A stretch of 64,000 nt of DNA from Roseicella sp. DB1501 (GTDB lineage Bacteria > Pseudomonadota > Alphaproteobacteria > Acetobacterales > Acetobacteraceae), in the NCBI RefSeq assembly GCF_013112485.1, contig NZ_JABFHG010000006.1, forward strand, positions 310,001 through 374,000. Direction: 5' to 3'. Shown here piece after piece: positions 1-64,000 of the stretch. Each line of letters begins with the position of its first letter. Within the stretch, counting starts at the first letter, position 1. A program made the position numbers and the translations under genes. The notes under the pieces were generated by a model, which saw only the letters and a list, made by a program, of their open reading frames with translations, ran no database searches and was not told where the DNA came from.

Positions 1-51
1 GCCGCCGCCTGCCATTACGCCGTCGTCCTGCATCTCGCCTCGGCCGACTGA
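1..51 (+). CDS. C-terminal tail of a truncated upstream gene (unidentified)
   Basis: Frame 1 is open from the first base and reads AAACHYAVVLHLASAD before a TGA at 49-51. This could be the last 16 residues of a gene starting left of the window. It is too short to identify, and the only support is an open frame with a plausible stop, so it could be chance. Confidence 0.3.
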   Translation, partial: AAACHYAVVLHLASAD

Positions 52-85
52 GACCGGCGCGCATCGATGGTGACCTGTCGATGCC

Positions 86-122
86 CTCGAGCACCGGCGC
101 TGCCTACGGCAGCTTGGCTTCG
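86..122 (+). repeat. Dispersed 37-bp repeat, copy A
   Basis: This sequence matches positions 63964-64000 at 30 of 37 bases without gaps. Its core holds a short hairpin, GCTGCC and GGCAGC separated by three bases. Both copies sit outside genes, so it looks like a chromosomal intergenic repeat. The true element may be longer, because copy B is cut by the window edge. Confidence 0.55.
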
Positions 123-173
123 CCACAGGCGTGGCGGCGCCCGTTCGGGCGCTCAACCGGCTGCGCGGCTACA

Positions 174-203
174 TGTCATTTTCGATATCGGAACGAAATG
201 ACA
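174..203. promoter_or_regulatory. Inverted repeat, operator-like
   Basis: The arms TGTCATTTTCG and CGAAATGACA flank a 9-base centre. It lies about 180 bp upstream of the glycosyltransferase start. It could be a regulator binding site or an RNA hairpin. There is no T-tract, so a terminator is less likely. Confidence 0.35.
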
Positions 204-381
204 ACCGCCGGATCCGGGGCCGCCCTGGACCACAAGATCGTGATCAGGCCGCCCTGCCAAGAAGCCGCCAGACCGCGCCTTTTTGTCGTCGGATTTTCCG
301 GCTTCCTAGCGTTCAGGCAGACGATGCCCCGGATACGCCTTCGCATGCGGCACCCTTCGCCGCTCGGGAGAAATCGATACG

Positions 382-1440
382 ATGAGAATCGCGCAGATTG
401 CGCCTTTGGCTGAAGCCGTGCCGCCGAAGCTGTATGGCGGGACGGAGCGCGTTGTCTCCTACCTGACGGAGGAGCTCGTCGCGCTCGGCCATGACGTCAC
501 CCTGTTCGCCAGCGGGGATTCGGTCACGACGGCGACGCTCGCCCCGATGTCGCCGCAGGCGCTCCGCCTCGACAAGACCATCGGCGACCCGAACGCCCCG
601 GTCTTCCTGATGCTCGAGCGGGTTCTCAGGCGCGCCCATGAGTTCGACATCCTGCACTTCCATCTCGACTACATGCCCTTCTCCCTCTTCACCCGGCAGC
701 CGACGTCGCATGTGACGACCTTGCATGGCCGGCTCGACCTGAAGGAGATCTGGGGGCATTACGAGTTGCACCGCGACGTGCCGCTGATCTCGATCTCCGA
801 CAGCCAGCGCCGGCCGATGGCCTGGGCGAACTGGGCGCGGACGATCCATCACGGCCTGCCGCAGAACCTGTTCCGGCCGACGCCGGGGGCGAAGCCGTCC
901 TACCTCGCCTTCCTCGGCCGCATCTCGCCGGAGAAGCGGGTGGACCGCGCCATCGAGATCGCCGGCCGCGCCGGGATGAAGCTCAAGATCGCGGCCAAGG
1001 TGGACCGCGCCGACCGCGACTACTTCGAGCAGACGATCGAGCCGCTGCTCGCCCAGCCGCATGTCGAGTTCATCGGCGAGATCGGCGACCACCAGAAGGC
1101 CGAGTTCCTCTCGAACGCGCAGGCCCTGCTCTTCCCGATCAACTGGCCGGAGCCCTTCGGCCTGGTGATGATCGAGGCGATGGCCTGCGGCACGCCGGTC
1201 ATCGCCTACAACCACGGCTCGGTGCCGGAGGTGATGCAGGACGGGCTGACCGGCTTCATCGTCGATGGCGAGGATGCCGCGGTCGAGGCGGTCGGCCGGT
1301 TGCCGCTGCTGTCGCGCGAGGCGATCCGGGCGGAGTTCGACAAGCGCTTCACCGCCCGCCGCATGGCGGAGGAGCATGTCGCGCTCTACGAGGAGCTGGT
1401 GCGCGCCAAGCTGCCGCCGGTCCGCATCGCCGCGGAGTGA
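382..1440 (+). CDS. Glycosyltransferase family 4 (GT-B fold)
   Basis: A 352-residue GT-B glycosyltransferase, cytosolic or membrane-peripheral, transferring a sugar from an activated donor. The N-terminal acceptor domain starts with an Ala/Pro-rich loop and YGGTERVV (about residues 19-26). The C-terminal donor domain has GRISPEKRVD and the retaining-GT signature EPFGLVMIEAMACGTPVIA. The ATG is preceded by GGGAG at a suitable distance. It stands alone between intergenic DNA and a convergent gene, so acceptor and pathway cannot be read from context. Family assignment is firm; substrate is unknown. Confidence 0.85.
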   Translation: MRIAQIAPLAEAVPPKLYGGTERVVSYLTEELVALGHDVTLFASGDSVTTATLAPMSPQALRLDKTIGDPNAPVFLMLERVLRRAHEFDILHFHLDYMPFSLFTRQPTSHVTTLHGRLDLKEIWGHYELHRDVPLISISDSQRRPMAWANWARTIHHGLPQNLFRPTPGAKPSYLAFLGRISPEKRVDRAIEIAGRAGMKLKIAAKVDRADRDYFEQTIEPLLAQPHVEFIGEIGDHQKAEFLSNAQALLFPINWPEPFGLVMIEAMACGTPVIAYNHGSVPEVMQDGLTGFIVDGEDAAVEAVGRLPLLSREAIRAEFDKRFTARRMAEEHVALYEELVRAKLPPVRIAAE

Positions 1441-1449
1441 CGGGGCGCG

Positions 1450-1473
1450 CCTCCCCCTCTCAGCCGGGGGAGG
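1450..1473. terminator. GC-rich hairpin between convergent genes
   Basis: CCTCCCCC pairs with GGGGGAGG around an 8-base loop, 10 bp after the glycosyltransferase stop and before the 3' end of the convergent YdhR-like gene. There is no U-tract on either strand, so bidirectional terminator function is inferred from position and stem only. Confidence 0.45.
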
Positions 1474-1506
1474 CCATCCACGGGGCGCGGTCCTGCCGCG
1501 CCCCGG

Positions 1507-1839
1507 CTACTCGGCCGCCAGGCGGTCGAAATCGATGGGCGCGCGGGTGATCTCGCTCATCCGCCGACGCACCGCGAAGACGCGGACCGAGACCTCGGAC
1601 AGGTCGGGATTGTTGCGCATCCGCGCGACGATCGGCCCCCGCGCATAGGCCTCGGCGCTGGCGCGGTCGGCGAAGAGGTAGATGCCGCCGGCGAGGCGCT
1701 CCGCATCCCCGTCCAGCCAGATCTTCCAGAGCAGTCCCGGCACCTCGAGGAAAGGCCTGGCGCGCTCATCGGTGTAGCGCGCTTCCCATTCCGCCTTCGG
1801 CATGTCGGGGCGCCGGTAGTTGATCTGGACGATATGCAT
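1507..1839 (-). CDS. YdhR-like putative monooxygenase (dimeric alpha/beta barrel)
   Basis: A 110-residue protein resembling the YdhR family of small ferredoxin-like alpha/beta-barrel proteins. Visible family features are the N-terminal strand MHIVQINYRRP, the central segment VPGLLWKIWLDGD and GGIYLFADRASAEAY. The chosen ATG (1837-1839) has a strong GGAGGAAGG just upstream; longer in-frame extensions lack one. It lies 91 bp downstream of the co-directional VOC gene, so the two may be co-transcribed. YdhR proteins are annotated as putative monooxygenases from their fold; actual chemistry is not established. Confidence 0.75.
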   Translation of the reverse strand: MHIVQINYRRPDMPKAEWEARYTDERARPFLEVPGLLWKIWLDGDAERLAGGIYLFADRASAEAYARGPIVARMRNNPDLSEVSVRVFAVRRRMSEITRAPIDFDRLAAE

Positions 1840-1930
1840 GGACCTTCCTCCTTCGTGCAGTCCCCCCTGGCCGGCCCCTGTCCGACCGGGCCGCGCGGGA
1901 ATGGCGCGCTTGCCGCAGGTCGGCCGCGGA

Positions 1931-2314
1931 TCAGGCGAGCCTGCGTTCCAGCAGCTCGATGGTGATGTTCTCGGGGCCGCGGATGAAGCAAATTCGCACG
2001 CCCGGCCGGGCCTGCCGCGGCTCGATCGTGAAGGTGACACCCTTGGCCTTCAGTTCCGCCACCGCCGCGTCCAGATCGTCCACCGCCAGTCCGAAATGGT
2101 CGATGCCGTTATAGGGGGAGGTCGGCGGCGCGGCGACGCGGTTGTCGGATTGCGAGATGAAGAGGTTGAGGCCGCCGAGCACCATGTCGATGCGGGGCGC
2201 CTCGCCCGATACCCGCCGCGCCACCTCGGCGCCGAGCGTCTCCTGGAACCAGGCCGCGGTCGCCTCGAGATCCGGGCTGCGCAGATGCACGTGGTCGAAG
2301 CCGTAGCGGGCCAT
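1931..2314 (-). CDS. VOC-family (glyoxalase/dioxygenase fold) protein
   Basis: A 127-residue single VOC module. The N-terminal beta-alpha-beta unit begins FDHVHLRSPDLEATAAWF with His at the usual first metal position. The second half has IDHFGLAVDDLDAAVAELKAKGV and ends ENITIELLER, giving a later His and Glu in metal-binding positions. The start at 2314 is chosen for MARYGFDHVHL and GGGAG upstream. VOC proteins include glyoxalases, ring-cleaving dioxygenases and resistance proteins; the substrate is not predictable here. Confidence 0.8.
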   Translation of the reverse strand: MARYGFDHVHLRSPDLEATAAWFQETLGAEVARRVSGEAPRIDMVLGGLNLFISQSDNRVAAPPTSPYNGIDHFGLAVDDLDAAVAELKAKGVTFTIEPRQARPGVRICFIRGPENITIELLERRLA

Positions 2315-2436
2315 GGGTCGCTCCCTTGTCGTGCCGCCAAGCCTATGCCGATGCCGGGCGACTGGACAGCAGCGCGGGCAAGCCGGCCGCATGGCGGAGC
2401 TTGACCGGCCCCGCCCGGCCCCGGCAGGACAGCCGC

Positions 2437-3189
2437 ATGGATCAGCAGACCGAGCTCGCCAAGGTGAAGGCGCGCATCCGCGCCCTCAGCGCCCGCACCG
2501 TGGAACGCGGCTGCTCCGAGGCCGAGGCCCTGGCCGCCGCCGCCAAGGTCGGCGAGCTGCTCGAGGTCTATGGCCTCTCCATGTCCGAGGTGTCGCTCCG
2601 CGAGGAGGCCTGCCAGCAGCGCCGCGTCACCATCGCCGGGCCGCAGCGCCTGGCGCTGCGCTGGCTCTACCCGCCCCTGCTGCGCTTCTGCGAATGCCGC
2701 GGCTGGACCGACGGGCGCGCCGATTTCGTGCTCTTCGGGCTCGAGCCGGACGTGCAGATGGCGGAGTACCTGCTGCGCATCGCCGACAGCGCCCTCGCCT
2801 TCGAGGAATCGCGTTATCGCGCCAGCCCGGACTGGCACCGCAGCCGCGCCACGCCGCAGACCCGGCTGCGGAGCTTCCGCTACGGCTTCGCCGACCGTCT
2901 CGGCCAGCGGCTGGAGGCGATGACGGCGGAGCGCGAGGCCGCGGCCGAGCAGCGCCGCGCCGCGGCCGCGCCCGCCGCGGCGAGCGCCTCCACCGCCCTG
3001 GTGCTGGCCAAGGAGAAGAAGGTCGAGGAGGGCTTCCGCACGCTCGGCCTGCGGCTGAAGACGGTCTACTCGACCGCGACGGTGCGCGACCGCGGCGCCT
3101 ATGGGAAGGGGCAGGCGGCCGGGGGCCGGGTCGGGCTGGAACGCCCGGTCGGGGCCTCCCCCGCGGCGGGGCGGCTGCCGCGACGATGA
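2437..3189 (+). CDS. DUF2786 domain protein
   Basis: A 250-residue protein whose first ~45 residues (KVKARIRALSARTVERGCSEAEALAAAAKVGELLEVYGLS, split here by description) match the helical DUF2786 pattern: a short helix, a helix with conserved Glu/Ala, then a segment ending in a Tyr/Gly-Leu turn. The rest is Arg/Ala-rich and helical with no recognised domain. The function of DUF2786 is unknown. It overlaps the following metallopeptidase-like gene by ATGA, so the two are probably translationally coupled. Confidence 0.7.
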   Translation: MDQQTELAKVKARIRALSARTVERGCSEAEALAAAAKVGELLEVYGLSMSEVSLREEACQQRRVTIAGPQRLALRWLYPPLLRFCECRGWTDGRADFVLFGLEPDVQMAEYLLRIADSALAFEESRYRASPDWHRSRATPQTRLRSFRYGFADRLGQRLEAMTAEREAAAEQRRAAAAPAAASASTALVLAKEKKVEEGFRTLGLRLKTVYSTATVRDRGAYGKGQAAGGRVGLERPVGASPAAGRLPRR

Positions 3190-3620
3190 GCCGCGGGGAT
3201 GCCGCGGCGCGGCGCCTCTATGCCTGGGAGGACCGCGAGGTGGCGCCGCGCGACCTGTCCCGCGTGCCTTTCGCGCAGCTGCAGGCACTCGCCGACCATG
3301 TCTGGGCGGCCGAGGGCCTGCGCTGGCCGCCGCGGCTGCGGCCGCTGCCGCCGCAGGCGCGGGCGACCGTCGCGCGGGCGACGCGCCTCGCCATCGAGGC
3401 CCCGCCGGTGCTGCCGAGCTGGGTGCTGCTGCACGAGCTGGCCCATGCCATGACCAGCACGGCCGAGGGCGCGAATGACGGCCATGGGCCGCGCTTCGTC
3501 GGGCTCTACCTGCGGCTGCTCGTGCGGCACGCGCGCATGCCGGAGGACGCGCTCGTCGCCTCGCTGCGACAGACCGGCATCCCCTTCGAGCCGGAGGCGC
3601 GGCCCATCTTCCTGGCCTGA
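3186..3620 (+). CDS. Putative zinc metallopeptidase (HExxH)
   Basis: A 144-residue protein with LHELAHAMT followed about 20 residues later by GHGPRFVGLYLRLL. HExxH plus a downstream GHGPxF is the pattern of small gluzincin/SprT-like metal-dependent peptidases, where the third ligand lies in the second motif (inference). There is no signal peptide, so it is probably cytosolic. Its ATG overlaps the TGA of the DUF2786 gene. The substrate is unknown; the tight coupling suggests the DUF2786 protein is a partner or target. Confidence 0.7.
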   Translation: MSRGDAAARRLYAWEDREVAPRDLSRVPFAQLQALADHVWAAEGLRWPPRLRPLPPQARATVARATRLAIEAPPVLPSWVLLHELAHAMTSTAEGANDGHGPRFVGLYLRLLVRHARMPEDALVASLRQTGIPFEPEARPIFLA

Positions 3621-3692
3621 TGCGTCCGGGCCCGCATCTTCCTCGCCTGGGCCCGCGCGCGTACCGTCGCGGCGAGCAGGGAGGAATGGAAG

Positions 3693-4757
3693 ATGCGTCC
3701 GAGGATCGCCTTCATCGGGGCCGGCGCGGTCGGCGGCTATCTCGGCGGGCATCTCGCCCGGCTCGGCCACGACGTCACGCTGATCGATGCCTGGCCGGCG
3801 CATGTCGAGGCGATCCGCGCGCAGGGGCTGCGGCTCACCGGCATCGAGGAGTCGCAGAACGTCACCGTGCCGGTCCCGGCCCTGCATCTCAGCGACGTGC
3901 AATCCCTCTCGAAGCAGCGGCCGATCGACATCGCCTTCGTCTCGGTCAAGTCCTACGACACGGTCTGGGCGACGCAGCTGATCGTGCCGCATCTGGCCCC
4001 CGGCGGCTTCGTCGCCAGCCTGCAGAACTGCATCAACGAGCCGGCCATCGCCTCCGTCGTCGGCTGGGGCCGCATCCTTGGGGTGATCGCCGGCACCTAT
4101 TCCGGCGAGTTGCACGCGCCGGGCGAGATCCGCCGCACCGTGCCGCTCGGCGGCACCCAGCGTGTCGTCTATGCAGTGGGCGAGCCGCATGGCCGCATCA
4201 CCGCGCGCGTCGAGCAGATCCGCGCCATGATCGCCGAGATCGACAGTGTGCATGCGACGACCAATCTCTGGGGCGAGCGCTGGTCGAAGCTCTGCGTCAA
4301 CGTCATGCGCAACGGGGTCAGCGCCGCCTCCGGCCTCTCGGGCAATGAGTGCGACCGCGACGACCGGATCCGGCGCTTCTCGCTTCGCCTCGGCGCCGAG
4401 GCGGTGCGGATCGGCCAGGCGCTCGGCTATGCGCTGGAGCCGATCCAGAAGATCGCGCCCGAGCTTCTCGCCCGCGCCGGCTCCGGCGACGCGGCGGCGC
4501 TCGAGCAGGCCGAGGCGGTGATCCTCGGCACGCTCGCCGCCGGCCAGCGCAGCGCCCTGCAGCGTCCCTCCATGGGCCAGGACATGCTGAAGGGCCGGCA
4601 GACCGAGATCGACCAGATCAACGGCCATGTCGTCGCCGAGGGGGCGAAAGCCGGCCTCGCCGCCCCGGCCAATGCGGCCCTGACGGCGGTGGTGAAGCGG
4701 GTGGAGCGCGGCGAGATCGAGGCGCGCCCGGAGAACATCGCCGGCATCAACGCTTGA
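3693..4757 (+). CDS. 2-dehydropantoate 2-reductase family oxidoreductase
   Basis: A 354-residue member of the ApbA/PanE family of NADPH-dependent oxidoreductases. The nucleotide-binding GAGAVGGYLGGHLARLGHDVTLID is at the N-terminus. FVSVKSYDT carries the family Lys, and the C-terminal helical domain includes LWGERWSKLCVNVMRNGVSA and a QDMLKGRQTEIDQINGHVV block. It is longer than typical PanE (about 300 residues), so it may be a paralogue acting on another 2-keto acid. GGGAGGA precedes the ATG. Confidence 0.8.
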   Translation: MRPRIAFIGAGAVGGYLGGHLARLGHDVTLIDAWPAHVEAIRAQGLRLTGIEESQNVTVPVPALHLSDVQSLSKQRPIDIAFVSVKSYDTVWATQLIVPHLAPGGFVASLQNCINEPAIASVVGWGRILGVIAGTYSGELHAPGEIRRTVPLGGTQRVVYAVGEPHGRITARVEQIRAMIAEIDSVHATTNLWGERWSKLCVNVMRNGVSAASGLSGNECDRDDRIRRFSLRLGAEAVRIGQALGYALEPIQKIAPELLARAGSGDAAALEQAEAVILGTLAAGQRSALQRPSMGQDMLKGRQTEIDQINGHVVAEGAKAGLAAPANAALTAVVKRVERGEIEARPENIAGINA

Positions 4758-4778
4758 GGCCGCGCCCCCCGGGCGGTC

Positions 4779-5717
4779 TCAGCTCCAGGGGTTGCGCCGG
4801 CCACCCCCCCAGGGAGAGCCGGGCGGGTAGCTGACGACCGGCGGCGCCCGCCGCGGCAGCGCGCCCCCGCGCGGCGCCATGGCCAGCAGCCGGCGGATGC
4901 GCTCCTCGGTCGGCGGGTGGGTGGTGAAGAGGCTGTCCATGCGCAGCCCCGAGAGCGGGTTGATGATAAACATGTGGGCGCTCGCCGGATTGGCCTCGGC
5001 CACCTGGTTGACACGGCCCTGCTTGTACTGCTCGAGCTTCTGCAGCCCGCTCGCCAGCCAGCGCGGATCGCCGGCGATCTCGGCGCCGAGCCGGTCCGCC
5101 TCGTATTCCCGGGACCGACTGATCGCCATCTGCACCAGCATGGCGGCGAGCGGCCCGACGATGAGCAGCACCATGGCGCCGATCGGGCCGAAGGGGTTGC
5201 GCCGGCCATCCTGGCTGTGGCCGCCGAAGAGGAAGCCGAATTGCGCCAGCATGCCGACCGCGCCGGCGAGCGTCGCGGTCAGGGTCATGATCAGCGTGTC
5301 GCGGTGCTTGATATGCGCGAGCTCGTGCGCGACGACCCCGGCCACCTCCTGCTCGTTCATCAGGTCGAGCAGGCCGGTATTCACCGCGACGGCGGCATTC
5401 TGCGGGTTGCGCCCCGTGGCAAAGGCATTGGGCTGGTCCTCATGGATCACGTAGAGCGCCGGCATGGGCAGGCCGGCCCGCTGCGCCAGCTGCTGCACCA
5501 TGGCGAAGAGGCGCGGCGCCTCGGCCGGCGTGATCGGCTGGGCGTTGTACATGGACAGGACCATGCGGTCGCTGTTCCACCAGGCCCAGAGATTGGTGCC
5601 ACAGGCGAGGAGGAAGGCGAGGACCATGCCCTGCTGGCCGCCGAGGAGGTAGCCGATGCCGATGAAGAGCGCCGTGAGGGCGGCGAGCAGCATCGCGGTG
5701 CGCATATAGCCTTGCAT
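4779..5717 (-). CDS. htpX: HtpX-like membrane zinc metalloprotease
   Basis: A 312-residue M48 protease, about the usual length. Two N-terminal hydrophobic segments (residues 6-25 and 30-47) precede the zinc motif HELAH at 131-135. Two further hydrophobic segments and SREYEADRLGAEI (third ligand Glu) follow. It is expected to sit in the inner membrane and degrade misfolded membrane proteins. The start at 5717 is preceded by GGGAGGGG; the much longer in-frame upstream extension is proline-rich antisense of the next gene and is rejected. The C-terminus has an extra Pro/Gly/Arg tail. Confidence 0.93.
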   Translation of the reverse strand: MQGYMRTAMLLAALTALFIGIGYLLGGQQGMVLAFLLACGTNLWAWWNSDRMVLSMYNAQPITPAEAPRLFAMVQQLAQRAGLPMPALYVIHEDQPNAFATGRNPQNAAVAVNTGLLDLMNEQEVAGVVAHELAHIKHRDTLIMTLTATLAGAVGMLAQFGFLFGGHSQDGRRNPFGPIGAMVLLIVGPLAAMLVQMAISRSREYEADRLGAEIAGDPRWLASGLQKLEQYKQGRVNQVAEANPASAHMFIINPLSGLRMDSLFTTHPPTEERIRRLLAMAPRGGALPRRAPPVVSYPPGSPWGGGRRNPWS

Positions 5718-5793
5718 GTGCCTACCCCTCCCGACACCGATCTGAATTTTCCCCCGAAGTTGGGGGTGGCAGGATTCCAACCCGAAACCCCAC

Positions 5794-6129
5794 ATGGTGA
5801 GCATGACAGAATCCAGACAAGGGGTGGTGACGACAGCGCCGACCCGGCCCCAGGCGGCGATGCGCGCGCAGGTTCCGATCTCGCCGGACCTGCCGCCGCA
5901 ACCGGTGCCGCCCGTGCCCCCGCCGCCGCCCGGCCCGGACCTGCCGGAGCCGCCGGTCGAGGATCCGCCGGGGCAGGAGAGGCCGGTGCCCGGCGATCCG
6001 GACCAGCCGCCGGCCGGCGACCCGCCGGGCGAGCCGCCGATGCGGATGAAGGAGATCGGCGGCCCTGCCGGGCCCGAACCCACGCGTTACGGCGATTGGG
6101 AGCGGAAGGGACGCGTCAGCGACTTCTGA
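5794..6129 (+). CDS. SDHAF4/DUF1674-type protein with proline-rich N-terminus
   Basis: A 111-residue protein ending EIGGPAGPEPTRYGDWERKG followed by RVSDF, which is the near-invariant C-terminal signature of the DUF1674/SDHAF4 family. These proteins help assemble succinate dehydrogenase by binding flavinated SdhA (known for SDHAF4). The first 80 residues are a low-complexity Pro/Asp/Glu-rich stretch. Two starts are possible, ATG at 5794 or 5803; neither has a clear Shine-Dalgarno. It is divergent from htpX with about 76 bp between starts. No sdh genes are in the window. Confidence 0.8.
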   Translation: MVSMTESRQGVVTTAPTRPQAAMRAQVPISPDLPPQPVPPVPPPPPGPDLPEPPVEDPPGQERPVPGDPDQPPAGDPPGEPPMRMKEIGGPAGPEPTRYGDWERKGRVSDF

Positions 6130-6687
6130 CGCCGACCACCTGGCCGGGGCCCTCCGTTGTCCATGCTCGGGTCAGGGCGTGGGACGTGGGCCCGGATCGG
6201 CCCGGCCTGTATGTCACCCGGTTGCGACTCGGGCGGCGTGAGTGAGCCCGGCCGGATCGAAGCATGAACTTGTTAGCGGCACCGGGCGCCATCCTCCTAC
6301 CAGGGCTGGTATGGCCCCGGTCTGCGGGCCGGCCCGTCCGGTGTCAGCGATTCGTTCGCGCGACTCGGGACAACCAGTTGATTCGGTTTCTTACCAGATG
6401 CTGTGCGGGGAAGCCCGTTTCGTGTTCCGTTCCAGAATGCCGGGTCATGCACTGCCGGTGGCTGCGAGGCGCCCGGAACGCCCCCGCACCTAGCAAGCCG
6501 GCATGTCGCGCTTTGTGGTCAGCAACGCATATCCATGACACGGCATAACTTGAAATTCAAATCTTTATGCATGAAATACAACCAGTGGTTACTTCAGTTA
6601 AAACAGCCCTCCATGGCCTGAATCGAGTGCCGTTCGCGCGGGCCGGCACCCGATGCGGCATGGTTGCCGACGGGCCGCGCAGCGATC
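6130..6687. other. Intergenic gap between convergent genes, partly AT-rich
   Basis: No supported gene lies in these 558 bp. Short open frames (for example 6242-6493) overlap in several frames and show no family features. The segment 6541-6610 is clearly AT-richer than anything nearby and includes TTGAAATTCAA. It lies between the 3' ends of the SDHAF4 and sugar transferase genes, so it is not an obvious promoter for either. Confidence 0.5.
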
Positions 6688-7341
6688 TCACGCCCGCGCC
6701 GTGTCGTTGAGCGGGGCCCGCCAGGCGGTGCCCTCGCCGGCATCCGGCCCCAGGCCCCGATCCTCCAGCCGCGGCATGGTGACATGCCCCGGGGCGGCGA
6801 CGCCGATCCCGCGCAGCAGCAGCCAGAGGCAGCGCAGCACGATCGCCAGATCCGCACCCAGCCGCGGCGGGGTCAGGGCATAGCGAACATCGAGGGCGAG
6901 CCGCCTCGGCCAGGGCACGGCATTCCGCCCCGCCGCCTGGGCCAGCCCGCAAAGGCCCGGGCGGACGCGCAGCCGCTCTGCCTCGGCCAGCGTGTAGAGC
7001 GCACCGTATTCCGGCAGCAGAGGACGCGGGCCGACCAGGCTCATCTCGCCGCGCAGCACGTTCACCAGCTGCGGCAGCTCGTCGATCGCGCTGGCGCGCA
7101 GGACCCGGCCGAACCGGCCCAGGCGGGCCGCATCCTCGCCCGGCCCCTCCCGCAGGCTGCGGAATTTCAGGAGCAGGAAGCGCCGGCCGTCCCGGCCCGT
7201 CCGCCATTGCCGGAACAGCACCGGCCGGCCGAGCGCGAGGAACACGGCGAGGGCGGCGAGCGCCAGCAAGGGCGCGGCGGCGAGCAGCAACAGCCCCGCG
7301 CCGAGGATGTCGACGGCACGCTTGCCCCAACGCTCATACAT
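6688..7341 (-). CDS. Undecaprenyl-phosphate sugar phosphotransferase (bacterial sugar transferase)
   Basis: A 217-residue PglC/WcaJ-type enzyme that transfers a sugar-1-phosphate to undecaprenyl phosphate and starts exopolysaccharide repeat assembly. An N-terminal membrane segment (residues 10-35) is followed by LLLKFRSLRE, IDELPQLVNVLRGEMSLVGPRPLLPEY and RPGLCGLAQAAGRNAV, all in family order. It is the last gene of a leftward run (heparinase, Wzz, ligase, this gene). GGAGGGGAAG precedes the ATG. Only the C-terminal catalytic part found in short family members is present. Confidence 0.9.
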   Translation of the reverse strand: MYERWGKRAVDILGAGLLLLAAAPLLALAALAVFLALGRPVLFRQWRTGRDGRRFLLLKFRSLREGPGEDAARLGRFGRVLRASAIDELPQLVNVLRGEMSLVGPRPLLPEYGALYTLAEAERLRVRPGLCGLAQAAGRNAVPWPRRLALDVRYALTPPRLGADLAIVLRCLWLLLRGIGVAAPGHVTMPRLEDRGLGPDAGEGTAWRAPLNDTARA

Positions 7342-7358
7342 GCTTCCCCTCCGTCTTG

Positions 7359-7381
7359 TTGTTTGCAGGGCAGGGTCACGC
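7359..7381 (+). repeat. Fragment of the dispersed ~105-bp intergenic repeat
   Basis: Twenty-one of 23 bases match the central part of the copy at 44833-44936 (TTGTTTTCAGGGCAGAGTCA region). It spans the stop codon of the O-antigen-ligase-like gene (TCA at 7376-7378 on the plus strand). The flanks diverge, so this is either a remnant or a chance match. Confidence 0.35.
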
Positions 7382-8629
7382 CTCCCGACACGGAGGCCCT
7401 TGCGGCATCCTCGGCCGCGCCTCCATGGCGAGCGACAGCAGCAGGCCGAGGCCGAACCAGACCATGCGGTTGCCGAGATCGGTCGAGACCATCGCGGTCA
7501 GCGCCACCGGCAGGGTCAGCGCTGCGATGCGTGCCGCCCGCCCTGGCGCCACCTGCCAGGCACGCCGCGCCGCCAGGACCGCGCCGCCGCCGAAGGCGAG
7601 CAGCCAGAGCAGCAGCCCCGGCCAGCCGCCCTCGACCAGCGCCTCGAGCGCATGGTTGTGCGGATGCAGGCTGCGGTCATCGCCGCTGCCGGAGGCCAGG
7701 GTGAAGCCGCCGGTGCCGAGCCCCCAGGGCGTCGCCTCGGCGGCCCAACGCAAGGCCTCCCGCCACAGGATCAGCCGGGCCGGGGTCGCCGTGGCAGGGT
7801 CACCGAGCAGCCGCTCGAGCGTCCGCAGGCCGAGATCGACCCCCGGCAGGGCCAGCAGCACCGTCAGGCCGCCGAGCCCGAAGCCGAGGATCAGGCCGAG
7901 CCAGCCCAGCGCCGCGACCCAGCGCCCGGAGAGGCAGAGCAGCAGCGCCGGCGCCCCCGCCGCGCCGAGCAGCAGGCCGAGCAGCGCCGCCCGCCCGCCC
8001 GGCACCAGCACCGCGAGGGCGAGGAGCAGCAGGATCGCCACCCAGCCGGCGCGCCGCGCCCCCTGCGCCTCCATCGCCCGCAGGGCCGCGAGGCCGGCGG
8101 CGCAGGCGATGGCGAGGCCGGCGAGCTGGTACTGGACCCGCAGCTTCTGCGGGTCCTGGCCGAGCGCCCCGCCGAGGATCACAGTGCCGCTGACGACGCC
8201 CCAGGCGGTCGCGGCGCCGACCAGCAGGCCGATGACGACCACGGTGCCGCAGAGCCGCCGGAGGCTCGCCGCATCCGCGCCGACCAGCAGCCCGGCGAGG
8301 AGCATCGCCGGCCCCAGCAGGACGAGCTGCGGCAGCTTCTCGGCGAGCACCAGGCGCGAGCTGCTCCAGCTCCCGGCGAGGGTCAGCCAGAGCAGCAGCA
8401 GGGCCGCGGCGAGCAGGGGCACCGCCAGGATCGGCCGGATCTCCCAGGCCCGGTCCAGCAGCAGCAGCGCCAGGGCCGGCAGCAATGGCAGCGCCAGGAG
8501 CAGGGTCAGGTCCAGCGGCAGCGCGGCGAGGCCCGGCAGGGATTTCAGGGCGCCAGCGAATTGCAGCGCGGCCGCGAGCAGCCCGCTGGCGGCCGCGAGC
8601 CGCGCCGGCTCGGCGCGCGCGGCGACCAT
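7376..8629 (-). CDS. O-antigen ligase / Wzy-like polymerase
   Basis: A 417-residue integral membrane protein with roughly ten to twelve hydrophobic segments. The large periplasmic loop near residues 290-345 contains ILWREALRWA, TPWGLGTGGF and LHPHNHALEALVEGG, which matches the Wzy_C/WaaL pattern with conserved Arg, Gly-x-Gly and an HNxxLE-type motif. It probably polymerises or ligates exopolysaccharide repeats at the periplasmic face. The start at 8629 follows a 14-bp tandem duplication that separates it from the upstream Wzz stop. Confidence 0.85.
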   Translation of the reverse strand: MVAARAEPARLAAASGLLAAALQFAGALKSLPGLAALPLDLTLLLALPLLPALALLLLDRAWEIRPILAVPLLAAALLLLWLTLAGSWSSSRLVLAEKLPQLVLLGPAMLLAGLLVGADAASLRRLCGTVVVIGLLVGAATAWGVVSGTVILGGALGQDPQKLRVQYQLAGLAIACAAGLAALRAMEAQGARRAGWVAILLLLALAVLVPGGRAALLGLLLGAAGAPALLLCLSGRWVAALGWLGLILGFGLGGLTVLLALPGVDLGLRTLERLLGDPATATPARLILWREALRWAAEATPWGLGTGGFTLASGSGDDRSLHPHNHALEALVEGGWPGLLLWLLAFGGGAVLAARRAWQVAPGRAARIAALTLPVALTAMVSTDLGNRMVWFGLGLLLSLAMEARPRMPQGPPCREA

Positions 8630-8645
8630 CACTCGGCGCCCATCA
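8617..8645. repeat. 14-bp tandem duplication at a gene junction
   Basis: The 14-mer CATCACTCGGCGCC occurs twice head to tail at 8627-8654 or thereabouts, covering the Wzz stop (TCA 8643-8645) and the ligase start (CAT 8627-8629). One copy alone would give a TGATG stop-start overlap like other junctions here. The duplication moved the start away from the stop and created a four-codon decoy (MGAE) in between. Confidence 0.6.
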
Positions 8646-9521
8646 CTCGGCGCCCAGGGCCGGGACCGCATGGCCCGGCACCGATGCCGCGGCGAGGCGG
8701 TGGCGCAGCAGGACAATGGCCAAGGTGCCGGTCAGCGACACCAGCGGGGCGAGCAGGAGGAAGAGGAGCAGCAGCAGCGTCCGGTTCGGCAGCGAGGGGC
8801 GCAGCTCCACCATCGGGGCCGAGACGATCCGCGCCGCCACCGCCTCGTCGGCGGCGACCACCAGGGCGCTGCGCTGCTGCTGGCCCAGCAGGTCATAGAG
8901 CGCGTTGCGCAGGTAGAGATCGCTCTCGGTGGCGAGCCTCGCCTCGATCGCCGCGATGCGGCGGCGGGCGAGCGCGCCGAGATCCTCGCGCACCTTGGCC
9001 TCGGCCAGGGCATGCAGCCGCTGCAGGGCGTCGAGCGCCGCCGCCCGGTCGCGATGCGCCAGGGTCAGCGTGAAGGTGACGGTGGCGATGTTCTGCGTGG
9101 CGGCGAAATTCTGCTCCAGCCAGGCGAGCGCGTCGTCGAGGTCGGCCTCGACCCGCAGGCCGAGCGCCCGGCGCAGCGGCCCGAGCGGCCAGGCGGCGCG
9201 CAGCGCATCCAGGTGCTGCAGCAGGCCGGTGTCGCGGGCGAGCATCGCCGCGGCCTCGGGCGAGCGAAGGGCATCGAGATAGACGGCGAAATTGCCGCTC
9301 GGCCGGTCATCGAGCAGGCCGCCGCCCAGCAGCGGCATCGGGGAGAGCAGGGTGGAGGTGGCGATGCTGGTCGTCTCGGCCGGCGCGATGACGGCCTGGG
9401 CCACGTAGCGCTGCGGCATCCGGAGCAGGATCGCGACCAGAACGGCGAAGAGCAGGAGCGCGGCCAGCGCGGCCTGCCGGCGACGCTGCCACAGGCCGCG
9501 CAAAAGCAGATCCAGTGCCAT
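8643..9521 (-). CDS. Wzz/GumC-type chain-length determinant protein
   Basis: A 292-residue polysaccharide co-polymerase-like protein. A membrane segment (residues 15-34) is followed by a periplasmic domain with RYVAQAVIAP, a helical central region rich in Ala/Arg/Leu, and a second membrane segment near residues 247-270 preceded by ELRPSLPNRT, the Pro-containing motif typical of Wzz. It regulates polysaccharide length with the adjacent polymerase/ligase. No tyrosine-kinase domain is fused and none is found nearby. GGGGGAAC precedes the ATG. Confidence 0.82.
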   Translation of the reverse strand: MALDLLLRGLWQRRRQAALAALLLFAVLVAILLRMPQRYVAQAVIAPAETTSIATSTLLSPMPLLGGGLLDDRPSGNFAVYLDALRSPEAAAMLARDTGLLQHLDALRAAWPLGPLRRALGLRVEADLDDALAWLEQNFAATQNIATVTFTLTLAHRDRAAALDALQRLHALAEAKVREDLGALARRRIAAIEARLATESDLYLRNALYDLLGQQQRSALVVAADEAVAARIVSAPMVELRPSLPNRTLLLLLFLLLAPLVSLTGTLAIVLLRHRLAAASVPGHAVPALGAE

Positions 9522-9558
9522 CGCCGTTCCCCCGGGCCTCGCGCCGCCGACCCACCTT

Positions 9559-9582
9559 CACAAAATATTGTGGCGATATCGC
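9559..9582. promoter_or_regulatory. Paired palindromes upstream of the Wzz-ligase-transferase run
   Basis: In the 68-bp gap before the Wzz gene lie CACAAAATATTGTG (9559-9572, near-perfect palindrome) and GCGATATCGC (9573-9582, perfect palindrome), side by side. The gap is far more AT-rich than its surroundings. On the minus strand a TTGAAG sits 17 bases ahead of CAATAT, a weak promoter candidate overlapped by both palindromes. Function as promoter/operator is inferred. Confidence 0.4.
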
Positions 9583-9589
9583 AAAAACT

Positions 9590-11359
9590 TCAATGCGGAA
9601 TCGGAATCAGCTCGATCCGCGTCGCCAGCCGGCGCGTCTCGCCGCCGAAGCGCGCCGCCAGCACCGGCGCCGGGCGCACGCGGCCGTAATCTGGGCTCTC
9701 CCAGCCGGGCTCCAGCCCGCAGCGCAGCGGGCCATCCGCGGCGATCCTGAGGCGCGCCCGCTCGCCCTCGACCCCATCGGGCCGGAGGCGCCACTCGCCG
9801 GGCGCGAGGCGCCAGCGCAGCACCGCCTCGCGGTAGGGGCCGCCCAGCCGGTCCTCCACCACCCAGCCGCGGCCCTCGGCGCGGATGCGGCGCTCATGCC
9901 GGCGGCCCCGCCAGTCGCGCAGCCAGGCGCCGTCCGGCAGCAGGCCGGTCCGCGGCCAGCGCGCGAAGAGGAAGCGGGAGAGCCGCGGCATCTGGTCCTC
10001 GCCATCGAAGGCGATGGTGTTGTGCGCCGCCGTCCCGGAGAAATAGGCGTGCCACCAGGCGGACTCGGGTGGCGGGTTGTAGGCGCCGGTGCCGCCGTCC
10101 GGCAGCAGCGGCAGCGCGCCCACCCAGACCTCGCAATGCAGCAGGTCGGCCTGGCCCGGCCGGAAGCGCAGCGGCCCGGTGCGCAGCAGGCAGCGCGTCC
10201 CGCTGGCCTGCCATCCCCGCAACCCTTCCACCACCCAGCGGGCCGGCGGCGCGGCGAGGGCCGGGCCTGCCGCGAGGCCGAGCCAGGCGCAGCCCGGCTC
10301 CGCGGCGAAGCCGGCCGAGCCGCCGCCGAAGAGCCGCGCCGCCCGCTCCAGGCTCGGCCGCGCATCCGCCGGCCCGGCCAGGGCGAGATCGGCGAAGGCG
10401 GAGCCATCCTGATGCCCGAGACGCGGCATGGCGCCGGTCGCCGGGTCCACCAGGCGGTGCAGCCAGCCCGTCGCCGCCGCGGCGCGCCCGGCGGCCCGGG
10501 CGCCGAGCGGCGGCCCGCCGAGCCGGCGGCGCAGCCATTCGGTCACGGCGAGCACGTCCAGCAGCAGCCGGTGATAGCCGGTCGAGCACTGGGCGAAGGC
10601 CCCGTCCGGCGAGACCAGGCGGCCAAGCGCCGCCTCCAGCCCGGCCGCCCCCCGCCGCGTCCAGCCGGCCTCGCCGAGGAGCAGGCCGCAGACCAGCAGC
10701 CCGGCGGGCTCGGAAACGGTGTGGTTGTTGTCCTGCGCCAGCGCATAGGCGCCGGTCGCGGCGATGCGGCGGCCATGCAGCGCCAGCACCGCCCGCAGGC
10801 TGGGCGAGAGCCGGGTCTCGGTGCCGAGCAGGGCGAGGCCCAGGGCCAGGTGCAGCACACGCAGCGCCGCCTCCTGGCCGCAGGCCCAGTTCGGGCCGCG
10901 GAAGGGCGGGTTGCGCCTGGCCCAGTCGCGCAGCAGCGCCTCCAGCCGCGCGGGATGGCCGGCGCCGGGCGCGAGCCGCGCCGCCTGGGCGAGAAGCGGC
11001 AGCTCGGCCCAGCGATTCCGCTCCCAGACCGGGCGGATGTCGCCATGGCGGAAGAGGTCGAGGGCAAGGGCCGGCGCCTCGGCGGGAAACGGTCCGTGCC
11101 AATCGCCAGCCACCACGTCGCCGGCGCGGTCGAGCAGCCGCGCCCAATGGGCGGCCGGCAGGCCGGCGGGCGGCGGCAGGGCCGGTCGCGGCCCGGGCAG
11201 GAGGCCATCGGCCGGCATCGCGGCATCGGCGAGCCGCCAGGCGGCCAGCCTTCGCCCGGCATGGCGATGCCAGCCCGCCAGCAGCACCGGCCGCAGGCCC
11301 AGGCGCCGCGCCGCGTCCAGCCGGCCAAGCAGGACCTCGCAACATTCCATTAGACGCAC
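9590..11359 (-). CDS. Heparinase II/III family polysaccharide lyase
   Basis: A 589-residue enzyme of the heparinase II/III superfamily. The N-terminal alpha/alpha-toroid contains GPNWACGQEAALRVLH and AQDNNHTVSEPAGLL (Asn-His-x-x-x-Glu, the catalytic region). The C-terminal beta-sandwich has WWHAYFSGTAAHNTIAFDGEDQ, with the family HNT. It probably cleaves or remodels the uronate-containing polysaccharide made by this locus. There is no signal peptide, so export is unclear. The start is GTG at 11359 or ATG at 11350; neither has a good Shine-Dalgarno. It is divergent from the interrupted export gene. Confidence 0.85.
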   Translation of the reverse strand: MRLMECCEVLLGRLDAARRLGLRPVLLAGWHRHAGRRLAAWRLADAAMPADGLLPGPRPALPPPAGLPAAHWARLLDRAGDVVAGDWHGPFPAEAPALALDLFRHGDIRPVWERNRWAELPLLAQAARLAPGAGHPARLEALLRDWARRNPPFRGPNWACGQEAALRVLHLALGLALLGTETRLSPSLRAVLALHGRRIAATGAYALAQDNNHTVSEPAGLLVCGLLLGEAGWTRRGAAGLEAALGRLVSPDGAFAQCSTGYHRLLLDVLAVTEWLRRRLGGPPLGARAAGRAAAATGWLHRLVDPATGAMPRLGHQDGSAFADLALAGPADARPSLERAARLFGGGSAGFAAEPGCAWLGLAAGPALAAPPARWVVEGLRGWQASGTRCLLRTGPLRFRPGQADLLHCEVWVGALPLLPDGGTGAYNPPPESAWWHAYFSGTAAHNTIAFDGEDQMPRLSRFLFARWPRTGLLPDGAWLRDWRGRRHERRIRAEGRGWVVEDRLGGPYREAVLRWRLAPGEWRLRPDGVEGERARLRIAADGPLRCGLEPGWESPDYGRVRPAPVLAARFGGETRRLATRIELIPIPH

Positions 11360-11397
11360 GACTAGCGATGATTTAATACGACTTCAACCTTTAGTGA

Positions 11398-13386
11398 TTG
11401 TGTCGGCCTGCATCCGACAGGGGGAACAGACTGGAACGCCGCCTTCGCCACCGCCTGCTGCGGGCGGCCCTGTCGGTCGCAGTGGCGATGCAGTCCGCCC
11501 CACCGGCCGTACCGCCGGCGGCGGCGCAGACGGTCACGCCGGGCGCCTTCCTCTCCCCCCCATCGCTCCCCTCCGCCCTGCCGGGCGGCCTGCCGCTGCC
11601 CAACCTGCCGCAGGCGACGCAGCAGGACATCCTGCAGCGGCTCCTCGATGCCGGCGCCGGCCGGCCGGTGACGGCGGCCATCCCCGCCCCGGCGATCCCA
11701 CTGGCCACGGCTATGCCAGTAGCGCCGGCACCACCGCCGGACGAGCCCGCCTCCCCCGCCGAGACCTTCTTCGCCGCGCGCGGCGTCGGCCAGGCCTGCC
11801 AGGCGGCGCCCTGCCCGGCCGCGCCGCTGCGGCAATTCGGCTATGACAGCCTGCGCGGCATGCCGGCGGGCCAGCCGATGGGCCTCGGCTTCGGCGCCCT
11901 GCCGGCCGACTACCTGCTCGGCCGCGACGACGAGGTGGTGCTCGCCTTCCGCGGCCGGGCGCGACAGACCATGAGCCTGCGCGTCGGACGCGACGGCATG
12001 CTGCTGGTGCCGGACCTCGCCCCGGTGCCGGCGGCGGGCCGGACGCTGCGCGAATTGCGCGCCGATCTCGAGGCGCGGTCGCTGCGCGAGCTGGGCGGGT
12101 CGGAGGTCTTCGTCTCGATCGGCCAGGTGCGGCAGATCGCCATCTTCGTCGGCGGCGAGGTGGCGCGGCCGGGGCTGCAGCCCCTCACCTCCATGGCCTC
12201 GGTGCTGGATGCGCTGGTCGCCGCCGGCGGCGTCCGCCGCACCGGCTCGCTGCGGGCCATCCGGATCGAGGGCGCCAACACCCGCCGGACCATCGACCTC
12301 TATCCGGTCATCGCCGGCGAGGGCACGCCGCCCGACCTGCGGCTGCAGGAGGGCGAGCGCATCCTGGTCCCGCCGCTCGGCGGGGTGGTGGCGATCAGCG
12401 GCGAGGTGACGCGGCCCGGCATCTACGAGCTTCCCGCCGGGCTCGGCCAGGCGCCGCTCGCCACGGTGCTGCGGCTGGCGGGCGAGCCGCTGCGGCCCTC
12501 CGGCAACCGCTTCCTGCTGCAGACCACCGATGCCGAGGGGCGGCGCAGCCTGCGCGAGATCGGGCCGCGCGACGCGCTGCGCCGCGGCGATTCGCTGCGG
12601 GTCGAGCCGGGCTCGGACGTCCTCGCCCAGGATCTGCGGCTGGCCGGCCATGTGGTGGCGCCGGTGCTGCGCTCCGCCGGCGGGCGGGCGCAGACCCTGC
12701 GCGGACTGCTCGCCGATCCCCGGCTGGTGCGGGCCGATCCCTATGCCCGGCTCGGCGTGATCTGGCGCACCGACCAGCGCAACCGGACGCGGCGCTTCCT
12801 CACCTTCGATCTCGGCCGCGTGCTGCAGGGCCAGGCCGACATGCCGCTCGCCGAGGGCGATGAGGTGATCCTGCTCGGCTTGGCGGACGTGCTCTTCCTC
12901 GCCAGCCCCGGCGTGCAGCAGGCGATCCGCGGCGATGCGCCGGATGCGGGCCAGGCGGTGCAGCCGGGCCAGCTCGCCGGCCCCGCGCCGGGCGTCGCGG
13001 CCGGCCCGATCGCCGGCCAGCCGCTGGCCGCCGCCTCCGGCATGCCGGGCGGGACGCTGGCCGGGGCGGGAGCGGCCAATCCGGCGGGCGCCGCGCCGCA
13101 GCCGGCGCCGGTGACCTGCGCCGCGCTGGTCCAGCTCGCCGTCGCGGCGCAATCCTCCTCCCAGCGCTTCGCGCATGCGCGGGCCGCCGGCTTCCCGGAT
13201 CTCGGCCTGCTGCCCTGCCCGCAGGTCTATCTCGACTATCCGACGCTGCTGCCCTTCCTGCTCGACCAGAGCGTGCTGCTGACCGGCGAGGTCCGGCAGC
13301 CCGGCCTCTACCCCATCCTCGACGACACTGGCCTCGACGCCGTGCTCGCGGCGGCCGGCGGCGCGACCGACACCGCCGACCTGGCC
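11398..13386 (+). pseudogene. Polysaccharide export protein (Wza/SLBB), 5' fragment, interrupted by transposon
   Basis: The first 663 codons of an outer-membrane polysaccharide export protein. A hydrophobic leader ending near AAAQ is followed by the Poly_export domain (DYLLGRDDEVVLAF onward, about residues 170-260) and several SLBB/beta-grasp modules (IFVGGEVARPGL, VAISGEVTRPGIYELP, VLLTGEVRQPGLYPI). At 13386 the frame runs into the transposon and stops at 13446, so the product would be 682 residues. The start is uncertain: TTG at 11398, or a CTG near 11434 behind AGGGGGA. The remaining 304 codons are at 20743-21657. Joining the halves restores one frame of about 967 residues. Confidence 0.9.
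13378..13385. repeat. Target-site duplication, left copy
   Basis: GACCTGGC abuts the left inverted repeat and is repeated exactly at 20734-20741 beyond the right inverted repeat. Eight bases is the duplication length known for the IS1595 family. The following C also matches, so the edge is ambiguous by one base. Confidence 0.85.
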
Positions 13387-13415
13387 GGCCTTGTGGATCA
13401 ACGACACCACACGGC
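13386..13415 (+). repeat. Left terminal inverted repeat of the transposon
   Basis: It begins CGGCCTTGTGGATCAACGAC and pairs with the reverse complement of 20704-20733, which begins CGGCTTTAGGTATCAACCAC. Twenty-three of 30 positions are identical, including the block ATCAAC and the block CACC-CACG. Confidence 0.85.
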
Positions 13416-13459
13416 TTTGGCATCGTCTTTTGGTTGGGGTTGGTGACGTGATGCGCGCG

Positions 13460-14239
13460 CTAGTTTTGGCTGGGCGGCGGATCGTCGGCAGGGCAGTCGT
13501 CATCCTCGCAGTTGTGGCTTCTGCATTCGTAGAAGTCGGCAGCGGGGCGGCGCGTGAAGTTGCGGTCGATGTAGTCGAGGTTCTGGAGCGTAGTGCAGAA
13601 CTCGATCCGGTGGGTTTGCTCGGGATTGAGCGTGTCGGCATAGCGGGCTCGGCCGAACACGGCGAACCCGCCCTTTTTGTATCGGCCATCGCGTATCTGC
13701 GTGAAACTGATCCACTGCGACAGGTTGATGCGGCAGGCGATGATGGCGAGACGTTCCTTCGGCGCCAGCCTGATCGCAATCTGGCCGTTCTGCGCCAGGA
13801 CGGTCTTGTTGAAGGGGTCGGCGGGCTCGTCGAGGAAGGGCGAGCATCCCATCGAGTAGACGAGGCGACGCGTGGCCGTGCCGCCGTCATTTATCAGCGG
13901 CACCCGAACAATGACCCGCTCATTTCCGTCCCCGGCGAGGTCCAAGACGAACTCGGGCCTGCCGGCTTGGACGGAGGCCGAGACGGTAGCCGCCAGGGCG
14001 TTGGAGCTGATCCTGTTGGCTTCTTCGGCGGCTTTCACCTGGTTGCGGGCTTCGGTGAGGCTGCTCATAGCCGCGTCGTAGGCCCACCAAGCGAACAGGG
14101 CGGCTGCACCAGTGGCAGCGGTTGCCAGGGAGGCCGTAACGCCGCTCGCCCACCAGTAGATATACTCTCGCTTCCTATGACGTTCCTCGCTGGCGTCCTT
14201 TGCCTTGGCGGCTTGGCGATCGCGGGCCTCACGTTTCAC
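13460..14239 (-). CDS. Cargo: membrane-anchored protein of unknown function
   Basis: A 259-residue protein with a charged N-terminus (MKREARDRQAAKAKDASEER), one membrane segment (about residues 29-52), a short predicted coiled coil (SSLTEARNQVKAAEEANRIS) and a C-terminal beta-rich domain (FVLDLAG, IVRVPLINDGGTATRR). The C-terminus is acidic with Cys residues. The start is a GTG at 14237-14239, chosen because it keeps the membrane segment; no strong Shine-Dalgarno is seen. Its layout parallels the larger cargo protein at 14478-15392. The family is not recognised. Confidence 0.65.
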   Translation of the reverse strand: MKREARDRQAAKAKDASEERHRKREYIYWWASGVTASLATAATGAAALFAWWAYDAAMSSLTEARNQVKAAEEANRISSNALAATVSASVQAGRPEFVLDLAGDGNERVIVRVPLINDGGTATRRLVYSMGCSPFLDEPADPFNKTVLAQNGQIAIRLAPKERLAIIACRINLSQWISFTQIRDGRYKKGGFAVFGRARYADTLNPEQTHRIEFCTTLQNLDYIDRNFTRRPAADFYECRSHNCEDDDCPADDPPPSQN

Positions 14240-14477
14240 TTCATAGGCCCTGTTTGGCTGGTGCTTTTGGGGTGGGTGATCGGCGTGAGTGGTGGCGCCG
14301 CGACGTTGGTGGGCATCATACCTCGATTAGCTGGAGCGGCTCCCATGTGAGCAGCGACCCGCCATGCAAACGAACACGCGGGCAACGGCCACGAGGGCAG
14401 GTGGCAATGGCCGCACGTCAATACGCCCTCCTTATGTGGCGCGACGGAATGGTATACGCTTGATTTGGAATCTTCTT

Positions 14478-15392
14478 CTAATCTGCCTCATTGCCTTCAG
14501 CGGACAAGGGCATGCTTCGCCCGGTCACGGGCGCAGAGTTGTTGATCGTCTCATGTCTGAAAATGACGTTTCGCTCGACGTCGAATACATCCCAATATTG
14601 AATTCTTCCAAAGCAATAAGTTTTTTGGAAATTCGAGCTAATGTTTTCAAGTTCAGTTTTGGTCAGCGTATCGTCTTTTTTACTTTCAATGGTAATCTTT
14701 GCGGTGGGCTGCAATGTCTGTCGAGGGCTTTCTTTTGTGTCGTTGACCAGAAAGTTGACTTCGTTGAATGCCAGCACCTCAATTTCCGTCCAAGCTGTGA
14801 GGCGTCGCGCTGGTGTCTGGCCAAAGTTCGTAATCTCGATTTCGACGGTCGGTTGCCTCCCTGCTACGACATTGTAGATTGTGATCCGCTCTATGCCGAC
14901 ATAGGCCCGAAGTTGCTTCTCGGCCGTACGATCTGCGGCTTGCACAGCCGCAGCAGCGGCGTCGGCGCTTCTACCAGCCTCTTTCACCGAGCGGCGGGTC
15001 AACAGGAGCGTCCAGAACAACGCGACGGTGCCTACGCCGGCAAGGACCGTCTGTACCCAAGCGATGTTGACCTGATCATTGGCCGCATCAGCAGCACGCT
15101 CTGCGGCAATAGCCGCCCGTTGCTGGGCCACGAGATCGTCGGCCTCATGTTGCTCGGTGCGCTGTGCGCGTTCTTCGGCGCGCTCGGCCTCTACAGGATC
15201 TTCGATGATCCGAACCGGGAGCGAAAGCGATCTGGCTGGCTGCTCGCTTTGGTGGGCATCCCGCTCACCTTCACGTTCTACGGGTGGGCGCGATTGGGTT
15301 TCCCCGGCTCGTTCTGGGGATTGTGCGGATGAGATTGGAGAGAGCGCCGCAGCAATAATGGCAACGGCCGTGGCGGTGGCGAGGCTCCGCAT
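14478..15392 (-). CDS. Cargo: membrane protein with coiled coil and Ig-like domain
   Basis: A 304-residue protein. It has a signal-like N-terminus (MRSLATATAVAIIAAALSPI), a long Glu/Arg/Ala coiled-coil region, a membrane segment near residues 108-130 and a second coiled coil (RRSVKEAGRSADAAAAAVQA). A beta-sandwich-like domain with RAYVGIERITIYNV and EIEITNFGQTPARRLTAWTE follows. That last domain recurs in many uncharacterised membrane proteins. Its ATG overlaps the stop of the DUF6471 gene (TGATG), which strongly supports the reading frame. Codon use is AT-richer in the 3' half. Function unknown. Confidence 0.75.
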   Translation of the reverse strand: MRSLATATAVAIIAAALSPISSAQSPERAGETQSRPPVEREGERDAHQSEQPARSLSLPVRIIEDPVEAERAEERAQRTEQHEADDLVAQQRAAIAAERAADAANDQVNIAWVQTVLAGVGTVALFWTLLLTRRSVKEAGRSADAAAAAVQAADRTAEKQLRAYVGIERITIYNVVAGRQPTVEIEITNFGQTPARRLTAWTEIEVLAFNEVNFLVNDTKESPRQTLQPTAKITIESKKDDTLTKTELENISSNFQKTYCFGRIQYWDVFDVERNVIFRHETINNSAPVTGRSMPLSAEGNEAD

Positions 15393-15664
15393 CAGTCCAG
15401 CCTCACCTCCTTCGCCCCCACTGCCACCATCACCTGCAACAAGAACACAGCGGTAAACCCGCCCCTGGCGATCTTGTTGCGGATATTCGGCTCGGTCTCC
15501 TTCACGCCGATGGCGGCCAGGCGCTCCACGAGCTGGGCATAGGTGACGTTCCGCCGCTTCAGCTCGGCCTTCAGCAGCCCCTTCGCCCGCGCCTGCCACT
15601 CGGCGGTGTCGGCCGTCTCCGTCTCTGCCAAATCCACATCCCTCACGATGGCGTATGCCATCAT
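15392..15664 (-). CDS. Cargo: DUF6471 protein
   Basis: A 90-residue protein whose core KGLLKAELKRRNVTYAQLVE, then RLAAIGVKETEPNIRNKIARG and FTAVFLLQVM, matches DUF6471, a small HTH-like domain of unknown role. I start it at the double ATG (15662-15664); an in-frame ATG lies at 15691. It is translationally coupled to the membrane protein gene downstream and divergent from the transposase, so it could be a small regulator of the cargo operon (inference). Confidence 0.75.
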   Translation of the reverse strand: MMAYAIVRDVDLAETETADTAEWQARAKGLLKAELKRRNVTYAQLVERLAAIGVKETEPNIRNKIARGGFTAVFLLQVMVAVGAKEVRLD

Positions 15665-15738
15665 ATCCGGTGCGTTTGTCGTTGTCAGCAAGGCGCATTG
15701 CCATCATAATCGGTGCATAGGCATTGGATACGATGGCA
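15657..15738. promoter_or_regulatory. Three copies of an 18-bp motif in the divergent spacer
   Basis: GCACCGGATATGATGGCA (minus strand, 15674-15657), GCACCGATTATGATGGCA (minus, 15717-15700) and GCATTGGATACGATGGCA (plus, 15721-15738) share a consensus and cover the start codons of the divergent DUF6471 and transposase genes. Two copies include TATGAT, a good -10 hexamer. They may be promoter elements or binding sites for a regulator controlling both genes. Confidence 0.5.
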
Positions 15739-16701
15739 ATGGCCCAACACTTCCTGCTTTCCGCCAAGGCCCGCACCCTCTCCCTCACGGCCATCTGCCG
15801 CATGAGCGACGACGAGGCGCACGCGGCCTTCGTGGCGATCCGGTGGGCTGCGACGGGTGGCGAGCCGGTTTGCCCGCGCTGCGGCTGCATGGCGGTCTAT
15901 GCCTACACGGTGCGCCGCATCTGGAAGTGCAAGGCGTGCAATCACCAGTTCTCGGTGACGAGCGGGACCATCTTCGCCAGCCGCAAGATGCCGATCCGCC
16001 AGTACCTCGTTGCCATCGCCATCTTCGTGAACGCGGCCAAGGGGCTGTCCGCCCTCCAGCTCGGCCGTGATCTGGACGTGCAATACAAGACCGCCTTCGT
16101 GCTGGCCCATAAGCTGCGCGAGGCCATCGGCTCGGGCCAGGCCGACACCACCCTCTCGGGTCATGTCGAGGTGGATGGCGCGTACTTCGGCGGCACGGTG
16201 CGGCAGGAGAACCGGAAGGAGGACCGCAAGGACCGCCGGCTGGCCGAGAACCAGACCGGCAAGCGCCAGGTCGTGGTGGTGATGCGTGAGCGCGGCGGCC
16301 GGACGCTGCCCTTCGTGTTCCGCTCGGAGGACCAAGCCATCCCGACGATCCGGGAGCGTGTTGCCCCTGGCAGCACCGTCTATGCCGACGAGGCCGGTTC
16401 CTGGGATGCGCTGCACGCCCGGTTCGAGACCAAGCGCATTAACCACCAACTCGCCTTCTCGGACGACGGCGCCTGCACGAACCAAGCGGAAAGCTACTTC
16501 TCCCGCCTGCGCCGGGCCGAGTGGGGCCAGCACCACCACATCAGCGGCAAGTACCTCGGCGCCTATGCCCGCGAGATGGCGTGGCGGGAGGATACCCGCC
16601 GCCGCTCGAACGGGACGCTGCACAGCCTCGCGGCGGCTGCGGCGCTCGGGCATCCGGTGTCGCGGGTGTGGGCCGGGTACTGGCAGCGCGGTCGGGCCTA
16701 G
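15733..16701 (+). CDS. IS1595-family transposase
   Basis: A 322-residue transposase. An N-terminal zinc-binding domain (CPRCGC, then WKCKAC followed by FSVTSGTIF) is typical of IS1595/IS1016-type enzymes. The ISXO2-like catalytic domain has VEVDGAYFGG (first Asp), VYADEAGSWD (second Asp) and TNQAESYFSRLRR (third acidic/Asn position). It would bind the terminal repeats and move the element. An in-frame TTG at 15724 would add three residues. The length is normal and no frameshift is visible, so it appears intact. Confidence 0.93.
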   Translation: MAMAQHFLLSAKARTLSLTAICRMSDDEAHAAFVAIRWAATGGEPVCPRCGCMAVYAYTVRRIWKCKACNHQFSVTSGTIFASRKMPIRQYLVAIAIFVNAAKGLSALQLGRDLDVQYKTAFVLAHKLREAIGSGQADTTLSGHVEVDGAYFGGTVRQENRKEDRKDRRLAENQTGKRQVVVVMRERGGRTLPFVFRSEDQAIPTIRERVAPGSTVYADEAGSWDALHARFETKRINHQLAFSDDGACTNQAESYFSRLRRAEWGQHHHISGKYLGAYAREMAWREDTRRRSNGTLHSLAAAAALGHPVSRVWAGYWQRGRA

Positions 16702-16852
16702 TCGCAGGAAGATTACCGGCCCACGACCTTAGCCATAGGATTCAATTGGGCGAATCAGGAAGCAACCCCTAATTGTGTCTCGACGCGACCCACACCCTGA
16801 CGGCGGCAGGCGGAGCCTAGCGCCGGGGCCAAGCCGGCCCTGAAAGGGGGTG

Positions 16853-16987
16853 ATGTTGTTGTCCAACAAGAAGATTCAGATCGGCCGGAGTGCAAAGTCC
16901 GGCCGGTTCATGACCGTGAAGGCCGCCACGGCGCGGAAAGCTACCGCGACCGTGGAGACCATCCGGAAGCCGAAGAAGGGCAAGTGA
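16853..16987 (+). CDS. Cargo: 44-residue basic small protein
   Basis: The frame reads MLLSNKKIQIGRSAKSGRFM, then TVKAATARKATATVETIRKP and KKGK. It has an excellent ribosome binding site (AAAGGGGG, 5 bases before ATG). It is strongly basic. The GRSAxSGRF and TVETIRKPKK pattern suggests a conserved small-protein family, but I cannot name a function. It lies 151 bp after the transposase gene on the same strand. Confidence 0.65.
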   Translation: MLLSNKKIQIGRSAKSGRFMTVKAATARKATATVETIRKPKKGK

Positions 16988-17086
16988 TCGTGCCGGTCAC
17001 CCCATCTTCGAACTAGGGCGGCGGGCGAAAGCCCGCCGCTCACCTTTCTGATTCTGACTTAGCCCTACTCTTGCGACAAGTGCGCT

Positions 17087-17329
17087 TTATCGCCCCGGTA
17101 TCCCCGGAAACGATCCGCCGTGCGGCTTGAGCCAGAACCGCTTCCGCTCGCCGGTAAGCGCCTCGGCCAGCTTGTCGATCGCATCCATCACCTCGCCGGC
17201 GGCCTTGTAAGCCGGGCCGCCGATCGGCGCCTCGGTTAGCACCTGCACGCAGAGCTTGCGGCACTCCCCGGCTGCCTCCATCGCGGCGTCGATGGTGGTA
17301 GGCGGGAGGATGCGGCGGGAGCGGGGCAT
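17087..17329 (-). CDS. Cargo: 80-residue hypothetical protein
   Basis: The frame from MPRSRRILPPTTIDAAMEAA to GIPGR is mainly helical with two Cys and no recognised domain. An upstream in-frame extension to 17449 exists but is less protein-like. There is no strong Shine-Dalgarno, so both start and reality are moderately uncertain. Confidence 0.45.
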   Translation of the reverse strand: MPRSRRILPPTTIDAAMEAAGECRKLCVQVLTEAPIGGPAYKAAGEVMDAIDKLAEALTGERKRFWLKPHGGSFPGIPGR

Positions 17330-17439
17330 GCCGTTAAGGCTGGCAGACCATCCGAACAAAGCAAGAACATTTTGCCCGTCCCGGTAAATGCTCGGCCACC
17401 TTCCCATGCGAGTTGATCCCGTCCGGCAGGGTAGATCCA

Positions 17440-17658
17440 ATGGCCTCAATAGCAGAACGCAAGTTCTTTGGTTACGTCAGGGTTGAGGTTGTATCGCATC
17501 ACCCAAGGCGATGGATTTGGTCCGTATGCCGAGACGACACTCACACCCCGGTCATGTCAGCTCAAACGCCCCTCTTCTGCGCCGAGAGTGCGTGGGAAGC
17601 CGGGAGGAACGCACTGGCAGCTTTGGAGAAGGGCGAGGCAGGCATAAAGGCGGCCTAG
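17440..17658 (+). CDS. Cargo: small protein, paralogue of the convergent 17693-17929 gene
   Basis: A 72-residue protein, MASIAERKFFGYVRVEVVSH onward. It shares FFGYVxVExV, WxWxVCRD, AWxAGRxxLxALExG with the convergent neighbour at 17693-17929. An N-terminal beta-hairpin and a C-terminal amphipathic helix are suggested. AGGG lies upstream of the ATG. The family is not recognised. Confidence 0.65.
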   Translation: MASIAERKFFGYVRVEVVSHHPRRWIWSVCRDDTHTPVMSAQTPLFCAESAWEAGRNALAALEKGEAGIKAA

Positions 17659-17692
17659 GTCGGCAGATGCCGGCCGCCCTACACACCTCCGG

Positions 17693-17929
17693 TTAGGCCG
17701 CTTGGCTAAGCTCGCTGGCCTGTTTGAGCGAAGCGCCCTGCTCCAACGCGCGCAGCACCTTCCGCCCGGCCTGCCAGGCATCGTCAGGGTGCCGGTATGC
17801 CCTGGTAGCGGTGATGATGGTCGTATCGCCCACATCTCGGCAAACGGTCCACGCCCATTGCCGCTGCTTGCGGGCGACGATCTCGACCTTCACGTATCCA
17901 AAAAACTGACACCGCGAGACCGCCGGCAT
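17693..17929 (-). CDS. Cargo: small protein, paralogue of 17440-17658
   Basis: A 78-residue protein starting MPAVSRCQFFGYVKVEIVAR. GAGAGGGA sits just before the ATG, a strong start signal. It aligns along its length with the 72-residue protein encoded tail to tail 34 bp away, with conserved FFGYV, WTVCRD, DAWQAGRKVLRALEQG. Two diverged copies facing each other indicate an old inverted duplication or a paired system such as homologous subunits. No function known. Confidence 0.7.
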   Translation of the reverse strand: MPAVSRCQFFGYVKVEIVARKQRQWAWTVCRDVGDTTIITATRAYRHPDDAWQAGRKVLRALEQGASLKQASELSQAA

Positions 17930-18133
17930 CTGCAATCCCTCTCGTTTATGATCCTTTGTCGTAATTAAGCTATAGATTATGTTTCGTAAAGGCAAAGTTC
18001 GCCTCTTGACACCTAGGCTACGCGCCGACGCCCGGCCCGCGTCGCTCGCGGCAACCTACCGCACACGAATCATTGCTATTACGAACCCTCATTTCCGTGA
18101 TACCCACACCCTGAGGTGGAAAACGGGGATAAA

Positions 18134-18379
18134 ATGAAGGTGTATTTAGACGAATTCGGCGAGAAGCGCCTGATCGGCCGAGCGGACGTGCCCGCCGATG
18201 TAGGGCCGGTTTTCACAGTGCCGCTGTTCGGCCCGAAGTCCATCATCACCGATGCCTACACGATCGGCACCGTGACCCGCTTCCCGTCCGGCGGCGCGCC
18301 CGTCGTCGAGCGCGCCGTGATCGTCTCGTCTGTCCAGTACCCCGAGTTTCTACCGGGGTGGCAGCCACTGGCCTCGTAG
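18134..18379 (+). CDS. Cargo: 81-residue hypothetical protein
   Basis: The frame MKVYLDEFGEKRLIGRADVP to WQPLAS starts at an ATG with ACGGGGAT upstream. It looks beta-rich and has no recognised domain. Its last 30 bases overlap the 3' end of the convergent receiver-domain gene (18350), which is unusual but possible. Confidence 0.55.
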   Translation: MKVYLDEFGEKRLIGRADVPADVGPVFTVPLFGPKSIITDAYTIGTVTRFPSGGAPVVERAVIVSSVQYPEFLPGWQPLAS

Positions 18380-18832
18380 CGCGATCGGACTTGTCGAGTT
18401 GGCGATGGGCTGGCGGGTGTTTCGCCGGTCCAGGGCCGGGAGTTCCCGCGCCGCTCGGTCCATCACGGCGCGCGCGACGTCTGGCAGCTCCGCATAGCCG
18501 AACGGCTTTTCCAGCCGCGCGATCGGGCCACCAAGGCCACGCAGGTCAGCCTGCGGCGCCTCCCCGGGAAAACCCGTGATGACGACGATCGGCAGAGCGG
18601 GGCGCATCTCCCGCAGAGCGCGGATGACCCGTTGCCCCGCCAGGCTGCCGTTCAGCCAAAGCTCCACGATCGCCACGTCGATCGGCGCCATGGATGCGCG
18701 GTGCAGCGCCTCGGCCTCGCCGGCCGCATAGAGGGTGTCGAAGCCAGCCTCACTTAGGAGATCGCCGGCCATCAGGCCGAGCAGAGCTTCATCATCAACG
18801 ACCAACGCAAGCGGACGTGCGGCCTGGCTCAT
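18350..18832 (-). CDS. Cargo: orphan response-regulator receiver domain, Asp-to-Glu variant
   Basis: A 160-residue protein made almost only of a CheY-like receiver domain. The acidic pair D13-D14, T86 and K109 are in place, but the phospho-acceptor position is E57 (AIVELWLNG) where receivers have Asp. Glu often mimics phospho-Asp, so it may be locked active or act as a phosphorylation-independent partner (inference). There is no output domain; the C-terminal 45 residues are Arg/Pro-rich. The ATG at 18832 is used; a TTG lies 9 bases upstream. No histidine kinase is in the window. Confidence 0.8.
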   Translation of the reverse strand: MSQAARPLALVVDDEALLGLMAGDLLSEAGFDTLYAAGEAEALHRASMAPIDVAIVELWLNGSLAGQRVIRALREMRPALPIVVITGFPGEAPQADLRGLGGPIARLEKPFGYAELPDVARAVMDRAARELPALDRRNTRQPIANSTSPIALRGQWLPPR

Positions 18833-18844
18833 GACATGCAACCT

Positions 18845-19179
18845 AATTAGTGCTTAATCACAATGATATCATGATGTTCTCGAAACGCAATTGGTTGATG
18901 CGGCATGGATGCGGCGAGCCTAGGGCTGCGATGCCACCGCTTCCTAGGGCGTGGTTGGCATGAGGCATCACCAGGCCACCGTATCTGGAAAAACGCCTTG
19001 ATCGGACCTGGGTCTGCCAAAAACGAGTCCTATCAATGGCTTACAAGCCATTGAAATTGCTTCCAGAATTCGCTATACATTCTCAGGTGGGCGTCTCCGG
19101 AGCCACCCGCGTTGCCCGCTAGGGCAGCACCTGAACTGACGGTTGCCCCCATGAGGTAACCTACCAAGCGGTTTGGGCT
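18845..19179. other. Gap inside the transposon with a 20-bp palindrome
   Basis: No supported gene. The left part (18841-18900) is AT-rich and probably carries the promoter for the leftward receiver-domain gene. At 19034-19053, CAATGGCTT and AAGCCATTG form a perfect inverted repeat around two bases, an operator-like or recombination-site-like structure. Confidence 0.5.
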
Positions 19180-20070
19180 TTAAGGGGCCGGGATGCCCGC
19201 CGCCTTTCTCGGGCGTTGGGCACCGTAAAACTCAAAGATGGAGCGCTGTTCGTCGCTGATGCGGTGAAGCCCATCTACTGGCCACAGGAACACACCACGT
19301 CCGAAGTGCTTGCCGTTTGGACCTTCGGCGATGCGGGGCTTAAGCACTTGTGCGTATGACGGTCGGCCTACCCTCACCTGTTGTCCGATTATGGGCGTCT
19401 CTGGCAACGCTTGATAGAAGGCACTAGCAACGACATCCGCAAGCTGAAGTCCCGGCCGGTTTGCATGTGGGAAGCTTACGATTTGAGAGAGATCCACCAT
19501 ATCCCAGGCAAGATCGCCAGCTTTCAGATGTAGGCGGTTGTTGGCGCTTTGGAGTTGAATGCGGGCGAGGTAATCCAAGGTCCGCGAGTAGCGATGCCCA
19601 CCGCGAGTTGAGAACTCGACCCGAACCGTTCTTGGTTCACCATACTTCCGCATGGCATGCCCACGGCAATATTTTGTAACCTGTTCCAAGAGCAGACGCG
19701 CCATCCAGTTATAAAACCAATTTTGCTTGGCAATTCGTTCTGCGCGCTCGTTGCGATAGCCTCGAAGGCTTGGCTTATGCGAAATCCCAACAAAGTAACG
19801 GGCGGGCAAGCCGGACATGAAATCGGAAACCGCTTGCCGTCTTTCCGGGGAAAGCTCGGCAAAATGCAAGTCTTTCCGTTGCTTTGCTCGCATATCAGTT
19901 AAAATACGGCTAAGCCACTCTCGAGGCTGAGAGTTAACCTGCGCCTCCACTACGAAGGCACCAATGGTGAACCATTCGGTTCCACCGACCGGATCGAGGG
20001 GACGCACGCGCTTTACGCCATCGTCTCCCGCTTCATCGATATATGCCACATACCCAACTGGAGGTGCCAT
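19180..20070 (-). CDS. Cargo: DUF3800 domain protein
   Basis: A 296-residue protein with the DUF3800 hallmarks: N-terminal GYVAYIDEAGDDG (acidic pair at about residues 11-12), a central HFAELSPERRQ segment, and PGLQLADVVASAFYQ near residue 225. DUF3800 is predicted to have an RNase H-like fold with conserved acidic residues and often occurs in mobile and defence-associated regions; biochemical function is unproven. The start at 20070 (MAPPVGYVAYIDEAG) is preferred over the 37-residue longer frame. Confidence 0.8.
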   Translation of the reverse strand: MAPPVGYVAYIDEAGDDGVKRVRPLDPVGGTEWFTIGAFVVEAQVNSQPREWLSRILTDMRAKQRKDLHFAELSPERRQAVSDFMSGLPARYFVGISHKPSLRGYRNERAERIAKQNWFYNWMARLLLEQVTKYCRGHAMRKYGEPRTVRVEFSTRGGHRYSRTLDYLARIQLQSANNRLHLKAGDLAWDMVDLSQIVSFPHANRPGLQLADVVASAFYQALPETPIIGQQVRVGRPSYAQVLKPRIAEGPNGKHFGRGVFLWPVDGLHRISDEQRSIFEFYGAQRPRKAAGIPAP

Positions 20071-20212
20071 CGAATGGATCGTAGGCGCGAGGCGTCCAAG
20101 CCGGAAAGTGCATCCCGGATGGAACGCTTCCAACGACGCCTCCTGCGACCTTGGCCGTGACGAGAACGAAGCGCGGTTCAATGAGAAGCCGACGTGCAGC
20201 AGTTTCTGGCAC

Positions 20213-20644
20213 CTACTCCGCCACCTCCCACAGCCTCGCCCGCCCCTGCTTGCCGTTCTGCCGGATCACGCCTCGGTCCCGCTGATGCCGAATAGCCCTG
20301 CCGATGCTCTCCACCACCGCCGACCGCAACGCCGGGCTGGCCGCGTCCAGCGCCCGTTCCTCCATCACCTGATCCGCCAGGGCCGCAATCGTCATCGGCC
20401 CGCCGGCCTCGCGCAGCATCCCCAGCACCGACCGGCTCATGTCCTTCAGCACGCCCAGCATCGGCGAGCGCGCCTGCCGCATCTGGATATCGTCCACCGG
20501 ATAGGCCGGGTCCAACTGCCGGATCACCGCGTCCACCGCCGCCAAGTCGGCATAGAGCCGGTCCAGCCGTGCCCGCGCCGTCTCCAGCTCGCCGGCCAGC
20601 ATCGCCCGGCGCTCCACCAGGCCGGGTAGGACGAACTCGTTCAT
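20213..20644 (-). CDS. Cargo: coiled-coil protein with C-terminal winged-helix-like region
   Basis: A 143-residue protein. Residues 8-45 form a probable coiled coil (VERRAMLAGELETARARLDR). The C-terminal half (GMLREAGGPMTIAALADQVM then IRHQRDRGVIRQNGKQGRAR) has the helix-turn-helix plus wing pattern of winged-helix DNA-binding domains. It could regulate the element (inference). Its Shine-Dalgarno lies inside a hairpin (20651-20671). Confidence 0.6.
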   Translation of the reverse strand: MNEFVLPGLVERRAMLAGELETARARLDRLYADLAAVDAVIRQLDPAYPVDDIQMRQARSPMLGVLKDMSRSVLGMLREAGGPMTIAALADQVMEERALDAASPALRSAVVESIGRAIRHQRDRGVIRQNGKQGRARLWEVAE

Positions 20645-20650
20645 CGTAGG

Positions 20651-20671
20651 CGCTCCCGCAAAACGGGAGCG
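20651..20671 (-). promoter_or_regulatory. Hairpin covering a ribosome binding site
   Basis: CGCTCCCG and CGGGAGCG form a perfect 8-bp stem with a 5-base A-rich loop. On the minus strand the 3' arm carries GGGAG, which ends about 8 bases before the ATG of the 143-residue gene at 20644. The structure could mask the ribosome binding site in the mRNA; it could also be a transcription terminator-like or operator structure. Confidence 0.45.
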
Positions 20672-20703
20672 ATTATAAGGGGTTAGCGGCCAATCCGCCC
20701 GAG

Positions 20704-20733
20704 GGCGTGAGGTGTGGTTGATACCTAAAGCCG
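20704..20733 (-). repeat. Right terminal inverted repeat of the transposon
   Basis: Read on the minus strand it begins CGGCTTTAGGTATCAACCAC and matches the left repeat at 13386-13415 in 23 of 30 positions. Confidence 0.85.
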
Positions 20734-20741
20734 GACCTGGC
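20734..20741. repeat. Target-site duplication, right copy
   Basis: GACCTGGC is identical to 13378-13385 and lies directly outside the right terminal repeat. Confidence 0.85.
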
Positions 20742-21657
20742 CTCGGTCGAGCTGGCGCGGGAGCCGGCCGAGCAGGCCGCCACCCTGCCGCTCTCGCGCA
20801 CCCTCATCGACCTGCGCTCGCGCAATTTCGCCGCCGTTCGCCTCTCGCCGCGCGACGCGGTGCGGCTGCCGCGCGGCTTCGGCGACCGCGATACGGGGCC
20901 GGTGACGCTGGTCGGGGAGTTCGTCCGCCCCGGCGTCTACGACATCCGCCGTGGCGAGCGGCTGTCCGAGGTCATCGCCCGGGCCGGCGGGCTGACCGCC
21001 CAGGCCTATCCCTACGGCGCCGTCTTCAGCCGCGAGAGCGTCCGCCAGCGCCAGCAGGAGGGATTCCAGCGCACCGCCCGCGAGCTCGAGCAGGGGTTGA
21101 TGCAGGTCGCCGCCGGCCAGGCCGTCGCCGGGATGCGCGGCTCGACCGACCTCTCCGGCGCGATCCAGGCGGGCCAGGCCCTGGCGACCTCGCTGCGGCA
21201 GACGCGCGCGGCCGGGCGGATGGTGGTGGAGGCGAATCCCGTCGTCCTGGCCGGCCGTCCCGACCTCGACGTGCTGATGGAGCCGGGCGACCTGGTGGCG
21301 ATGCCGAAGCGGCCGAACGAGGTGACGGTGGTCGGCGCGGTGCTGAACCCGGGCAGCCTGCAATTCGCCACGGGCTGGAAGGCCGGCGACTATGTCCGCG
21401 GCGCGGGCGGCGAGCAGCGCTTCGCCGATGGCGACCGCGCCTTCGTCGTGCTGCCGAACGGCCAGTCCGCCCCGGCGGGGCTGGGCGGCTGGCTGTCGGG
21501 CGGGCCGCCGATCCCGCCCGGCAGCACGGTGGTGGTGCCGCAGGACCCCTCCCCCTACGAGACCTGGGGATTCCTGCGGGACGTGACGCAGGTGCTGTCG
21601 CAGGTGGCGCTGTCCTCGGCGGCGCTGGCGGTGATCGTCCGGTCGGGATCGAAATAG
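20734..21657 (+). pseudogene. Polysaccharide export protein (Wza/SLBB), 3' fragment
   Basis: The continuation of the gene starting at 11398. After the target duplication the frame reads ASVELAREPAEQAA and runs to a TAG at 21657 (304 codons from 20743). It holds two more SLBB-type modules (VTLVGEFVRPGVYDIRRGE; EVTVVGAVLNPGSLQFATGW) and ends with a hydrophobic C-terminal segment (VALSSAALAVIVRSGSK). An internal ATG at 20860 could start a fragment, but it has no clear ribosome binding site and would not be a functional exporter. Confidence 0.9.
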
Positions 21658-21685
21658 TCCCCATGCGCGGCGGCACGGGACGGCG

Positions 21686-23794
21686 ATGACGCATCGCAGG
21701 CAGCGATGGCGCCGCCGCATGCTGGCCGCGCTGCTGGCCTGCGCCTGGGCCCGCCCGGCCCCGGCGCAGGAGGTGCCGGCGGCGGGCAGCGACCTCGGCG
21801 GCGTCGGGCTGATCGAGATGCGCAACGCCCGCTTCCGGCCCGATGGCACGCTCGAGGCCGGGGCGGCGCTGCGGCATCAGCGGCAATACTGGTTCCTCGG
21901 CTTCCAGACCCTGCCCTTCCTCGAGACCACCTTCCGCCTGACCGACCGCCTCGATGCCACGCGAGGCCGCGGCATGACGAACGACCGGGCCTTCGATCTC
22001 AAGCTGCAGCTCTGGACGGAGAATGCCTGGCGCCCGGCCCTCGCGGTCGGGCTGCAGGACGCGATCGGCACCGGCCTCTATGGCGGGGAGTACCTCGTCG
22101 CCTCGAAGCGCTTCGGCCCGGTCGATGTCAGCCTCGGCATGGGCTGGGGCCGGCTCGGCACGGGCAAGGACATGCCCAACCCCTTCCGCCTCCTCTCCGG
22201 CCGCTACAAGACCCGCTCGCGCGATGTCGGCGAGGGCGGGACGCCGGCCTATGGGACCTGGTTCCGGGGCGAGGAGGTGGCGCTCTTCGGCGGCCTCGAA
22301 TGGTCCCTGCCCGAGATCCCGACCCCCTATGGCGCGGTCGAGGGGCTGCGGGCGAAGATCGAGTGGTCGGGTGACGCGCTGCGCGACGAGCGCGGCGACT
22401 ATCCGGCCCGGACCGACACCCTGCGCGGCGAGGCCCGGTCGCGCCTCAATTTCGGCCTGCAATGGCAGCCCAATCCCTGGCTCGATGCCGGGCTGCATTT
22501 CGTCCATGGCACGGACCTGCTGGTCCGTCTCTCGCTCCGCCTCGATCCGGCGCGGCCGCCGGAGGCGCCGCGCCCGCCGCCGCCCGCCCTGGCGCCGCGC
22601 CCGGCGCAGGGCGATGCGGGGGCGATCGCGCCGGCCCTGCGGGCGGCGGGGTTCCGGCCGCTCGGCATCGAGCTCGACGGGGCGGAGGCGAGGATCGCGG
22701 TGGAGGGCGGCCGCTTCCCCACCCTGGCCCAGACGGCGGGGCGCGTGGTCCGCGCCGTCCAGCCCAACCTGCCGCCGGAGGTCGAGCGGATCGAGGTGCT
22801 CTGGCACCGCGCCGGCGCGCCGGTGGCCCGCCTGGTCGTGCTGCGGGAGGCGATCGAGGCCGGCGCGACGGGCCGCGGCAGCGCCGAGGAGGTCCTGGCC
22901 ACGGCCAGCCTGCATCCGGCAACGGACCGGTCCTTCCCGGGCAGCCTGGGCGCGCCGGGCCTGTCCTGGGCGATCGAGCCGCGGCTGGCGCTGCAGCTCG
23001 GCGATCCCGGCCAGGCGGTCCGCTGGCAGGCCGGGCTGGTGGCCGGCGCCCGCTACGGGCTCGGCGAGGGCGTCGCGCTGGCCGGCAGCCTGGCCCAGGC
23101 GGTGCTCGGCAATCTCGACGACGGCAAGCCCTCGAACAGCGAGCTGCCGCATGTCCGCAGCGACATCGCCCGCTACGCGCGGGAGGGCAAGACCTCGATC
23201 CCCACCCTCTATGCCGAGCGGATCTGGACCCTGGCGCCCGACTGGTTCGCCCGCATCACCGGCGGGCTGCTGGAGCCGATGTACCAGGGCGTCTCCGGCG
23301 AGGTGCTGTGGCGGCCCATGGACCGGCCGATCGCCATCGGCCTCGACCTCGCCTGGGTGGCGCAGCGGGAATACCGGCAGCGCTTCGCCGCGCTCGGCTA
23401 CACGGTGGCGACCGGCCATGCCTCGCTCTACGCCGACCTGCCGCTGTGGAACCTCTACGCCGTGCTGCGAGCCGGGCGCTACCTGGCCGGGGACTGGGGC
23501 GGCACGATCGAGCTCGGCCGGCGCTTCGACAGCGGCATCGAGGTCGGCGCCTTCGCCACCTTCACCACCGTGCCCTTCAGCCAGTTCGGCGAGGGCAGCT
23601 TCGACAAGGGCATCTACCTGCGCTTCCCGCTGCAATTGTTCGGGCCTGATACGGCGGCGCGCGCCGGCGCGGTGATCCGGCCGGTCGTCCGCGACGGCGG
23701 GCAGCGGCTGGTGGTCGACAACCCGCTCTGGGAGGTGACGCGGGACGGGCGGGCGGATGCGCTGGCGCGGGGCTATCTCGGCTTCCTGCACTGA
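21686..23794 (+). CDS. YjbH/GfcD-type outer-membrane exopolysaccharide protein
   Basis: A 702-residue protein with a signal peptide (cleavage near PAPAQ, residue 28) and YjbH-family features: GGVGLIEMRNARFRPDGTLE, WFLGFQTLPFLETTFRLTDR, then VSLGMGWGRLG and FGGLEWSLP. The C-terminal half is rich in aromatic beta-strands like a porin. YjbH/GfcD proteins work with GfcB, GfcC and Wza-type exporters in group-4-capsule-like systems. It is 28 bp after the interrupted SLBB gene and probably shared its operon, so the insertion may be polar on it. Confidence 0.85.
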   Translation: MTHRRQRWRRRMLAALLACAWARPAPAQEVPAAGSDLGGVGLIEMRNARFRPDGTLEAGAALRHQRQYWFLGFQTLPFLETTFRLTDRLDATRGRGMTNDRAFDLKLQLWTENAWRPALAVGLQDAIGTGLYGGEYLVASKRFGPVDVSLGMGWGRLGTGKDMPNPFRLLSGRYKTRSRDVGEGGTPAYGTWFRGEEVALFGGLEWSLPEIPTPYGAVEGLRAKIEWSGDALRDERGDYPARTDTLRGEARSRLNFGLQWQPNPWLDAGLHFVHGTDLLVRLSLRLDPARPPEAPRPPPPALAPRPAQGDAGAIAPALRAAGFRPLGIELDGAEARIAVEGGRFPTLAQTAGRVVRAVQPNLPPEVERIEVLWHRAGAPVARLVVLREAIEAGATGRGSAEEVLATASLHPATDRSFPGSLGAPGLSWAIEPRLALQLGDPGQAVRWQAGLVAGARYGLGEGVALAGSLAQAVLGNLDDGKPSNSELPHVRSDIARYAREGKTSIPTLYAERIWTLAPDWFARITGGLLEPMYQGVSGEVLWRPMDRPIAIGLDLAWVAQREYRQRFAALGYTVATGHASLYADLPLWNLYAVLRAGRYLAGDWGGTIELGRRFDSGIEVGAFATFTTVPFSQFGEGSFDKGIYLRFPLQLFGPDTAARAGAVIRPVVRDGGQRLVVDNPLWEVTRDGRADALARGYLGFLH

Positions 23795-23835
23795 GCTTGC
23801 AGCCGGGCCGGGCATCGGCCACACCCCGGCCCGCC

Positions 23836-24921
23836 ATGACGTCAGCCGCCCTTTTCCAGCATCTGGTCTTCGCCTGCGGGCTGGCCCTGCTCTCCGCCGC
23901 CACGGTGCGGCTGATGATCGCCTTTCCGATCCTCGACCACCCGAACCATCGGAGCGCGCATGTCCGGCCGACGCCGCGCGGCGGCGGGGTCGGCGTCGTG
24001 CTCGCCTTCATCGCCGGCATGCTGGTGCTCTACCGGGTCGCCGACCAGGCGCGCATCGCCGAACGGCCCTTCCTCGGCGTCATCCTGGCCGCGGTGGCCA
24101 TCGCCGCCGTGGCGCTGGTCGACGACATGCGCGGCCTCTCCGCCCGGCTGCGCTTCGGCGCGCAGCTCGCGGCGGCCCTGGTCGCGGTGGCGAGCGGGCT
24201 CGCCGTCAGCCGCCTCGCCATCCCCTATGTCGGCCCGGTCGAGCTCGGGCTGGCCGGCACGCTGCTGACGATCTTCTGGATCCTCGGCTGCACCAATGCG
24301 GTGAACTTCATGGACGGGCTGGACGGGCTGGTCGGCGGCACGCTGCTGATCGCCTGCGCCGCGCTGACCGCGATCGCCGCGCTGCAGGGCGGCGGCTTCG
24401 TCTATGCCGCCGCGCTCTTCCTGACTGCCGGGCTGCTCGGCTTCCTGCCCTTCAACCTGCATCCTGCCCGCATCTTCATGGGCGATGTGGGCAGCCAGTT
24501 CGCCGGCTTCATGCTCGCGGTCCTGGCCATCGCGGCGAGCCGCTTCGACGTGACGCAGCTCAGCTTCCTCATCGTGCCGCTGCTGCTCTTCGCGCTGCTT
24601 TTCGACACCGCCTTCACCCTGCTGCGGCGGGCCGCGATGGGCGACAAGGTCGGCGCGCCGCACCGTTCGCATCTCTACCAGATGGCGCAGCGGGCGGGCA
24701 TGGACACGCGCCTCGTCGCCGCCACGCATTGGGGCTTCGCCGCCTTCCACGCGGCGCTCGCGCTGCTGTTCCTGCGGCTGCCGCCGAACGGCAAGCCGCT
24801 CGTCGTGCTGCCGGCGCTGCTGGTTCAGCTCCTGTGGCTGGCGCTGGTCGCCAGGCGGGTGCGGCGGGCGGGGCTGAGCTGGCGCGATGACGCCGTTGCG
24901 CCGTCAGGGTCCGGCGGATGA
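23836..24921 (+). CDS. WecA/MraY-like undecaprenyl-phosphate sugar-1-phosphate transferase
   Basis: A 361-residue polytopic membrane enzyme of the glycosyltransferase-4 (WecA/WbpL) family. Signatures are DHPNHRSAHVRPTPRGGGVG, VALVDDMRGLSARLRF (Asp-Asp motif), NAVNFMDGLDGLVGG and NLHPARIFMGDVGSQFAGF. About ten hydrophobic segments are visible. It would start lipid-linked repeat synthesis, and is the second initiating transferase in the locus besides 6688-7341. The start at 23836 (MTSAALFQ) is preferred. Its 3' end overlaps the convergent GfcB gene by 18 bp. Confidence 0.88.
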   Translation: MTSAALFQHLVFACGLALLSAATVRLMIAFPILDHPNHRSAHVRPTPRGGGVGVVLAFIAGMLVLYRVADQARIAERPFLGVILAAVAIAAVALVDDMRGLSARLRFGAQLAAALVAVASGLAVSRLAIPYVGPVELGLAGTLLTIFWILGCTNAVNFMDGLDGLVGGTLLIACAALTAIAALQGGGFVYAAALFLTAGLLGFLPFNLHPARIFMGDVGSQFAGFMLAVLAIAASRFDVTQLSFLIVPLLLFALLFDTAFTLLRRAAMGDKVGAPHRSHLYQMAQRAGMDTRLVAATHWGFAAFHAALALLFLRLPPNGKPLVVLPALLVQLLWLALVARRVRRAGLSWRDDAVAPSGSGG

Positions 24922-25545
24922 TCCCGCCGGCGCGCCGCCCGCAAGCCGCGGCAGCGGGAATTCCACCGTCAGCATCGGTGCCTCGGGACCGACCCATTGC
25001 GTCGCCTGCAGCACGGCGCCGCTCTCGGCAGACACCCAGAACAGATTGGTGAACCGGCCGGCCCCTTCGGCCCGGCAGCGCTCCGTCACCAGCAGCACCG
25101 CGGCATCCTCGGTCGGCTCGGCCCGCAGCCGGCACTCGATCTGGATCCCGAAGCGCATGCCCTCCGGCTTCCGGTTCGAGCGCATCAGATCGACCATGCG
25201 CCGGGCGGCGGCGGAATGCGTGAGCAGCGCCGCCGGGTCGGCGAGCGGGTCCGGCCCGTCGAAGCGGGTCGCGGCCAGCATCTCGGGAAAGCCCGCGGTG
25301 GCGACGATGCGGCCGCCATCGGTCTCGACCACCTGGTTGCCGGCGGTCCGCCAGAGGCGACGGTCCCCGGTCTCCTGCACCAGGGCGGCGTCGCTGGCGC
25401 GACCGCGGCGGATGAGGCGCAGCGTGCTGCCGGAGGGCTCGGCCTCGAATTCGGTGCTCGGCTGCGGCAGCAGTTCGCCCCAGAGCGTATCGCCGCAGCC
25501 GGACAGCAGCAGGCACCAGACGAGGAGAGCCGGGACGGCGCGCAT
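24904..25545 (-). CDS. GfcB/YjbF-type capsule lipoprotein
   Basis: A 213-residue lipoprotein with a lipobox in LLLSGCGDT (Cys near residue 17). The body matches YjbF/GfcB: LRLIRRGRASDAALVQETGD, RRLWRTAGNQVVETDGGRIV and GVDP-like FDGPDPLADPAALL. These periplasm-facing lipoproteins act with YjbH and Wza-like exporters. It faces the WecA gene tail to tail. The start is ATG at 25545; a GTG lies immediately upstream. Confidence 0.83.
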   Translation of the reverse strand: MRAVPALLVWCLLLSGCGDTLWGELLPQPSTEFEAEPSGSTLRLIRRGRASDAALVQETGDRRLWRTAGNQVVETDGGRIVATAGFPEMLAATRFDGPDPLADPAALLTHSAAARRMVDLMRSNRKPEGMRFGIQIECRLRAEPTEDAAVLLVTERCRAEGAGRFTNLFWVSAESGAVLQATQWVGPEAPMLTVEFPLPRLAGGAPAGSSAGP

Positions 25546-25714
25546 CACCGAGATGTTAACATCACTTGCGGAACGAGGCGAGCGCTACCTCATGCGGTGA
25601 TGGCGGCCGGACCGCCGCAGGGCGCGAACTCCCGCAACCGCCATGAGTTGCGCTGGCGCAAGGCAGCGGCAGCGGACGTGGCGCAGCCTTGCGATGCCCG
25701 CCGAGGAGGATGCC

Positions 25715-26419
25715 ATGACGCCACTCACCGCTCTCGACCTCATGACCGCCGATGTCGTCACCGTGCCGCCGGCGACGCCCGTGATCGCGGTGGCCCGCCT
25801 GCTCGCCGAGCGCGGCATCTCCGCCGTGCCGGTGGTGGACAAGGGCGGCAAGGTGGTCGGCGTGGTGACCGAGGCCGACCTCATCCGCCGGCTCGCCGGC
25901 GAGGAGGACCAGCCGCAGGGCTGGCTGCGCAGCCTCTTCTCCGACCCGGGCGAGCAGGCCGAGCGCTATGCGCGGACGCATGGCAGCACGGCCGAGGAGA
26001 TCATGACCACGGACCTGGTCTCGGTCAGCGGCTCGGACACCGCCGCGCATATCGCGCATCTCATGGAGGAGAAGGGCATCCGCCGCGTGCTGGTGCTGGA
26101 GGATGGCCGGCTGCGCGGCATCGTCTCCCGCGCCGACCTGCTGCGCGCCCTGGTCGCGCCGCCGAAAAACGAGGCGGGCGGCGAGCTCTCGGATGAGCGC
26201 ATCCGGCAGGCGGTGCTGGCCGCCATGCGCAAGCAGCCCTGGATCGACAGCTTCTACACCCTGGTCGAGGTGAAGGATGGCATCGTGGAGTTCCACGGCT
26301 TCATGACCACCGATCAGGTCAAGCGCGGCCTGAAGGTGCTGGCCGAGCAGGTGCCGGGGGTGAGGGGCGTGGTCGACAGCACCCAGCCGATGCCGCCCTA
26401 TCTCTACGGCGGGATGTAG
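25715..26419 (+). CDS. CBS-domain pair plus BON domain protein
   Basis: A 234-residue cytosolic protein. CBS1 spans about residues 8-65 (LMTADVVTVPPATPVIAVAR), CBS2 about 93-150 (IMTTDLVSVSGSDTAAHIAH), and a BON domain about 160-225 (IRQAVLAAMRKQPWIDSFYT). CBS pairs bind adenine nucleotides; BON usually binds membranes or ligands. This CBS-CBS-BON layout is common in alphaproteobacterial stress proteins. GGAGGA precedes the ATG by 4 bases. Confidence 0.88.
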   Translation: MTPLTALDLMTADVVTVPPATPVIAVARLLAERGISAVPVVDKGGKVVGVVTEADLIRRLAGEEDQPQGWLRSLFSDPGEQAERYARTHGSTAEEIMTTDLVSVSGSDTAAHIAHLMEEKGIRRVLVLEDGRLRGIVSRADLLRALVAPPKNEAGGELSDERIRQAVLAAMRKQPWIDSFYTLVEVKDGIVEFHGFMTTDQVKRGLKVLAEQVPGVRGVVDSTQPMPPYLYGGM

Positions 26420-26437
26420 GGTGCCGGGGCGCTCAGC

Positions 26438-27688
26438 TCAGCCCCGCCTCGGCTCCCGCACGCCGGCGAGCAGGGCCGCCCCCGCCGCCAGGAAGACCGG
26501 CACCGTCGCCATCCCGGCGCGCTGGCTGGCGGTGGCCGCCGTGACCGCCGCCAGGGCCCAGGGACCGATGAAGCCGGTGATGCGCCCGCTGAGGGCGAAG
26601 AGGCCGAAATGCGCCGTGACTTCCTCGGGCGGCGCCAGCCGGGCCATGAGCGTCCGGCTCGCCGCCTGGGACGGGCCGAGGAACAGGCCGAGCACCAGGG
26701 CCAGCCCCCAGAAGACTCCCTTGTCCTGCGCCAGGACAAGGCCGGCGCCGAGCAGCATCAGCGCCGCCAGCGAGACCAGGATCGTGCGCTTCGACCCGAA
26801 GCGGTCCTCGACCAGCCCGAAGCCGGCCGCCCCCAGCCCCGCCGTGACGTTGAGCGCGATGCCGAAGAGGAGGATCTCCTCCAACCCCATGCCGAAGACG
26901 CCGGCCGCGTAGATGGCGCCGAAGACGAAGAGCGTGTTCAGCCCATCCGTGTAGAACAGCCGCGCCAACAGGAAGCGCAGGAGCGCGGGGCGGCGCGGCA
27001 GGCGGCGCAGCAGGGCGGCTATTTCCGCCAGCCCCTGCACCATGGCGGCGCGCAGCCCCGGCCGGGCGCCGGGCGGGTCCGGCAGCAGCACCAGCACCGG
27101 CCAAGCGAAGAGCGCGATCCAGCCGGCGGTCAGCAGCGCCGTCGCCCGGACATGCTCCGCCGCGCTCCGGTCGAGGCCGAAGGGCGAGGGATCCGGCCGC
27201 ACCAGCAGCAGCAGGGCCAGGCCGAGGCAGGCCAGCCCGCCGGCATAGCCGAGGCCCCAGGCCAGGCCGGAGACGCGGCCGATCGCCGCCGGCCGCGCCA
27301 CCTGCGGCAGCATCGCGTTGTAGAAGACCATGCCGAGTTCGAAGGCGATCGTCGCCAGCCCGACGCAGGCCAGGGCGAGCAAGGTCGATCCGGGACCCGG
27401 CCGGGCGAACCAGAGCGCGCCCGTGGCGGCCACCATCACCAGGGTGGAGAGGGCGAGCATCCGCCGCCGCCGGCCGCCGGCATCCGCGACCGCGCCCAGC
27501 AGCGGCGAGAGCAGCGCGATGACGAGCCCCGCCACCGTTTGCATCCAGCCCCACTGTGCCTGGCCGGTCGCCGGGTCCGGGGCGATGCCCTGGGCGAAAT
27601 AGGTGGCGAAGACGAAGGTCGAGATCATGGTCGGGAAGGCGCTGTTCGCCCAGTCGTAGAGGGCCCAGGCCCAGGCCTGCCGCGTCAT
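26438..27688 (-). CDS. MFS transporter, UMF1/Atg22-like family
   Basis: A 416-residue membrane protein with about 12 segments. The N-terminus AWALYDWANSAFPTMISTFV is the hallmark of the UMF1 (Vps22/BtlA-like) branch of the major facilitator superfamily, followed by GALADAGGRRR-type loop residues (GAVADAGGRRRR). The substrate is unknown; fungal Atg22 relatives export amino acids. Its ATG overlaps the TGA of the DNA glycosylase gene. Confidence 0.85.
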   Translation of the reverse strand: MTRQAWAWALYDWANSAFPTMISTFVFATYFAQGIAPDPATGQAQWGWMQTVAGLVIALLSPLLGAVADAGGRRRRMLALSTLVMVAATGALWFARPGPGSTLLALACVGLATIAFELGMVFYNAMLPQVARPAAIGRVSGLAWGLGYAGGLACLGLALLLLVRPDPSPFGLDRSAAEHVRATALLTAGWIALFAWPVLVLLPDPPGARPGLRAAMVQGLAEIAALLRRLPRRPALLRFLLARLFYTDGLNTLFVFGAIYAAGVFGMGLEEILLFGIALNVTAGLGAAGFGLVEDRFGSKRTILVSLAALMLLGAGLVLAQDKGVFWGLALVLGLFLGPSQAASRTLMARLAPPEEVTAHFGLFALSGRITGFIGPWALAAVTAATASQRAGMATVPVFLAAGAALLAGVREPRRG

Positions 27689-28224
27689 GCCGGGCGGGTC
27701 CGCAACAGGGCCGCGAGCGCCTGCCAGGGCGCCGGGTCCCAGGCGCCGCAGGCGCGGCCGGAGGGCGAGGGCAGCACGAAGAGCGGCGGCAGCACGGCGG
27801 GGCCCGGCGCCGGGCCGAGCGGCGGCCTGCGGCATCCGAGGACCCGCGCGGCCGGGCCCTTGCCGACAAAGGCGAGCAGGCCGGGCCGGCAGCGCCGCAT
27901 CTTCGCCGTCAGCGCCGCCACGTCGAAGGCGGCCGGGGGAATCTCGCTATCAGCCCCGGCGGCCGTGGTGCAGAGATCGGTCAGGCCGATCCCGAGGTCG
28001 AGGAGCAGCGGGAATTCCGGTGGCGCCAGCCGGCGCGGCGTGATGCCGGTGCGGTGCAGGATGTCCCAGAATTTGTTCCCGGGCCCGGCGTAATAGGCAC
28101 CGCGCGCCGCCGAGGCGCGGCCCGGCGCGCTGCCGCAGAAGACGAGGCGCAGCCCTGGACGCAGCAGGTCCGGCAGGATGCCGCTCGCCGCCGGCCCGGG
28201 CGCGGCCGGGCGCAGCGGGCTCAG
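27685..28224 (-). CDS. mug: Mug/TDG-type mismatch-specific DNA glycosylase
   Basis: A frame of about 179 residues reads LRLVFCGSAPGRASAARGAY, GPGNKFWDILHRTGITPRRL, LGIGLTDLC and ends with VLPSPSGRACG; these are the two active-site motifs and the GNxFW segment of the Mug/TDG uracil-DNA glycosylase family. It would remove U or T from G mismatches. No ATG, GTG or TTG occurs in frame ahead of the conserved start. The best initiator is CTG at 28224-28222, overlapping the GDH stop as CTGA, with CGGGGG upstream. It overlaps the MFS gene by ATGA. Confidence 0.8.
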   Translation of the reverse strand: MSPLRPAAPGPAASGILPDLLRPGLRLVFCGSAPGRASAARGAYYAGPGNKFWDILHRTGITPRRLAPPEFPLLLDLGIGLTDLCTTAAGADSEIPPAAFDVAALTAKMRRCRPGLLAFVGKGPAARVLGCRRPPLGPAPGPAVLPPLFVLPSPSGRACGAWDPAPWQALAALLRTRPA

Positions 28225-31200
28225 CCCAGCCCCCGCAGCGCCCGGGCCGCGACGCCGATCGCCGCCAGGTCGGCATCCATCAGCGCCTCCTGGGCAAGCT
28301 GCGCGACCGGCGCGGGATCCGGCATCGCGTCCCGCAGCAGGGCCGCGGCCAGCCGCGCCTGCACCGCGGTCAGGTCCTCCAGCAGCGCCGCCCGGGCGCG
28401 CGGCCCGAAGCTGCCGGGCGCGGGCGCCGTCGCCGCGGCCTGGCGCAGCGCCTCGATCCGGAAGGCCGCCCCCACCTCGTCCCAGGCCGCGGCTGCCCGC
28501 TCGGCCGGCGCGCCGGTCTCGGCGGCGAGGGTCAGGATCCTCGGCGCCGCGGCGAGCCGCGGGGCCGAGGCCGCCAGGGCGATGGCCGGCTCCGGCAGGC
28601 CGGCGGCGCGCCAGGCCTCGGCTTCCGGGCCGTCCGGCGTCGTCGCGGCCAGCAGCGCCGCGAGGCCGGGCCGCAGGGACTCGAGGCTGGGGCCGATGGG
28701 GCCGGCATCGCCGAGGAGATTCTGCGCCGCGGCCTCCTGCAGCCGGCGCAGCGCGAGCAGCAGGTCGAGCTTCGGCCCGGCCGGGGCCGGAGCCGCATCG
28801 GCGGCATCGGCGGCGGCGGGCAGGCCGAACCCCTCCCCGGCCAGCCAGGCGGCGCGCGTCGCCGCGACGGGCCCGGCCTCGGCGGCGAGCCGCGCCAGCC
28901 CGGCACAGCCGATGCGGTTCGCCACCTCGTTGGTGATCGCGGTCGCCACCAACTCCCGCCGCAGCCGGTGCCGGGCGATGAGATCGGGGAAGCGCTCGCG
29001 CAGCGGGCGCGGGAAATAGGCAAGCAGCACCGGCGCGAAGACCGGGTCCTCCGCCAGGCCGCTCTCCTCGATCGCCTCGGTCAGCCAGAGCTTGGCGAGC
29101 GGCAGCAGGGCGCAGATGGCCGGCCGGGTCAGCGCCTCGCCGGCGGCGATGCGGGCGCGCAGCGTCGCGGCATCCGGCAGGCCGGCGACCGCGCGGTCGA
29201 GCACCCCGGCCGCTTCCAGCCGGAGCATCAGCAGCGCCTGGGCCGGCAGCGCCTCGGCCCCGGCCCGCTCCTCGAGGCTCACCGCCAGGTGCTGCTGCGC
29301 GTTGTCGCGCAGGACGAGCTGGCCGACCTCCTCCGTCATCTCCCGCAGCAGCGCGTCGCGCTGCATCCGGGTCAGCCGCCCCTCGCGCTCGGCATCGGCG
29401 AGCAGGATCTTGATGTTGACCTCGTGGTCGCTGGTGGAGACGCCGGCGGCGTTGTCCAGCGCATCGGTGTCGATCCGGCCGCCGGCCCGGGCGTATTCGA
29501 CGCGCCCGGCCTGGGTCACGGCGAGGTTGGCGCCCTCGCCGACGACGCGGGCGCGCAGCTCGCCGCCATTCACCCGGATCGCGTCGTTGGCGCGGTCGCC
29601 GGCCTCGGCCTGGCTTTCCTCGCCGGCCTTCACATAGGTGCCGATGCCGCCGAAATAGAGCAGGTCGATCGGGGCCCGCAGGATCGCCTGCATCACCAGG
29701 GCCGGCTCGGCACGGTCGGCCTCGATGCCGAGCAGGGCCCGCATCTGCGGCGACAGCGGGATGCTCCGCAGGTTGCGCGGGAAGACGCCGCCGCCGGGCG
29801 AGATCAGCGCCGGGTCGTAATCCGCCCAGGAGGAGCGCGGCAGCGCGAAGAGGCGGGCGCGCTCGGCGTAGCTGGCCGCGGGGTCCGGATCCGGGTCGAT
29901 GAAGATGTGGCGATGGTCGAAGGCGGCGACGAGCCTGGTCTTCCGGCTGATCAGCAGCCCGTTGCCGAAGACGTCGCCCGACATGTCGCCGACGCCGGCG
30001 CAGGTGAAGGGCTCGGCGAAGATGTCGTGGCCGAGCTCGGCGAAATGCCGGGCGATCATCACCCAGGCGCCGCGCGCGGTGATGCCCATGCCCTTGTGGT
30101 CGTAGCCCGCCGAGCCGCCGCTGGCGAAGGCATCGTCCATCCAGAAGCCGTATTCGGCGGCGAGGGCATTGGCGATGTCGGAGAAGGTGGCGGTGCCCTT
30201 GTCCGCGGCGACGACGAGATAGGGATCGTCGCCGTCGCGGCGGACCACCTGCGGCGGCGGCACGATCCGGCCCTCGACGAGGGTGTCGGTGATATCGAGC
30301 ATGCCGCGCACCAGGGTGCGGTAGCAGGCGATGCCCTCGGCCATGAAGGCCTCGCGGTCAGCGGCCAGCGGCGGATGCTTCAGGATGAAACCGCCCTTCG
30401 CGCCGGTCGGCACGATGACGACGTTCTTCACCCGCTGCGCCTTCATCAGGCCGAGGATCTCGGTGCGGAAATCCTCCCGCCGGTCGGACCAGCGGATGCC
30501 GCCGCGCGCCACCGGCCCGGCCCGCAGATGCGTGCCCTCCATCCGCGGCGAATGCACGAAGATCTCCCGCCAGGGACGCGGCGCCGGCATCTCGCCGGCC
30601 GCGGCGCTGTCGATCTTCAGCGACAGCCAGGGCCGGTCGAGATGATAGTTGGTGCGCAACACCGCATCGAGCAGGCCGCGCAGGCGCGAGAGGATGCGGT
30701 CCTCGTCGGGGCTCTGCACCGCGTCCAGCAGTTCCGACCAGCCCTGCTGCAGCGCCGCCTCATCCCGGCCACCCCCCGATGTCGCAACCTCCGGGTCGAA
30801 GCGCGCATGGAAGAGGTCGAGCAGCAGCCGCGCCGCCCGCGGCTGGTCGGCGAGCGCCGCCTCCACCGCCTGCTGCGAGAAGCCGAAGCCGACCTGCTTC
30901 AGCCAACGGTACATCGCCCGCAGCAGCCAGCATTCGCGCCAGTTGAGACCGGCGCGCAGGACCAGCCGGTTGAAACCGTCCGCCTCCGCCCGTCCGGCGA
31001 GCAGCGCATCCAGCGCATCGAGCAACGCAGGGAACCGGCCCGGCTCGGCCGGCGTCGCCGGGGCGAGGCCGAAGACATGCAGCACCACGGCCGCGCCGTC
31101 GGCGGCGACGAGGCGGTGCGGCACCTCCTCGACGGCGCGGAGATCGAGGCTCTCAAACAGCGGCAGCGCCTCGGCCAGCGGCAGGGGGCCGCCCGGATTG

Positions 31201-32906
31201 GCCAGGCGCAGCACCAGCCCCTCCGTCCCCGGCGGGCGGCCGAGGGCTGCGGCCGGCCGGCCCTCCGCCAGGGCGCGCTCGGCCAGGGCGAGATCGGCGA
31301 CGCCCTGCTCGCCGGTCGCGGCCTCGCGGTAGGCGGCGGGAAAGGCGTCCCGCCAGCGCGCCAGCGCCTCGGCCGCACCGCCCTCGCCACGCTCGGCGGT
31401 CAGCGCCTCGGCCAGGCGATCGGGGAAGCTGCGTGCCGCCTGGGTGATCGCCGCCTCGAGCACCGCCGTATCGACGGCCGGGACGCGCCCTGGCGTGGTA
31501 CCGATGATGTAGTGGATGCGGGCGAGCGGCGCGTCGCCCATGGCGATGTGGAAGGCGCTGAGATGCCCGCCATAGGCCCGCGCCAGCATGGCCCCGACGC
31601 GCTCGCGCAGCCGCGTGTCGAAGGTGTCGCGCGGCAGCCAGACGATGGCCGAGACGAAGCGGCCGAAGGGATCGGGCCGCAGCACCAGCGCCGGGCGGGG
31701 CCGGATCTGCAGGTCGAGGGCATGGCGGGCGCCGGCCAGGATCGCCGCCTCGGGCGCCTGGAACAGCTCGTCGCGCGGCCAGGTGTCGAGGATGTTGCGC
31801 AGCGCCCGTCCGTCATGCCCCTCCGGGTCGAGGCCCGCGGCGGCGAGGATGCGGCCGACCTTCTCGGCCAGCATCGGGATGCTGCGCGGGTTGCGGTTGT
31901 AGGCCGCCGCGGCGAAGAGGCCGAGGAAGAGCCGGCCGCCGGTGACGCGCCCGTCCGGGCCGAAGATGCGCGTCGCCACCACATCGGCATGCTGCGGCCG
32001 GTGCACGGTGCTGCGCATGTTCGCCTTGGCGACGCTGACCGGCGTCGGCTCGGCGAGCGCGGCCAGCACCGCCGGCGGCAGATGCGCCGGGTCGCGCAGC
32101 ACGTCGAAGACCGGGATCCGCGGATCGCGCAGCAGGCCGAGATTCTCGGCGGCGACGATGGCCAGGCCTCCCTCGAGGGAAAGGGCGTAGCGGCGATGGC
32201 CGAGCAGGACGTAATTGTCCTCTGCCAGCCAGTGCAGGAAGGCCGGGCCGCCGGGCTCGGCGCCCATGGGGGCGGCCGCGACCTCCTGCCCCGCCCGCCG
32301 CAGCGCCGCCGCCATGCCCGGGAAATCCGTCACCGCCAGCCGGACATCGGCCATGGCCTGGGCCAGCGCCGCCTCCAGCCCCTGCCAGTCATCGGTGCCG
32401 GCATGCGCCTGGCCGGGCAGCAGGGCCGCCGACAGGGCGCCAAGGGCGATGCGCATCATGCTCTCCGCGCCGCCCTCCGGCGCATCGAGGGCCAGGAGTT
32501 CTCCCGCGGCATCCCGCCGCACCCGCAGCACGGGATGCAGCAGCTGCCGGACGACGCGCCCGTGGCGGGCGAGCGCGCCCAGGGCGCTGTCGACCAGGAA
32601 GGGCATGTCGTCGGTGACGATCTCGGCCACCGCATGCGGCCCGCGGCCCGGCCCGGGCGGCAGCACCCGGACCCGTGCCGTCCCCGGCGGCCGGCTGCGC
32701 GCCAGGGCGAAGAGGCTGGCGGCAGCGGCGGCCATCGCCTCGGCCGGCAGGGCCGCCAGCTCGGCGGTGGGCACGCCGGCATAGAGATGGTGCAGGAGTT
32801 GCAGGGCCGCCGGCGGCAGGTCCGGCGCCAGTCGCCCGAGCGCCTCCTCGGCGACGCGAAGCAATTCCTGGCGCGCGGGATCGCCCGCGGCGGCGATGTC
32901 CGTCAT
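28221..32906 (-). CDS. NAD-dependent glutamate dehydrogenase, large (~180 kDa) type
   Basis: A 1,561-residue enzyme, the usual size for the large bacterial NAD-GDH. It oxidises glutamate to 2-oxoglutarate plus ammonia with NAD. An N-terminal regulatory region of about 700 residues has ACT-like features and EIVTDDMPFLVDS near residue 100. The catalytic core has GGIRWSDRREDFRTEILGLM and PTGAKGGFILKHP (about residue 835). The nucleotide-binding part follows with GDMSGDVFGNGLL (about residue 975). GGGAGGAAAG precedes the ATG. It is upstream of mug and the MFS gene with overlapping ends, so they may be co-transcribed. Confidence 0.95.
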   Translation of the reverse strand: MTDIAAAGDPARQELLRVAEEALGRLAPDLPPAALQLLHHLYAGVPTAELAALPAEAMAAAAASLFALARSRPPGTARVRVLPPGPGRGPHAVAEIVTDDMPFLVDSALGALARHGRVVRQLLHPVLRVRRDAAGELLALDAPEGGAESMMRIALGALSAALLPGQAHAGTDDWQGLEAALAQAMADVRLAVTDFPGMAAALRRAGQEVAAAPMGAEPGGPAFLHWLAEDNYVLLGHRRYALSLEGGLAIVAAENLGLLRDPRIPVFDVLRDPAHLPPAVLAALAEPTPVSVAKANMRSTVHRPQHADVVATRIFGPDGRVTGGRLFLGLFAAAAYNRNPRSIPMLAEKVGRILAAAGLDPEGHDGRALRNILDTWPRDELFQAPEAAILAGARHALDLQIRPRPALVLRPDPFGRFVSAIVWLPRDTFDTRLRERVGAMLARAYGGHLSAFHIAMGDAPLARIHYIIGTTPGRVPAVDTAVLEAAITQAARSFPDRLAEALTAERGEGGAAEALARWRDAFPAAYREAATGEQGVADLALAERALAEGRPAAALGRPPGTEGLVLRLANPGGPLPLAEALPLFESLDLRAVEEVPHRLVAADGAAVVLHVFGLAPATPAEPGRFPALLDALDALLAGRAEADGFNRLVLRAGLNWRECWLLRAMYRWLKQVGFGFSQQAVEAALADQPRAARLLLDLFHARFDPEVATSGGGRDEAALQQGWSELLDAVQSPDEDRILSRLRGLLDAVLRTNYHLDRPWLSLKIDSAAAGEMPAPRPWREIFVHSPRMEGTHLRAGPVARGGIRWSDRREDFRTEILGLMKAQRVKNVVIVPTGAKGGFILKHPPLAADREAFMAEGIACYRTLVRGMLDITDTLVEGRIVPPPQVVRRDGDDPYLVVAADKGTATFSDIANALAAEYGFWMDDAFASGGSAGYDHKGMGITARGAWVMIARHFAELGHDIFAEPFTCAGVGDMSGDVFGNGLLISRKTRLVAAFDHRHIFIDPDPDPAASYAERARLFALPRSSWADYDPALISPGGGVFPRNLRSIPLSPQMRALLGIEADRAEPALVMQAILRAPIDLLYFGGIGTYVKAGEESQAEAGDRANDAIRVNGGELRARVVGEGANLAVTQAGRVEYARAGGRIDTDALDNAAGVSTSDHEVNIKILLADAEREGRLTRMQRDALLREMTEEVGQLVLRDNAQQHLAVSLEERAGAEALPAQALLMLRLEAAGVLDRAVAGLPDAATLRARIAAGEALTRPAICALLPLAKLWLTEAIEESGLAEDPVFAPVLLAYFPRPLRERFPDLIARHRLRRELVATAITNEVANRIGCAGLARLAAEAGPVAATRAAWLAGEGFGLPAAADAADAAPAPAGPKLDLLLALRRLQEAAAQNLLGDAGPIGPSLESLRPGLAALLAATTPDGPEAEAWRAAGLPEPAIALAASAPRLAAAPRILTLAAETGAPAERAAAAWDEVGAAFRIEALRQAAATAPAPGSFGPRARAALLEDLTAVQARLAAALLRDAMPDPAPVAQLAQEALMDADLAAIGVAARALRGLG

Positions 32907-33026
32907 GGCGGCTTTCCTCCCTGCTCGACCGGCGCGCCCGGCCCCCGTCGCGCCCGGCCGCCCCGTGGCGGCGGCTGACGCATGAGGAATGACCCGGGGG
33001 CCGCGAATCGGCTAGTGTCATCCGCC

Positions 33027-34247
33027 ATGAGCATGACCTTCGCCGAGCTGCTGGCGCCCGTGACGCCCGAGCAGTTCTTTGCCGAGTACCACGACCGCAA
33101 GCCACTGCACATTCGCGGCGCGGCGGCGAAATTCGCCCATGTCCTGTCCTGGCGGCAGATCAACCGGCTGCTGGACATGACCCACATCTGGTCCGGCCAG
33201 TCGCTCAAGCTGGTCATGGACGGCACGCCCGTGCCCGCCGAGCAGTATTGCAGCCGCGCCACCAGCCGGGACAACGACCCGGTGCAGCAGCCCGTGGCCG
33301 CGCGGGTGCGGGACTGGGTGGCGCGCGGCGCGAGCCTGGTGCTGAACGACGTCGACAGCCTGACCCCCGGCCTCGCCGCCGTCAGCGGCGCGCTGGAAGC
33401 CGCCGGGCTCGGCAAGGCGCAGGCGAATGTCTACATCTCCTGGCAAAGCCACAAGGCCTTCCCGGCGCATTACGACACGCATGACGTCTGGGCGGTGCAG
33501 GTCGAGGGCGAGAAGACCTGGAATGTCTGGGAAGGCCGCGCCGAATGGCCGATCGCCCATCCCGCCTTCCGCACCGAGAGCCAGGCGCAGCACGAGCAGC
33601 AGAAGGGCCGGCTGCGGGAGAAGGTGCTGCTGAAGGCCGGCGACCTGCTCTACCTGCCGCGCGGCTGGTACCATGACGCGCTGGCCGAGGCGCCGGCCTC
33701 GGTGCATGTCGCCTTCGGGCTGCACGCGCCGCTTGGGATGGACCTGCTCAACATCCTGCATGAGCGCGCCCTCTACGATGCCGAGTTCCGCAAGCCGCTG
33801 CCGCGGCAGGACGGCTCGGCGGCCGCGCGCTTCGCGCTCACGACCCGGGCCGGGCAGCTCGCCCAGCGGCTGGCGGAGCTGGCGCGCGACCCGAAGGTGA
33901 TGGCGGCGCTGGAGCGCTTCGTCGCCGAGTATCATTTCGTCCGCGGCGGCAACGACCTGCTGGCGGCGCGCGGCCTGGCGGAACCGGAGACGGCGACGGC
34001 CGATGCGGAGGTGCCGGCCTGGAAGGTCCTGGCGCCCGGCGCGAAGCCGGTGCGGCGGGGAGCGGAATGGGTCCTGAAGACCGCGCAGGGCATCCTGCCC
34101 CTCGCGCCGCCCGAAGCCGAGGCGGCGGGCTGGCTGCTAGCCCGGCCGGACATCGCCGAGCCGGAACTCCGGGCCGCGCATCCGCAGGTGGATGCCCCTT
34201 CCCTGCTCGCGCGGCTGCGCGAGGCCGGCCTGCTGGCCGCCGCCTGA
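33027..34247 (+). CDS. JmjC/cupin-type oxygenase (RoxA-like)
   Basis: A 406-residue Fe(II)/2-oxoglutarate oxygenase-type protein. The cupin core contains FPAHYDTHDVWAVQVEGEKT with metal ligands H148 and D150, and YLPRGWYHDAL supplies the third His. A dimerisation/winged-helix-like C-terminus follows. Relatives (RoxA/YcfD, human MINA53/NO66) hydroxylate ribosomal proteins, so a ribosomal target is plausible but inferred. It is divergent from GDH and overlaps the next gene by TGATG. Confidence 0.82.
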   Translation: MSMTFAELLAPVTPEQFFAEYHDRKPLHIRGAAAKFAHVLSWRQINRLLDMTHIWSGQSLKLVMDGTPVPAEQYCSRATSRDNDPVQQPVAARVRDWVARGASLVLNDVDSLTPGLAAVSGALEAAGLGKAQANVYISWQSHKAFPAHYDTHDVWAVQVEGEKTWNVWEGRAEWPIAHPAFRTESQAQHEQQKGRLREKVLLKAGDLLYLPRGWYHDALAEAPASVHVAFGLHAPLGMDLLNILHERALYDAEFRKPLPRQDGSAAARFALTTRAGQLAQRLAELARDPKVMAALERFVAEYHFVRGGNDLLAARGLAEPETATADAEVPAWKVLAPGAKPVRRGAEWVLKTAQGILPLAPPEAEAAGWLLARPDIAEPELRAAHPQVDAPSLLARLREAGLLAAA

Positions 34248-34825
34248 TGCTCCCGGCCATCCTGCTGCTGGCGGCCCTGCTGCCCGGCGCCGCCCTCGCC
34301 CAGTCACGCTCCTTCAACTGCGTCGGCGCCGACCAGCTCGAGGACGATGTCTTCGCCATTCCCTTCGCCCGCGGCGCCGCCGCCCCGGGCGAGGCGGCCC
34401 GCACCAACCTCGCCGCCGTCGCGGAGCGGGCGAAGAGAGAGCCGGGGCGGCCGCTCTGCGTGCTCGGCCATGCCGGCCCGCAGGAAGGCGGCGCCCAGAG
34501 CGGCACCCAGCTCGCCGCCAAGCGCGCCGGCCAGGTGGCGGTGGCGCTCGCCAAGCTCGGGGTCGCGCCGGAGCGCATCCGTGCCGAGGCCCGCCGCGCC
34601 GCCTTCGCGCGCGGCGCCGTGCCGGAGGAGCGGAGCGTGACGGTGGTGCTGCTGCCGGCGACCGCCGGCGCCGCCGCGCCCGAGGCGCCGGCCCGCGCGC
34701 AAACGCCGGCGCCGACGCCGCCCGCCAGGCCGGCCGATGACGTCGCCCCGACCCCGGCCGAGGGCGCGAAGCCCGCCCCGGCGGAGGCCCCGCCCGCGGC
34801 CGGGCCGCCCGCCGCCAAGCCCTGA
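34247..34825 (+). CDS. Exported OmpA-like domain protein with proline/alanine-rich tail
   Basis: A 192-residue protein with a signal peptide (LLLAALLPGAALAQ, cleavage after about residue 19). A compact domain with VLGHAGPQEGGAQSGTQLAA, KRAGQVAVALAKLGVAPERI resembles the OmpA C-terminal fold but lacks the usual NxxLSxxRA motif. The last 50 residues are a Pro/Ala/Glu-rich tail. It is translationally coupled to the oxygenase gene. The role is probably envelope-related (inference). Confidence 0.65.
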   Translation: MLPAILLLAALLPGAALAQSRSFNCVGADQLEDDVFAIPFARGAAAPGEAARTNLAAVAERAKREPGRPLCVLGHAGPQEGGAQSGTQLAAKRAGQVAVALAKLGVAPERIRAEARRAAFARGAVPEERSVTVVLLPATAGAAAPEAPARAQTPAPTPPARPADDVAPTPAEGAKPAPAEAPPAAGPPAAKP

Positions 34826-34847
34826 CGCGCCCCGGCGCCGGGGCGCG
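34826..34847. terminator. Perfect 22-bp GC palindrome after the OmpA-like gene
   Basis: CGCGCCCCGGC and GCCGGGGCGCG form an 11-bp self-complementary arm pair with no loop bases, starting right after the TGA at 34823-34825. It probably folds with a few bases unpaired as a terminator. There is no U-tract. Confidence 0.5.
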
Positions 34848-34949
34848 GGCGGCGTCTTGCCGCGGCGAGCCGGGCCGGCGATGAGAGCCCGCGCATGGGC
34901 CGCCAGGGTCGGCCCCCAGGTCGCCCCCAGGTCGCCCGAGGATGTCACC

Positions 34950-35921
34950 ATGAGCCTGTCCCGCCGCCCTCTCCTCGTCGCGCCTGGCCTGCTGCTCGCC
35001 GCGCCGGCCCTGGCGCAACCCGCCTGGCCGGAGCGGCCGGTGCGCTTCATCCTGCCCTTCCCGCCGGGCTCGACGCCGGACATCACCGGCCGGGCGGTCG
35101 CCAGCCATTTCACCCAGGCCTTCGGCCAGCCCTTCGTGGTGGAGAACCGCGCCGGGGCGGGCGGCAATATCGGCACCGACCTCGTGGCCAAGGCGAGCGA
35201 CGGCCATGTCATCGGGCTGACCATCAACGGCCCGCTCAGCACCGCCAAGGCGCTCTATCCCGACCTGCCCTACGACCCGGCCCGCGACCTGGCCGTCGTC
35301 TCCCTGCTGGTCCGCGCGGCGCAGGTGCTGGTGGTGCATCCCGCCATCCCGGCCACCAACCTGGCCGGGTTCATCGCCCATGTCCGGGCCAATCCCGGCA
35401 AGCTGTCCTTCGGCTCGGTCGGCTCCGGCTCCGGCGGGCATCTCGCCATGGCCGACCTGATGGCGCGGGCCGGGCTCGACATGGTGCATGTGCCCTATCG
35501 CGGCTTCCCACAGGCGGTGCTCGACCTGGTGGCCGGCCGGATCGAGGCGATGATCCTGGTCTCGGCCGGCATCCTGCCGCAGATGCGCGAAGGCCAGGTG
35601 CGCGCCCTCGCCGTCACCGCCGAGCGGCGGATCCCGCAGGCGCCGGAGGTGCCGACCCTGGCCGAGAGCGGCATGGCGGATGCCGCGAGCTATGCCTGGA
35701 ACGCCCTCATCGCCCCGGCCTCGATGCCGGCCGGGCGCGTTGCCCGCCTGGCCCGCGAGGCCGGGGTGGCGCTGGCCGAGCCGCAGGCCCGGCGGGCGCT
35801 GGAAGCGGGCGGCTTCGAGGTGGTGGCCAGCGGGCCCGAGGCGGCGAGCCGCTTCGTCGCGGCCGAGACGGCGCGCTGGGGCGCCCTGATCCACCGCCTC
35901 GGCATCAAGGCCGAGGCCTGA
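34950..35921 (+). CDS. Bug-type tripartite tricarboxylate transporter receptor
   Basis: A 323-residue periplasmic binding protein with a signal peptide (LLVAPGLLLAAPALAQ). Family motifs are WPERPVRFILPFPPGSTPDI, VVENRAGAGGNIGTDLVAKA, PAIPATNLAGFIAHVRANPG and VPYRGFPQAVLDLVAGRIEA. Bug proteins bind small carboxylates and may feed TctAB permeases; none is nearby, so it is an orphan receptor with unknown ligand. Confidence 0.9.
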   Translation: MSLSRRPLLVAPGLLLAAPALAQPAWPERPVRFILPFPPGSTPDITGRAVASHFTQAFGQPFVVENRAGAGGNIGTDLVAKASDGHVIGLTINGPLSTAKALYPDLPYDPARDLAVVSLLVRAAQVLVVHPAIPATNLAGFIAHVRANPGKLSFGSVGSGSGGHLAMADLMARAGLDMVHVPYRGFPQAVLDLVAGRIEAMILVSAGILPQMREGQVRALAVTAERRIPQAPEVPTLAESGMADAASYAWNALIAPASMPAGRVARLAREAGVALAEPQARRALEAGGFEVVASGPEAASRFVAAETARWGALIHRLGIKAEA

Positions 35922-36229
35922 CGCCGCGGCCGGCCGTGGCGATGCCCTTGGGAATGCGGGGACGAGATGCGGGCCGGACGGCCCTCATTCCACCGCATGG
36001 TTCGGCCTAGCGGAGCCTTTTCCGGTTGTCTGGGGACGGCCGCCGAACCATCTGCGTGTTTGCGCCGCCAGGGGCGGCGCACTAGTGTCCGCGGCAATGC
36101 CGGGATGGGTCGCGGAACGGCCGCGACCGCCGGCAAGGGCCAGGCAGGGCCATCCTTCGTTGCCGGATCCATCCTTGTCGGACCGGGCGGCGCGGGGTGC
36201 GACAACAGACAGGGTCATCGGGGCGTCAC
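35922..36229. other. Intergenic region upstream of tatA
   Basis: No gene is supported in these 308 bp. ATGGTTCGGC (35997-36006) and GCCGAACCAT (36042-36051) are 10-base inverted arms 35 bases apart. The tatA promoter must lie here or further upstream, but no clear -35/-10 pair is seen. Confidence 0.5.
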
Positions 36230-36496
36230 ATGGGTTCCTTCAGCATCTGGCACTGGCTCATCGTGCTGCTGGTCGTCCTGCTGCTCTTCGGCAGCGGCAA
36301 GATCAGCACGCTGATGGGAGACCTCGCCACAGGCATCAAGTCCTTCAAGAAGAACATGAAGGAGGACGAGCCCGATGCCTCGCTCGCCGAGAGCGCGCCG
36401 CCCGCCGCCACCAAGCCGGCCGGCAGCATCGGCGGCCCGGGGCAGCCGGCCGAAACCACCCACGGCACGACCACGACGAGCCGCCCCGCCGCCTGA
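36230..36496 (+). CDS. tatA: TatA twin-arginine translocase subunit
   Basis: An 88-residue protein: short N-terminus [10 protein letters not shown], membrane helix (residues 7-22), the Phe-Gly hinge [20 protein letters not shown], then an amphipathic helix and a charged, Pro/Thr-rich tail. It forms the variable pore of the Tat export system. No tatB or tatC follows, so it is separate from the rest of the system. A likely client in this window is the superoxide dismutase at 46077-46808. Confidence 0.92.
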
Positions 36497-36550
36497 GGCA
36501 GCGGGCCCCGGCGGGTGAGGCCGATCCCGCCGCGAAACCTTGACCTGATC

Positions 36551-36576
36551 GGGCGCCCTCCGGCCGGAGGGCGCCC
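36551..36576. terminator. Perfect 11-bp hairpin after tatA
   Basis: GGGCGCCCTCC and GGAGGGCGCCC pair around GGCC, 55 bp after the tatA stop. The perfect stem and position between tatA and the next repeat/operon support a terminator, although there is no U-tract. Confidence 0.6.
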
Positions 36577-36582
36577 CTCCCC

Positions 36583-36684
36583 AGCGAATGGCGTTCAGCA
36601 TCGAGCGCCGTTCCGCTGTAGCCCGTCATTTTCCGAGCCGGTTCACGCGTCCGGGCATCCACGCCCGCCCGCGATCCGCTCCAG
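36583..36684 (+). repeat. Dispersed ~105-bp intergenic repeat, copy 1
   Basis: It shares with copies at 44833 and 50553 the blocks GCGTTCA, CGCTGT/TTCCGCTGTAG, TTCACGCGTCCGGGC and CGCGATCCGCTC. It ends 12 bp before the mtnB start, so any mtn promoter is inside or before it. Confidence 0.7.
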
Positions 36685-36696
36685 CCCTTATCCGCG

Positions 36697-37323
36697 ATGC
36701 CAATGCCGGACGACGCTTTCGCCGCCGCAACCGCCGCCATCATCGCGGCCGGCCGGCGCATGGACCATTTCGGCTGGGTGCCGGCGACGGCGGGGAACAT
36801 CTCCGTCCGGTTGCCCGATGGCAGCCTGGCCATCACCCGATCCGGCGGTCACAAGGGATTCCTCGCAGCCGAGGGCGTGATCCGGGTCGACCTGGACGGC
36901 CGGCCGCTGCATCCGGGCGACCGGCCTTCGGCGGAAACCGGGCTGCATTGCGGCATCTACCGCCGCTTCCCCGAAGCCGGGGCGGTGCTGCACGGGCATT
37001 CGGTGCCGGTCACGGTTCTCTCCCGGGCCGGGGCCGATGCCATCCGGCTGGAGGGCTACGAATTGCTGAAGGCTTTCCCAGGGTTGCCGACGCATGCCGC
37101 CTCGGTGACGGTGCCGATCCTCGACAACGAGCAGGACATCCCGCGCCTGCAATCCGAGGTGGAGCGGCGCTGGGACGCCATGGCGGAGGTCCCGCCGGGC
37201 TATCTGATCCGGGGCCATGGGATCTATGTATGGGGCGCCGACATGCCGGCCGCGCTGATGCGGCTGGAGGCGCTGGAATTCATGCTCGCCTGCGAGATGG
37301 AAACACGGAGGGCGCTGAGATGA
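36697..37323 (+). CDS. mtnB: Methylthioribulose-1-phosphate dehydratase
   Basis: A 208-residue class II aldolase-fold enzyme of methionine salvage; it dehydrates methylthioribulose-1-phosphate. Family features are WVPATAGNISVRL, ITRSGGHKGFL, AVLHGHSVPVTVLS (zinc His pair) and LIRGHGIYVWGAD (third His). ATG 36697 or 36703 may be the start; no strong Shine-Dalgarno is visible. Its stop overlaps the mtnD start (ATGA). Confidence 0.92.
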   Translation: MPMPDDAFAAATAAIIAAGRRMDHFGWVPATAGNISVRLPDGSLAITRSGGHKGFLAAEGVIRVDLDGRPLHPGDRPSAETGLHCGIYRRFPEAGAVLHGHSVPVTVLSRAGADAIRLEGYELLKAFPGLPTHAASVTVPILDNEQDIPRLQSEVERRWDAMAEVPPGYLIRGHGIYVWGADMPAALMRLEALEFMLACEMETRRALR

Positions 37324-37856
37324 GCCGACTGACGGTGTGGGAGGCCGAGACCGGCCGCACGGTGCTGCAGACCGAGGATGCCGAGGAGATCGCCCGGGCC
37401 CTGGGCGGGATCGGCGTGCGCTTCGAGCGCTGGGAGGGCGTCGCGGTGCCGGAGGGCGCCAGCAACGAGCAGGTGCTGGAAGCCTACCGCCCCCATCTCG
37501 ACAGGCTGATGGGCGAGACCGGCGCGGGCAGCGCCGACGTCATCAGCCTGACGCCGGACCATCCGCAGGCCGCCGCGATGCGGCAGAAATTCCTCTCCGA
37601 GCATGTGCACACCGAGGACGAGGTGCGCTTCTTCGTCCGCGGCAGCGGCGATTTCGTCATGCATGTCGATGGCAAGGTCTGGGATGCGCACTGCGTGCAG
37701 GGCGACCTGATCAGCGTGCCGGCCAATACCCGGCACTGGTTCGACGCCGGCGAGGCGCCGCGCTTCACCGCGCTGCGCATCTTCACCGACCAGTCGGGCT
37801 GGGTGGCGCATTTCACCGGCAGCGACATCGCCGGGCGCTTCCCGGTCGCCGCCTGA
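37320..37856 (+). CDS. mtnD: Acireductone dioxygenase
   Basis: A 178-residue cupin enzyme that converts acireductone to the keto-acid precursor of methionine plus formate. Metal ligands H95, H97 and E101 (SEHVHTEDEVRFF) and H139 (NTRHWFDAG) are all present. The ATG overlaps the mtnB stop. The bound metal (Fe or Ni) decides the product in this family and cannot be read from sequence. Confidence 0.95.
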   Translation: MSRLTVWEAETGRTVLQTEDAEEIARALGGIGVRFERWEGVAVPEGASNEQVLEAYRPHLDRLMGETGAGSADVISLTPDHPQAAAMRQKFLSEHVHTEDEVRFFVRGSGDFVMHVDGKVWDAHCVQGDLISVPANTRHWFDAGEAPRFTALRIFTDQSGWVAHFTGSDIAGRFPVAA

Positions 37857-37857
37857 G

Positions 37858-38550
37858 ATGCCGCGCCCGGCCGCCATCCTCACCGATATCGAGGGGACGA
37901 CCACCAGCATCGCCTTCGTGAAGGACCGGCTCTTCCCCTTCGCGGCCGCGTCGCTCGAGGACTTCCTCGCCACCCAGGGCGAGACCCCGGCGGTGCGCGA
38001 GATCCTGGCAGCGGTCCGGGCAGCGGCGCCGGGGCAGGAGCCGGTGGCGGCGCTGCGGGGCTGGATGGCGGCGGATGCCAAGGTGACGCCGCTGAAGGCC
38101 CTGCAGGGGCTGATCTGGCACCGGGGCTATGCCGATGGCCGGCTGCGGGGGCATCTCTGGCCCGATGTGCCCGGCTGCCTGCGGGCCTGGGCCGCGGCCG
38201 GGCTGCGCCTCGCCATCTATTCCTCGGGCTCGGAGGAGGCGCAGCGCGACCTCTTCGGCCATAGCGAGGCGGGCGACCTGACGCCGCTCTTCGCCGGCTT
38301 CTTCGACACGCGGATGGGCGCCAAGCGGGAGGCGGCGAGCTACCGGGCGATCGCCGCCGCGCTCGGCCTGCCGGCCGCCGACATCCTCTTCCTCTCCGAT
38401 GTCGCGGAGGAACTGGACGCGGCGGCGGCGGCCGGGATGCCGGTCTGCCAGCTCGTCCGCGCGGCCGACGGGACGGTCGCCTCCGGCCGGCATCCGGCGG
38501 AGAGCGACTTCCCCGGCGTCGCCCGGCGCTTCGGGCTGCCCGTGGCGTGA
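37858..38550 (+). CDS. mtnC: Enolase-phosphatase E1
   Basis: A 230-residue HAD-family enzyme that enolises and dephosphorylates diketo-methylthiopentyl-1-phosphate to acireductone, the substrate of MtnD. Motif I is ILTDIEGTTTSIAFVKD, motif II LAIYSSGS, and motif III/IV KREAASYRAIAAALG with LFLSDVAEELDAA. It begins one base after the mtnD stop. The rest of the pathway (mtnA, mtnK or mtnP) is not in the window. Confidence 0.94.
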   Translation: MPRPAAILTDIEGTTTSIAFVKDRLFPFAAASLEDFLATQGETPAVREILAAVRAAAPGQEPVAALRGWMAADAKVTPLKALQGLIWHRGYADGRLRGHLWPDVPGCLRAWAAAGLRLAIYSSGSEEAQRDLFGHSEAGDLTPLFAGFFDTRMGAKREAASYRAIAAALGLPAADILFLSDVAEELDAAAAAGMPVCQLVRAADGTVASGRHPAESDFPGVARRFGLPVA

Positions 38551-39035
38551 CGCGGGAGGATTTCCTCACCTGCTTCGGCCCTGTCTTCGAGAACCGTCCC
38601 GACCTCGCCGAGGCGGTCTGGGCCGGCGGGCCCGATTGCCGCTCGGCCGAGGCACTGCAGGCCGGCTTCGTCGCGGTGCTCCGCAGCCTGCGGGACGAGG
38701 CGCTGACCGCCTTCCTGAACGGCCATCCCGATCTCGCCGGCGCGCTGCTCGCGCGCGGGGCGGTGACGGCGGACAGCGCGAAGGAGCAGGGCTCGGCCGG
38801 GCTCGACGCGCTGGATGCCGCCGGCCGGGCGCGTTTCCTGGCGCTGAACGCGGCCTATCGCGCGCGCTTCGGCTTTCCCTTCATCATGGCGGTGCGCGGC
38901 CGCGGCGCGGCCGAGATCCTCGCCAGCTTCGAGGCCCGGCTGGGCCGGGACGCCGCCACCGAGCGTGCCGAGGCGGTGCGCCAGATCGAGCGGATCCTGC
39001 TGCTGCGGCTGCAGGACCGCTTCGGGGCCGCCTGA
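38547..39035 (+). CDS. uraD: OHCU decarboxylase (ureide pathway)
   Basis: A 162-residue helical enzyme that decarboxylates 2-oxo-4-hydroxy-4-carboxy-5-ureidoimidazoline to allantoin after urate oxidation. Family motifs are FLNGHPDLAG, the SAKEQGSAGLDALD block, LNAAYRARFGFPFIMAVRG and a C-terminal IERILLLRLQDRF. The start is GTG at 38547 overlapping the mtnC TGA. Purine degradation coupled to methionine salvage is unusual as an operon; a nucleoside deaminase gene lies nearby on the opposite strand. Confidence 0.88.
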   Translation: MTREDFLTCFGPVFENRPDLAEAVWAGGPDCRSAEALQAGFVAVLRSLRDEALTAFLNGHPDLAGALLARGAVTADSAKEQGSAGLDALDAAGRARFLALNAAYRARFGFPFIMAVRGRGAAEILASFEARLGRDAATERAEAVRQIERILLLRLQDRFGAA

Positions 39036-39053
39036 ACGCCCGGAGGGACCTGC

Positions 39054-39920
39054 TCAGGCGGGATACGCCCGCAGATGCTCCAGCAGCAGCGCGTTCACCC
39101 GCTCCGGCACCTGGTCCGGCGCGTAATGGCCGACCCCCGGCAGGATCTCGAAGCGATAGGGCGCCTCGATGAACGCGCCCGTGCCCTCGGCCGCCATGCG
39201 CCCCACCGTGTCGTCGGCATCGCCCCAGAGGAACAGGGTCGGCACCCGGATCTTCGGGATGGGCCGGTGCACCGTGCCGCGGGCCCGATACCAGGCGAGG
39301 GCCGCCGCCATCGCCGGCTCGCTGCCCAGCACCGCGAGATGCTTCGCCGTCTGCGCCGGCGGGATGCCCTGCGCGGCGTGCCGGCGCCGCAGCCAGGCGC
39401 AGTCCTCGGCCAGGAGCCTGGGCACCGCATCCGGCTCGAGGAAGGCCTTGTGGTGGCGGGAGCGCTGCGGCTGCTCCGGATCCTCGGCCAGCGCCCGGGC
39501 GAAGGCGCCGGGATGCGGGCGGGAGAGCATGGTGAGCGAGGCCAGCCGCTCCGGCCAATGCGCCGCGATCTCCCAGGCGAGGCTGCCGCCCCAGTCATGC
39601 CCGACGAGATGGAAGCGCCGCCCCTCCTCGCCCCGGGGCCCGCCGAGGGCGTCGGCGAGGTCGAGGGCGTCGCGGATCAGCAGCTCGATGTCGTATTGCG
39701 CCACATCCGCCGGGTCGGGTCGCGCCCCGGCCGAGTAGCCGCGCTGGTTGGGCGCCGCGGCGAAACAGCCCGCCGCGGCCAGCGCGGGCAGTTGCGCATC
39801 GTAGAGATGGCGGGAGACGGCGAAGCCGTGCAGCAGCAGCACGAGCGGCGCGGCCGGATCGCCGGCCACCGAGACATCGAAGACGAGGCCGGGCCCCGTC
39901 TCCACCTGGCGTGTCTGCAT
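39054..39920 (-). CDS. Alpha/beta hydrolase (epoxide hydrolase-like)
   Basis: A 288-residue alpha/beta hydrolase. LLLHGFAVSRHLYDAQ carries the oxyanion HG motif, LVGHDWGGSLAWEIA gives the nucleophile elbow with Asp (GHDWGG, typical of epoxide hydrolases and dehalogenases), GDADDTV supplies an acid, and LPGVGHYAPDQ the catalytic His. GGGAGGGG precedes the ATG at 39920. The substrate is not predictable. Confidence 0.83.
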   Translation of the reverse strand: MQTRQVETGPGLVFDVSVAGDPAAPLVLLLHGFAVSRHLYDAQLPALAAAGCFAAAPNQRGYSAGARPDPADVAQYDIELLIRDALDLADALGGPRGEEGRRFHLVGHDWGGSLAWEIAAHWPERLASLTMLSRPHPGAFARALAEDPEQPQRSRHHKAFLEPDAVPRLLAEDCAWLRRRHAAQGIPPAQTAKHLAVLGSEPAMAAALAWYRARGTVHRPIPKIRVPTLFLWGDADDTVGRMAAEGTGAFIEAPYRFEILPGVGHYAPDQVPERVNALLLEHLRAYPA

Positions 39921-39969
39921 CGGGCGGCCCCTCCCTTTCGGGGCAGGACAGCACCGCCCCCGGCGGCGA

Positions 39970-40458
39970 TCAAGACGGCGCGGCGGCCCAGCCCTCCAGC
40001 ACCGTGATCGCCTCGGCGACCAGCGCCTGCCGCGCCGGCATGCGTCCCTGGCCGATCGGCGCCCCGGCCTCCCGGCGCAGCGCCGCCACATCGCCGCGCC
40101 GCCGCAGCCCGGCCGGCACGGCGGCGAGGACCCGGGCGCTGTCGGCGAGGGAGGCGGCATAGACGACGCGGGCGATGCCGGCGATCTCCATCGCCGCGAC
40201 GCAGAGGGCGCAGGGCTCGCAGGAGGAGAACAGCACGCAGCCGGAGAGGTCGAGCGTGCCGAGCCGGGCGCAGGCGTCGCGGATCGCCTCGGTCTCGCCA
40301 TGCGAGGTGGGGTCGAGCCGGCCGCGCGAGCGGTTGAACCCCTCGCCCACCACCTGCCCGTCGCGCACCACCACGGCGCCGAAGGGCTCGCTGCCCGGCC
40401 TCGCCGCGGCCTCGGCCGAGAGGGCGATGGCGCGGCGCAGGACGTCGTCCTCCTCCAT
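39970..40458 (-). CDS. Nucleoside/guanine deaminase-like protein
   Basis: A 162-residue member of the cytidine/guanine deaminase zinc family. H53 and E55 (SHGETEAIRDA) and C83/C86 (SSCEPCALC) form the zinc and catalytic site. The size and EPFGAVVVRDGQVVGEGFNR fit guanine deaminase or tRNA-type deaminases. The nearby OHCU decarboxylase suggests purine breakdown (inference). It is 49 bp upstream of, and co-directional with, the hydrolase gene. Confidence 0.82.
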   Translation of the reverse strand: MEEDDVLRRAIALSAEAAARPGSEPFGAVVVRDGQVVGEGFNRSRGRLDPTSHGETEAIRDACARLGTLDLSGCVLFSSCEPCALCVAAMEIAGIARVVYAASLADSARVLAAVPAGLRRRGDVAALRREAGAPIGQGRMPARQALVAEAITVLEGWAAAPS

Positions 40459-40496
40459 GGTCCCTCCTTGCGGCGTCGCGGCGGCCGGCGCCGCGG

Positions 40497-41471
40497 TCAG
40501 TCGTTGCGGATGCCCATGGCCTTCACCATGCCGCCCACGCTGTCGATCTGCTCGCCGACGAAGCGGGTGAACGCCACCTGGCTCATCTCGCCCGGGACGA
40601 TGCCGACTGTCGCCAGCCTGTCACGGATGGCGGGCTGCTGCATCGCCGCCGTCAGCTCGGCATGCAGGCGCTCGGTGACCGGCACCGGGAGATGCGCCGG
40701 CGCGGAGAGGCCGAGCCAGTTCTGCGCCAGCAGGCCGGGCAGCCCCGCCTCGCTTACCGTCGGCACCTCGGGCACGCTCGGCACCCGCGCGGGCGCCGTC
40801 ACGGCATAGGCGCGCAGCCGGCCGCCGCGGATAGTCTCGACATTCTCCGGCAGCGTGTCGAAGGAAAGGAGGATGGAGCCGCCCAGGAGATCGGCCTGCA
40901 TGGGCTGCGAGCCGCGATAGGGCGCGTGGTTCAGCGGGATCCCCGTCTGCTGCGAGACCATGGTGCCGACCACATGCCCGACCGAGCCGGCGCCGGAGGT
41001 GCCGTAGGTCACTGGGACGGGCTGCGCCTTCATCCAGGCCAGCAGCCCCCGTAGGTCCTGCGCCGGGACCGCGAGGTTGCTGACCACCACTATCGGCGTC
41101 GCGCCGATATAGGCGATATGGGTGAAGGAGGCCTGCGGATCGTAGCCCGGCCGGCTGTAGAGCGGCGGCGAGGTGACGATCGGCGCCGTGTTGCTCAGCA
41201 TAAGCGTGTAGCCGTCGGGGGGCTGCTGCGCGACATGCAGCGCCGCCAGCGTGCCGCCCGCTCCGGGCTTGTTGTCCACCACCACGCGCTGGCCGAGCTT
41301 CGGCCCCAAGGCCTCCGCGAGGACCCGGGCCGCGATGTCGGAGGCGCCGCCGGGCGGGAAGACGACGACGATGCGGATCGGGCGCGCCGGCCAGCGTCCC
41401 GCCGCGGCAGGCCCCATCTGGGCGAGGGCGAGGCAGAGGATTGCCGCAAAAAGCGGCAAGAGACGTCGCAT
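40497..41471 (-). CDS. Bug-type receptor
   Basis: A 324-residue periplasmic receptor with a signal peptide ending near GPAAAG. Motifs: WPARPIRIVVVFPPGGASDI, VVVDNKPGAGGTLAALHVAQ, PDGYTLMLSNTAP, APYRGSQPMQADLLGG. It is a stand-alone orphan receptor, with no TctA/TctB permease in the window. Confidence 0.9.
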   Translation of the reverse strand: MRRLLPLFAAILCLALAQMGPAAAGRWPARPIRIVVVFPPGGASDIAARVLAEALGPKLGQRVVVDNKPGAGGTLAALHVAQQPPDGYTLMLSNTAPIVTSPPLYSRPGYDPQASFTHIAYIGATPIVVVSNLAVPAQDLRGLLAWMKAQPVPVTYGTSGAGSVGHVVGTMVSQQTGIPLNHAPYRGSQPMQADLLGGSILLSFDTLPENVETIRGGRLRAYAVTAPARVPSVPEVPTVSEAGLPGLLAQNWLGLSAPAHLPVPVTERLHAELTAAMQQPAIRDRLATVGIVPGEMSQVAFTRFVGEQIDSVGGMVKAMGIRND

Positions 41472-41528
41472 CCCTGGTTACCTCTCGGCCGGAGGGGGTG
41501 ATCGGCCGGGATGGGAGCAAGCGCCAGG

Positions 41529-41573
41529 CCAGGGGTGACTTGCCCCAGGGTGACTTGCCCCAGGGGTGACTTG
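41529..41573. repeat. Three tandem 15-16-bp units
   Basis: The core AGGGGTGACTTG or AGGGTGACTTG occurs three times in a row with GTGACTTG at 41535, 41550 and 41566. It lies between the Bug receptor start and the corA promoter region. It could be repeated operator sites or slipped-strand expansion. Confidence 0.6.
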
Positions 41574-41587
41574 TCTGGCCGCTGCGG

Positions 41588-41645
41588 CTAGAGCACATCG
41601 CAGACGGCCGGAGAGGCCGGAAGGCGAGACTCTGCTCCGAAAACA
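41588..41645 (-). repeat. Dispersed ~105-bp repeat, diverged inverted copy
   Basis: Read on the plus strand from CTAGAGC to CGAAAACA, it aligns gap-free over 57 bases with the reverse complement of the 50553 copy, with conserved ends (TAGAGC, ATCGC, GAAAACA) and about 60% identity between. Confidence 0.5.
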
Positions 41646-41729
41646 GCGATCTGGCGCAGGCCGCGATGCCGAGGGCATGGCGGGCGGTGCCGGATGCGCC
41701 AGACCCGTTCCGACCCGGGGGACTGCCGG

Positions 41730-42716
41730 ATGCTGACCACCTACACCGTCGAGAACGGCCATCTCCTGGTGCGCGAGGGACCGCAGGAGCCGGAGGCGCT
41801 CCGCCGGGCGGTCTGGATCGACCTGCTCACCCCGACGCCGGAGGAGGAGCGGCAGGTGCAGGAGGCGCTGCGCCTCGAGATCCCGACGCGCGAGGAGATG
41901 CAGGAGATCGAGAGCTCCTCCCGCCTCTACCGCGAGGACGACGCCCTCTTCCTCACCGCGCCCTTCCTCTACGGGATCGAGGGCGGGGAGATGGGCTCGA
42001 CCGCCATCACCTTCGTGCTGGCGAACAGCGCGCTGATCACCGTGCGCTACGCGACGCCGCGGGCGGTGGCGGTCTTCGCCGCGCGCTGCCACCGCACCCC
42101 GGTCGCCCTGCTGAACTCGCCGGACGGGGTGATGCTGCATCTGTTCGAGCAGATCGTCGACCGCCTGGCCGATATCCTCGAGCGCATCGCCTCCGACATG
42201 GACCGCGCCAGCCAGGCCGCCTTCCGCTCGGCCCGCGCCAAGGTGAAGGCAACGACCAAGGATGCCGACCTGAAGGACGCGCTGATCACCCTCGGCCAGG
42301 TCGGCGAGGTCACCACGCGGGCGAGCGAGACGCTGCTCGGCCTCTCGCGCATCCTGACCTTTCTGACGGCCGAGAAGGCGACCGCGGTGCGCAAGGAGAA
42401 TCAGGGGCTGATCAAGACCCTGGTGCGCGACGTGCGCTCCCTCGTCGAGCACGCGAATTTCCTCAACAGCAAGGCCAATTTCCTGCTCGATGCCGTCCTC
42501 GGCATCATCAATGTCGAGCAGAACGCCATCATCAAGACCTTCACCGTGGCGAGCGTCGCGCTGATGCCGCCGACGCTGATCGCCAGCATCTACGGCATGA
42601 ATTTCGAGACGATGCCGGAACTGCATTGGGAGTTCGGCTACCCCCTGGTCGTGGGGCTGATGATCGGTTCCGCCGTGCTGCCGATCGTCTACTTCAAGCG
42701 CAAGGGTTGGCTGTAA
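41730..42716 (+). CDS. corA: CorA-family magnesium/cobalt transporter
   Basis: A 328-residue inner-membrane channel. A long cytosolic N-terminal alpha/beta domain is followed by a helical stalk (LLDAVLGIINVEQNAIIKTF). Then come two C-terminal membrane helices with SIYGMNFETMPELHW, the signature GMN ion-selectivity motif, and a basic end KRKGWL. The start MLTTYTVEN at 41730 is preferred over the 12-residue longer frame. It is monocistronic. Confidence 0.93.
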   Translation: MLTTYTVENGHLLVREGPQEPEALRRAVWIDLLTPTPEEERQVQEALRLEIPTREEMQEIESSSRLYREDDALFLTAPFLYGIEGGEMGSTAITFVLANSALITVRYATPRAVAVFAARCHRTPVALLNSPDGVMLHLFEQIVDRLADILERIASDMDRASQAAFRSARAKVKATTKDADLKDALITLGQVGEVTTRASETLLGLSRILTFLTAEKATAVRKENQGLIKTLVRDVRSLVEHANFLNSKANFLLDAVLGIINVEQNAIIKTFTVASVALMPPTLIASIYGMNFETMPELHWEFGYPLVVGLMIGSAVLPIVYFKRKGWL

Positions 42717-42853
42717 TACGCCCCACGAAACCGCCGCGCGGCCCGGTGGCAGCCCCTCTGGGCCCGGAGGATGCGGGCGCTGTCCGACAAGCCCCCTTGC
42801 CTCTCCGGCACGGGCTTGGCTCCATGCGGAACCATCCGAGCCGGGGGAGCCGC

Positions 42854-43819
42854 ATGCCCGCGACGCATCGCATCGAGCCGACCATCGCCAATGTCCGCTG
42901 GGGCGCCTTCGACGCCTCCTTCGCCCCGGTGCAGGAGGTGGCGCCGGGCGATCTCGTCATCCTGGAATGCGTCTCCGGCGCGAAGGAGGTGATGCCGCCG
43001 CCCGGCAGCGGCATGGCGATCCCGGAGCGGCTGGCTGCCATTCATGCCGGCGGCGTGCCGCGGCTCGGGCCACATATCCTCACCGGACCGGTCGCGGTGA
43101 AGGGCGCCGAGCCGGGCGACGTGCTGCGCGTGGATATCGAGCGGATCGACCTCGGCGCCGACTGGGGCTTCTGCGGCTTCCGGCCGCTCTTCGGCACGCT
43201 GCCCGAGGACTTCCCCTATGCCCGCGTGCTGCACATCCCGGTCGACCGGGAGGCGATGACCTGCAAGGTGCCGGTCGGCCCCGGCATCACCCTGCCGCTC
43301 TCGCCCTTCTTCGGGGTCATGGGCGTGGCGCCGCCGCCGGAATGGGGCGCGATCAGCACCAAGGAGCCGCGGGCGCATGGCGGCAACCTCGACAACAAGG
43401 AGATCGGCGCCGGCGCCACGCTCTTCCTGCCGGTCTTCGTGGAGGGGGCGAATTTCTCGGCCGGCGACGGGCATGGCGTGCAGGGCGATGGCGAGGTCTG
43501 CATCAACGCGCTCGAGATGTGCCTCACCGGGCATTTCCGCCTCAGCCTGGAGAAGGGCGGCGGCGCCAAGGACCCGCTGCTGGCATATCCGCGTGCCGAG
43601 ACGCCGACGCATTACATCAGCATGGGCATGCACGAGGATCTCGACCTCGCCATGAAGCAGGCGCTGCGCGAGATGATCGCCTTCATCGTCAGCCGCGCCA
43701 ACCTCTCGGCGGCCGATGCCTACCAGCTTTGCAGCCTCGCGGTGGATTTCCACGTGACGCAGACGGTGAACGGCGAGAAGGGCGTGCACGGCCTGCTGAA
43801 GAAGGGACTGCTGTTCTGA
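42854..43819 (+). CDS. Acetamidase/formamidase family protein
   Basis: A 321-residue FmdA/AmdA-family amidase. Visible blocks: GDLVILECVSGAKEVM, GPHILTGPVAVKGAEPGDVL, PRAHGGNLDNKEIGAGATLF (metal/active-site His-Gly-Gly-Asn), and GDGHGVQGDGEVCINALEM. It hydrolyses short amides such as formamide or acetamide to ammonia plus acid (family knowledge). GGGGGAG precedes the ATG. No amide transporter is adjacent. Confidence 0.9.
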   Translation: MPATHRIEPTIANVRWGAFDASFAPVQEVAPGDLVILECVSGAKEVMPPPGSGMAIPERLAAIHAGGVPRLGPHILTGPVAVKGAEPGDVLRVDIERIDLGADWGFCGFRPLFGTLPEDFPYARVLHIPVDREAMTCKVPVGPGITLPLSPFFGVMGVAPPPEWGAISTKEPRAHGGNLDNKEIGAGATLFLPVFVEGANFSAGDGHGVQGDGEVCINALEMCLTGHFRLSLEKGGGAKDPLLAYPRAETPTHYISMGMHEDLDLAMKQALREMIAFIVSRANLSAADAYQLCSLAVDFHVTQTVNGEKGVHGLLKKGLLF

Positions 43820-43826
43820 ACGCGGC

Positions 43827-43857
43827 GCCGGCCGGCCCCGGTTTGGGGCCGGCCGGC
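43827..43857. terminator. Perfect 13-bp hairpin between convergent genes
   Basis: GCCGGCCGGCCCC pairs perfectly with GGGGCCGGCCGGC around GGTTT. It sits 8 bp after the amidase stop and 9 bp before the end of the convergent sulfurtransferase gene, fitting a bidirectional terminator. Confidence 0.75.
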
Positions 43858-43865
43858 AGGCGCGG

Positions 43866-44750
43866 TCATCCCCGCTCGATCGGCAGGGAGGGGTCCTTCG
43901 CCCATTCGCTCATCGAGGCGTCGTAGACCGCGAGGTTGCGATAGCCGAGCTGGTGCAGCAGGAAGGCATCGAGCGTCGCCGCGATGCCGCCGCCGCAATA
44001 GAGCAGGATGCGCTTCCCCGGGTCGGCGCCCACGGCGGCGAAGCGCTCGGCCACCTCGGCGGGCGGCTTCAAGGTCAGCCGCCCCGGCTCGAGCAGCTCG
44101 GCGACCGGCACGTTGACGCTGCCGGGGATGCGGCCCGGCCGGCCGTAGCGGTCATTCTCGCCACGGTGCAGATCGGGGGAGAGGGCGTTGATGGTGCAGG
44201 TGCCGGCATCGCCGATCGCCGCCTTCACCGCCTCCTTGCCGACGAAGAGGCCCGGCCGTGGCCGCGCCGTCAGGCTGACGGCCGGGTAGCGGCTCTCGCC
44301 GGATTCGGTGGGCCGCCCCTCGGCGCTCCAGGCATCGAAGCCGCCGTCGAGGATCGCCGCCTCGTCGAAGCCGATGGCGCGCAGCATCCACCAGACCCGC
44401 GTGGCCCATTGCGGGCTCTTGCGCGCGTAGAGGATGACGCGCTTGCCCTCGCCGATGCCGCGGGCGGCGAAGCGGGCGGCGAGATCCTCGGGCGCGGGCA
44501 TGGTGAAGTTGAACGGGCTCGCCGTGTCGGAGAGCTCGCCCTGCAGGTCGAGGAAGGCCGAGCCAGGGATATGCGCCGCCTCGTAATCGGCGCGGCCCGC
44601 CTCGGCGCGATAGGGCCGGCCGGTGCCGCTCTCATAGTGCAGATAGGTCGTGCAGTCGAAGATGCGGAGCGCGGGATCGCGCAGGTGCTCCGCGAGCCAG
44701 GCGGTCGAGACGATGGCCTCGGGATGGGCGAAGCCCGGCTTGGCTGGCAT
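43866..44750 (-). CDS. 3-mercaptopyruvate sulfurtransferase (rhodanese family)
   Basis: A 294-residue two-domain rhodanese. The N-terminal inactive domain has AHIPGSAFLDLQGELSD and WWMLRAIGFDEAAILDGGFD. The C-terminal domain carries the catalytic loop YCGGGIAAT with C252, resembling the CG[S/T]G loop of mercaptopyruvate sulfurtransferases but with an extra Gly. It moves sulfur to thiols or cyanide. GGAGGAC precedes the ATG. Confidence 0.88.
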   Translation of the reverse strand: MPAKPGFAHPEAIVSTAWLAEHLRDPALRIFDCTTYLHYESGTGRPYRAEAGRADYEAAHIPGSAFLDLQGELSDTASPFNFTMPAPEDLAARFAARGIGEGKRVILYARKSPQWATRVWWMLRAIGFDEAAILDGGFDAWSAEGRPTESGESRYPAVSLTARPRPGLFVGKEAVKAAIGDAGTCTINALSPDLHRGENDRYGRPGRIPGSVNVPVAELLEPGRLTLKPPAEVAERFAAVGADPGKRILLYCGGGIAATLDAFLLHQLGYRNLAVYDASMSEWAKDPSLPIERG

Positions 44751-44832
44751 GGGGTCCTCCGCGATTTGGCCGGGACGGCGTCCGGCCGCCCGACCCTGCC
44801 CGCAGCCGCCGCCCGCCGCAAGCCGGGGATCC

Positions 44833-44936
44833 ACAGCGGATTGCGTTCAAAAGTGAACGCTGCTCCGCTGCAGCCTGTTGTTTTCAGGGCAGAGTCACGC
44901 GTCTGGGCGATCTCGCCCTCCCGTGATCTGCTCTAG
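44833..44936 (+). repeat. Dispersed ~105-bp intergenic repeat, copy 2
   Basis: It starts CAGCGGATTGCGTTCAA and ends GATCTGCTCTAG. It aligns along its length with copies 1 and 3. Its terminal CTAG supplies the TAG stop (44933-44935) of the convergent SDR gene. Confidence 0.75.
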
Positions 44937-46006
44937 AAGAGACCCGTTCGCCGCCGGCGGGGAAGCGGCATTCGCCCGGCGCCGGCGCGGCGGGCGGCGC
45001 CGGCACTGGCGCCGATGGCCAGGGCGCCGAGCCCGGCCAGCACCGCCGCCGTCATCCCCGGATGAAGCTGCGCCTCGAGGAACAGGCTGGTCTTGCGCAC
45101 CGGCGCCACCGGCCGCGTCAGGCTCTTCTCGGTCCCGTCCCCGCGCGGCGCGTAGAGATTGTCCGCCCGCTCCTGCCGCGGCGCCTTGCGGCTGACCTGG
45201 GCGGGGTAGCCGACCGCCTCCATCACCAGGTCGGTCGCGCGCGGGAAGAGGCTGCCCATCAGCGAGATCGCATGGCCGCCGAAGCCGACCACGATCTCCC
45301 GCTTGCGGTGCTCGCAGGCATGCAGGATGGCCCGCGCCACCAGCTGCGGCTCATAGGCCGGCGGCGGCACGCGGATGCCCTGAGCGCCCAGCAGGTTGCG
45401 GCCATGCTCCTGGAAGGCCGTCTCGATGCCCGATGGCTTGATCAGGGTCACGCTGACCGGCGCGCCGTCGCGCTCCAGCTCCATGCGCAGCGCCTCGGTG
45501 AAGGCGCGCACCGCATGCTTGGTGGCGCTGTAGGTGCCCTGCAGCATCATGGCCCGGTCGGACAGCACGCTGCCGACATTCACCAGCGCGCCGCCATGGC
45601 GGCGCAATTCCTTCGCCGCGATCAGCGAGCCATGCACCACGCCCCAGTAATTCGTGTCGAAGAGCCGGCGCTGGTCCTCGAGCGGCGTCTTCTCGAGCTC
45701 GCCATAGATCGAGGTTCCGGCATCGTTCACCCAGGAATCGAAGCCGCCGAAGACCTGCCGGGCCTTTTCCGCCGCCGCCTCCAGCGCCGCCTGGTCGCCG
45801 ACATCGGCCACGGCGAAGTCCGCCTGTCCGCCGCGGCCGCGCAATTCTTCGACGATCCGCCGCAGCGCCTCCTCGTTGCGGGAGACGAGGAAGACGCGGG
45901 CCCCGGCCTGGGCGGCCCGCCTGGCGGTGGCGAGGCCGATGCCGGAGCTGGCGCCGGTGATGACGATGGTCTGCTGCGGCAACGGCTTCAGCCGGATCTG
46001 CGGCAT
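44933..46006 (-). CDS. Short-chain dehydrogenase/reductase with C-terminal hydrophobic tail
   Basis: A 357-residue SDR oxidoreductase, longer than the classical 250. TGASSGIGLATARR binds the nucleotide, NDAGTSIYG is the NAG motif, S at VGSVLSD and YSATK (catalytic Tyr/Lys) complete the site. After residue 250 there is an extra region and a hydrophobic helix (AAVLAGLGALAIGASAGAAR) followed by a basic tail, suggesting membrane attachment. The substrate is unknown. Its stop codon lies in the intergenic repeat. Confidence 0.86.
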   Translation of the reverse strand: MPQIRLKPLPQQTIVITGASSGIGLATARRAAQAGARVFLVSRNEEALRRIVEELRGRGGQADFAVADVGDQAALEAAAEKARQVFGGFDSWVNDAGTSIYGELEKTPLEDQRRLFDTNYWGVVHGSLIAAKELRRHGGALVNVGSVLSDRAMMLQGTYSATKHAVRAFTEALRMELERDGAPVSVTLIKPSGIETAFQEHGRNLLGAQGIRVPPPAYEPQLVARAILHACEHRKREIVVGFGGHAISLMGSLFPRATDLVMEAVGYPAQVSRKAPRQERADNLYAPRGDGTEKSLTRPVAPVRKTSLFLEAQLHPGMTAAVLAGLGALAIGASAGAARRAGAGRMPLPRRRRTGLF

Positions 46007-46076
46007 CGGGGCACCTCGGCTTCGGGGGAGCGGCCTCAACCCGCCGCTCCCCGGCCGGTTCCCCGGCGGCCCGCCG

Positions 46077-46808
46077 CTACACCTTCAGCGTGCCGGCCTT
46101 CGCCGCGGCATAGCGCTGCGCCACCGCTTCCCAGTTCACCACGTTCCACCAGGCGCGGGTGTATTCCGGCCGGCGGTTCTGGTAGCGCAGGTAATAGGCG
46201 TGCTCCCAGACATCGTTGCCGAGCAGCACGCGGCCGCCCTCCATCAGCGGCGTGTCCTGGTTCGGCTTCTGCGCCACCGCGAGCTTGCCGTCGCGGGTGA
46301 CGGTGACGAAGGCCCAGCCGGAGCCGAACTGCGTGTTCGCCGCCCGCTCGAAATTGCCGCGGAAGGCGTCCCAGCCGCCGAGGTCGCGGGTGATGGCCTG
46401 CATCAGCTCGCCCGTCGGCTGGCCGCCCTTGCCGCCCATGATGCCCCAGAACATCGTGTGGTTGGCATGGCCGCCGCCATTGTTGCGCACGGCGGTGCGG
46501 ATGCCCTCGGGCAATTCCGGCAGCTTCGCCAGCATCGCCTCGATCGGCATGGCGTGCAGGGCGCTGTGATCCTTCACCGCCGCATTGAGGTTGTTCACAT
46601 AGGCCGCATGGTGCAGGTCGTGGTGGATCTGCATGGTGCGGGCGTCGATCGCCGCCTCGTTCGCCTCTAGCGCATAAGGCAGCGGCGGCAGGCTGAAGGG
46701 ACCGGTCGGCGCCGCGGGCGTGGCGGGCTGGGCGAAGACGCGGTGCGGCATGGCAAGGAGCGCGGCGCCACCGAGCAGCAGGTGGCGACGACGGGCGGTC
46801 ACGGACAT
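46077..46808 (-). CDS. Exported Fe/Mn superoxide dismutase
   Basis: A 243-residue enzyme: a leader with TARRRHLLLGGAALLAMP (twin-arginine-like) and cleavage near VFAQ, then an Fe/Mn-SOD. Metal ligands are seen in MQIHHDLHHAAYVNNLN, NHTMFWGIMG and DVWEHAYYLRYQNRRPEY. It dismutates superoxide, probably in the periplasm and possibly via Tat, since tatA is in the window. Most bacterial SODs of this fold are cytosolic, so export is noteworthy. Confidence 0.92.
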   Translation of the reverse strand: MSVTARRRHLLLGGAALLAMPHRVFAQPATPAAPTGPFSLPPLPYALEANEAAIDARTMQIHHDLHHAAYVNNLNAAVKDHSALHAMPIEAMLAKLPELPEGIRTAVRNNGGGHANHTMFWGIMGGKGGQPTGELMQAITRDLGGWDAFRGNFERAANTQFGSGWAFVTVTRDGKLAVAQKPNQDTPLMEGGRVLLGNDVWEHAYYLRYQNRRPEYTRAWWNVVNWEAVAQRYAAAKAGTLKV

Positions 46809-46871
46809 GGCTCTCTCCCTCGGGGTGAGAGGCAGATTAGGGCGCGAGGGCCCCTGGCCAAGTGATCCCCT

Positions 46872-47939
46872 TCACAAAGCCCGATAGGCGAAGGCCGCAT
46901 AGGGGTCCCAGGCGACCGAGGCCGGGCCGCCGATGCGCGGTACCCGGCTGCCGGGCGGCCGCTTCGCCACCAGCGCGCCGCCGCGCCCGACCTCCAGCAG
47001 CAGCCGCAGATGGTCGCCGAGGAAGATCACGTCCTGCAGCGCCGCCGGCAGCGCGCCCTCGCCCATCTCCTCGGCCCGCATCGCGGCCACCGCCACCCGC
47101 TCCGGCCGCACCGCGACGATGCAGCGACTGCCCGGCCCGGCGGCGTCGCCGCGCCGCGCCCAGAGCTCCGGGCCGCAATCGAGCCGCACCTGGCAGTCCT
47201 CGCCGTCGAAGGCGAGCACCGTTCCGGACAGGCGGTTGTTGTCGCCGAGCAGGAAGGCGACGAAGGCCGAGACCGGCTCCTCATAGACCGATTGCGGCGT
47301 GCCCTCCTGCACCACCTCGCCGGCATCGAGCACGGCGAGATGGTCGGCGAGCAGCATCGCCTCGCCGGGCTCGCGCGTCGCCACCACCACCGTCAGGCCG
47401 AGGCGGCGGAACAACCCCCGCCATTCCAGGGCCAGCCGGTGCCGCAGCCCCTGGTCGAGACCCTCGAAGGGATCGTCCAGCAGCAGGACCGCCGGTTGCG
47501 GCGCCAGGGCCCGCGCCAGGGCCAGCCGCCGGAGCTGCACCGGGTTGAGCTGGCCGAGCCGCGTCGCCTCCTGGCCGTCGAGGCCGAGCTGGGTCATCGC
47601 CCGCGCCACCTGCGCCGCGCGCTGCGCCGCCGGCAGGGCGAGCACCAGGTCGGTCACCACCTGCTCGACGCGGCGCCCCCGCGCCTGCGCCTCCACCGGC
47701 TGGAAAAGGCCGAAGCCGCGCCAGCCCGGCGGCGGGCGATCGAGCAGCGCGTCCTCAAGCCATATCCGTCCGGCATCCGGCGAGGCCAGGCCGGCCAGCA
47801 GGCGCAGCAGGCCGGTCTTGCCGGCGCCCTGCGGGCCGAGCAGCACCGTGCAGCCGCCGCGCGGCACCGCGAGGTCGATGCCGTGCAGCCCGAGCGCCGG
47901 CCGGCGCACACCTTCGAAGCGCAGCAGAGGCACGTCCAT
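46872..47939 (-). CDS. Degenerate ABC transporter ATPase with TOBE-like C-terminus
   Basis: A 355-residue PotA/FbpC-type ATPase. Walker A GPQGAGKT (35-42) and Q-loop Q80 are intact, but the signature is LNPVQ (131-135) instead of LSGGQ, Walker B ends LLLDDP with Asp156 for the catalytic Glu, and the switch His is R189. Residues about 240-355 form a TOBE-like ligand domain. No permease or binding protein gene adjoins. It may be a weak or inactive ATPase with a regulatory role. The start at 47939 is chosen for MDVPLLRFEGV. Confidence 0.85.
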   Translation of the reverse strand: MDVPLLRFEGVRRPALGLHGIDLAVPRGGCTVLLGPQGAGKTGLLRLLAGLASPDAGRIWLEDALLDRPPPGWRGFGLFQPVEAQARGRRVEQVVTDLVLALPAAQRAAQVARAMTQLGLDGQEATRLGQLNPVQLRRLALARALAPQPAVLLLDDPFEGLDQGLRHRLALEWRGLFRRLGLTVVVATREPGEAMLLADHLAVLDAGEVVQEGTPQSVYEEPVSAFVAFLLGDNNRLSGTVLAFDGEDCQVRLDCGPELWARRGDAAGPGSRCIVAVRPERVAVAAMRAEEMGEGALPAALQDVIFLGDHLRLLLEVGRGGALVAKRPPGSRVPRIGGPASVAWDPYAAFAYRAL

Positions 47940-48067
47940 GCGAATCCCCAACCCGCGTCCTTCGCGGGGCGTTCTTACACCGCCCCCTGACCGTCCGACG
48001 CAAGGTGGAACCAGTCGCATCGCGGCGGCGTTCCCTGGGCAAGTTACCCCTGCGGAAGGAGCACGCC

Positions 48068-48415
48068 ATGAGCGCCGCGAATGATTTCTCCAATGACGCC
48101 CGCAACCTGAAGGACCAGGCCCAGGCCTCCGCGCAGCGCGTCAACGATGACGCGAAGGAAGAGCTGGCGAAGCTGCGCGCGCAGGTCGAGCGGCTGATGC
48201 AGGATCGCGTCACCCCGGCCCTGGCCGGCGCCGCCGATCAGGTGCAGGGCTATGCCAACCGCGCCCGCGAGACCATCGAGGACCAGGCGGACGCCATCTC
48301 CGAGACGGTGCGCGAGCGGCCGCTCACTGCCGTCGTCATCGCCGCGGCGGCGGGCTACCTCATCGGCAGGCTGATGGGCGGCAATACCTACGTCTACCCG
48401 CGCGAGCGCCACTGA
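48068..48415 (+). CDS. DUF883 (ElaB/YqjD-like) membrane-anchored protein
   Basis: A 115-residue protein: an amphipathic helical N-terminus (ARNLKDQAQASAQRVNDDAK) and a C-terminal membrane helix with the DUF883 ending ERPLTAVVIAAAAGYLIGRL. YqjD/ElaB relatives are inner-membrane proteins that bind ribosomes in stationary phase. GGAAGGAG precedes the ATG. It is followed 18 bp later by a holin-like gene, the YqjD-YqjE order of enterobacteria. Confidence 0.88.
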   Translation: MSAANDFSNDARNLKDQAQASAQRVNDDAKEELAKLRAQVERLMQDRVTPALAGAADQVQGYANRARETIEDQADAISETVRERPLTAVVIAAAAGYLIGRLMGGNTYVYPRERH

Positions 48416-48433
48416 CCCGGGAGGCGGCCGCGG

Positions 48434-48868
48434 ATGCGCATGTTTCAACTGCTCCGCCTGGCTGCCCAGGCGGAGGCGCTGCGCTGGAAGCGGACCGGCC
48501 GGGGCTATGCCATCCAGGCTGGCCTCGGCGCGGCCGCGGCCGTCTTCGCCGTGATGCTGGTGATCATGCTGCACATCGCAGGGCTGATCTGGCTGGCGCG
48601 TGGGCGGGATCCGGCGATCGCCGCACTGATCGTGGGCGGGGTCGATCTGGTGCTCGCTGCCATCCTCGGCTGGCTCGCGGCACGGCATGCCCAGGATCCG
48701 GTGGCCCTCGAGGCGCTGCGGGTGCGCGATGACGCGTTGCGCCAGGTCGGCGACACCACGGCGCGCGCCGCCATGGTGATGCCGCTGCTGCGCAGCCAGT
48801 CGGCGAAGAAGGGCTTGGTCGGGGCGGCCCTGACTGCCATCGCGGTCGGGCTCTTCGCCCGGCGATAG
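48434..48868 (+). CDS. YqjE/holin-superfamily-like membrane protein
   Basis: A 144-residue protein with two membrane segments (about residues 32-55 and 63-83) flanked by basic loops, then a charged helix and a short hydrophobic C-terminus. This fits the DUF1469/YqjE group. Pairing with the DUF883 gene upstream supports the call. Function unknown; probably envelope or stress related. Confidence 0.7.
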   Translation: MRMFQLLRLAAQAEALRWKRTGRGYAIQAGLGAAAAVFAVMLVIMLHIAGLIWLARGRDPAIAALIVGGVDLVLAAILGWLAARHAQDPVALEALRVRDDALRQVGDTTARAAMVMPLLRSQSAKKGLVGAALTAIAVGLFARR

Positions 48869-49076
48869 CGATACCCTCCGGGCCCTCGCGGGACCAGCCG
48901 GTGCGGGGCGCCGGCTGGTTGCCGGCCCGAGGGCAAGAGGCTAGAGCAGGCACCGGGCGGGCGCGGGTGCCGGGATCTAGTCCCGCTCCAGCCAGGACGC
49001 GCCACGGTGGAAGCTTCTCCGGATTCCTTCGCTCCGCCGCTGGCGATGTCGCGGGACGATATCCAAGGAGCGCCGC

Positions 49077-50096
49077 GTGAGCGAGACCACCGAGCCGACC
49101 ATCCTGGCCCGCCGCGAGGGCGCCGCCGGCACCCTCCTGATGAACCGGCCGAAGACCCTCAACGCCCTCGACTTGGCGATGATCCGCGGCTTCCAGAGCG
49201 CGATCGATGCCTGGAAGGACGACGCGGCCGTGCGCCTCGTGGTGCTCGAGGGCGCGGGCGGCAAGGCCTTCTGCGCCGGCGGCGACGTGCGGCGCATCCG
49301 GCAGCTCGCCATTGAGGGCGACACCGCGGCGATCGAATCCTTCTTCGCCGAGGAATATGCCGTAAATCGCGGCATCGCCACCTTCGGCAAGCCCTGGGTG
49401 TCGCTGATCGACGGCGTCTGCATGGGCGGCGGCATCGGCGTCTCGGCGCATGGCAGGCCCATTGTCGTCACTGAGAGCGCGTTGCTCGCCATGCCGGAGA
49501 CGGCGATCGCCCTCTTCCCCGATGTCGGCTCCTCCTACATCCTGCCACGCCTGCCGGGCGCGGTCGGCACTTGGCTGGCCCTGACCGGCGCGCGCCTGCG
49601 CGGCGCGGATGCGGTGCATGCCGGTCTCGCCACGCATTACGTGCCGAAGGCGAAGCTGCCGACGCTGCGCGAGGCGCTGTTGGCCGGCGACGCCGCAGTG
49701 GTCGAGCGCTTCGCCGAGGCGCCGCCCGCGGCGAGCTTCGCGCCGCATCGCGACGCCATCGACCGCTGCTTCGGCCGCGACAGCGTGCCGGAGATCCTCG
49801 CGGCGCTGGAGGCCGAGGGCACCGACTGGGCGCGCGAGCAGGTGGCGATCCTGCGCCGGATGTCGCCGACCTCGCTCTGCGTCTCGCTCGATCTCATCCG
49901 CCGCGGCGCCGATGCGACACTTGACGAGTGCCTGGAGATGGAGCTGGCGCTGACGCGCAGCGTGGTGAACCGGCATCCCGATTTCCGCGAGGGCGTGCGC
50001 AGCGTGCTGGTCGACAAGGACGGCAAGCCGAGCTGGTCGCCGGCGACGGTCGAGGCGGTGGATCCGGCCGCGATCAAGGCGCTCTTCGCCGGATGA
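49077..50096 (+). CDS. 3-hydroxyisobutyryl-CoA hydrolase
   Basis: A 339-residue crotonase-fold enzyme of valine breakdown. LLMNRPKTLNALDLAMIRGF, the oxyanion-hole loop KAFCAGGDVRRI and GVCMGGGIGVSAHGRPIV, and MPETAIALFPDVGSSYILPR (catalytic Glu/Asp) match HIBCH rather than simple enoyl-CoA hydratases. The C-terminal part ELALTRSVVNRHPDFREGVR is also HIBCH-specific. The start is GTG at 49077. It overlaps the thioesterase gene by ATGA. Confidence 0.9.
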   Translation: MSETTEPTILARREGAAGTLLMNRPKTLNALDLAMIRGFQSAIDAWKDDAAVRLVVLEGAGGKAFCAGGDVRRIRQLAIEGDTAAIESFFAEEYAVNRGIATFGKPWVSLIDGVCMGGGIGVSAHGRPIVVTESALLAMPETAIALFPDVGSSYILPRLPGAVGTWLALTGARLRGADAVHAGLATHYVPKAKLPTLREALLAGDAAVVERFAEAPPAASFAPHRDAIDRCFGRDSVPEILAALEAEGTDWAREQVAILRRMSPTSLCVSLDLIRRGADATLDECLEMELALTRSVVNRHPDFREGVRSVLVDKDGKPSWSPATVEAVDPAAIKALFAG

Positions 50097-50524
50097 GCGC
50101 CGCGGCCGGCAGCGAGAGGCCTACCGGGGCTCCTACCGAGGCTTTGGGCCCGCACGGGAAGCTCGAGATCCGCACCCTCGCCATGCCAGCCGACACCAAC
50201 CCCGCCGGAGACATCTTCGGCGGCTGGATCATGGCGCAGATGGACATCGCCGGCGGCATCGCGGCCTCGGCCCGGGCGGGTGGCCGCGTGGTCACCGTCA
50301 CCGCCACCGACATGACCTTCCTCAAGCCGGTCAAGGTCGGCGACATCGTCTGCTGCTACTGCGACCTGAAGCGCGTCGGCCGCACCTCGCTCACCCTGCA
50401 TGTCGAGGCCTGGGTGCTGCGCCACGGCCAGGGCGAGCGGATCAAGGTGACCTCGGCCGACATCACCTATGTCGCGCTCGACGAAGCCGGGCGGCCGCGG
50501 CCGGTCGATCCGCCGCGGGGCTGA
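50093..50524 (+). CDS. YciA-like acyl-CoA thioesterase
   Basis: A 143-residue hotdog-fold thioesterase. RTLAMPADTNPAGDIFGGWI is the family active-site signature (Asn and Asp), followed by VTVTATDMTFLKPVKVGDIV and SLTLHVEAWVLRHGQGERIK. It cleaves acyl-CoA to free acid and CoA. Coupling to the HIBCH gene suggests a shared role in branched-chain acyl-CoA turnover (inference). Confidence 0.9.
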   Translation: MSAAAGSERPTGAPTEALGPHGKLEIRTLAMPADTNPAGDIFGGWIMAQMDIAGGIAASARAGGRVVTVTATDMTFLKPVKVGDIVCCYCDLKRVGRTSLTLHVEAWVLRHGQGERIKVTSADITYVALDEAGRPRPVDPPRG

Positions 50525-50552
50525 GGCGGCCGCCGTCCCAGGCGGCGCGCTA

Positions 50553-50655
50553 CAGCGGATTGCGTTCAAGAATAGGCGCTGTTCCGCTGTCGTTCCTTGT
50601 TTTCAGCGCGGATTCACGCGTCCGGGCGTTCACGCCCTGCCGCGATCCGCTCTAC
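50553..50655 (+). repeat. Dispersed ~105-bp intergenic repeat, copy 3
   Basis: It starts CAGCGGATTGCGTTCAAG and ends CGATCCGCTCTA. It supplies the TAG stop (50652-50654) of the convergent signal-peptide protein gene, as copy 2 does for the SDR gene. Confidence 0.75.
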
Positions 50656-51149
50656 CGCGCCGCCTCGATGGCGCGCTCGGCGCCGGCGGTCGCGCGCACC
50701 GCCGCCTGGAACTGTCCGCCATGCAGGTCGCGCTGCGCGACGATGAGGTGCCGCATCGCCGAGGCCGGCATGGCATCGCCGGCCGCGCTCGCATTCTGCA
50801 GGGCGGTCCGCGCCTGTTGCAGGTCGAGGCTCGCCTGCTGCCGGTCGCGCGCGGCGATCTCGCCCTCGGCGTGACGCAGCAGCTGCTCCGCGTCCTGCAA
50901 CACCGCATGCCGCGTATCGACCGGCACCATGGGCGCGGCGGGCGTGGACGAGGCAGCCGAGGCGGGCGCCGGCACCTGGGCCGATGCCGGCTGCGCCTGC
51001 ATGTAGGGCTTCATCTCGGGATTGTCGGCCTCCGACCGCTGCCATTGCGGCCCAGTGCGCCCGAGGCCGGGTATGGCGGTATCATCGGCGAAGGCGGGGC
51101 CGGCGGCGAGCAGCAGGACGGTGGCGATCGTCAACCTCGGGATGCGCAT
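50652..51149 (-). CDS. Exported protein of unknown function
   Basis: A 165-residue protein with a signal peptide (LTIATVLLLAAGPAFA, cleavage near residue 21), an Ala/Pro linker and a helical C-terminal part (LRHAEGEIAARDRQQASLDL, AERAIEAAR) like a small TPR/coiled-coil periplasmic protein. GGAGGATCG precedes the ATG. The family is not recognised. Confidence 0.7.
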   Translation of the reverse strand: MRIPRLTIATVLLLAAGPAFADDTAIPGLGRTGPQWQRSEADNPEMKPYMQAQPASAQVPAPASAASSTPAAPMVPVDTRHAVLQDAEQLLRHAEGEIAARDRQQASLDLQQARTALQNASAAGDAMPASAMRHLIVAQRDLHGGQFQAAVRATAGAERAIEAAR

Positions 51150-51315
51150 GGGTCGATCCTCCTCGACGGAGCGGCAGCGGCGACGGATGGGAGGCCGCGT
51201 TGCCGGCACCATTCATGCGCGCCTTGATCTGGCGACGGCACGGAGACGTCATGAAGGATCAGCCAGGATGCGACACGCGGCCGCAACACCGGGCGCCCGC
51301 GCTTCACGCGCCAGG

Positions 51316-52230
51316 CTACCGCCCGAGCAGCACCAGGACGACGCCCAGCATCACCACGACGACGCCGAGGATCTCGGCCGCGGCGGGTCGCTCCTTCAGG
51401 TAGAAGCGGCCGAAGAGCAGCGTGAAGACGATCTCCACCTGCCCGACCGCGCGCACCATCGCCACCGGCGCCAGCGCGAAGGCGGTGAACCAGCAGGCCG
51501 AGCCGCAGGCGGAGAGTGCGCCGACCTGGGCGCTGCTGCGCCAGGTGGTGAAGACGGCCCGCGCCTGATCCGGTTCCCGCGCCAGCAGCCAGCCGCCCTG
51601 CATGATGGTCTGCAGGATATTCGCCGTCACCAATGTCACCAGCGCGCGCAGGATCGGGTCCTCGCCCGGCAGCGCCTGGTTCGCCGCCTTGATGAGCACG
51701 CTGGTGAGCGCGAAGAAGAAGCCGGAGGAAAGGCCGCAGAGCGCCGCGGGCTGCACCGTCGCCCGCAGCACCTCGCCGAAGTTGCGCCCCTTGCCGGCGA
51801 GGGAGAGCCACAGCACGCCAGCGACCCCGACGCCGATGCCGCACCAGGCGAGCGGCGAGATGCGCTCGCCGAGCAGCAGCAGCGCCAGGATCGCGCCCTG
51901 CACCGCCTCGGTCTTCGCATAGGCGGTGCCGACGGCGAAGCCGCGGAAGCCGAAGGACATGATGAGCAGGTTGGTGCCGAGGATCTGGCCGAGCCCGCCG
52001 GCCGCGGCGAGCAGCAGGAAGATGCCGGAGACCGGCGGCAGCGCGCCGCCGAAGGCGAGCAGATAGAGCAGCAGCAGCAGGGCGCCGACCGGCACGCCGT
52101 AGAGGTAGCGCACCACCGCCGCGGCATTGACCGAAAGCTGACCGCGCAGCTTCTGCTGCATGGCGGTGCGCCAGGTCTGGAACAGCGCGGCGGCCAGGGT
52201 CACCGGCAGCCAGAGAGGCGAGAGGATCAT
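51316..52230 (-). CDS. EamA/DMT-family transporter
   Basis: A 304-residue protein with about ten hydrophobic segments and the internal two-repeat plan of EamA transporters: YAKTEAVQGAILALLLLGER in the first half, VGQVEIVFTLLFGRFYLKER in the second. It exports or imports small metabolites across the inner membrane; substrate unknown. Confidence 0.85.
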   Translation of the reverse strand: MILSPLWLPVTLAAALFQTWRTAMQQKLRGQLSVNAAAVVRYLYGVPVGALLLLLYLLAFGGALPPVSGIFLLLAAAGGLGQILGTNLLIMSFGFRGFAVGTAYAKTEAVQGAILALLLLGERISPLAWCGIGVGVAGVLWLSLAGKGRNFGEVLRATVQPAALCGLSSGFFFALTSVLIKAANQALPGEDPILRALVTLVTANILQTIMQGGWLLAREPDQARAVFTTWRSSAQVGALSACGSACWFTAFALAPVAMVRAVGQVEIVFTLLFGRFYLKERPAAAEILGVVVVMLGVVLVLLGR

Positions 52231-52306
52231 CCGACCGACAGGCTGCGGGGCGCCCGGCGCCCCGTCAATGCCGGGCCGTCAGGCGACGAAGCTCGCATAC
52301 CGTGGA

Positions 52307-53284
52307 TCATCCAAGATCGAGCTGCAGCCCCTCGGCGCGGATCACGCCGCGCCATTTCTCCGTCTCGCTGCGGACCCAGGTGGCGAACTCCTCCGGCGAG
52401 AGGCGCAGCGGCACGCCGCCGAGCTGGGCGAAGCGCTGCTGCATCTCCGGCTCCTCGAGCATGGCGTTGATCTCGCCGTTCACAGCCTGCACGATCGCGG
52501 GCGGCAGGCCGGCCGGCGCGAACAGCCCGAACCAGGTGTTCACCTCGAACCGGGCCAGCTCCGGCATCGTCTCCCGCACCGCCGGCACATCCGGAAGCTG
52601 CGCATTGCGCTCGGCGCTGGTCACCGCGAGCGCCCGCACCCGGCCGCTGCGGATATGCTCGATCACGCCGGTGAGGTTGTCGACCAGGAAGCCGATATTG
52701 CCGGCCAGCAGCTCGGTCTGCGCCGGCGCCGAGCCGCGGAAGGGCACATGGATCGCCTGCGCCTTCAGCAGCTGCAGCAGCCAGACCGGCGTCAGATGCG
52801 TCGATTGCCCGACGCCGGTGGAGGCGTAGCTGACGCGGCCCGGCTCGGCCCGCAGCCAGGCGGCGAACTCGGCCATGTTGCGCACCGGCCTGTCGGCATT
52901 CACCACCAGCACGTTCGGCCCGCGGATCTGCCCGGCGACCGGCAGCAGCTGCTCGGGCCTGTAGGGCAGATCGCGGAACAGCGAATAGGCGATGGCCTGC
53001 GGCCCGATATTGCCCGAGAGCAGCGTGGTGCCGTCCGGCTTCGACCGCACCGCCTCGAGCGTGCCGATGGTGCCGCCCGCGCCGGCGCGGTTCTCCACCA
53101 CCACGGGCAGGCCCCAGCGCGCCTGCAGGTGCTGTGCGCAGAACCGCCCCATGATGTCCGTGGTGCCGCCGGCCGCCGCCGGCACGATGATCCGCACCTG
53201 CTGCGCCGGTCGCCAGCCCTGCGCCCGCGCCGGCGCGGCGAGCAGCAGCGCCGGCGCGGCAAGCGAGAGGCGGCGGCGCATCAT
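52307..53284 (-). CDS. Bug-type receptor, tandem copy 2
   Basis: A 325-residue periplasmic receptor with an Ala/Leu signal peptide. Motifs: RIIVPAAAGGTTDIMGRFCA, VVVENRAGAGGTIGTLEAVR, SGNIGPQAIAYSLFRDLPYR. It is closely similar to its upstream neighbour along the whole length (including GNIGPQAI and VNTWFG), so the pair arose by tandem duplication. It overlaps that gene's stop by ATGA; GGAGGTCGG serves as ribosome site. Confidence 0.9.
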   Translation of the reverse strand: MMRRRLSLAAPALLLAAPARAQGWRPAQQVRIIVPAAAGGTTDIMGRFCAQHLQARWGLPVVVENRAGAGGTIGTLEAVRSKPDGTTLLSGNIGPQAIAYSLFRDLPYRPEQLLPVAGQIRGPNVLVVNADRPVRNMAEFAAWLRAEPGRVSYASTGVGQSTHLTPVWLLQLLKAQAIHVPFRGSAPAQTELLAGNIGFLVDNLTGVIEHIRSGRVRALAVTSAERNAQLPDVPAVRETMPELARFEVNTWFGLFAPAGLPPAIVQAVNGEINAMLEEPEMQQRFAQLGGVPLRLSPEEFATWVRSETEKWRGVIRAEGLQLDLG

Positions 53285-54273
53285 CCGACCTCCAGCTGCA
53301 GCCCCTCCTTGCGGATCACCACGCCCCATTTCTCGATCTCGCCGTTGACGAAGGCGGCGAACTGGTCGGTGGTGCCGTAGAGCGAGACGCCGCCCATCTC
53401 GCGCCAGCGCGCCTTCACCTCCTCGGTTTCGTGCCAGCTCTTCATCGCGGCGTTCAGGCTCTCCGCCACCGGTCGCGGCGTCGCCGCCGGCAGGAAGATG
53501 CCGAACCAGGTGTTGACGTCGAAGCTCGCCAGCTCCGGCATCGTCTCCCGCGCCGCGGGGATGTCGGGAAGCTGGTGGTTGCGGTCGGCGCTGCTCACCG
53601 CCAGCGCGCGGACCCGGCCGGCGCGGATCTGGGTGATGCCGCTGGTCAGGTTGTCCCACATGTACTGGATGTTGCCGGCGACCAGCTCCATCGCCGCCGG
53701 GCCGGCGCCACGGAAGGGCACGTGGATCGCCTCCGTCCCCGTCGCCTGGTTGAACCAGACGCCGGTGAGATGCGGGCTCTGCCCGACGCCGGGCGAGCCG
53801 TAGCTCAGCTTGCCGGGATTCTTCCGCAGATGGGCGACAAGCTCCGGCAGGGTATTGGCCGGAATCGAGGGATGCACGACGAGCACGTTCGGCCCGCGCA
53901 CGGTGCCGCAGACCGGCAGCAGCGCGTCGCGCCCATAGGGCAGGTTGCGGAAGAGCGAGAGGCCGATCGCCTGCGGCCCGATATTGCCAAGCAGCAGGGT
54001 CAGCCCGTCGGGCGCCGCCCGCACCACCTCGGCGGTGCCGATCACGCCGCCGGCGCCGGAGCGGTTCTCGACCACGCAGTTCTGCCCGTAATGCGCCTGC
54101 AGATAGGGTGCGAGCAGCCGGGCGCTGATATCGGCGGTGCCGCCGGGCGCCGCCGGCACGACGATGCGGATGGGCTGGCTCGGCCGCCAGTCCTGCGCCC
54201 GGGCGGCGCCGGGCGCGAGGAAGGGCAGAGCGAGCGGCGAGAGCAGCGCGGCACGGCGCGGCAGGCGAAGCAT
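53281..54273 (-). CDS. Bug-type receptor, tandem copy 1
   Basis: A 330-residue periplasmic receptor with leader RAALLSPLALPFLAPGAARA. Motifs: IRIVVPAAPGGTADISARLL, VVENRSGAGGVIGTAEVVRA, GNIGPQAIGLSLFRNLPYGR. It is translated just ahead of the second copy. No permease genes are nearby, so both are orphan receptors. Confidence 0.9.
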   Translation of the reverse strand: MLRLPRRAALLSPLALPFLAPGAARAQDWRPSQPIRIVVPAAPGGTADISARLLAPYLQAHYGQNCVVENRSGAGGVIGTAEVVRAAPDGLTLLLGNIGPQAIGLSLFRNLPYGRDALLPVCGTVRGPNVLVVHPSIPANTLPELVAHLRKNPGKLSYGSPGVGQSPHLTGVWFNQATGTEAIHVPFRGAGPAAMELVAGNIQYMWDNLTSGITQIRAGRVRALAVSSADRNHQLPDIPAARETMPELASFDVNTWFGIFLPAATPRPVAESLNAAMKSWHETEEVKARWREMGGVSLYGTTDQFAAFVNGEIEKWGVVIRKEGLQLEVG

Positions 54274-54469
54274 GGACGGTTTCCCTCATCTTTCGACAGG
54301 CCGGGCCGGCTGGGATCCGGCCGGCCCGGGACCGGCCATCTCGGGCCGGCATCATCGGCGCACCATGCCGGTCCCGGGGCGCGCAGGAAAGAGTGCCCGT
54401 CCCGGCCCCGCAACAGGCCACGCCCTGGCGCGGCCCGCCGCCGCGCGGACCTGTCCCCGTCGCGGCCCT

Positions 54470-55534
54470 CTATTGCGGCAGGATCTCGATGCGCCGCCGC
54501 GGCCCGTCCGACGTCGCGGCGGGTTGCGTCGCGCCGGGGCCGGTGACCGCGATCTCCTCGCGCCCGACCCCCAGGCGCTCGAGCTCGGTGCAGACCGCCT
54601 CGAGCCGCTGCCGCATCAGGCGCTCCCGCGCCTCCGGCGTCGCCGCCCGGTCCGCGCTGCCCCGCACCGCGATGCGGGCGAGGCGATAGGGGCCGCCCTG
54701 CCGCGCCGCCTCGGCCAGGATGCGGCGGCTGCGGTCGCTGAGCTCGCTGCGGTCCCAGTCGAAATGCACCAGGTAGAGCCGCACCGGCTCCGGCGCGGTC
54801 GCCGCCTCCTGCGGCCCGGCCGCCTCGGCCGCCGACCGGCCGAAGGCGTAGCGCAGGCCGATCAGCAGCGTGTGGTTGCGGTTGGCGAACTGACCCGTGC
54901 CCTGGCTGAGCAGCTGGCCGCCGGCCCCCTCGGCCCGGCCCTCGATCCGCGCGTCGCCGGCCGTGCCGAGGAAGCGGTATTCGGTGGCCAGGGCGAGGCC
55001 GGGCAGGGCCAGGATCGGCAGGGCCATGCCGGCGATCGCCTGGAAGGCCAGGCGGCCATCGACATCGTCGAAGACGCGCCGGCCCGGCCCTGGCCCGAGC
55101 GGGGTCACGGCGGCGCCGACCTGATGGAACTCCGTCCAGGCGATGCCGAGCCCGGCGCCGAGATAGGGCTGCAGCGGCTGGCCGCCGAGGGCACGCTCCG
55201 TGCCGATATAGAGATTGGCCATGCCGCCATAGGTCGAGACCGTGCCGCTGGCGGGCCGGGCGATGCCGTTCTCCCGGTAGCTGCCCTCGACCTCCAGCCG
55301 GAGGCCGTTGCCGGACCCCCAGCCAAGGCTGAGCAGGCCGGCCGGGCCGGTCTCCGTGTGCAGCCGCATCGCCTGCGGCCCGGCGCTTTCATGGAAATTG
55401 GCGGCGATCCCGGCGCCGAGATAGAGGCCCTCGACCGGCTGCGCCGTGGCCGCGCCGGCGCCGAGCGCCACCACCGCCATCGCCATCCCTCTGCTGCATC
55501 CCGACACGGAGCCTCTCCCGGCTGGCCGCGGCAC
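54470..55534 (-). CDS. OmpA-family outer-membrane protein
   Basis: A 354-residue protein with a signal peptide (MAVVALGAGAATAQ), an N-terminal beta-barrel with alternating aromatic strands (GLYLGAGIAANFHESA, LQPYLGAGLGIAWTEF, HTLLIGLRYAFGRS) and a C-terminal OmpA domain (VRLYLVHFDWDRSELSDRSR, VRGSADRAATPEARERLMRQ). The periplasmic domain of this family binds peptidoglycan. It is single-gene, likely structural. Confidence 0.87.
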   Translation of the reverse strand: MPRPAGRGSVSGCSRGMAMAVVALGAGAATAQPVEGLYLGAGIAANFHESAGPQAMRLHTETGPAGLLSLGWGSGNGLRLEVEGSYRENGIARPASGTVSTYGGMANLYIGTERALGGQPLQPYLGAGLGIAWTEFHQVGAAVTPLGPGPGRRVFDDVDGRLAFQAIAGMALPILALPGLALATEYRFLGTAGDARIEGRAEGAGGQLLSQGTGQFANRNHTLLIGLRYAFGRSAAEAAGPQEAATAPEPVRLYLVHFDWDRSELSDRSRRILAEAARQGGPYRLARIAVRGSADRAATPEARERLMRQRLEAVCTELERLGVGREEIAVTGPGATQPAATSDGPRRRIEILPQ

Positions 55535-55644
55535 GACCAGCGGATGTTCCTATCACGGAACGGAGACGGGCTCCCGCATTTTCATTCTGAGTTCGACCTG
55601 AATGGTCCCGCCTGTTGCATGCCCGTAACAGGACGGGACTAGGC

Positions 55645-56715
55645 TCAGGCGGTGACCAGCCCGAGCCCGTTCAGCCCGCCCAGCGTTTCCGGCCAGCGGC
55701 GCGCCTCGGCCGATTGCAGCAGGATCCGCGCCCAGGCCACCCAGCCGGACCAGGCGATGCGCTTGTCCCAGGCGACGCCCCAATCCTGCAGCAGGACGAG
55801 CCCGGCCCGGGCATGGCCTTCCGCCATGTCCCAATCCCCGGCGAGCAGGCCGAGCTGCGCCAGCATCAGCCGCGGCTCGCCGACATGCGGGTTGTGCTGG
55901 ATGCAGGCCGAGAGCGCCCGGTGGGTCGGGCCGAGCCCGGCCATGGGCAGTCCGCGCGTCACCGCCTGCCAGTAGAGGGTGACGGCCGCCATCTCCTCCT
56001 CCGGCTCCAGCACCGCCGTGCAGCGGGCGAAGACCGGCGGCACCGGCAATCCCCAGTCCTCGGGCAGGTCGGAAAGCAGGCGAGCGAGACGCGAAAGCAG
56101 CGAAAGCGCCGTCGCGGTCGGCTTCAGGGGCCCCGGCCAGAGCGAGGCCGCCCAATTCTCCCGGATCGGCCGCGGCTTCGCCGCGGGAAAGCCGGCGAAG
56201 ATCTCGTCCTGCCAGGAATGCCACTGCTCGGCGATATCGGCGATCGTGGCGATGGCGAAGACCGCGACGTCGCGCCCGGAGAGGATGACCGGCGGCGCCC
56301 CGTCGCGCTCCAGCGCCATCCCCTCCTCCGGCAGCGCCTCGGCCGCGAGCAGCCGCCGGGTGAAGAGGCTGCGGGGCATGGTGCAGAACAGGTGGATCAG
56401 TCGCTCCGCCTCCGCGCCGAGCGCCTCAGCCAGCTCGGCACGGTTGCCGGCGCCGTCGAAGAGCTTCAGGTCGACGTATTCGTTGGAATAGACGCTGTGG
56501 AACAGGCCGAGCAGCCGCACCTCGCGCGGCTGGTCCCAGAGCGTCAGCGTGCGGCAGACGCCGAGCAGATGGTCCTTGAAGGTGCCGGCCTTGTGCCAGT
56601 CCTCGCCGGCGCTGCGACTGAAGAGCAGGTGCAGCAGCCCGGGCAGCTCCGGATCGACGGCGGCCCAGTCATCGGCGAGCAACGCCCGCAGCCTGGGATG
56701 CAGGGGCTCAGCCAT
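55645..56715 (-). CDS. DUF6817 domain protein
   Basis: A 356-residue protein. The N-terminal 180 residues contain [20 protein letters not shown] and [20 protein letters not shown], the His-rich DUF6817 pattern that resembles HD or inositol-oxygenase-like metal domains. The rest is helical and TPR-like ([20 protein letters not shown]). Function unknown. It is divergent from hemA. Confidence 0.75.
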
Positions 56716-56953
56716 GGCGCCGCGCCTCCGATGGAATGCAGCCGGCGGGGCCGACGATGCGCATCAGTCCGTCTCCTCGGCCCGATCGCGCCGTTCGGCA
56801 TCGGGACCGCCGGAGCATGCGCGTGCCAGGACTGGCCGGCAATTCCCGGCGCCCCGCGCGCCCGCCGCAGTGCTGGATTGCAATCGTTTCATCGGCTTCA
56901 GGTCGGAAACGGCGCTTCGCCGCGGCCGGCGGAGTGCTACACACCGCCCCGCC

Positions 56954-58180
56954 ATGCAGACCCGTGCCGCCCTCCTTGCCCATTGCCGCGACAGGCTCGG
57001 CGCCATGCGCCGGGAAGGCCGCTACCGCGAATTCGCCCAGCTCGAGAAGCTTTCGGGCCGCTTCCCGGTCTATCGCTGGCACAGCGCGCAGGGGCCGCGC
57101 GAGGTGACGGTCTGGTCCTCCAACGATTATCTCGGCATGGGCAACCACCCGGCGGTGCGCGAGGCGGCGTCCCGCGCCGCCGCCGAGCACGGCGCCGGCG
57201 CCGGCGGCACCCGCAACATCTCCGGCACCTCGCCGCTGCATGCGGCGCTGGAGGCCGAGCTCGCCGCGCTGCACGGCAAGTCCGGCGCCCTGCTCTTCGG
57301 CTCCGGCTACATCGCCAACGACGCCGCGATCTCGGCGGTGCTGGAGGCGCTGCCCGGCTTCTGGGTCTTCTCCGACGCTAAGAACCACGCCTCGATGATC
57401 GCCGGCATGCGCCACGCCAAGGGCGCGACCCGCGTCATCTGGCAGCACAACGACCTCGCCGATCTGGAAGCCAAGCTCGCCGCCGCGCCGGCCGGGGTGC
57501 CGAAGCTCGTCGCCTTCGAGAGCGTCTATTCCATGGATGGCGACATCGCCCCGATCGGCGCCATCTGCGACCTCGCCGAGCGCCACGGCGCCATCACCTA
57601 TCTGGACGAGGTGCATGCCGTCGGCCTCTACGGCGCCGGCGGCGGCGGCATCAGCGAGCGCGACGGCGTCGCGGCGCGGGTCGACCTGATCGAGGGCACG
57701 CTGGCCAAGGGCTTCGGCGTCTTCGGCGGCTATGTCGCGGGCGAGGCCGAGCTGGTCGACTTCATCCGCAGCGTCGCCGGCGGGCTGATCTTCACCACCG
57801 CCCTGCCGCCGGCCGTCGCCGCCGCCGCGCTGGCCAGCGTCCGCACGCTGCGGAGCGACCCCGCCCGGCGCGCGGCCCTGGCCGAGCGCGCCGCGGCGCT
57901 GAAGGCGGCGCTCGACGCCGCCGGCCTGCCGCGCATCCCGGGGCCGAGCCATATCGTCCCGGTCATGGTGGGCGAGGCGGCACTCTGCCGCGAGGTGGCA
58001 CGCCGGCTGCTGGAGGAGCACGGACTCTACGCCACGCCGATCAACTATCCAACCGTGCCGCGCGGCACCGAGCGCCTGCGGCTCTGCGCCACGCCCTTCC
58101 ACACCGACGCCATGATCGCCGAGCTGGTGCAGGCCCTGCGGGCCGTGCTGCCGCAGCGCCTGCCCGCTGCCGCGGCCTAG
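56954..58180 (+). CDS. hemA: 5-aminolevulinate synthase
   Basis: A 408-residue PLP enzyme that condenses glycine and succinyl-CoA to 5-aminolevulinate, the first step of tetrapyrrole synthesis in alphaproteobacteria. [39 protein letters not shown], the D218-E219 pair in [12 protein letters not shown] and the PLP lysine K252 in [13 protein letters not shown] are all present. The length is normal. It is followed by a TTCGAGTG hairpin. Confidence 0.95.
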
Positions 58181-58191
58181 AGCAGGTCCCG

Positions 58192-58211
58192 TTCGAGTGT
58201 TTCCACTCGAA
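58192..58211. terminator. Perfect 8-bp hairpin after hemA
   Basis: TTCGAGTG and CACTCGAA pair around TTTC, 12 bp beyond the hemA TAG. It is followed by AAAAGC rather than T residues, so it may be a terminator or an intergenic repeat; the leading CTAGAGC resembles the ends of the dispersed repeat family. Confidence 0.5.
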
Positions 58212-58316
58212 AAAGCGGCTTTGCGGGGATCCCGGCGCCCCTTGGCCCGAGGACCGTCGCATCCTGCCGTGGCAGGGCGGTGAAGGCGGCGGCGCGGCAT
58301 CCGCCCCGGACGCCGC

Positions 58317-58724
58317 CTATTCCGCCTGCATGGCCCCGTCGCTCACCGTGACGCGGGAGATGCGGCAGGCCGCGAGGTCATGCATCTCGATCGCCCGGCC
58401 ATCCATCCAGACGACGCGCAGGCCGAAGCGGCCCTCGCCGGTGAAGCGCACCGGCAGGCTGGCGCCGGGGGCGAGGGTGGCCGGGGCGAGCTGGTCCGGA
58501 CCCCAGCCAGGAGCGCCCATCGGCGCCAGGTAGAATTGTTCGATCGCCTGGCTCGAGGCGTTGGCCAGCCGCGCCGTGCAGCCGCCACCGCTGCCGCAAC
58601 CGGCCAGCAGCGGCAGCAGGGTCAGGACGAAGGCGAGTCGCCGGCCTGCGGATTTGCCCGCCGCCGCGCGGCCGCAGGCCAAGGCGGCGAATTCCGTCGC
58701 CGGAATGCGCCGGGATTTGGTCAT
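58317..58724 (-). CDS. Small lipoprotein of unknown function
   Basis: A 135-residue protein whose lipobox LLAGCGSG (Cys near residue 43) marks a lipoprotein, after an unusually long N-terminal extension; a later start is possible. The mature part has FYLAPMGAPGWGPDQLAPAT and VRFTGEGRFGLRVVWMDGRA, a beta-rich domain with two conserved-looking Cys. The family is not recognised. Confidence 0.65.
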   Translation of the reverse strand: MTKSRRIPATEFAALACGRAAAGKSAGRRLAFVLTLLPLLAGCGSGGGCTARLANASSQAIEQFYLAPMGAPGWGPDQLAPATLAPGASLPVRFTGEGRFGLRVVWMDGRAIEMHDLAACRISRVTVSDGAMQAE

Positions 58725-58883
58725 GACGAGGACCTTGCCTGTGCTAGGGGCCTGTGTTCCGGGCATGGTCAGGCGGACCGGCCAGAGGGTCAATCGGCCA
58801 GCATGGATCATATCGGGCCGACGAGGCCGGTCCGCGCGGGATCAACGGGTGGGCGCGATCCGCCGGATCGCCTACCCCATCCC

Positions 58884-59093
58884 TCAGCCGCCGAGGCTGT
58901 CGGGCTCCGGCATCTCGCGGTTCGCCCGCACCTCGCCCGCGGCATCGGCGGTCTCGGCCCAGGTATCGGTGATCATCTCGCCGGTCGGCGGGATATCCGG
59001 GCCGTCCGCTGGCGGCCGGGCCGAGGCCGCCGACATCGAGGACGGCGCTGCGGCCGGTTGAGGCAGGCTCGGCGTCTGGTGCGGATCAGGCAT
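58884..59093 (-). CDS. 69-residue proline-rich small protein
   Basis: The frame from MPDPHQTPSLPQPAAAPSSM to EPDSLGG is low in complexity and acidic. It has a very good ribosome binding site (GGGAGGTG 5 bases before ATG), which is the main support for translation. No domain is recognised. Confidence 0.5.
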   Translation of the reverse strand: MPDPHQTPSLPQPAAAPSSMSAASARPPADGPDIPPTGEMITDTWAETADAAGEVRANREMPEPDSLGG

Positions 59094-59217
59094 CGGCACC
59101 TCCCGTTCGTGGTGTCCCATTGCAGGAAACGCCACACACCGGCGGTTGTTGCCCGCCGCGCGTCACGCCGCCGGCGAAGGCACCGGGCCGTTTCCCACAG
59201 CCGGTGGCTGCCGAGCC

Positions 59218-60216
59218 CTATCCGGCCGCCCCGCCGCGGCGGGCGGTGGAGCCGCGCAGCACGCAACACCCGCTCAGCATCACCTTGCGGACCGGCGCCC
59301 CGGGCGTGCGCAGCCGCTCGAAGAGCAGCGCCATCGCCATCCGCCCGATCTCGGCCAGGGGCTGCTCGATGACCGTCAGGCTGGGCTCCACCAGCCCGGT
59401 CCAGTCCTCGTTGTCGAAGCCGGCCAGGGCCAGGTCGGCCGGGATGCGCAGCCCCGCCGCGCGGGTCGCGCGCAGCACGCCCATCAGCAGCAGGGAATTG
59501 CTGACCATCACCGCCTCCGGCAACGGCCCCTCCTCCCGCAGTGCGGCGAAGCCCTGCTCGGCCGCCGCCACCTGCGGCAGCACGAAGCGCTCCCGCACCG
59601 GCAGGCCATGCCGCGCCATGGCGGCCCGGTAGCCCTCGGCGCGCTCGATGCCGGTGCCGCTGGTCCGGCCGAACAGGCCGGCGATGCGGCGATAGCCCTG
59701 CGCCACCAGATGGTCGACCAGCATGGCGCTGGCGGCGTGGTTGTCGAGCAGCACGCTGTCGAAGAGCCCGGGCGGCCCGGCGCGGTCGATCAGCACCACC
59801 GGCACCTCCGGCCGCTCCGTCGCCAGCCGCTCGGCAGTGACGCGGGTCGGCGCCAGGATCACGCCGGTGACCCGCTCCTCCTGCATCAGGCGGAGATAGA
59901 TCGCCTCGCGCGCCGGGTCCTCGCCGGTGTTGCAGAGGATGACGCGCAGCCCGGCCTGGTAGGCGGCCTCCTCCACCGCCCGGGCGAGGCCAGTGAAAAA
60001 GGGGTTGCCGATATCGGCGACGACCAAGCCGATGGTGCCGCTCTCCTGCGAGCGCAGCCGGCGGGCGGCGAGATTCGGCCGGTAGCCGGTGGCGCGCACC
60101 GCCTCCAGCACCTGGGCCCGCAGCGCCGCGCTGACCGGCCCCTTGCCGAGGGCGCGCGAGACGGTGGCCGGGGAGACGCCGGCGGCGCGGGCGACATCCT
60201 TGATGCTCGCCGTCAC
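59218..60216 (-). CDS. LacI-family regulator, probably of the fructose PTS operon
   Basis: A 332-residue LacI/GalR repressor. The N-terminal helix-turn-helix and hinge read SIKDVARAAGVSPATVSRAL and YRPNLAARRLRSQ; the periplasmic-binding-like ligand domain follows (IGLVVADIGNPFFTGLARAV, DLALAGFDNEDWTGLVEPSL). It is divergent from the fru operon with two operator-like palindromes in the spacer, so autoregulation plus control of fru genes by a fructose phosphate is likely (inference; FruR/Cra precedent). Confidence 0.88.
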   Translation of the reverse strand: MTASIKDVARAAGVSPATVSRALGKGPVSAALRAQVLEAVRATGYRPNLAARRLRSQESGTIGLVVADIGNPFFTGLARAVEEAAYQAGLRVILCNTGEDPAREAIYLRLMQEERVTGVILAPTRVTAERLATERPEVPVVLIDRAGPPGLFDSVLLDNHAASAMLVDHLVAQGYRRIAGLFGRTSGTGIERAEGYRAAMARHGLPVRERFVLPQVAAAEQGFAALREEGPLPEAVMVSNSLLLMGVLRATRAAGLRIPADLALAGFDNEDWTGLVEPSLTVIEQPLAEIGRMAMALLFERLRTPGAPVRKVMLSGCCVLRGSTARRGGAAG

Positions 60217-60293
60217 GCGGCGCGTCCCCGCGCGTTGCCCCCCGTAACGGGGCGCGGCGGACTGCGGAACCGCCGGCGGGACGGAAGGGGCTG

Positions 60294-60307
60294 TGAGATC
60301 GGTTTCA
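60294..60307. promoter_or_regulatory. LacI-type operator candidate O1
   Basis: TGAGATCGGTTTCA is an imperfect palindrome centred on CG, matching the second candidate at 12 of 14 positions. It lies 78 bp upstream of the regulator start and exactly 100 bp from O2. Confidence 0.55.
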
Positions 60308-60380
60308 CCATCTGATCCCTAGATAACCCCAGCCTTTTCTTGGCCTCAAGCCCGTTCCCAACTATGACCAGCGAAATTCT

Positions 60381-60409
60381 TTGACAAGATGACTGAGAAC
60401 GTTTTCATT
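60381..60409 (+). promoter_or_regulatory. Candidate fru operon promoter
   Basis: A perfect TTGACA (60381-60386) is followed after 17 bases by TTCATT (60404-60409), a weak -10. The operator candidate O2 (60394-60407) covers the spacer and -10, a geometry suited to repression. Confidence 0.5.
60394..60407. promoter_or_regulatory. LacI-type operator candidate O2
   Basis: TGAGAACGTTTTCA is a near-perfect palindrome with central AACGTT, typical of LacI-family sites. It overlaps the candidate promoter and lies 33 bp before the chosen start of the PTS gene. Confidence 0.6.
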
Positions 60410-60439
60410 GGCTGCAACAAGCCAGGCAGGAACGTCCCC

Positions 60440-62980
60440 ATGGCCTCAGCCGCCTCCATGCCGATCGCCCGCGAGCTCGTCCGGCTCAATGCCCGTCCGG
60501 CCGACAAATCCGCCGCCATCGCGGAGGCGGGGCAGCTCCTCGCCGCCGCCGGCTGCGTCGACCCTGCCTATGCCGCCAGCATGGCGCGGCGCGAGCAGGC
60601 GGCGAACACCTTCCTCGGCCATGGCGTCGCCATCCCGCACGGCCTGGGCGAGGACCGCGGCCTGGTCCGCCGCAACGGCCTCGCCATCCTGCAGATCCGC
60701 GACGGCATCGCATGGAATCCCGGACAGGTGGCGCATCTCGTCATCGGCATCGCCGCCGCCTCGGACGAGCACATCGCCATCCTCCGCCGCCTAACCCGCC
60801 TGCTGAACGACCCGGCGGCGCTGCAATCCCTTTTCACCACCGACGACCCGGAGGCGATCATCGCCGCCCTCGGCACCGAGCCGGCCGCGGCGCCGCAGGC
60901 CGCCCCGGCCCGGGACCTCGCCGAGCGCTTCGACTGGGTGGTGGACTACCCGGCCGGGCTGCATGCCCGCCCCGCCACCCGCTGGGTCGAGGCGGCGCGC
61001 GCCACCGGCTGCCGCGTGCAGGTGCGGCATGGCGAGCAGGCGGCGGAGGCGACGGCGCTGGTCGGGCTGCTGCAGCTTGGCCTCCGGCCCGGCGACCGCA
61101 TCACCGTCTCGGCCGAAGGGCGCGACGCCGCCGCCGCGCTGGCCCGGCTGCGCGCCACCATCACCGGCCTCAGCGCGCAGGAGAAGGCGGATGCGGCGCT
61201 CGCCGCCCAGCGCGCCGCCGCGCCGGCGCGCGGCTGGGAGCCGGCCGGCCAGCTCCTCGCCCTGGCCGGCATCGGCGCCAGCCCCGGCCTCGCCATCGGC
61301 CGCGTGCACGTGCTGACCCAGGCCGAGGCGGCGATCCCCGACACGCCGTTGCCGCTGGCCGAGGGCGGCGCCCGGCTGGAGGCGGCGATCCGCGCCACGC
61401 GCGCCCAGCTCAAGGCGCTGGAGGACGACACCGCCCGTCGCCTCGGTCCCGGCGAGGCGGCCATCTTCCGCGCCCATGCCGGGCTGCTGGACGACCCCGA
61501 CCTGATCACCCGCACCTGCCAGCTCATGGTGGAAGGCCATGGCCTCGCCTGGTCCTGGCACCAGGCGGTGGAGCGGGTGGCGGGCAGCCTCGCCGCGCTC
61601 GGCAATCCGGTGCTGGCCGGCCGCGCCGCCGATCTGCGCGATGTCGGCCGCCGGGTGCTGGCGCAGATCGACCCGACCCTGACTGGCGGCTCCCTGGCCT
61701 CCCTGCCGGAGGGGCCGGTGATCCTCGTCGCCGAGGATCTGGCGCCCTCCGACACCGCCGGGCTCGACCCGAAGCGGGTGGTCGGCCTGGCGACGGCGGC
61801 GGGCGGCCCGACCTCGCACACCGCGATCCTCGCCCGCACCCTCGGCCTGCCGGCCATGGTGGCGGGCGGCGCCGCGCTGCTCGATCTGCCGCCGGGCACC
61901 GAGGCGGTGCTGGATGGCGGCGCCGGGCGGCTGCACCTCTCGCCCGGCGAGGCGGATCTCGCCTCGGCCCGCGCCCTCCTCGCGGCGCAGGCGGAGCAGA
62001 GGGCGCGCGAGGCGGCGCTGCGGGCCGAGCCGGCGGTGACGCGCGACGGCCACCGCACCGAAATCGCGGCCAATATCAACACGCCGGACCAGGCCGGCTT
62101 CGCCCTCGCCCAGGGGGCCGAGGGCGTCGGGCTGATGCGGACCGAGTTCCTCTTCCTCGAGCGCGGCGACACGCCGGACGAGGCGGACCAGTACGCCATC
62201 TACCGCGCCATGCTGGAGGCGCTGCAGGGCCGGCCGCTGATCGTCCGCGCCCTCGATATCGGCGGCGACAAGCAGGTGCCGCATCTGCGCCTGCCGGTGG
62301 AGGCGAACCCCTTCCTCGGCGTCCGCGGCGCCCGGCTGCTGCTGCGCCGCCCCGACCTGATGGAGCCGCAGCTCCGCGCCCTCTACCGCGCCGCCGCGGC
62401 GGGCGGGCCGCTCTCCATCATGTTCCCCATGGTGACCTCGGTGCCGGAGGTGATCGCGCTGCGCGCCGCCTGCGAGCGCGTCCGCGCCGAGCTCGGCGCG
62501 CCCGAGGTGCCGCTCGGCATCATGGTCGAGGTACCGGCCGCGGCGGTGCAGGCCGATGCGCTGGCCCGGCATGTCGACTTCTTCTCCGTCGGCACCAACG
62601 ACCTGACGCAGTACACCCTGGCGATCGACCGGCAGAATCCCGACCTCGCCGCCGAGGCGGACAGCCTGCATCCCGCGGTGCTGCGGCTGATCGGCCAGAC
62701 GGTCGAGGCGGCGACGCGGCACGGGCGCTGGGTCGGCGTCTGCGGCGGCCTCGCCGGCGAGCCCTTCGGCGCCGCCCTGCTGGCCGGGCTGGGCGTCGCC
62801 GAGCTGTCGATGACGCCGCGCGACATCCCGGCGGTGAAGGCGGCGCTGCGCGGCGCCGCCATCGCCGGGCTGCGCGAGCTCGCCGCCCGCGCCCTCGCCT
62901 GCGGCACCGCCGAGGAGGTGCGGGCGCTGGAACCGGCGCTGCGCGCCATGACGCAGCCCGCCTCGCAGGCGGCCGCCTGA
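60440..62980 (+). CDS. fruB: Fused PTS EIIA-HPr-EI protein (multiphosphoryl transfer protein)
   Basis: An 846-residue cytosolic phosphotransferase. Residues 1-145 are an EIIA-Fru domain (active His67 in VAIPHGL). Residues about 155-245 are an HPr domain (His175 in GLHARPAT). From about 270 onward is Enzyme I, with phospho-His460 in GGPTSHTAILART, the PEP site FFSVGTNDLTQYTLAIDR and Cys768 in GVCGGLAGE. It takes phosphate from PEP to the fructose permease. The ATG at 60440 with AGGCAGGA upstream is chosen; the in-frame ATG at 60389 would place the operator inside the gene. It overlaps fruK by TGATG. Confidence 0.93.
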   Translation: MASAASMPIARELVRLNARPADKSAAIAEAGQLLAAAGCVDPAYAASMARREQAANTFLGHGVAIPHGLGEDRGLVRRNGLAILQIRDGIAWNPGQVAHLVIGIAAASDEHIAILRRLTRLLNDPAALQSLFTTDDPEAIIAALGTEPAAAPQAAPARDLAERFDWVVDYPAGLHARPATRWVEAARATGCRVQVRHGEQAAEATALVGLLQLGLRPGDRITVSAEGRDAAAALARLRATITGLSAQEKADAALAAQRAAAPARGWEPAGQLLALAGIGASPGLAIGRVHVLTQAEAAIPDTPLPLAEGGARLEAAIRATRAQLKALEDDTARRLGPGEAAIFRAHAGLLDDPDLITRTCQLMVEGHGLAWSWHQAVERVAGSLAALGNPVLAGRAADLRDVGRRVLAQIDPTLTGGSLASLPEGPVILVAEDLAPSDTAGLDPKRVVGLATAAGGPTSHTAILARTLGLPAMVAGGAALLDLPPGTEAVLDGGAGRLHLSPGEADLASARALLAAQAEQRAREAALRAEPAVTRDGHRTEIAANINTPDQAGFALAQGAEGVGLMRTEFLFLERGDTPDEADQYAIYRAMLEALQGRPLIVRALDIGGDKQVPHLRLPVEANPFLGVRGARLLLRRPDLMEPQLRALYRAAAAGGPLSIMFPMVTSVPEVIALRAACERVRAELGAPEVPLGIMVEVPAAAVQADALARHVDFFSVGTNDLTQYTLAIDRQNPDLAAEADSLHPAVLRLIGQTVEAATRHGRWVGVCGGLAGEPFGAALLAGLGVAELSMTPRDIPAVKAALRGAAIAGLRELAARALACGTAEEVRALEPALRAMTQPASQAAA

Positions 62981-63927
62981 TGGCCGCGCCCTTCGTCACC
63001 CTCTCCCTGAACCCGGCGATCGACCAGACCGTGGTGCTGGAGGCGCTCAGGCCCGGCGCGGTGAACCTCGCCCGCGACAGCCTGCGCCATGCCGGCGGCA
63101 AGGGCATCAACGTCGCCGCCTGCCTCGCCGACTGGGGCGCGTTCGTCACCGCCACCGGCTTGCTGGGCGAGGCGAATGACGCGCCCTTCCGCGCCCTCTT
63201 CGCCGCCCGCGGCATCGCCGATTGCTGCATCCGCATCCCCGGCGAGACGCGCACCAACATCAAGCTGCTGGACGAGGCGAAGGGCGACACCACGGACATC
63301 AACCTCCCCGGCAGCCCGCCCTCGCCCGAGGCGCTCGACCAGGCCCTGGCCGCGCTGCATGCGGCGACCGGCCCGGGCACCACCGCGGTGCTCTCCGGCA
63401 GCCTGCCGCCGGGCCTCGCCGCCGAGACCTATGCCGACCTCACCGGCCTGCTCGTCGAGCAGGGCGCGCGCGTCGTGGTCGATGCCAGCGGCGCGGCGCT
63501 GTCCGCCGTGCTGGCCGGCCCGGTGATGCCGCATGCGGTGAAGCCGAACCGGCACGAGCTGGAGGGCTGGGCCGGGCATGCGCTGTCCGACCGCGCCGCG
63601 CTGTTGGCCGTCGCCCGCGCCCTCATCGCGCGCGGCATCGGCCTCGTCACCGTCTCGCTCGGCGCCGAGGGCGCGCTCTTCGTCACCGTCGAGGCCGCGG
63701 TGCTGGTCCACCCGCCGGAGATCGCCGTCGCCAGCAGCGTCGGCGCCGGGGATGCGATGGTGGCCGGCCTCGCCGCCGGCCTGGCCGAGACGCTGCCGCT
63801 GCCGGCGCTCGCCTGCCGCGCCACCGCCTTCGCCGCCGCCAAGCTGCAGCGCCCCGGTGCGCAGCTCCCCGGCCGCGCCGCGGTGGAGGCGATCGCCGCC
63901 GGGCTGCGGGCCGAGCCGCTCGATTGA
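62980..63927 (+). CDS. fruK: 1-phosphofructokinase
   Basis: A 315-residue PfkB-family kinase that phosphorylates fructose-1-phosphate to fructose-1,6-bisphosphate. The N-terminal TLSLNPAIDQTVVLEALRPG, HAGGKGINVAACLADWG and the C-terminal ASSVGAGDAMVAGLAAGLAE (ATP/catalytic Asp) are the family signatures. Its ATG overlaps the fruB stop. The EIIBC permease (fruA) is expected next but lies beyond the window. Confidence 0.94.
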   Translation: MAAPFVTLSLNPAIDQTVVLEALRPGAVNLARDSLRHAGGKGINVAACLADWGAFVTATGLLGEANDAPFRALFAARGIADCCIRIPGETRTNIKLLDEAKGDTTDINLPGSPPSPEALDQALAALHAATGPGTTAVLSGSLPPGLAAETYADLTGLLVEQGARVVVDASGAALSAVLAGPVMPHAVKPNRHELEGWAGHALSDRAALLAVARALIARGIGLVTVSLGAEGALFVTVEAAVLVHPPEIAVASSVGAGDAMVAGLAAGLAETLPLPALACRATAFAAAKLQRPGAQLPGRAAVEAIAAGLRAEPLD

Positions 63928-63963
63928 TGGCGATCCGCAGCAATGCTTGCGCATCGCTGCAGC

Positions 63964-64000
63964 CTCAATCGCCGGCGCTGCCCTTGGCAGCCTGGCTTCG
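63964..64000 (+). repeat. Dispersed 37-bp repeat, copy B (cut by window end)
   Basis: It matches 86-122 at 30 of 37 bases and contains the same GCTGCC/GGCAGC hairpin. It lies 37 bp after the fruK stop, before the expected fruA gene. Confidence 0.55.

Follow-up and report, generated by a model that had tools for sequence, protein, structure and literature searches.

In Roseicella sp. DB1501, a polysaccharide export gene with SLBB and Poly_export domains is interrupted by a 7,348-bp element carrying an IS1595-family transposase and several other genes, which raises the question of what kind of transposon this is and of whether its position is incidental or chosen. We analyzed the whole stretch of DNA around it (64,000 nucleotides of contig NZ_JABFHG010000006.1, positions 310,001 to 374,000, here called the window), together with related elements and orthologous loci in other genomes.

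An IS1595-family element with cargo in the export gene

The earlier note had described terminal inverted repeats, an exact 8-bp target duplication and an export gene whose frame is restored across the insertion. We re-found the repeats and the duplication (Table 1), the ends agreeing at 19/25 and 23/30 positions, and the flanks joined with one copy of the duplication indeed gave a frame open over 967 codons. Ends and duplication by themselves are weak evidence and lie within chance: of the 92,661 pairs of identical 8-mers that the GC-rich window holds at spacings of 0.7-15 kb, one other also reached 19/25. The insertion is settled because the frame is open, the transposase lies inside and the orthologues agree. 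Orthologous loci were read in 30 of the 109 genomes with a match; in 26 the gene is uninterrupted across the insertion point, and in the other four an element end followed by GACCT.. lies at the identical base, ruling out chance ends. GC content is about 0.72-0.80 outside the element versus 0.51-0.70 inside. The transposase matched DDE_Tnp_IS1595 (PF12762, E 2.6e-43), Zn_ribbon_IS1595 (PF12760, E 1.3e-14) and the NCBIfam IS1595 model NF033547 (155 bits, cut-off 75), in agreement with the family first assigned. The disruption of the export gene by a cargo-bearing element of that family is supported. Searched by pattern, the genome to which the window belongs gave no element end besides the window's own right end.

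Table 1. Features of the interrupted export gene and of the inserted element (positions within the window).
Feature	Position	Strand	Evidence
5' part of interrupted SLBB/Poly_export gene	11398..13385	+	SLBB and Poly_export domains
Left copy of 8-bp target duplication GACCTGGC	13378..13385		sequence comparison of flanks
Left terminal inverted repeat	13386..13415		23/30 vs right end
Cargo, 259-aa protein weakly related to CL3 family	13460..14239	-	CL3 profile E 4e-13, filters off
Cargo, 308-aa CL3-family protein	14478..15404	-	CL3 profile E 4e-51
DUF6471 gene running divergently from transposase, HTH of Xre-like type predicted, exact start uncertain	15392..15691	-	PF20075 E 9.7e-31; model and fold search
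Putative operators (repeat family D16)	15656..15738		direct copies 15656-15673 and 15699-15716; inverted arm ~15720-15737
IS1595-family transposase, zinc ribbon and DDE domain	15739..16701	+	Pfam and NCBIfam models
Cargo, response-regulator receiver protein	18350..18841	-	PF00072 above cut-off
Cargo, DUF3800 protein	19180..20181	-	PF12686 above cut-off
CL1, ~143-aa coiled-coil/winged-helix, proposed target selector	20213..20644	-	65/65 delimited elements; starts 89 bp from right end; model pLDDT 90
Right terminal inverted repeat	20704..20733		end comparison
Right copy of target duplication GACCTGGC	20734..20741		sequence comparison of flanks
3' part of interrupted gene	20742..21657	+	SLBB domain; frame continues from 13385

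Seven products of the window's element have family or cross-element support, namely two CL3-type proteins, DUF6471, the transposase, a response-regulator receiver protein, a DUF3800 protein and CL1; the eleven or so genes first proposed are reached only if small ORFs are counted. By clustering, the CL3 family is present in 20/65 delimited elements, the window's copy falling outside the cluster at its cut-off. The putative operators end where the transposase starts. In Foldseek, the top matches of DUF6471 were Xre-type proteins, weak at E 0.3 or worse, and a true Xre protein occupies the divergent regulator position in other members. The DUF6471 group shows a repeated intergenic motif, with one 8-mer in 25/66 versus a shuffle maximum of 5; we found no mention of DUF6471 in the papers searched. 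A defence system in the window's cargo was rejected, the sole match among 10 proteins being ZorC for CL1 at E 0.0046, which was taken as chance.

Related ends around different cargo, which had been suggested as a check, were present. We delimited 65 elements, an exact 8-bp duplication being the condition of entry. Cargo is normal in this clade, as 60/65 exceed 2.3 kb, and five compact copies of 1.6 kb all have CL1. The element's cargo load had been thought large for its family and apparently undescribed; the window copy is the longest of those delimited, and cargo as such is neither exceptional in the clade nor new, passenger genes being published for ISNha5. Members of the ISNha5 group have ends of the form CGGnnTT and multi-kilobase length. 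Among 124 cargo ORFs from 57 related elements (window excluded), five matched the BstA model, five SocA/Panacea antitoxin domains and two Fic, suggesting that the clade may carry phage-defence and toxin-antitoxin-like genes.

Recurrent insertion at single bases

Four species carry an element at one and the same base of the export gene; it points one way in two of them and the other way in the remaining two. In comM, 26/65 elements lie at two exact positions 192 bp apart (of the 27 located, L109, the single one at comM codon 13, is not counted), and 24 of the 26 displayed are at the same base. Both orientations occur in comM, and along the CL1 tree the orientation switches at least 10 times. 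Further common targets are the mnmE 3' end, the tRNA-Gln 3' end, glycosyltransferase genes and one other gene (K). Anchored at the element junctions, these give eight target classes: the export gene, comM Walker B, comM EALEVSM, the mnmE 3' end, the tRNA-Gln 3' end, two glycosyltransferase sites and gene K. Insertion is thus site-selective, the same base being hit in independent events. The 8-bp sequence alone was rejected as the target, since at one codon site A is seen as GAATTCCA, GAATTTCA, GAGTTTTC and others. Literature searches on comM with IS1595 and on comM as a hotspot in Sphingomonas gave nothing relevant among the matches listed.

CL1 and the choice of target

All 65 delimited elements carry CL1, a gene for a protein of about 145 aa with a coiled-coil/winged-helix fold, usually close to the right end. 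The CL1 model had no Foldseek match below E 0.001, its profile gave coiled-coil matches among solved structures with none below E 0.006, and we found no published description of this small, presumably DNA-binding protein. Target tracking was tested on 79 of 83 CL1 rows, those also having a transposase row (L152 and L157 dropped out here), with target labels anchored at element junctions. L150 duplicates L097 and L156 duplicates L072, and both duplicates were removed.

The nearest neighbour had the same target in 34/46 cases by CL1 and in 22/46 by transposase. In partial Mantel tests, CL1 given transposase reached 0.43 (0/999 shuffles) and transposase given CL1 was -0.02. Fitch changes of target class numbered 7 for CL1 (the minimum is 7), 17 for the transposase and 16 for the regulator. 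A single comM-A clade was rejected by the transposase (AU p 0.00018) and not by CL1 (p 0.72), and a partly independent check of target prediction from CL1 succeeded in 7/10 cases. Exceptions are found as well. L113 has a CL1 97% identical to that of L117 (comM-B), yet it is inserted elsewhere; the five 1.6-kb copies have no common site; the CL1 proteins of L030 and L043 are identical, their duplications are not; L061, L146 and L148 lie outside the site predicted by their CL1; L031 is one of those at site K, and its CL1 shows just 22% identity to that of the nearest class-mate; comM-A versus comM-B needs 2 changes, not 1, on a quick CL1 tree; and 33/79 rows lack a partner site. Judged from these sequence comparisons, target class follows CL1, not the transposase or the regulator, as a strong correlation with exceptions, and CL1 is probably a target selector of the TnsD/TnsF kind.

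Linkage is a confounder here: of all the genes CL1 lies closest to the flank and would remain with it under internal recombination. The site might instead be chosen by the transposase, or by right-end DNA or another feature to which CL1 is linked, with CL1 a cofactor or regulator of transposition that stays linked to the target without choosing it. The five compact copies, which carry CL1 and share no common site, would fit such a reading, as would the transposase neighbours, whose 22/46 exceeds the shuffle maximum of 15. We nevertheless consider it unlikely, as the transposase adds nothing once CL1 is given, 40-residue windows of the transposase found same-target neighbours in 10-20/46 cases (33-36/46 for CL1), and element-end DNA did so in 6-11/42, the right end in at most 11/42. 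Moreover, orientation changes recur at one site, so re-insertion recurs and linkage to the flank is broken.

Near-random insertion of an ordinary IS1595-family cargo transposon, with the export-gene case incidental, was the reading of the earlier note; it would accommodate the 33/79 rows that have no partner site as well as the published family members with passenger genes, and is contradicted by the four species at one export-gene base and the 26 elements at two comM bases, which make it very improbable. A single old export-gene insertion, inherited by four species of one family with transposases that share 88-89% identity with that of the window, and later inverted and changed in cargo, is scarcely credible and was rejected in view of the empty sites, looked for as the earlier note had advised, in three genomes of the same genus (G002, G003 and G004; across the gene's 3' part G002 matches the window at 98.7% identity) and of the two orientations. 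The unrelated cargo also speaks against it, as do other orders, in which unrelated loci show this pattern too.

Proposed mechanism and known systems

Taken as a whole, the evidence leads us to an explanation that we think likely, a site-selective cargo transposon on an IS1595-family chassis. A zinc-ribbon DDE transposase would act at ends of about 25 bp and make the 8-bp duplications, while a divergent Xre-like protein, putatively a repressor, would bind the repeated operators that overlie the promoter of the transposase. The site would be chosen by CL1 itself, rather than by something linked to it, presumably through DNA binding: CL1 would recognise one conserved host sequence, and insertion would follow at a fixed base within that sequence or next to it. 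Elements would also exchange CL1, and each CL1 lineage would therefore have its own home. On balance we also favour, with somewhat more reserve, the view that CL1 represents a new family of exchangeable protein selectors, unrelated to Tn7, that homes simple IS1595-family transposons to a few conserved chromosomal sites, one of them the Walker B motif of comM.

The best-known cases of site-specific transposition guided by proteins are Tn7 relatives, in which several proteins take part. If our reading is true, an exchangeable protein of about 145 aa suffices to aim a one-transposase element, far more simply than in Tn7 relatives; the comM Walker B motif has been reached independently by unrelated mobile lineages, a convergence with Tn6022 and Tsy; and target choice becomes open to direct experiment.

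The available parts of the published accounts describe the IS1595 family as 'usually' having a single transposase gene and 8-bp duplications (PMC8101967), and name ISNha5, a member of it, as an IS that carries passenger genes, or 'transporter IS' (PMC11891212). Our elements resemble these in their zinc-ribbon transposase, 8-bp duplications, inverted repeats and passenger genes including a transcription regulator, and differ in the second core gene, CL1, and in site-selective insertion. Given the word 'usually', the second core gene is a difference and not an exclusion from IS1595. Cargo in the family is already known; site-selectivity and CL1 as a second core gene lay beyond what the earlier note could observe. 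As far as the accessible text goes, Tn6022 (Tn7-like, with TnsF) and Tsy also target the comM Walker B motif, as some of our elements do, and have cargo and exchangeable target selectors (PMC10293859), the latter being the role proposed here for CL1, whereas TnsB/TnsC/TniQ or tyrosine recombinases move them, and TnsF is a 498-aa protein with an inactivated tyrosine-recombinase domain, CL1 a winged-helix protein of about 145 aa. No Pfam model of TnsA/B/C or TniQ matched among the 11 window proteins scanned. With Tn7 and TnsD, in what their accounts offer, the present elements would share protein-guided homing to conserved chromosomal sequences; in contrast to Tn7, their homes in the export gene and comM are disrupted, not spared.

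The split export gene and its filled and empty sites

Within the window, the earlier note had described an element with an IS1595-type transposase inside a polysaccharide export gene, and this description held. The 8-bp duplication GACCTGGC was found at both 13378-13385 and 20734-20741, the terminal match of the element was 19/25 and 23/30 positions, and joining the flanks with a single duplication copy restored a 967-codon open frame with SLBB and Poly_export domains. When 92,661 pairs were compared in the window, one further pair equalled 19/25. Taken alone, ends and duplication are therefore poor evidence for an element, and it is the relatives that decide the reality of the insertion.

Both comparisons that the note had proposed, empty sites in sister genomes and the same ends around different cargo, came out in favour of an insertion. 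The export gene was uninterrupted at the insertion point in the same-genus genomes G002, G003 and G004, the first being 98.7% identical to the window in the 3' part of the gene. This part was matched in 109 of 397 genomes of the family, and at the best-scoring 30 loci, where the junction was read, 26 were uninterrupted and 4 filled; other matches included G661, G286 and G592, whose open frames are short, owing perhaps to contig ends or to insertions. Besides the window, the filled loci were, as judged from contig coordinates, Belnapia arida (G274, L046), B. moabensis (G297, L047) and Roseicella aerolata (G001, L045), the last supported by identity of L169 and L045 over 119 bases, with its element split among contigs. 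In all four the break was at the identical base and GACCTGGC or GACCTCTC adjoined the element. The transposase ran along the direction of the export gene in the window and B. moabensis and opposite to it in B. arida and R. aerolata. Between the element of the window and the three others, about 1.3 kb of regulator (a DUF6471 or Xre protein, encoded divergently to the transposase) and transposase aligned at 84-85%, as did the right-end region with the gene of CL1, a coiled-coil/winged-helix protein of about 145 aa, while the rest of the cargo did not align. The same base, both orientations and non-aligning cargo suggest that insertion here probably occurred more than once. Roseomonas nepalensis (L048) carries a close relative (transposase 87%; CL1 with 79% identity to that of the export-gene class), of which the right end was not readable and the export-gene flank was absent.

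Residues D151, D222 and E256, probably the DDE residues of the transposase, were invariant in 79/79 rows. They are intact in the copy of the window, which may thus be active, despite a left end that has diverged more than most.

A clade with CL1 at the right end

A scan of genome contigs gave 80 loci. Requiring 17/25 or more matching end positions and an 8-bp duplication without mismatch, we delimited 65 elements: 57 of these loci, the window and 7 others from a separate genome search, chosen since ends had already been seen there. They measured 1,596-7,348 bp (60/65 above 2.3 kb), and all 65 contained both the transposase and the CL1 gene. CL1 started 16-95 bp from the right end in 59/65 (67-70 bp in 30/65); among the remaining six it was on the opposite strand in three and started 216-935 bp off in three. 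It lay to the right of the transposase in 75/80 loci, and two of the other five reach a contig edge within 1 kb. A CL1 profile search of 289 genomes of the class returned 20 places, and of the 19 beyond the element of the window, 11 had a transposase within about 2 kb, 4 run off the contig on the transposase side, 3 were weak partial matches and one (L160) was a full-length copy without a nearby transposase.

The regulator was DUF6471 in 48/65 elements and an Xre protein in 8/65 (66, 12 and neither in 3 among the 80 loci), and there were two slots for cargo, one to the left of the regulator, the other separating transposase from CL1. A scan of 124 cargo ORFs from 57 elements (L045-L124) gave five matches to the BstA model, five to SocA/Panacea, two to Fic, one DNA methylase and one CapP-model match. 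Compact 1.6-kb relatives (L026, L030, L032, L034, L043) consist of transposase and CL1 alone, with several copies per genome in some (G145, G018). L053 has two nested left ends (5061 and 8169), each with the same AAGATATC duplication, and one right end (12871) common to both, an arrangement that looks like two tandem elements at one home site. The genome of the window holds more transposase or CL1 pieces (contigs C3, C9, C32, C44:93695 and C25, the last L148), the transposases 31-78% identical and some pieces broken or at contig ends.

Recurrent target sites and what tracks them

Recurrent targets were revealed by reconstructing empty sites. Inside comM lay 26/65 elements, 14 of them at site A, a GAATTC-type sequence of the Walker B motif (FLDELPEF), and 12 at site B, 192 bp away, a GARGCGCT-type sequence within EALEVSM. 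The break was at a common base in the 24/26 displayed; the placement of L092 and L114 is a tblastn position only. Orientations were 8/6 and 7/5, which takes no fewer than 10 changes along the CL1 tree. A strict class test, in which flanks align outward from the junction along one diagonal, was applied to the 65 elements and 19 further right ends; 33/79 tested rows were without a partner site. Names of target genes were read from translations, with family models applied to the export gene alone. ARAGORN found tRNA-Gln in L082, L085 and L149 and did not find it in L083. L147, with its junction at about 812 on contig C5, is a second element end with a CL1 gene in the genome of the window; it occupies the gene-K site and shares one diagonal with L050 and L053.

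Target classes and their members by the strict junction test
Target	Members	Remark
comM-A	17	one is a duplicate record
comM-B	13	
Glycosyltransferase GGTSNHF	4	
Glycosyltransferase ALDYP	2	
tRNA-Gln 3' end	3	
Gene K	3	
mnmE 3' end	3	
Export gene	3	

For the 46 rows in target classes of at least two members, the nearest neighbour by CL1 had the same target in 34/46 and the nearest by transposase in 22/46, against at most 15 in the shuffles of each; within the 60 rows with DUF6471 the values were 33/37 for CL1, 19/37 for transposase and 12/37 for regulator. The partial Mantel value was 0.43 for CL1 with transposase controlled for (0 of 999) and -0.02 in the converse case. On FastTree trees, target required 7 Fitch changes on CL1 (minimum 7), 17 on transposase and 16 on regulator, and on the quick trees of treekit comM-A versus comM-B required 2 on CL1 and 5 on transposase. 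comM-A as one clade was rejected by transposase (AU p 0.00018), not by CL1 (p 0.72), and with windows of 40 residues the score out of 46 was 33-36 from CL1 against 10-20 from transposase. A genuine confounder is that CL1 is linked to the flank. Element ends predicted the target in 6-11 of 42, and CL3, a left-slot cargo family, in 2/8 versus 5/8 for CL1 on identical rows.

A partly independent check used loci beyond the first 35 labelled whose right end could be read and whose CL1 had 50% identity or more to a labelled one. The predicted site was occupied in 7/10 (L045, L057, L080, L147, L149, L210, L212) and missed in L061, L146 and L148. Two successes carry less weight: the labels behind the L149 prediction came from the strict test, and for L147 the closest CL1 (L049) is a singleton, gene K comes next and the gene-K comparison was made after the likeness was noticed. 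L152 was also correct, though with CL1 at 42%. Excluded were L048 and L151 (right end unreadable), L164 (weak partial) and the duplicates L150, L211 and L213.

There are exceptions. L113 has a CL1 97% identical to that of L117 at comM-B, yet is inserted elsewhere; five 1.6-kb copies possess CL1 but no common site; and L031 is at site K despite a dissimilar CL1. Tn7 possesses a second, less specific pathway, and by analogy such a pathway would fit these cases.

Proposed mechanism and known systems

In the structural model of CL1 (mean pLDDT 90, pTM 0.58), residues 5-44 form a long helix and a winged helix comes after it; the top Foldseek matches were for the most part winged-helix proteins, and no match had an E value under 0.001. 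We propose that CL1 would act as a DNA-binding dimer marking the target and recruiting the transposase. The DUF6471 model is a four-helix HTH whose top matches were C.BclI, HipB and other Xre-type proteins (E 0.3 or worse). One 8-mer recurred in 25/66 DUF6471-type intergenic regions (shuffle maximum 5), and a different palindrome, CAACG..CGTTG, was seen by eye in the Xre-type regions (n=12); this difference by regulator type suggests putative repressor-operator pairs changing together. In Xre-type loci, among them L049, L053, L064-L066, L070, L094 and L120, regulator and putative operator types switch together with the transposase family constant.

Among the matches listed, titles and abstract starts in the open-access literature named no site-selective IS1595 elements; an earlier description is possible. 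According to passages of PMC8101967, members of the IS1595 family usually contain a single transposase gene and make 8-bp duplications, and a passage of PMC11891212, citing Siguier 2009, presents ISNha5 as an IS carrying passenger genes. The Walker B motif of comM is, according to a passage of PMC10293859, targeted by TnsF of Tn6022 and by Tsy. The element of the window belongs to the IS1595 family; it would work like Tn7-type elements, yet is not one of them.
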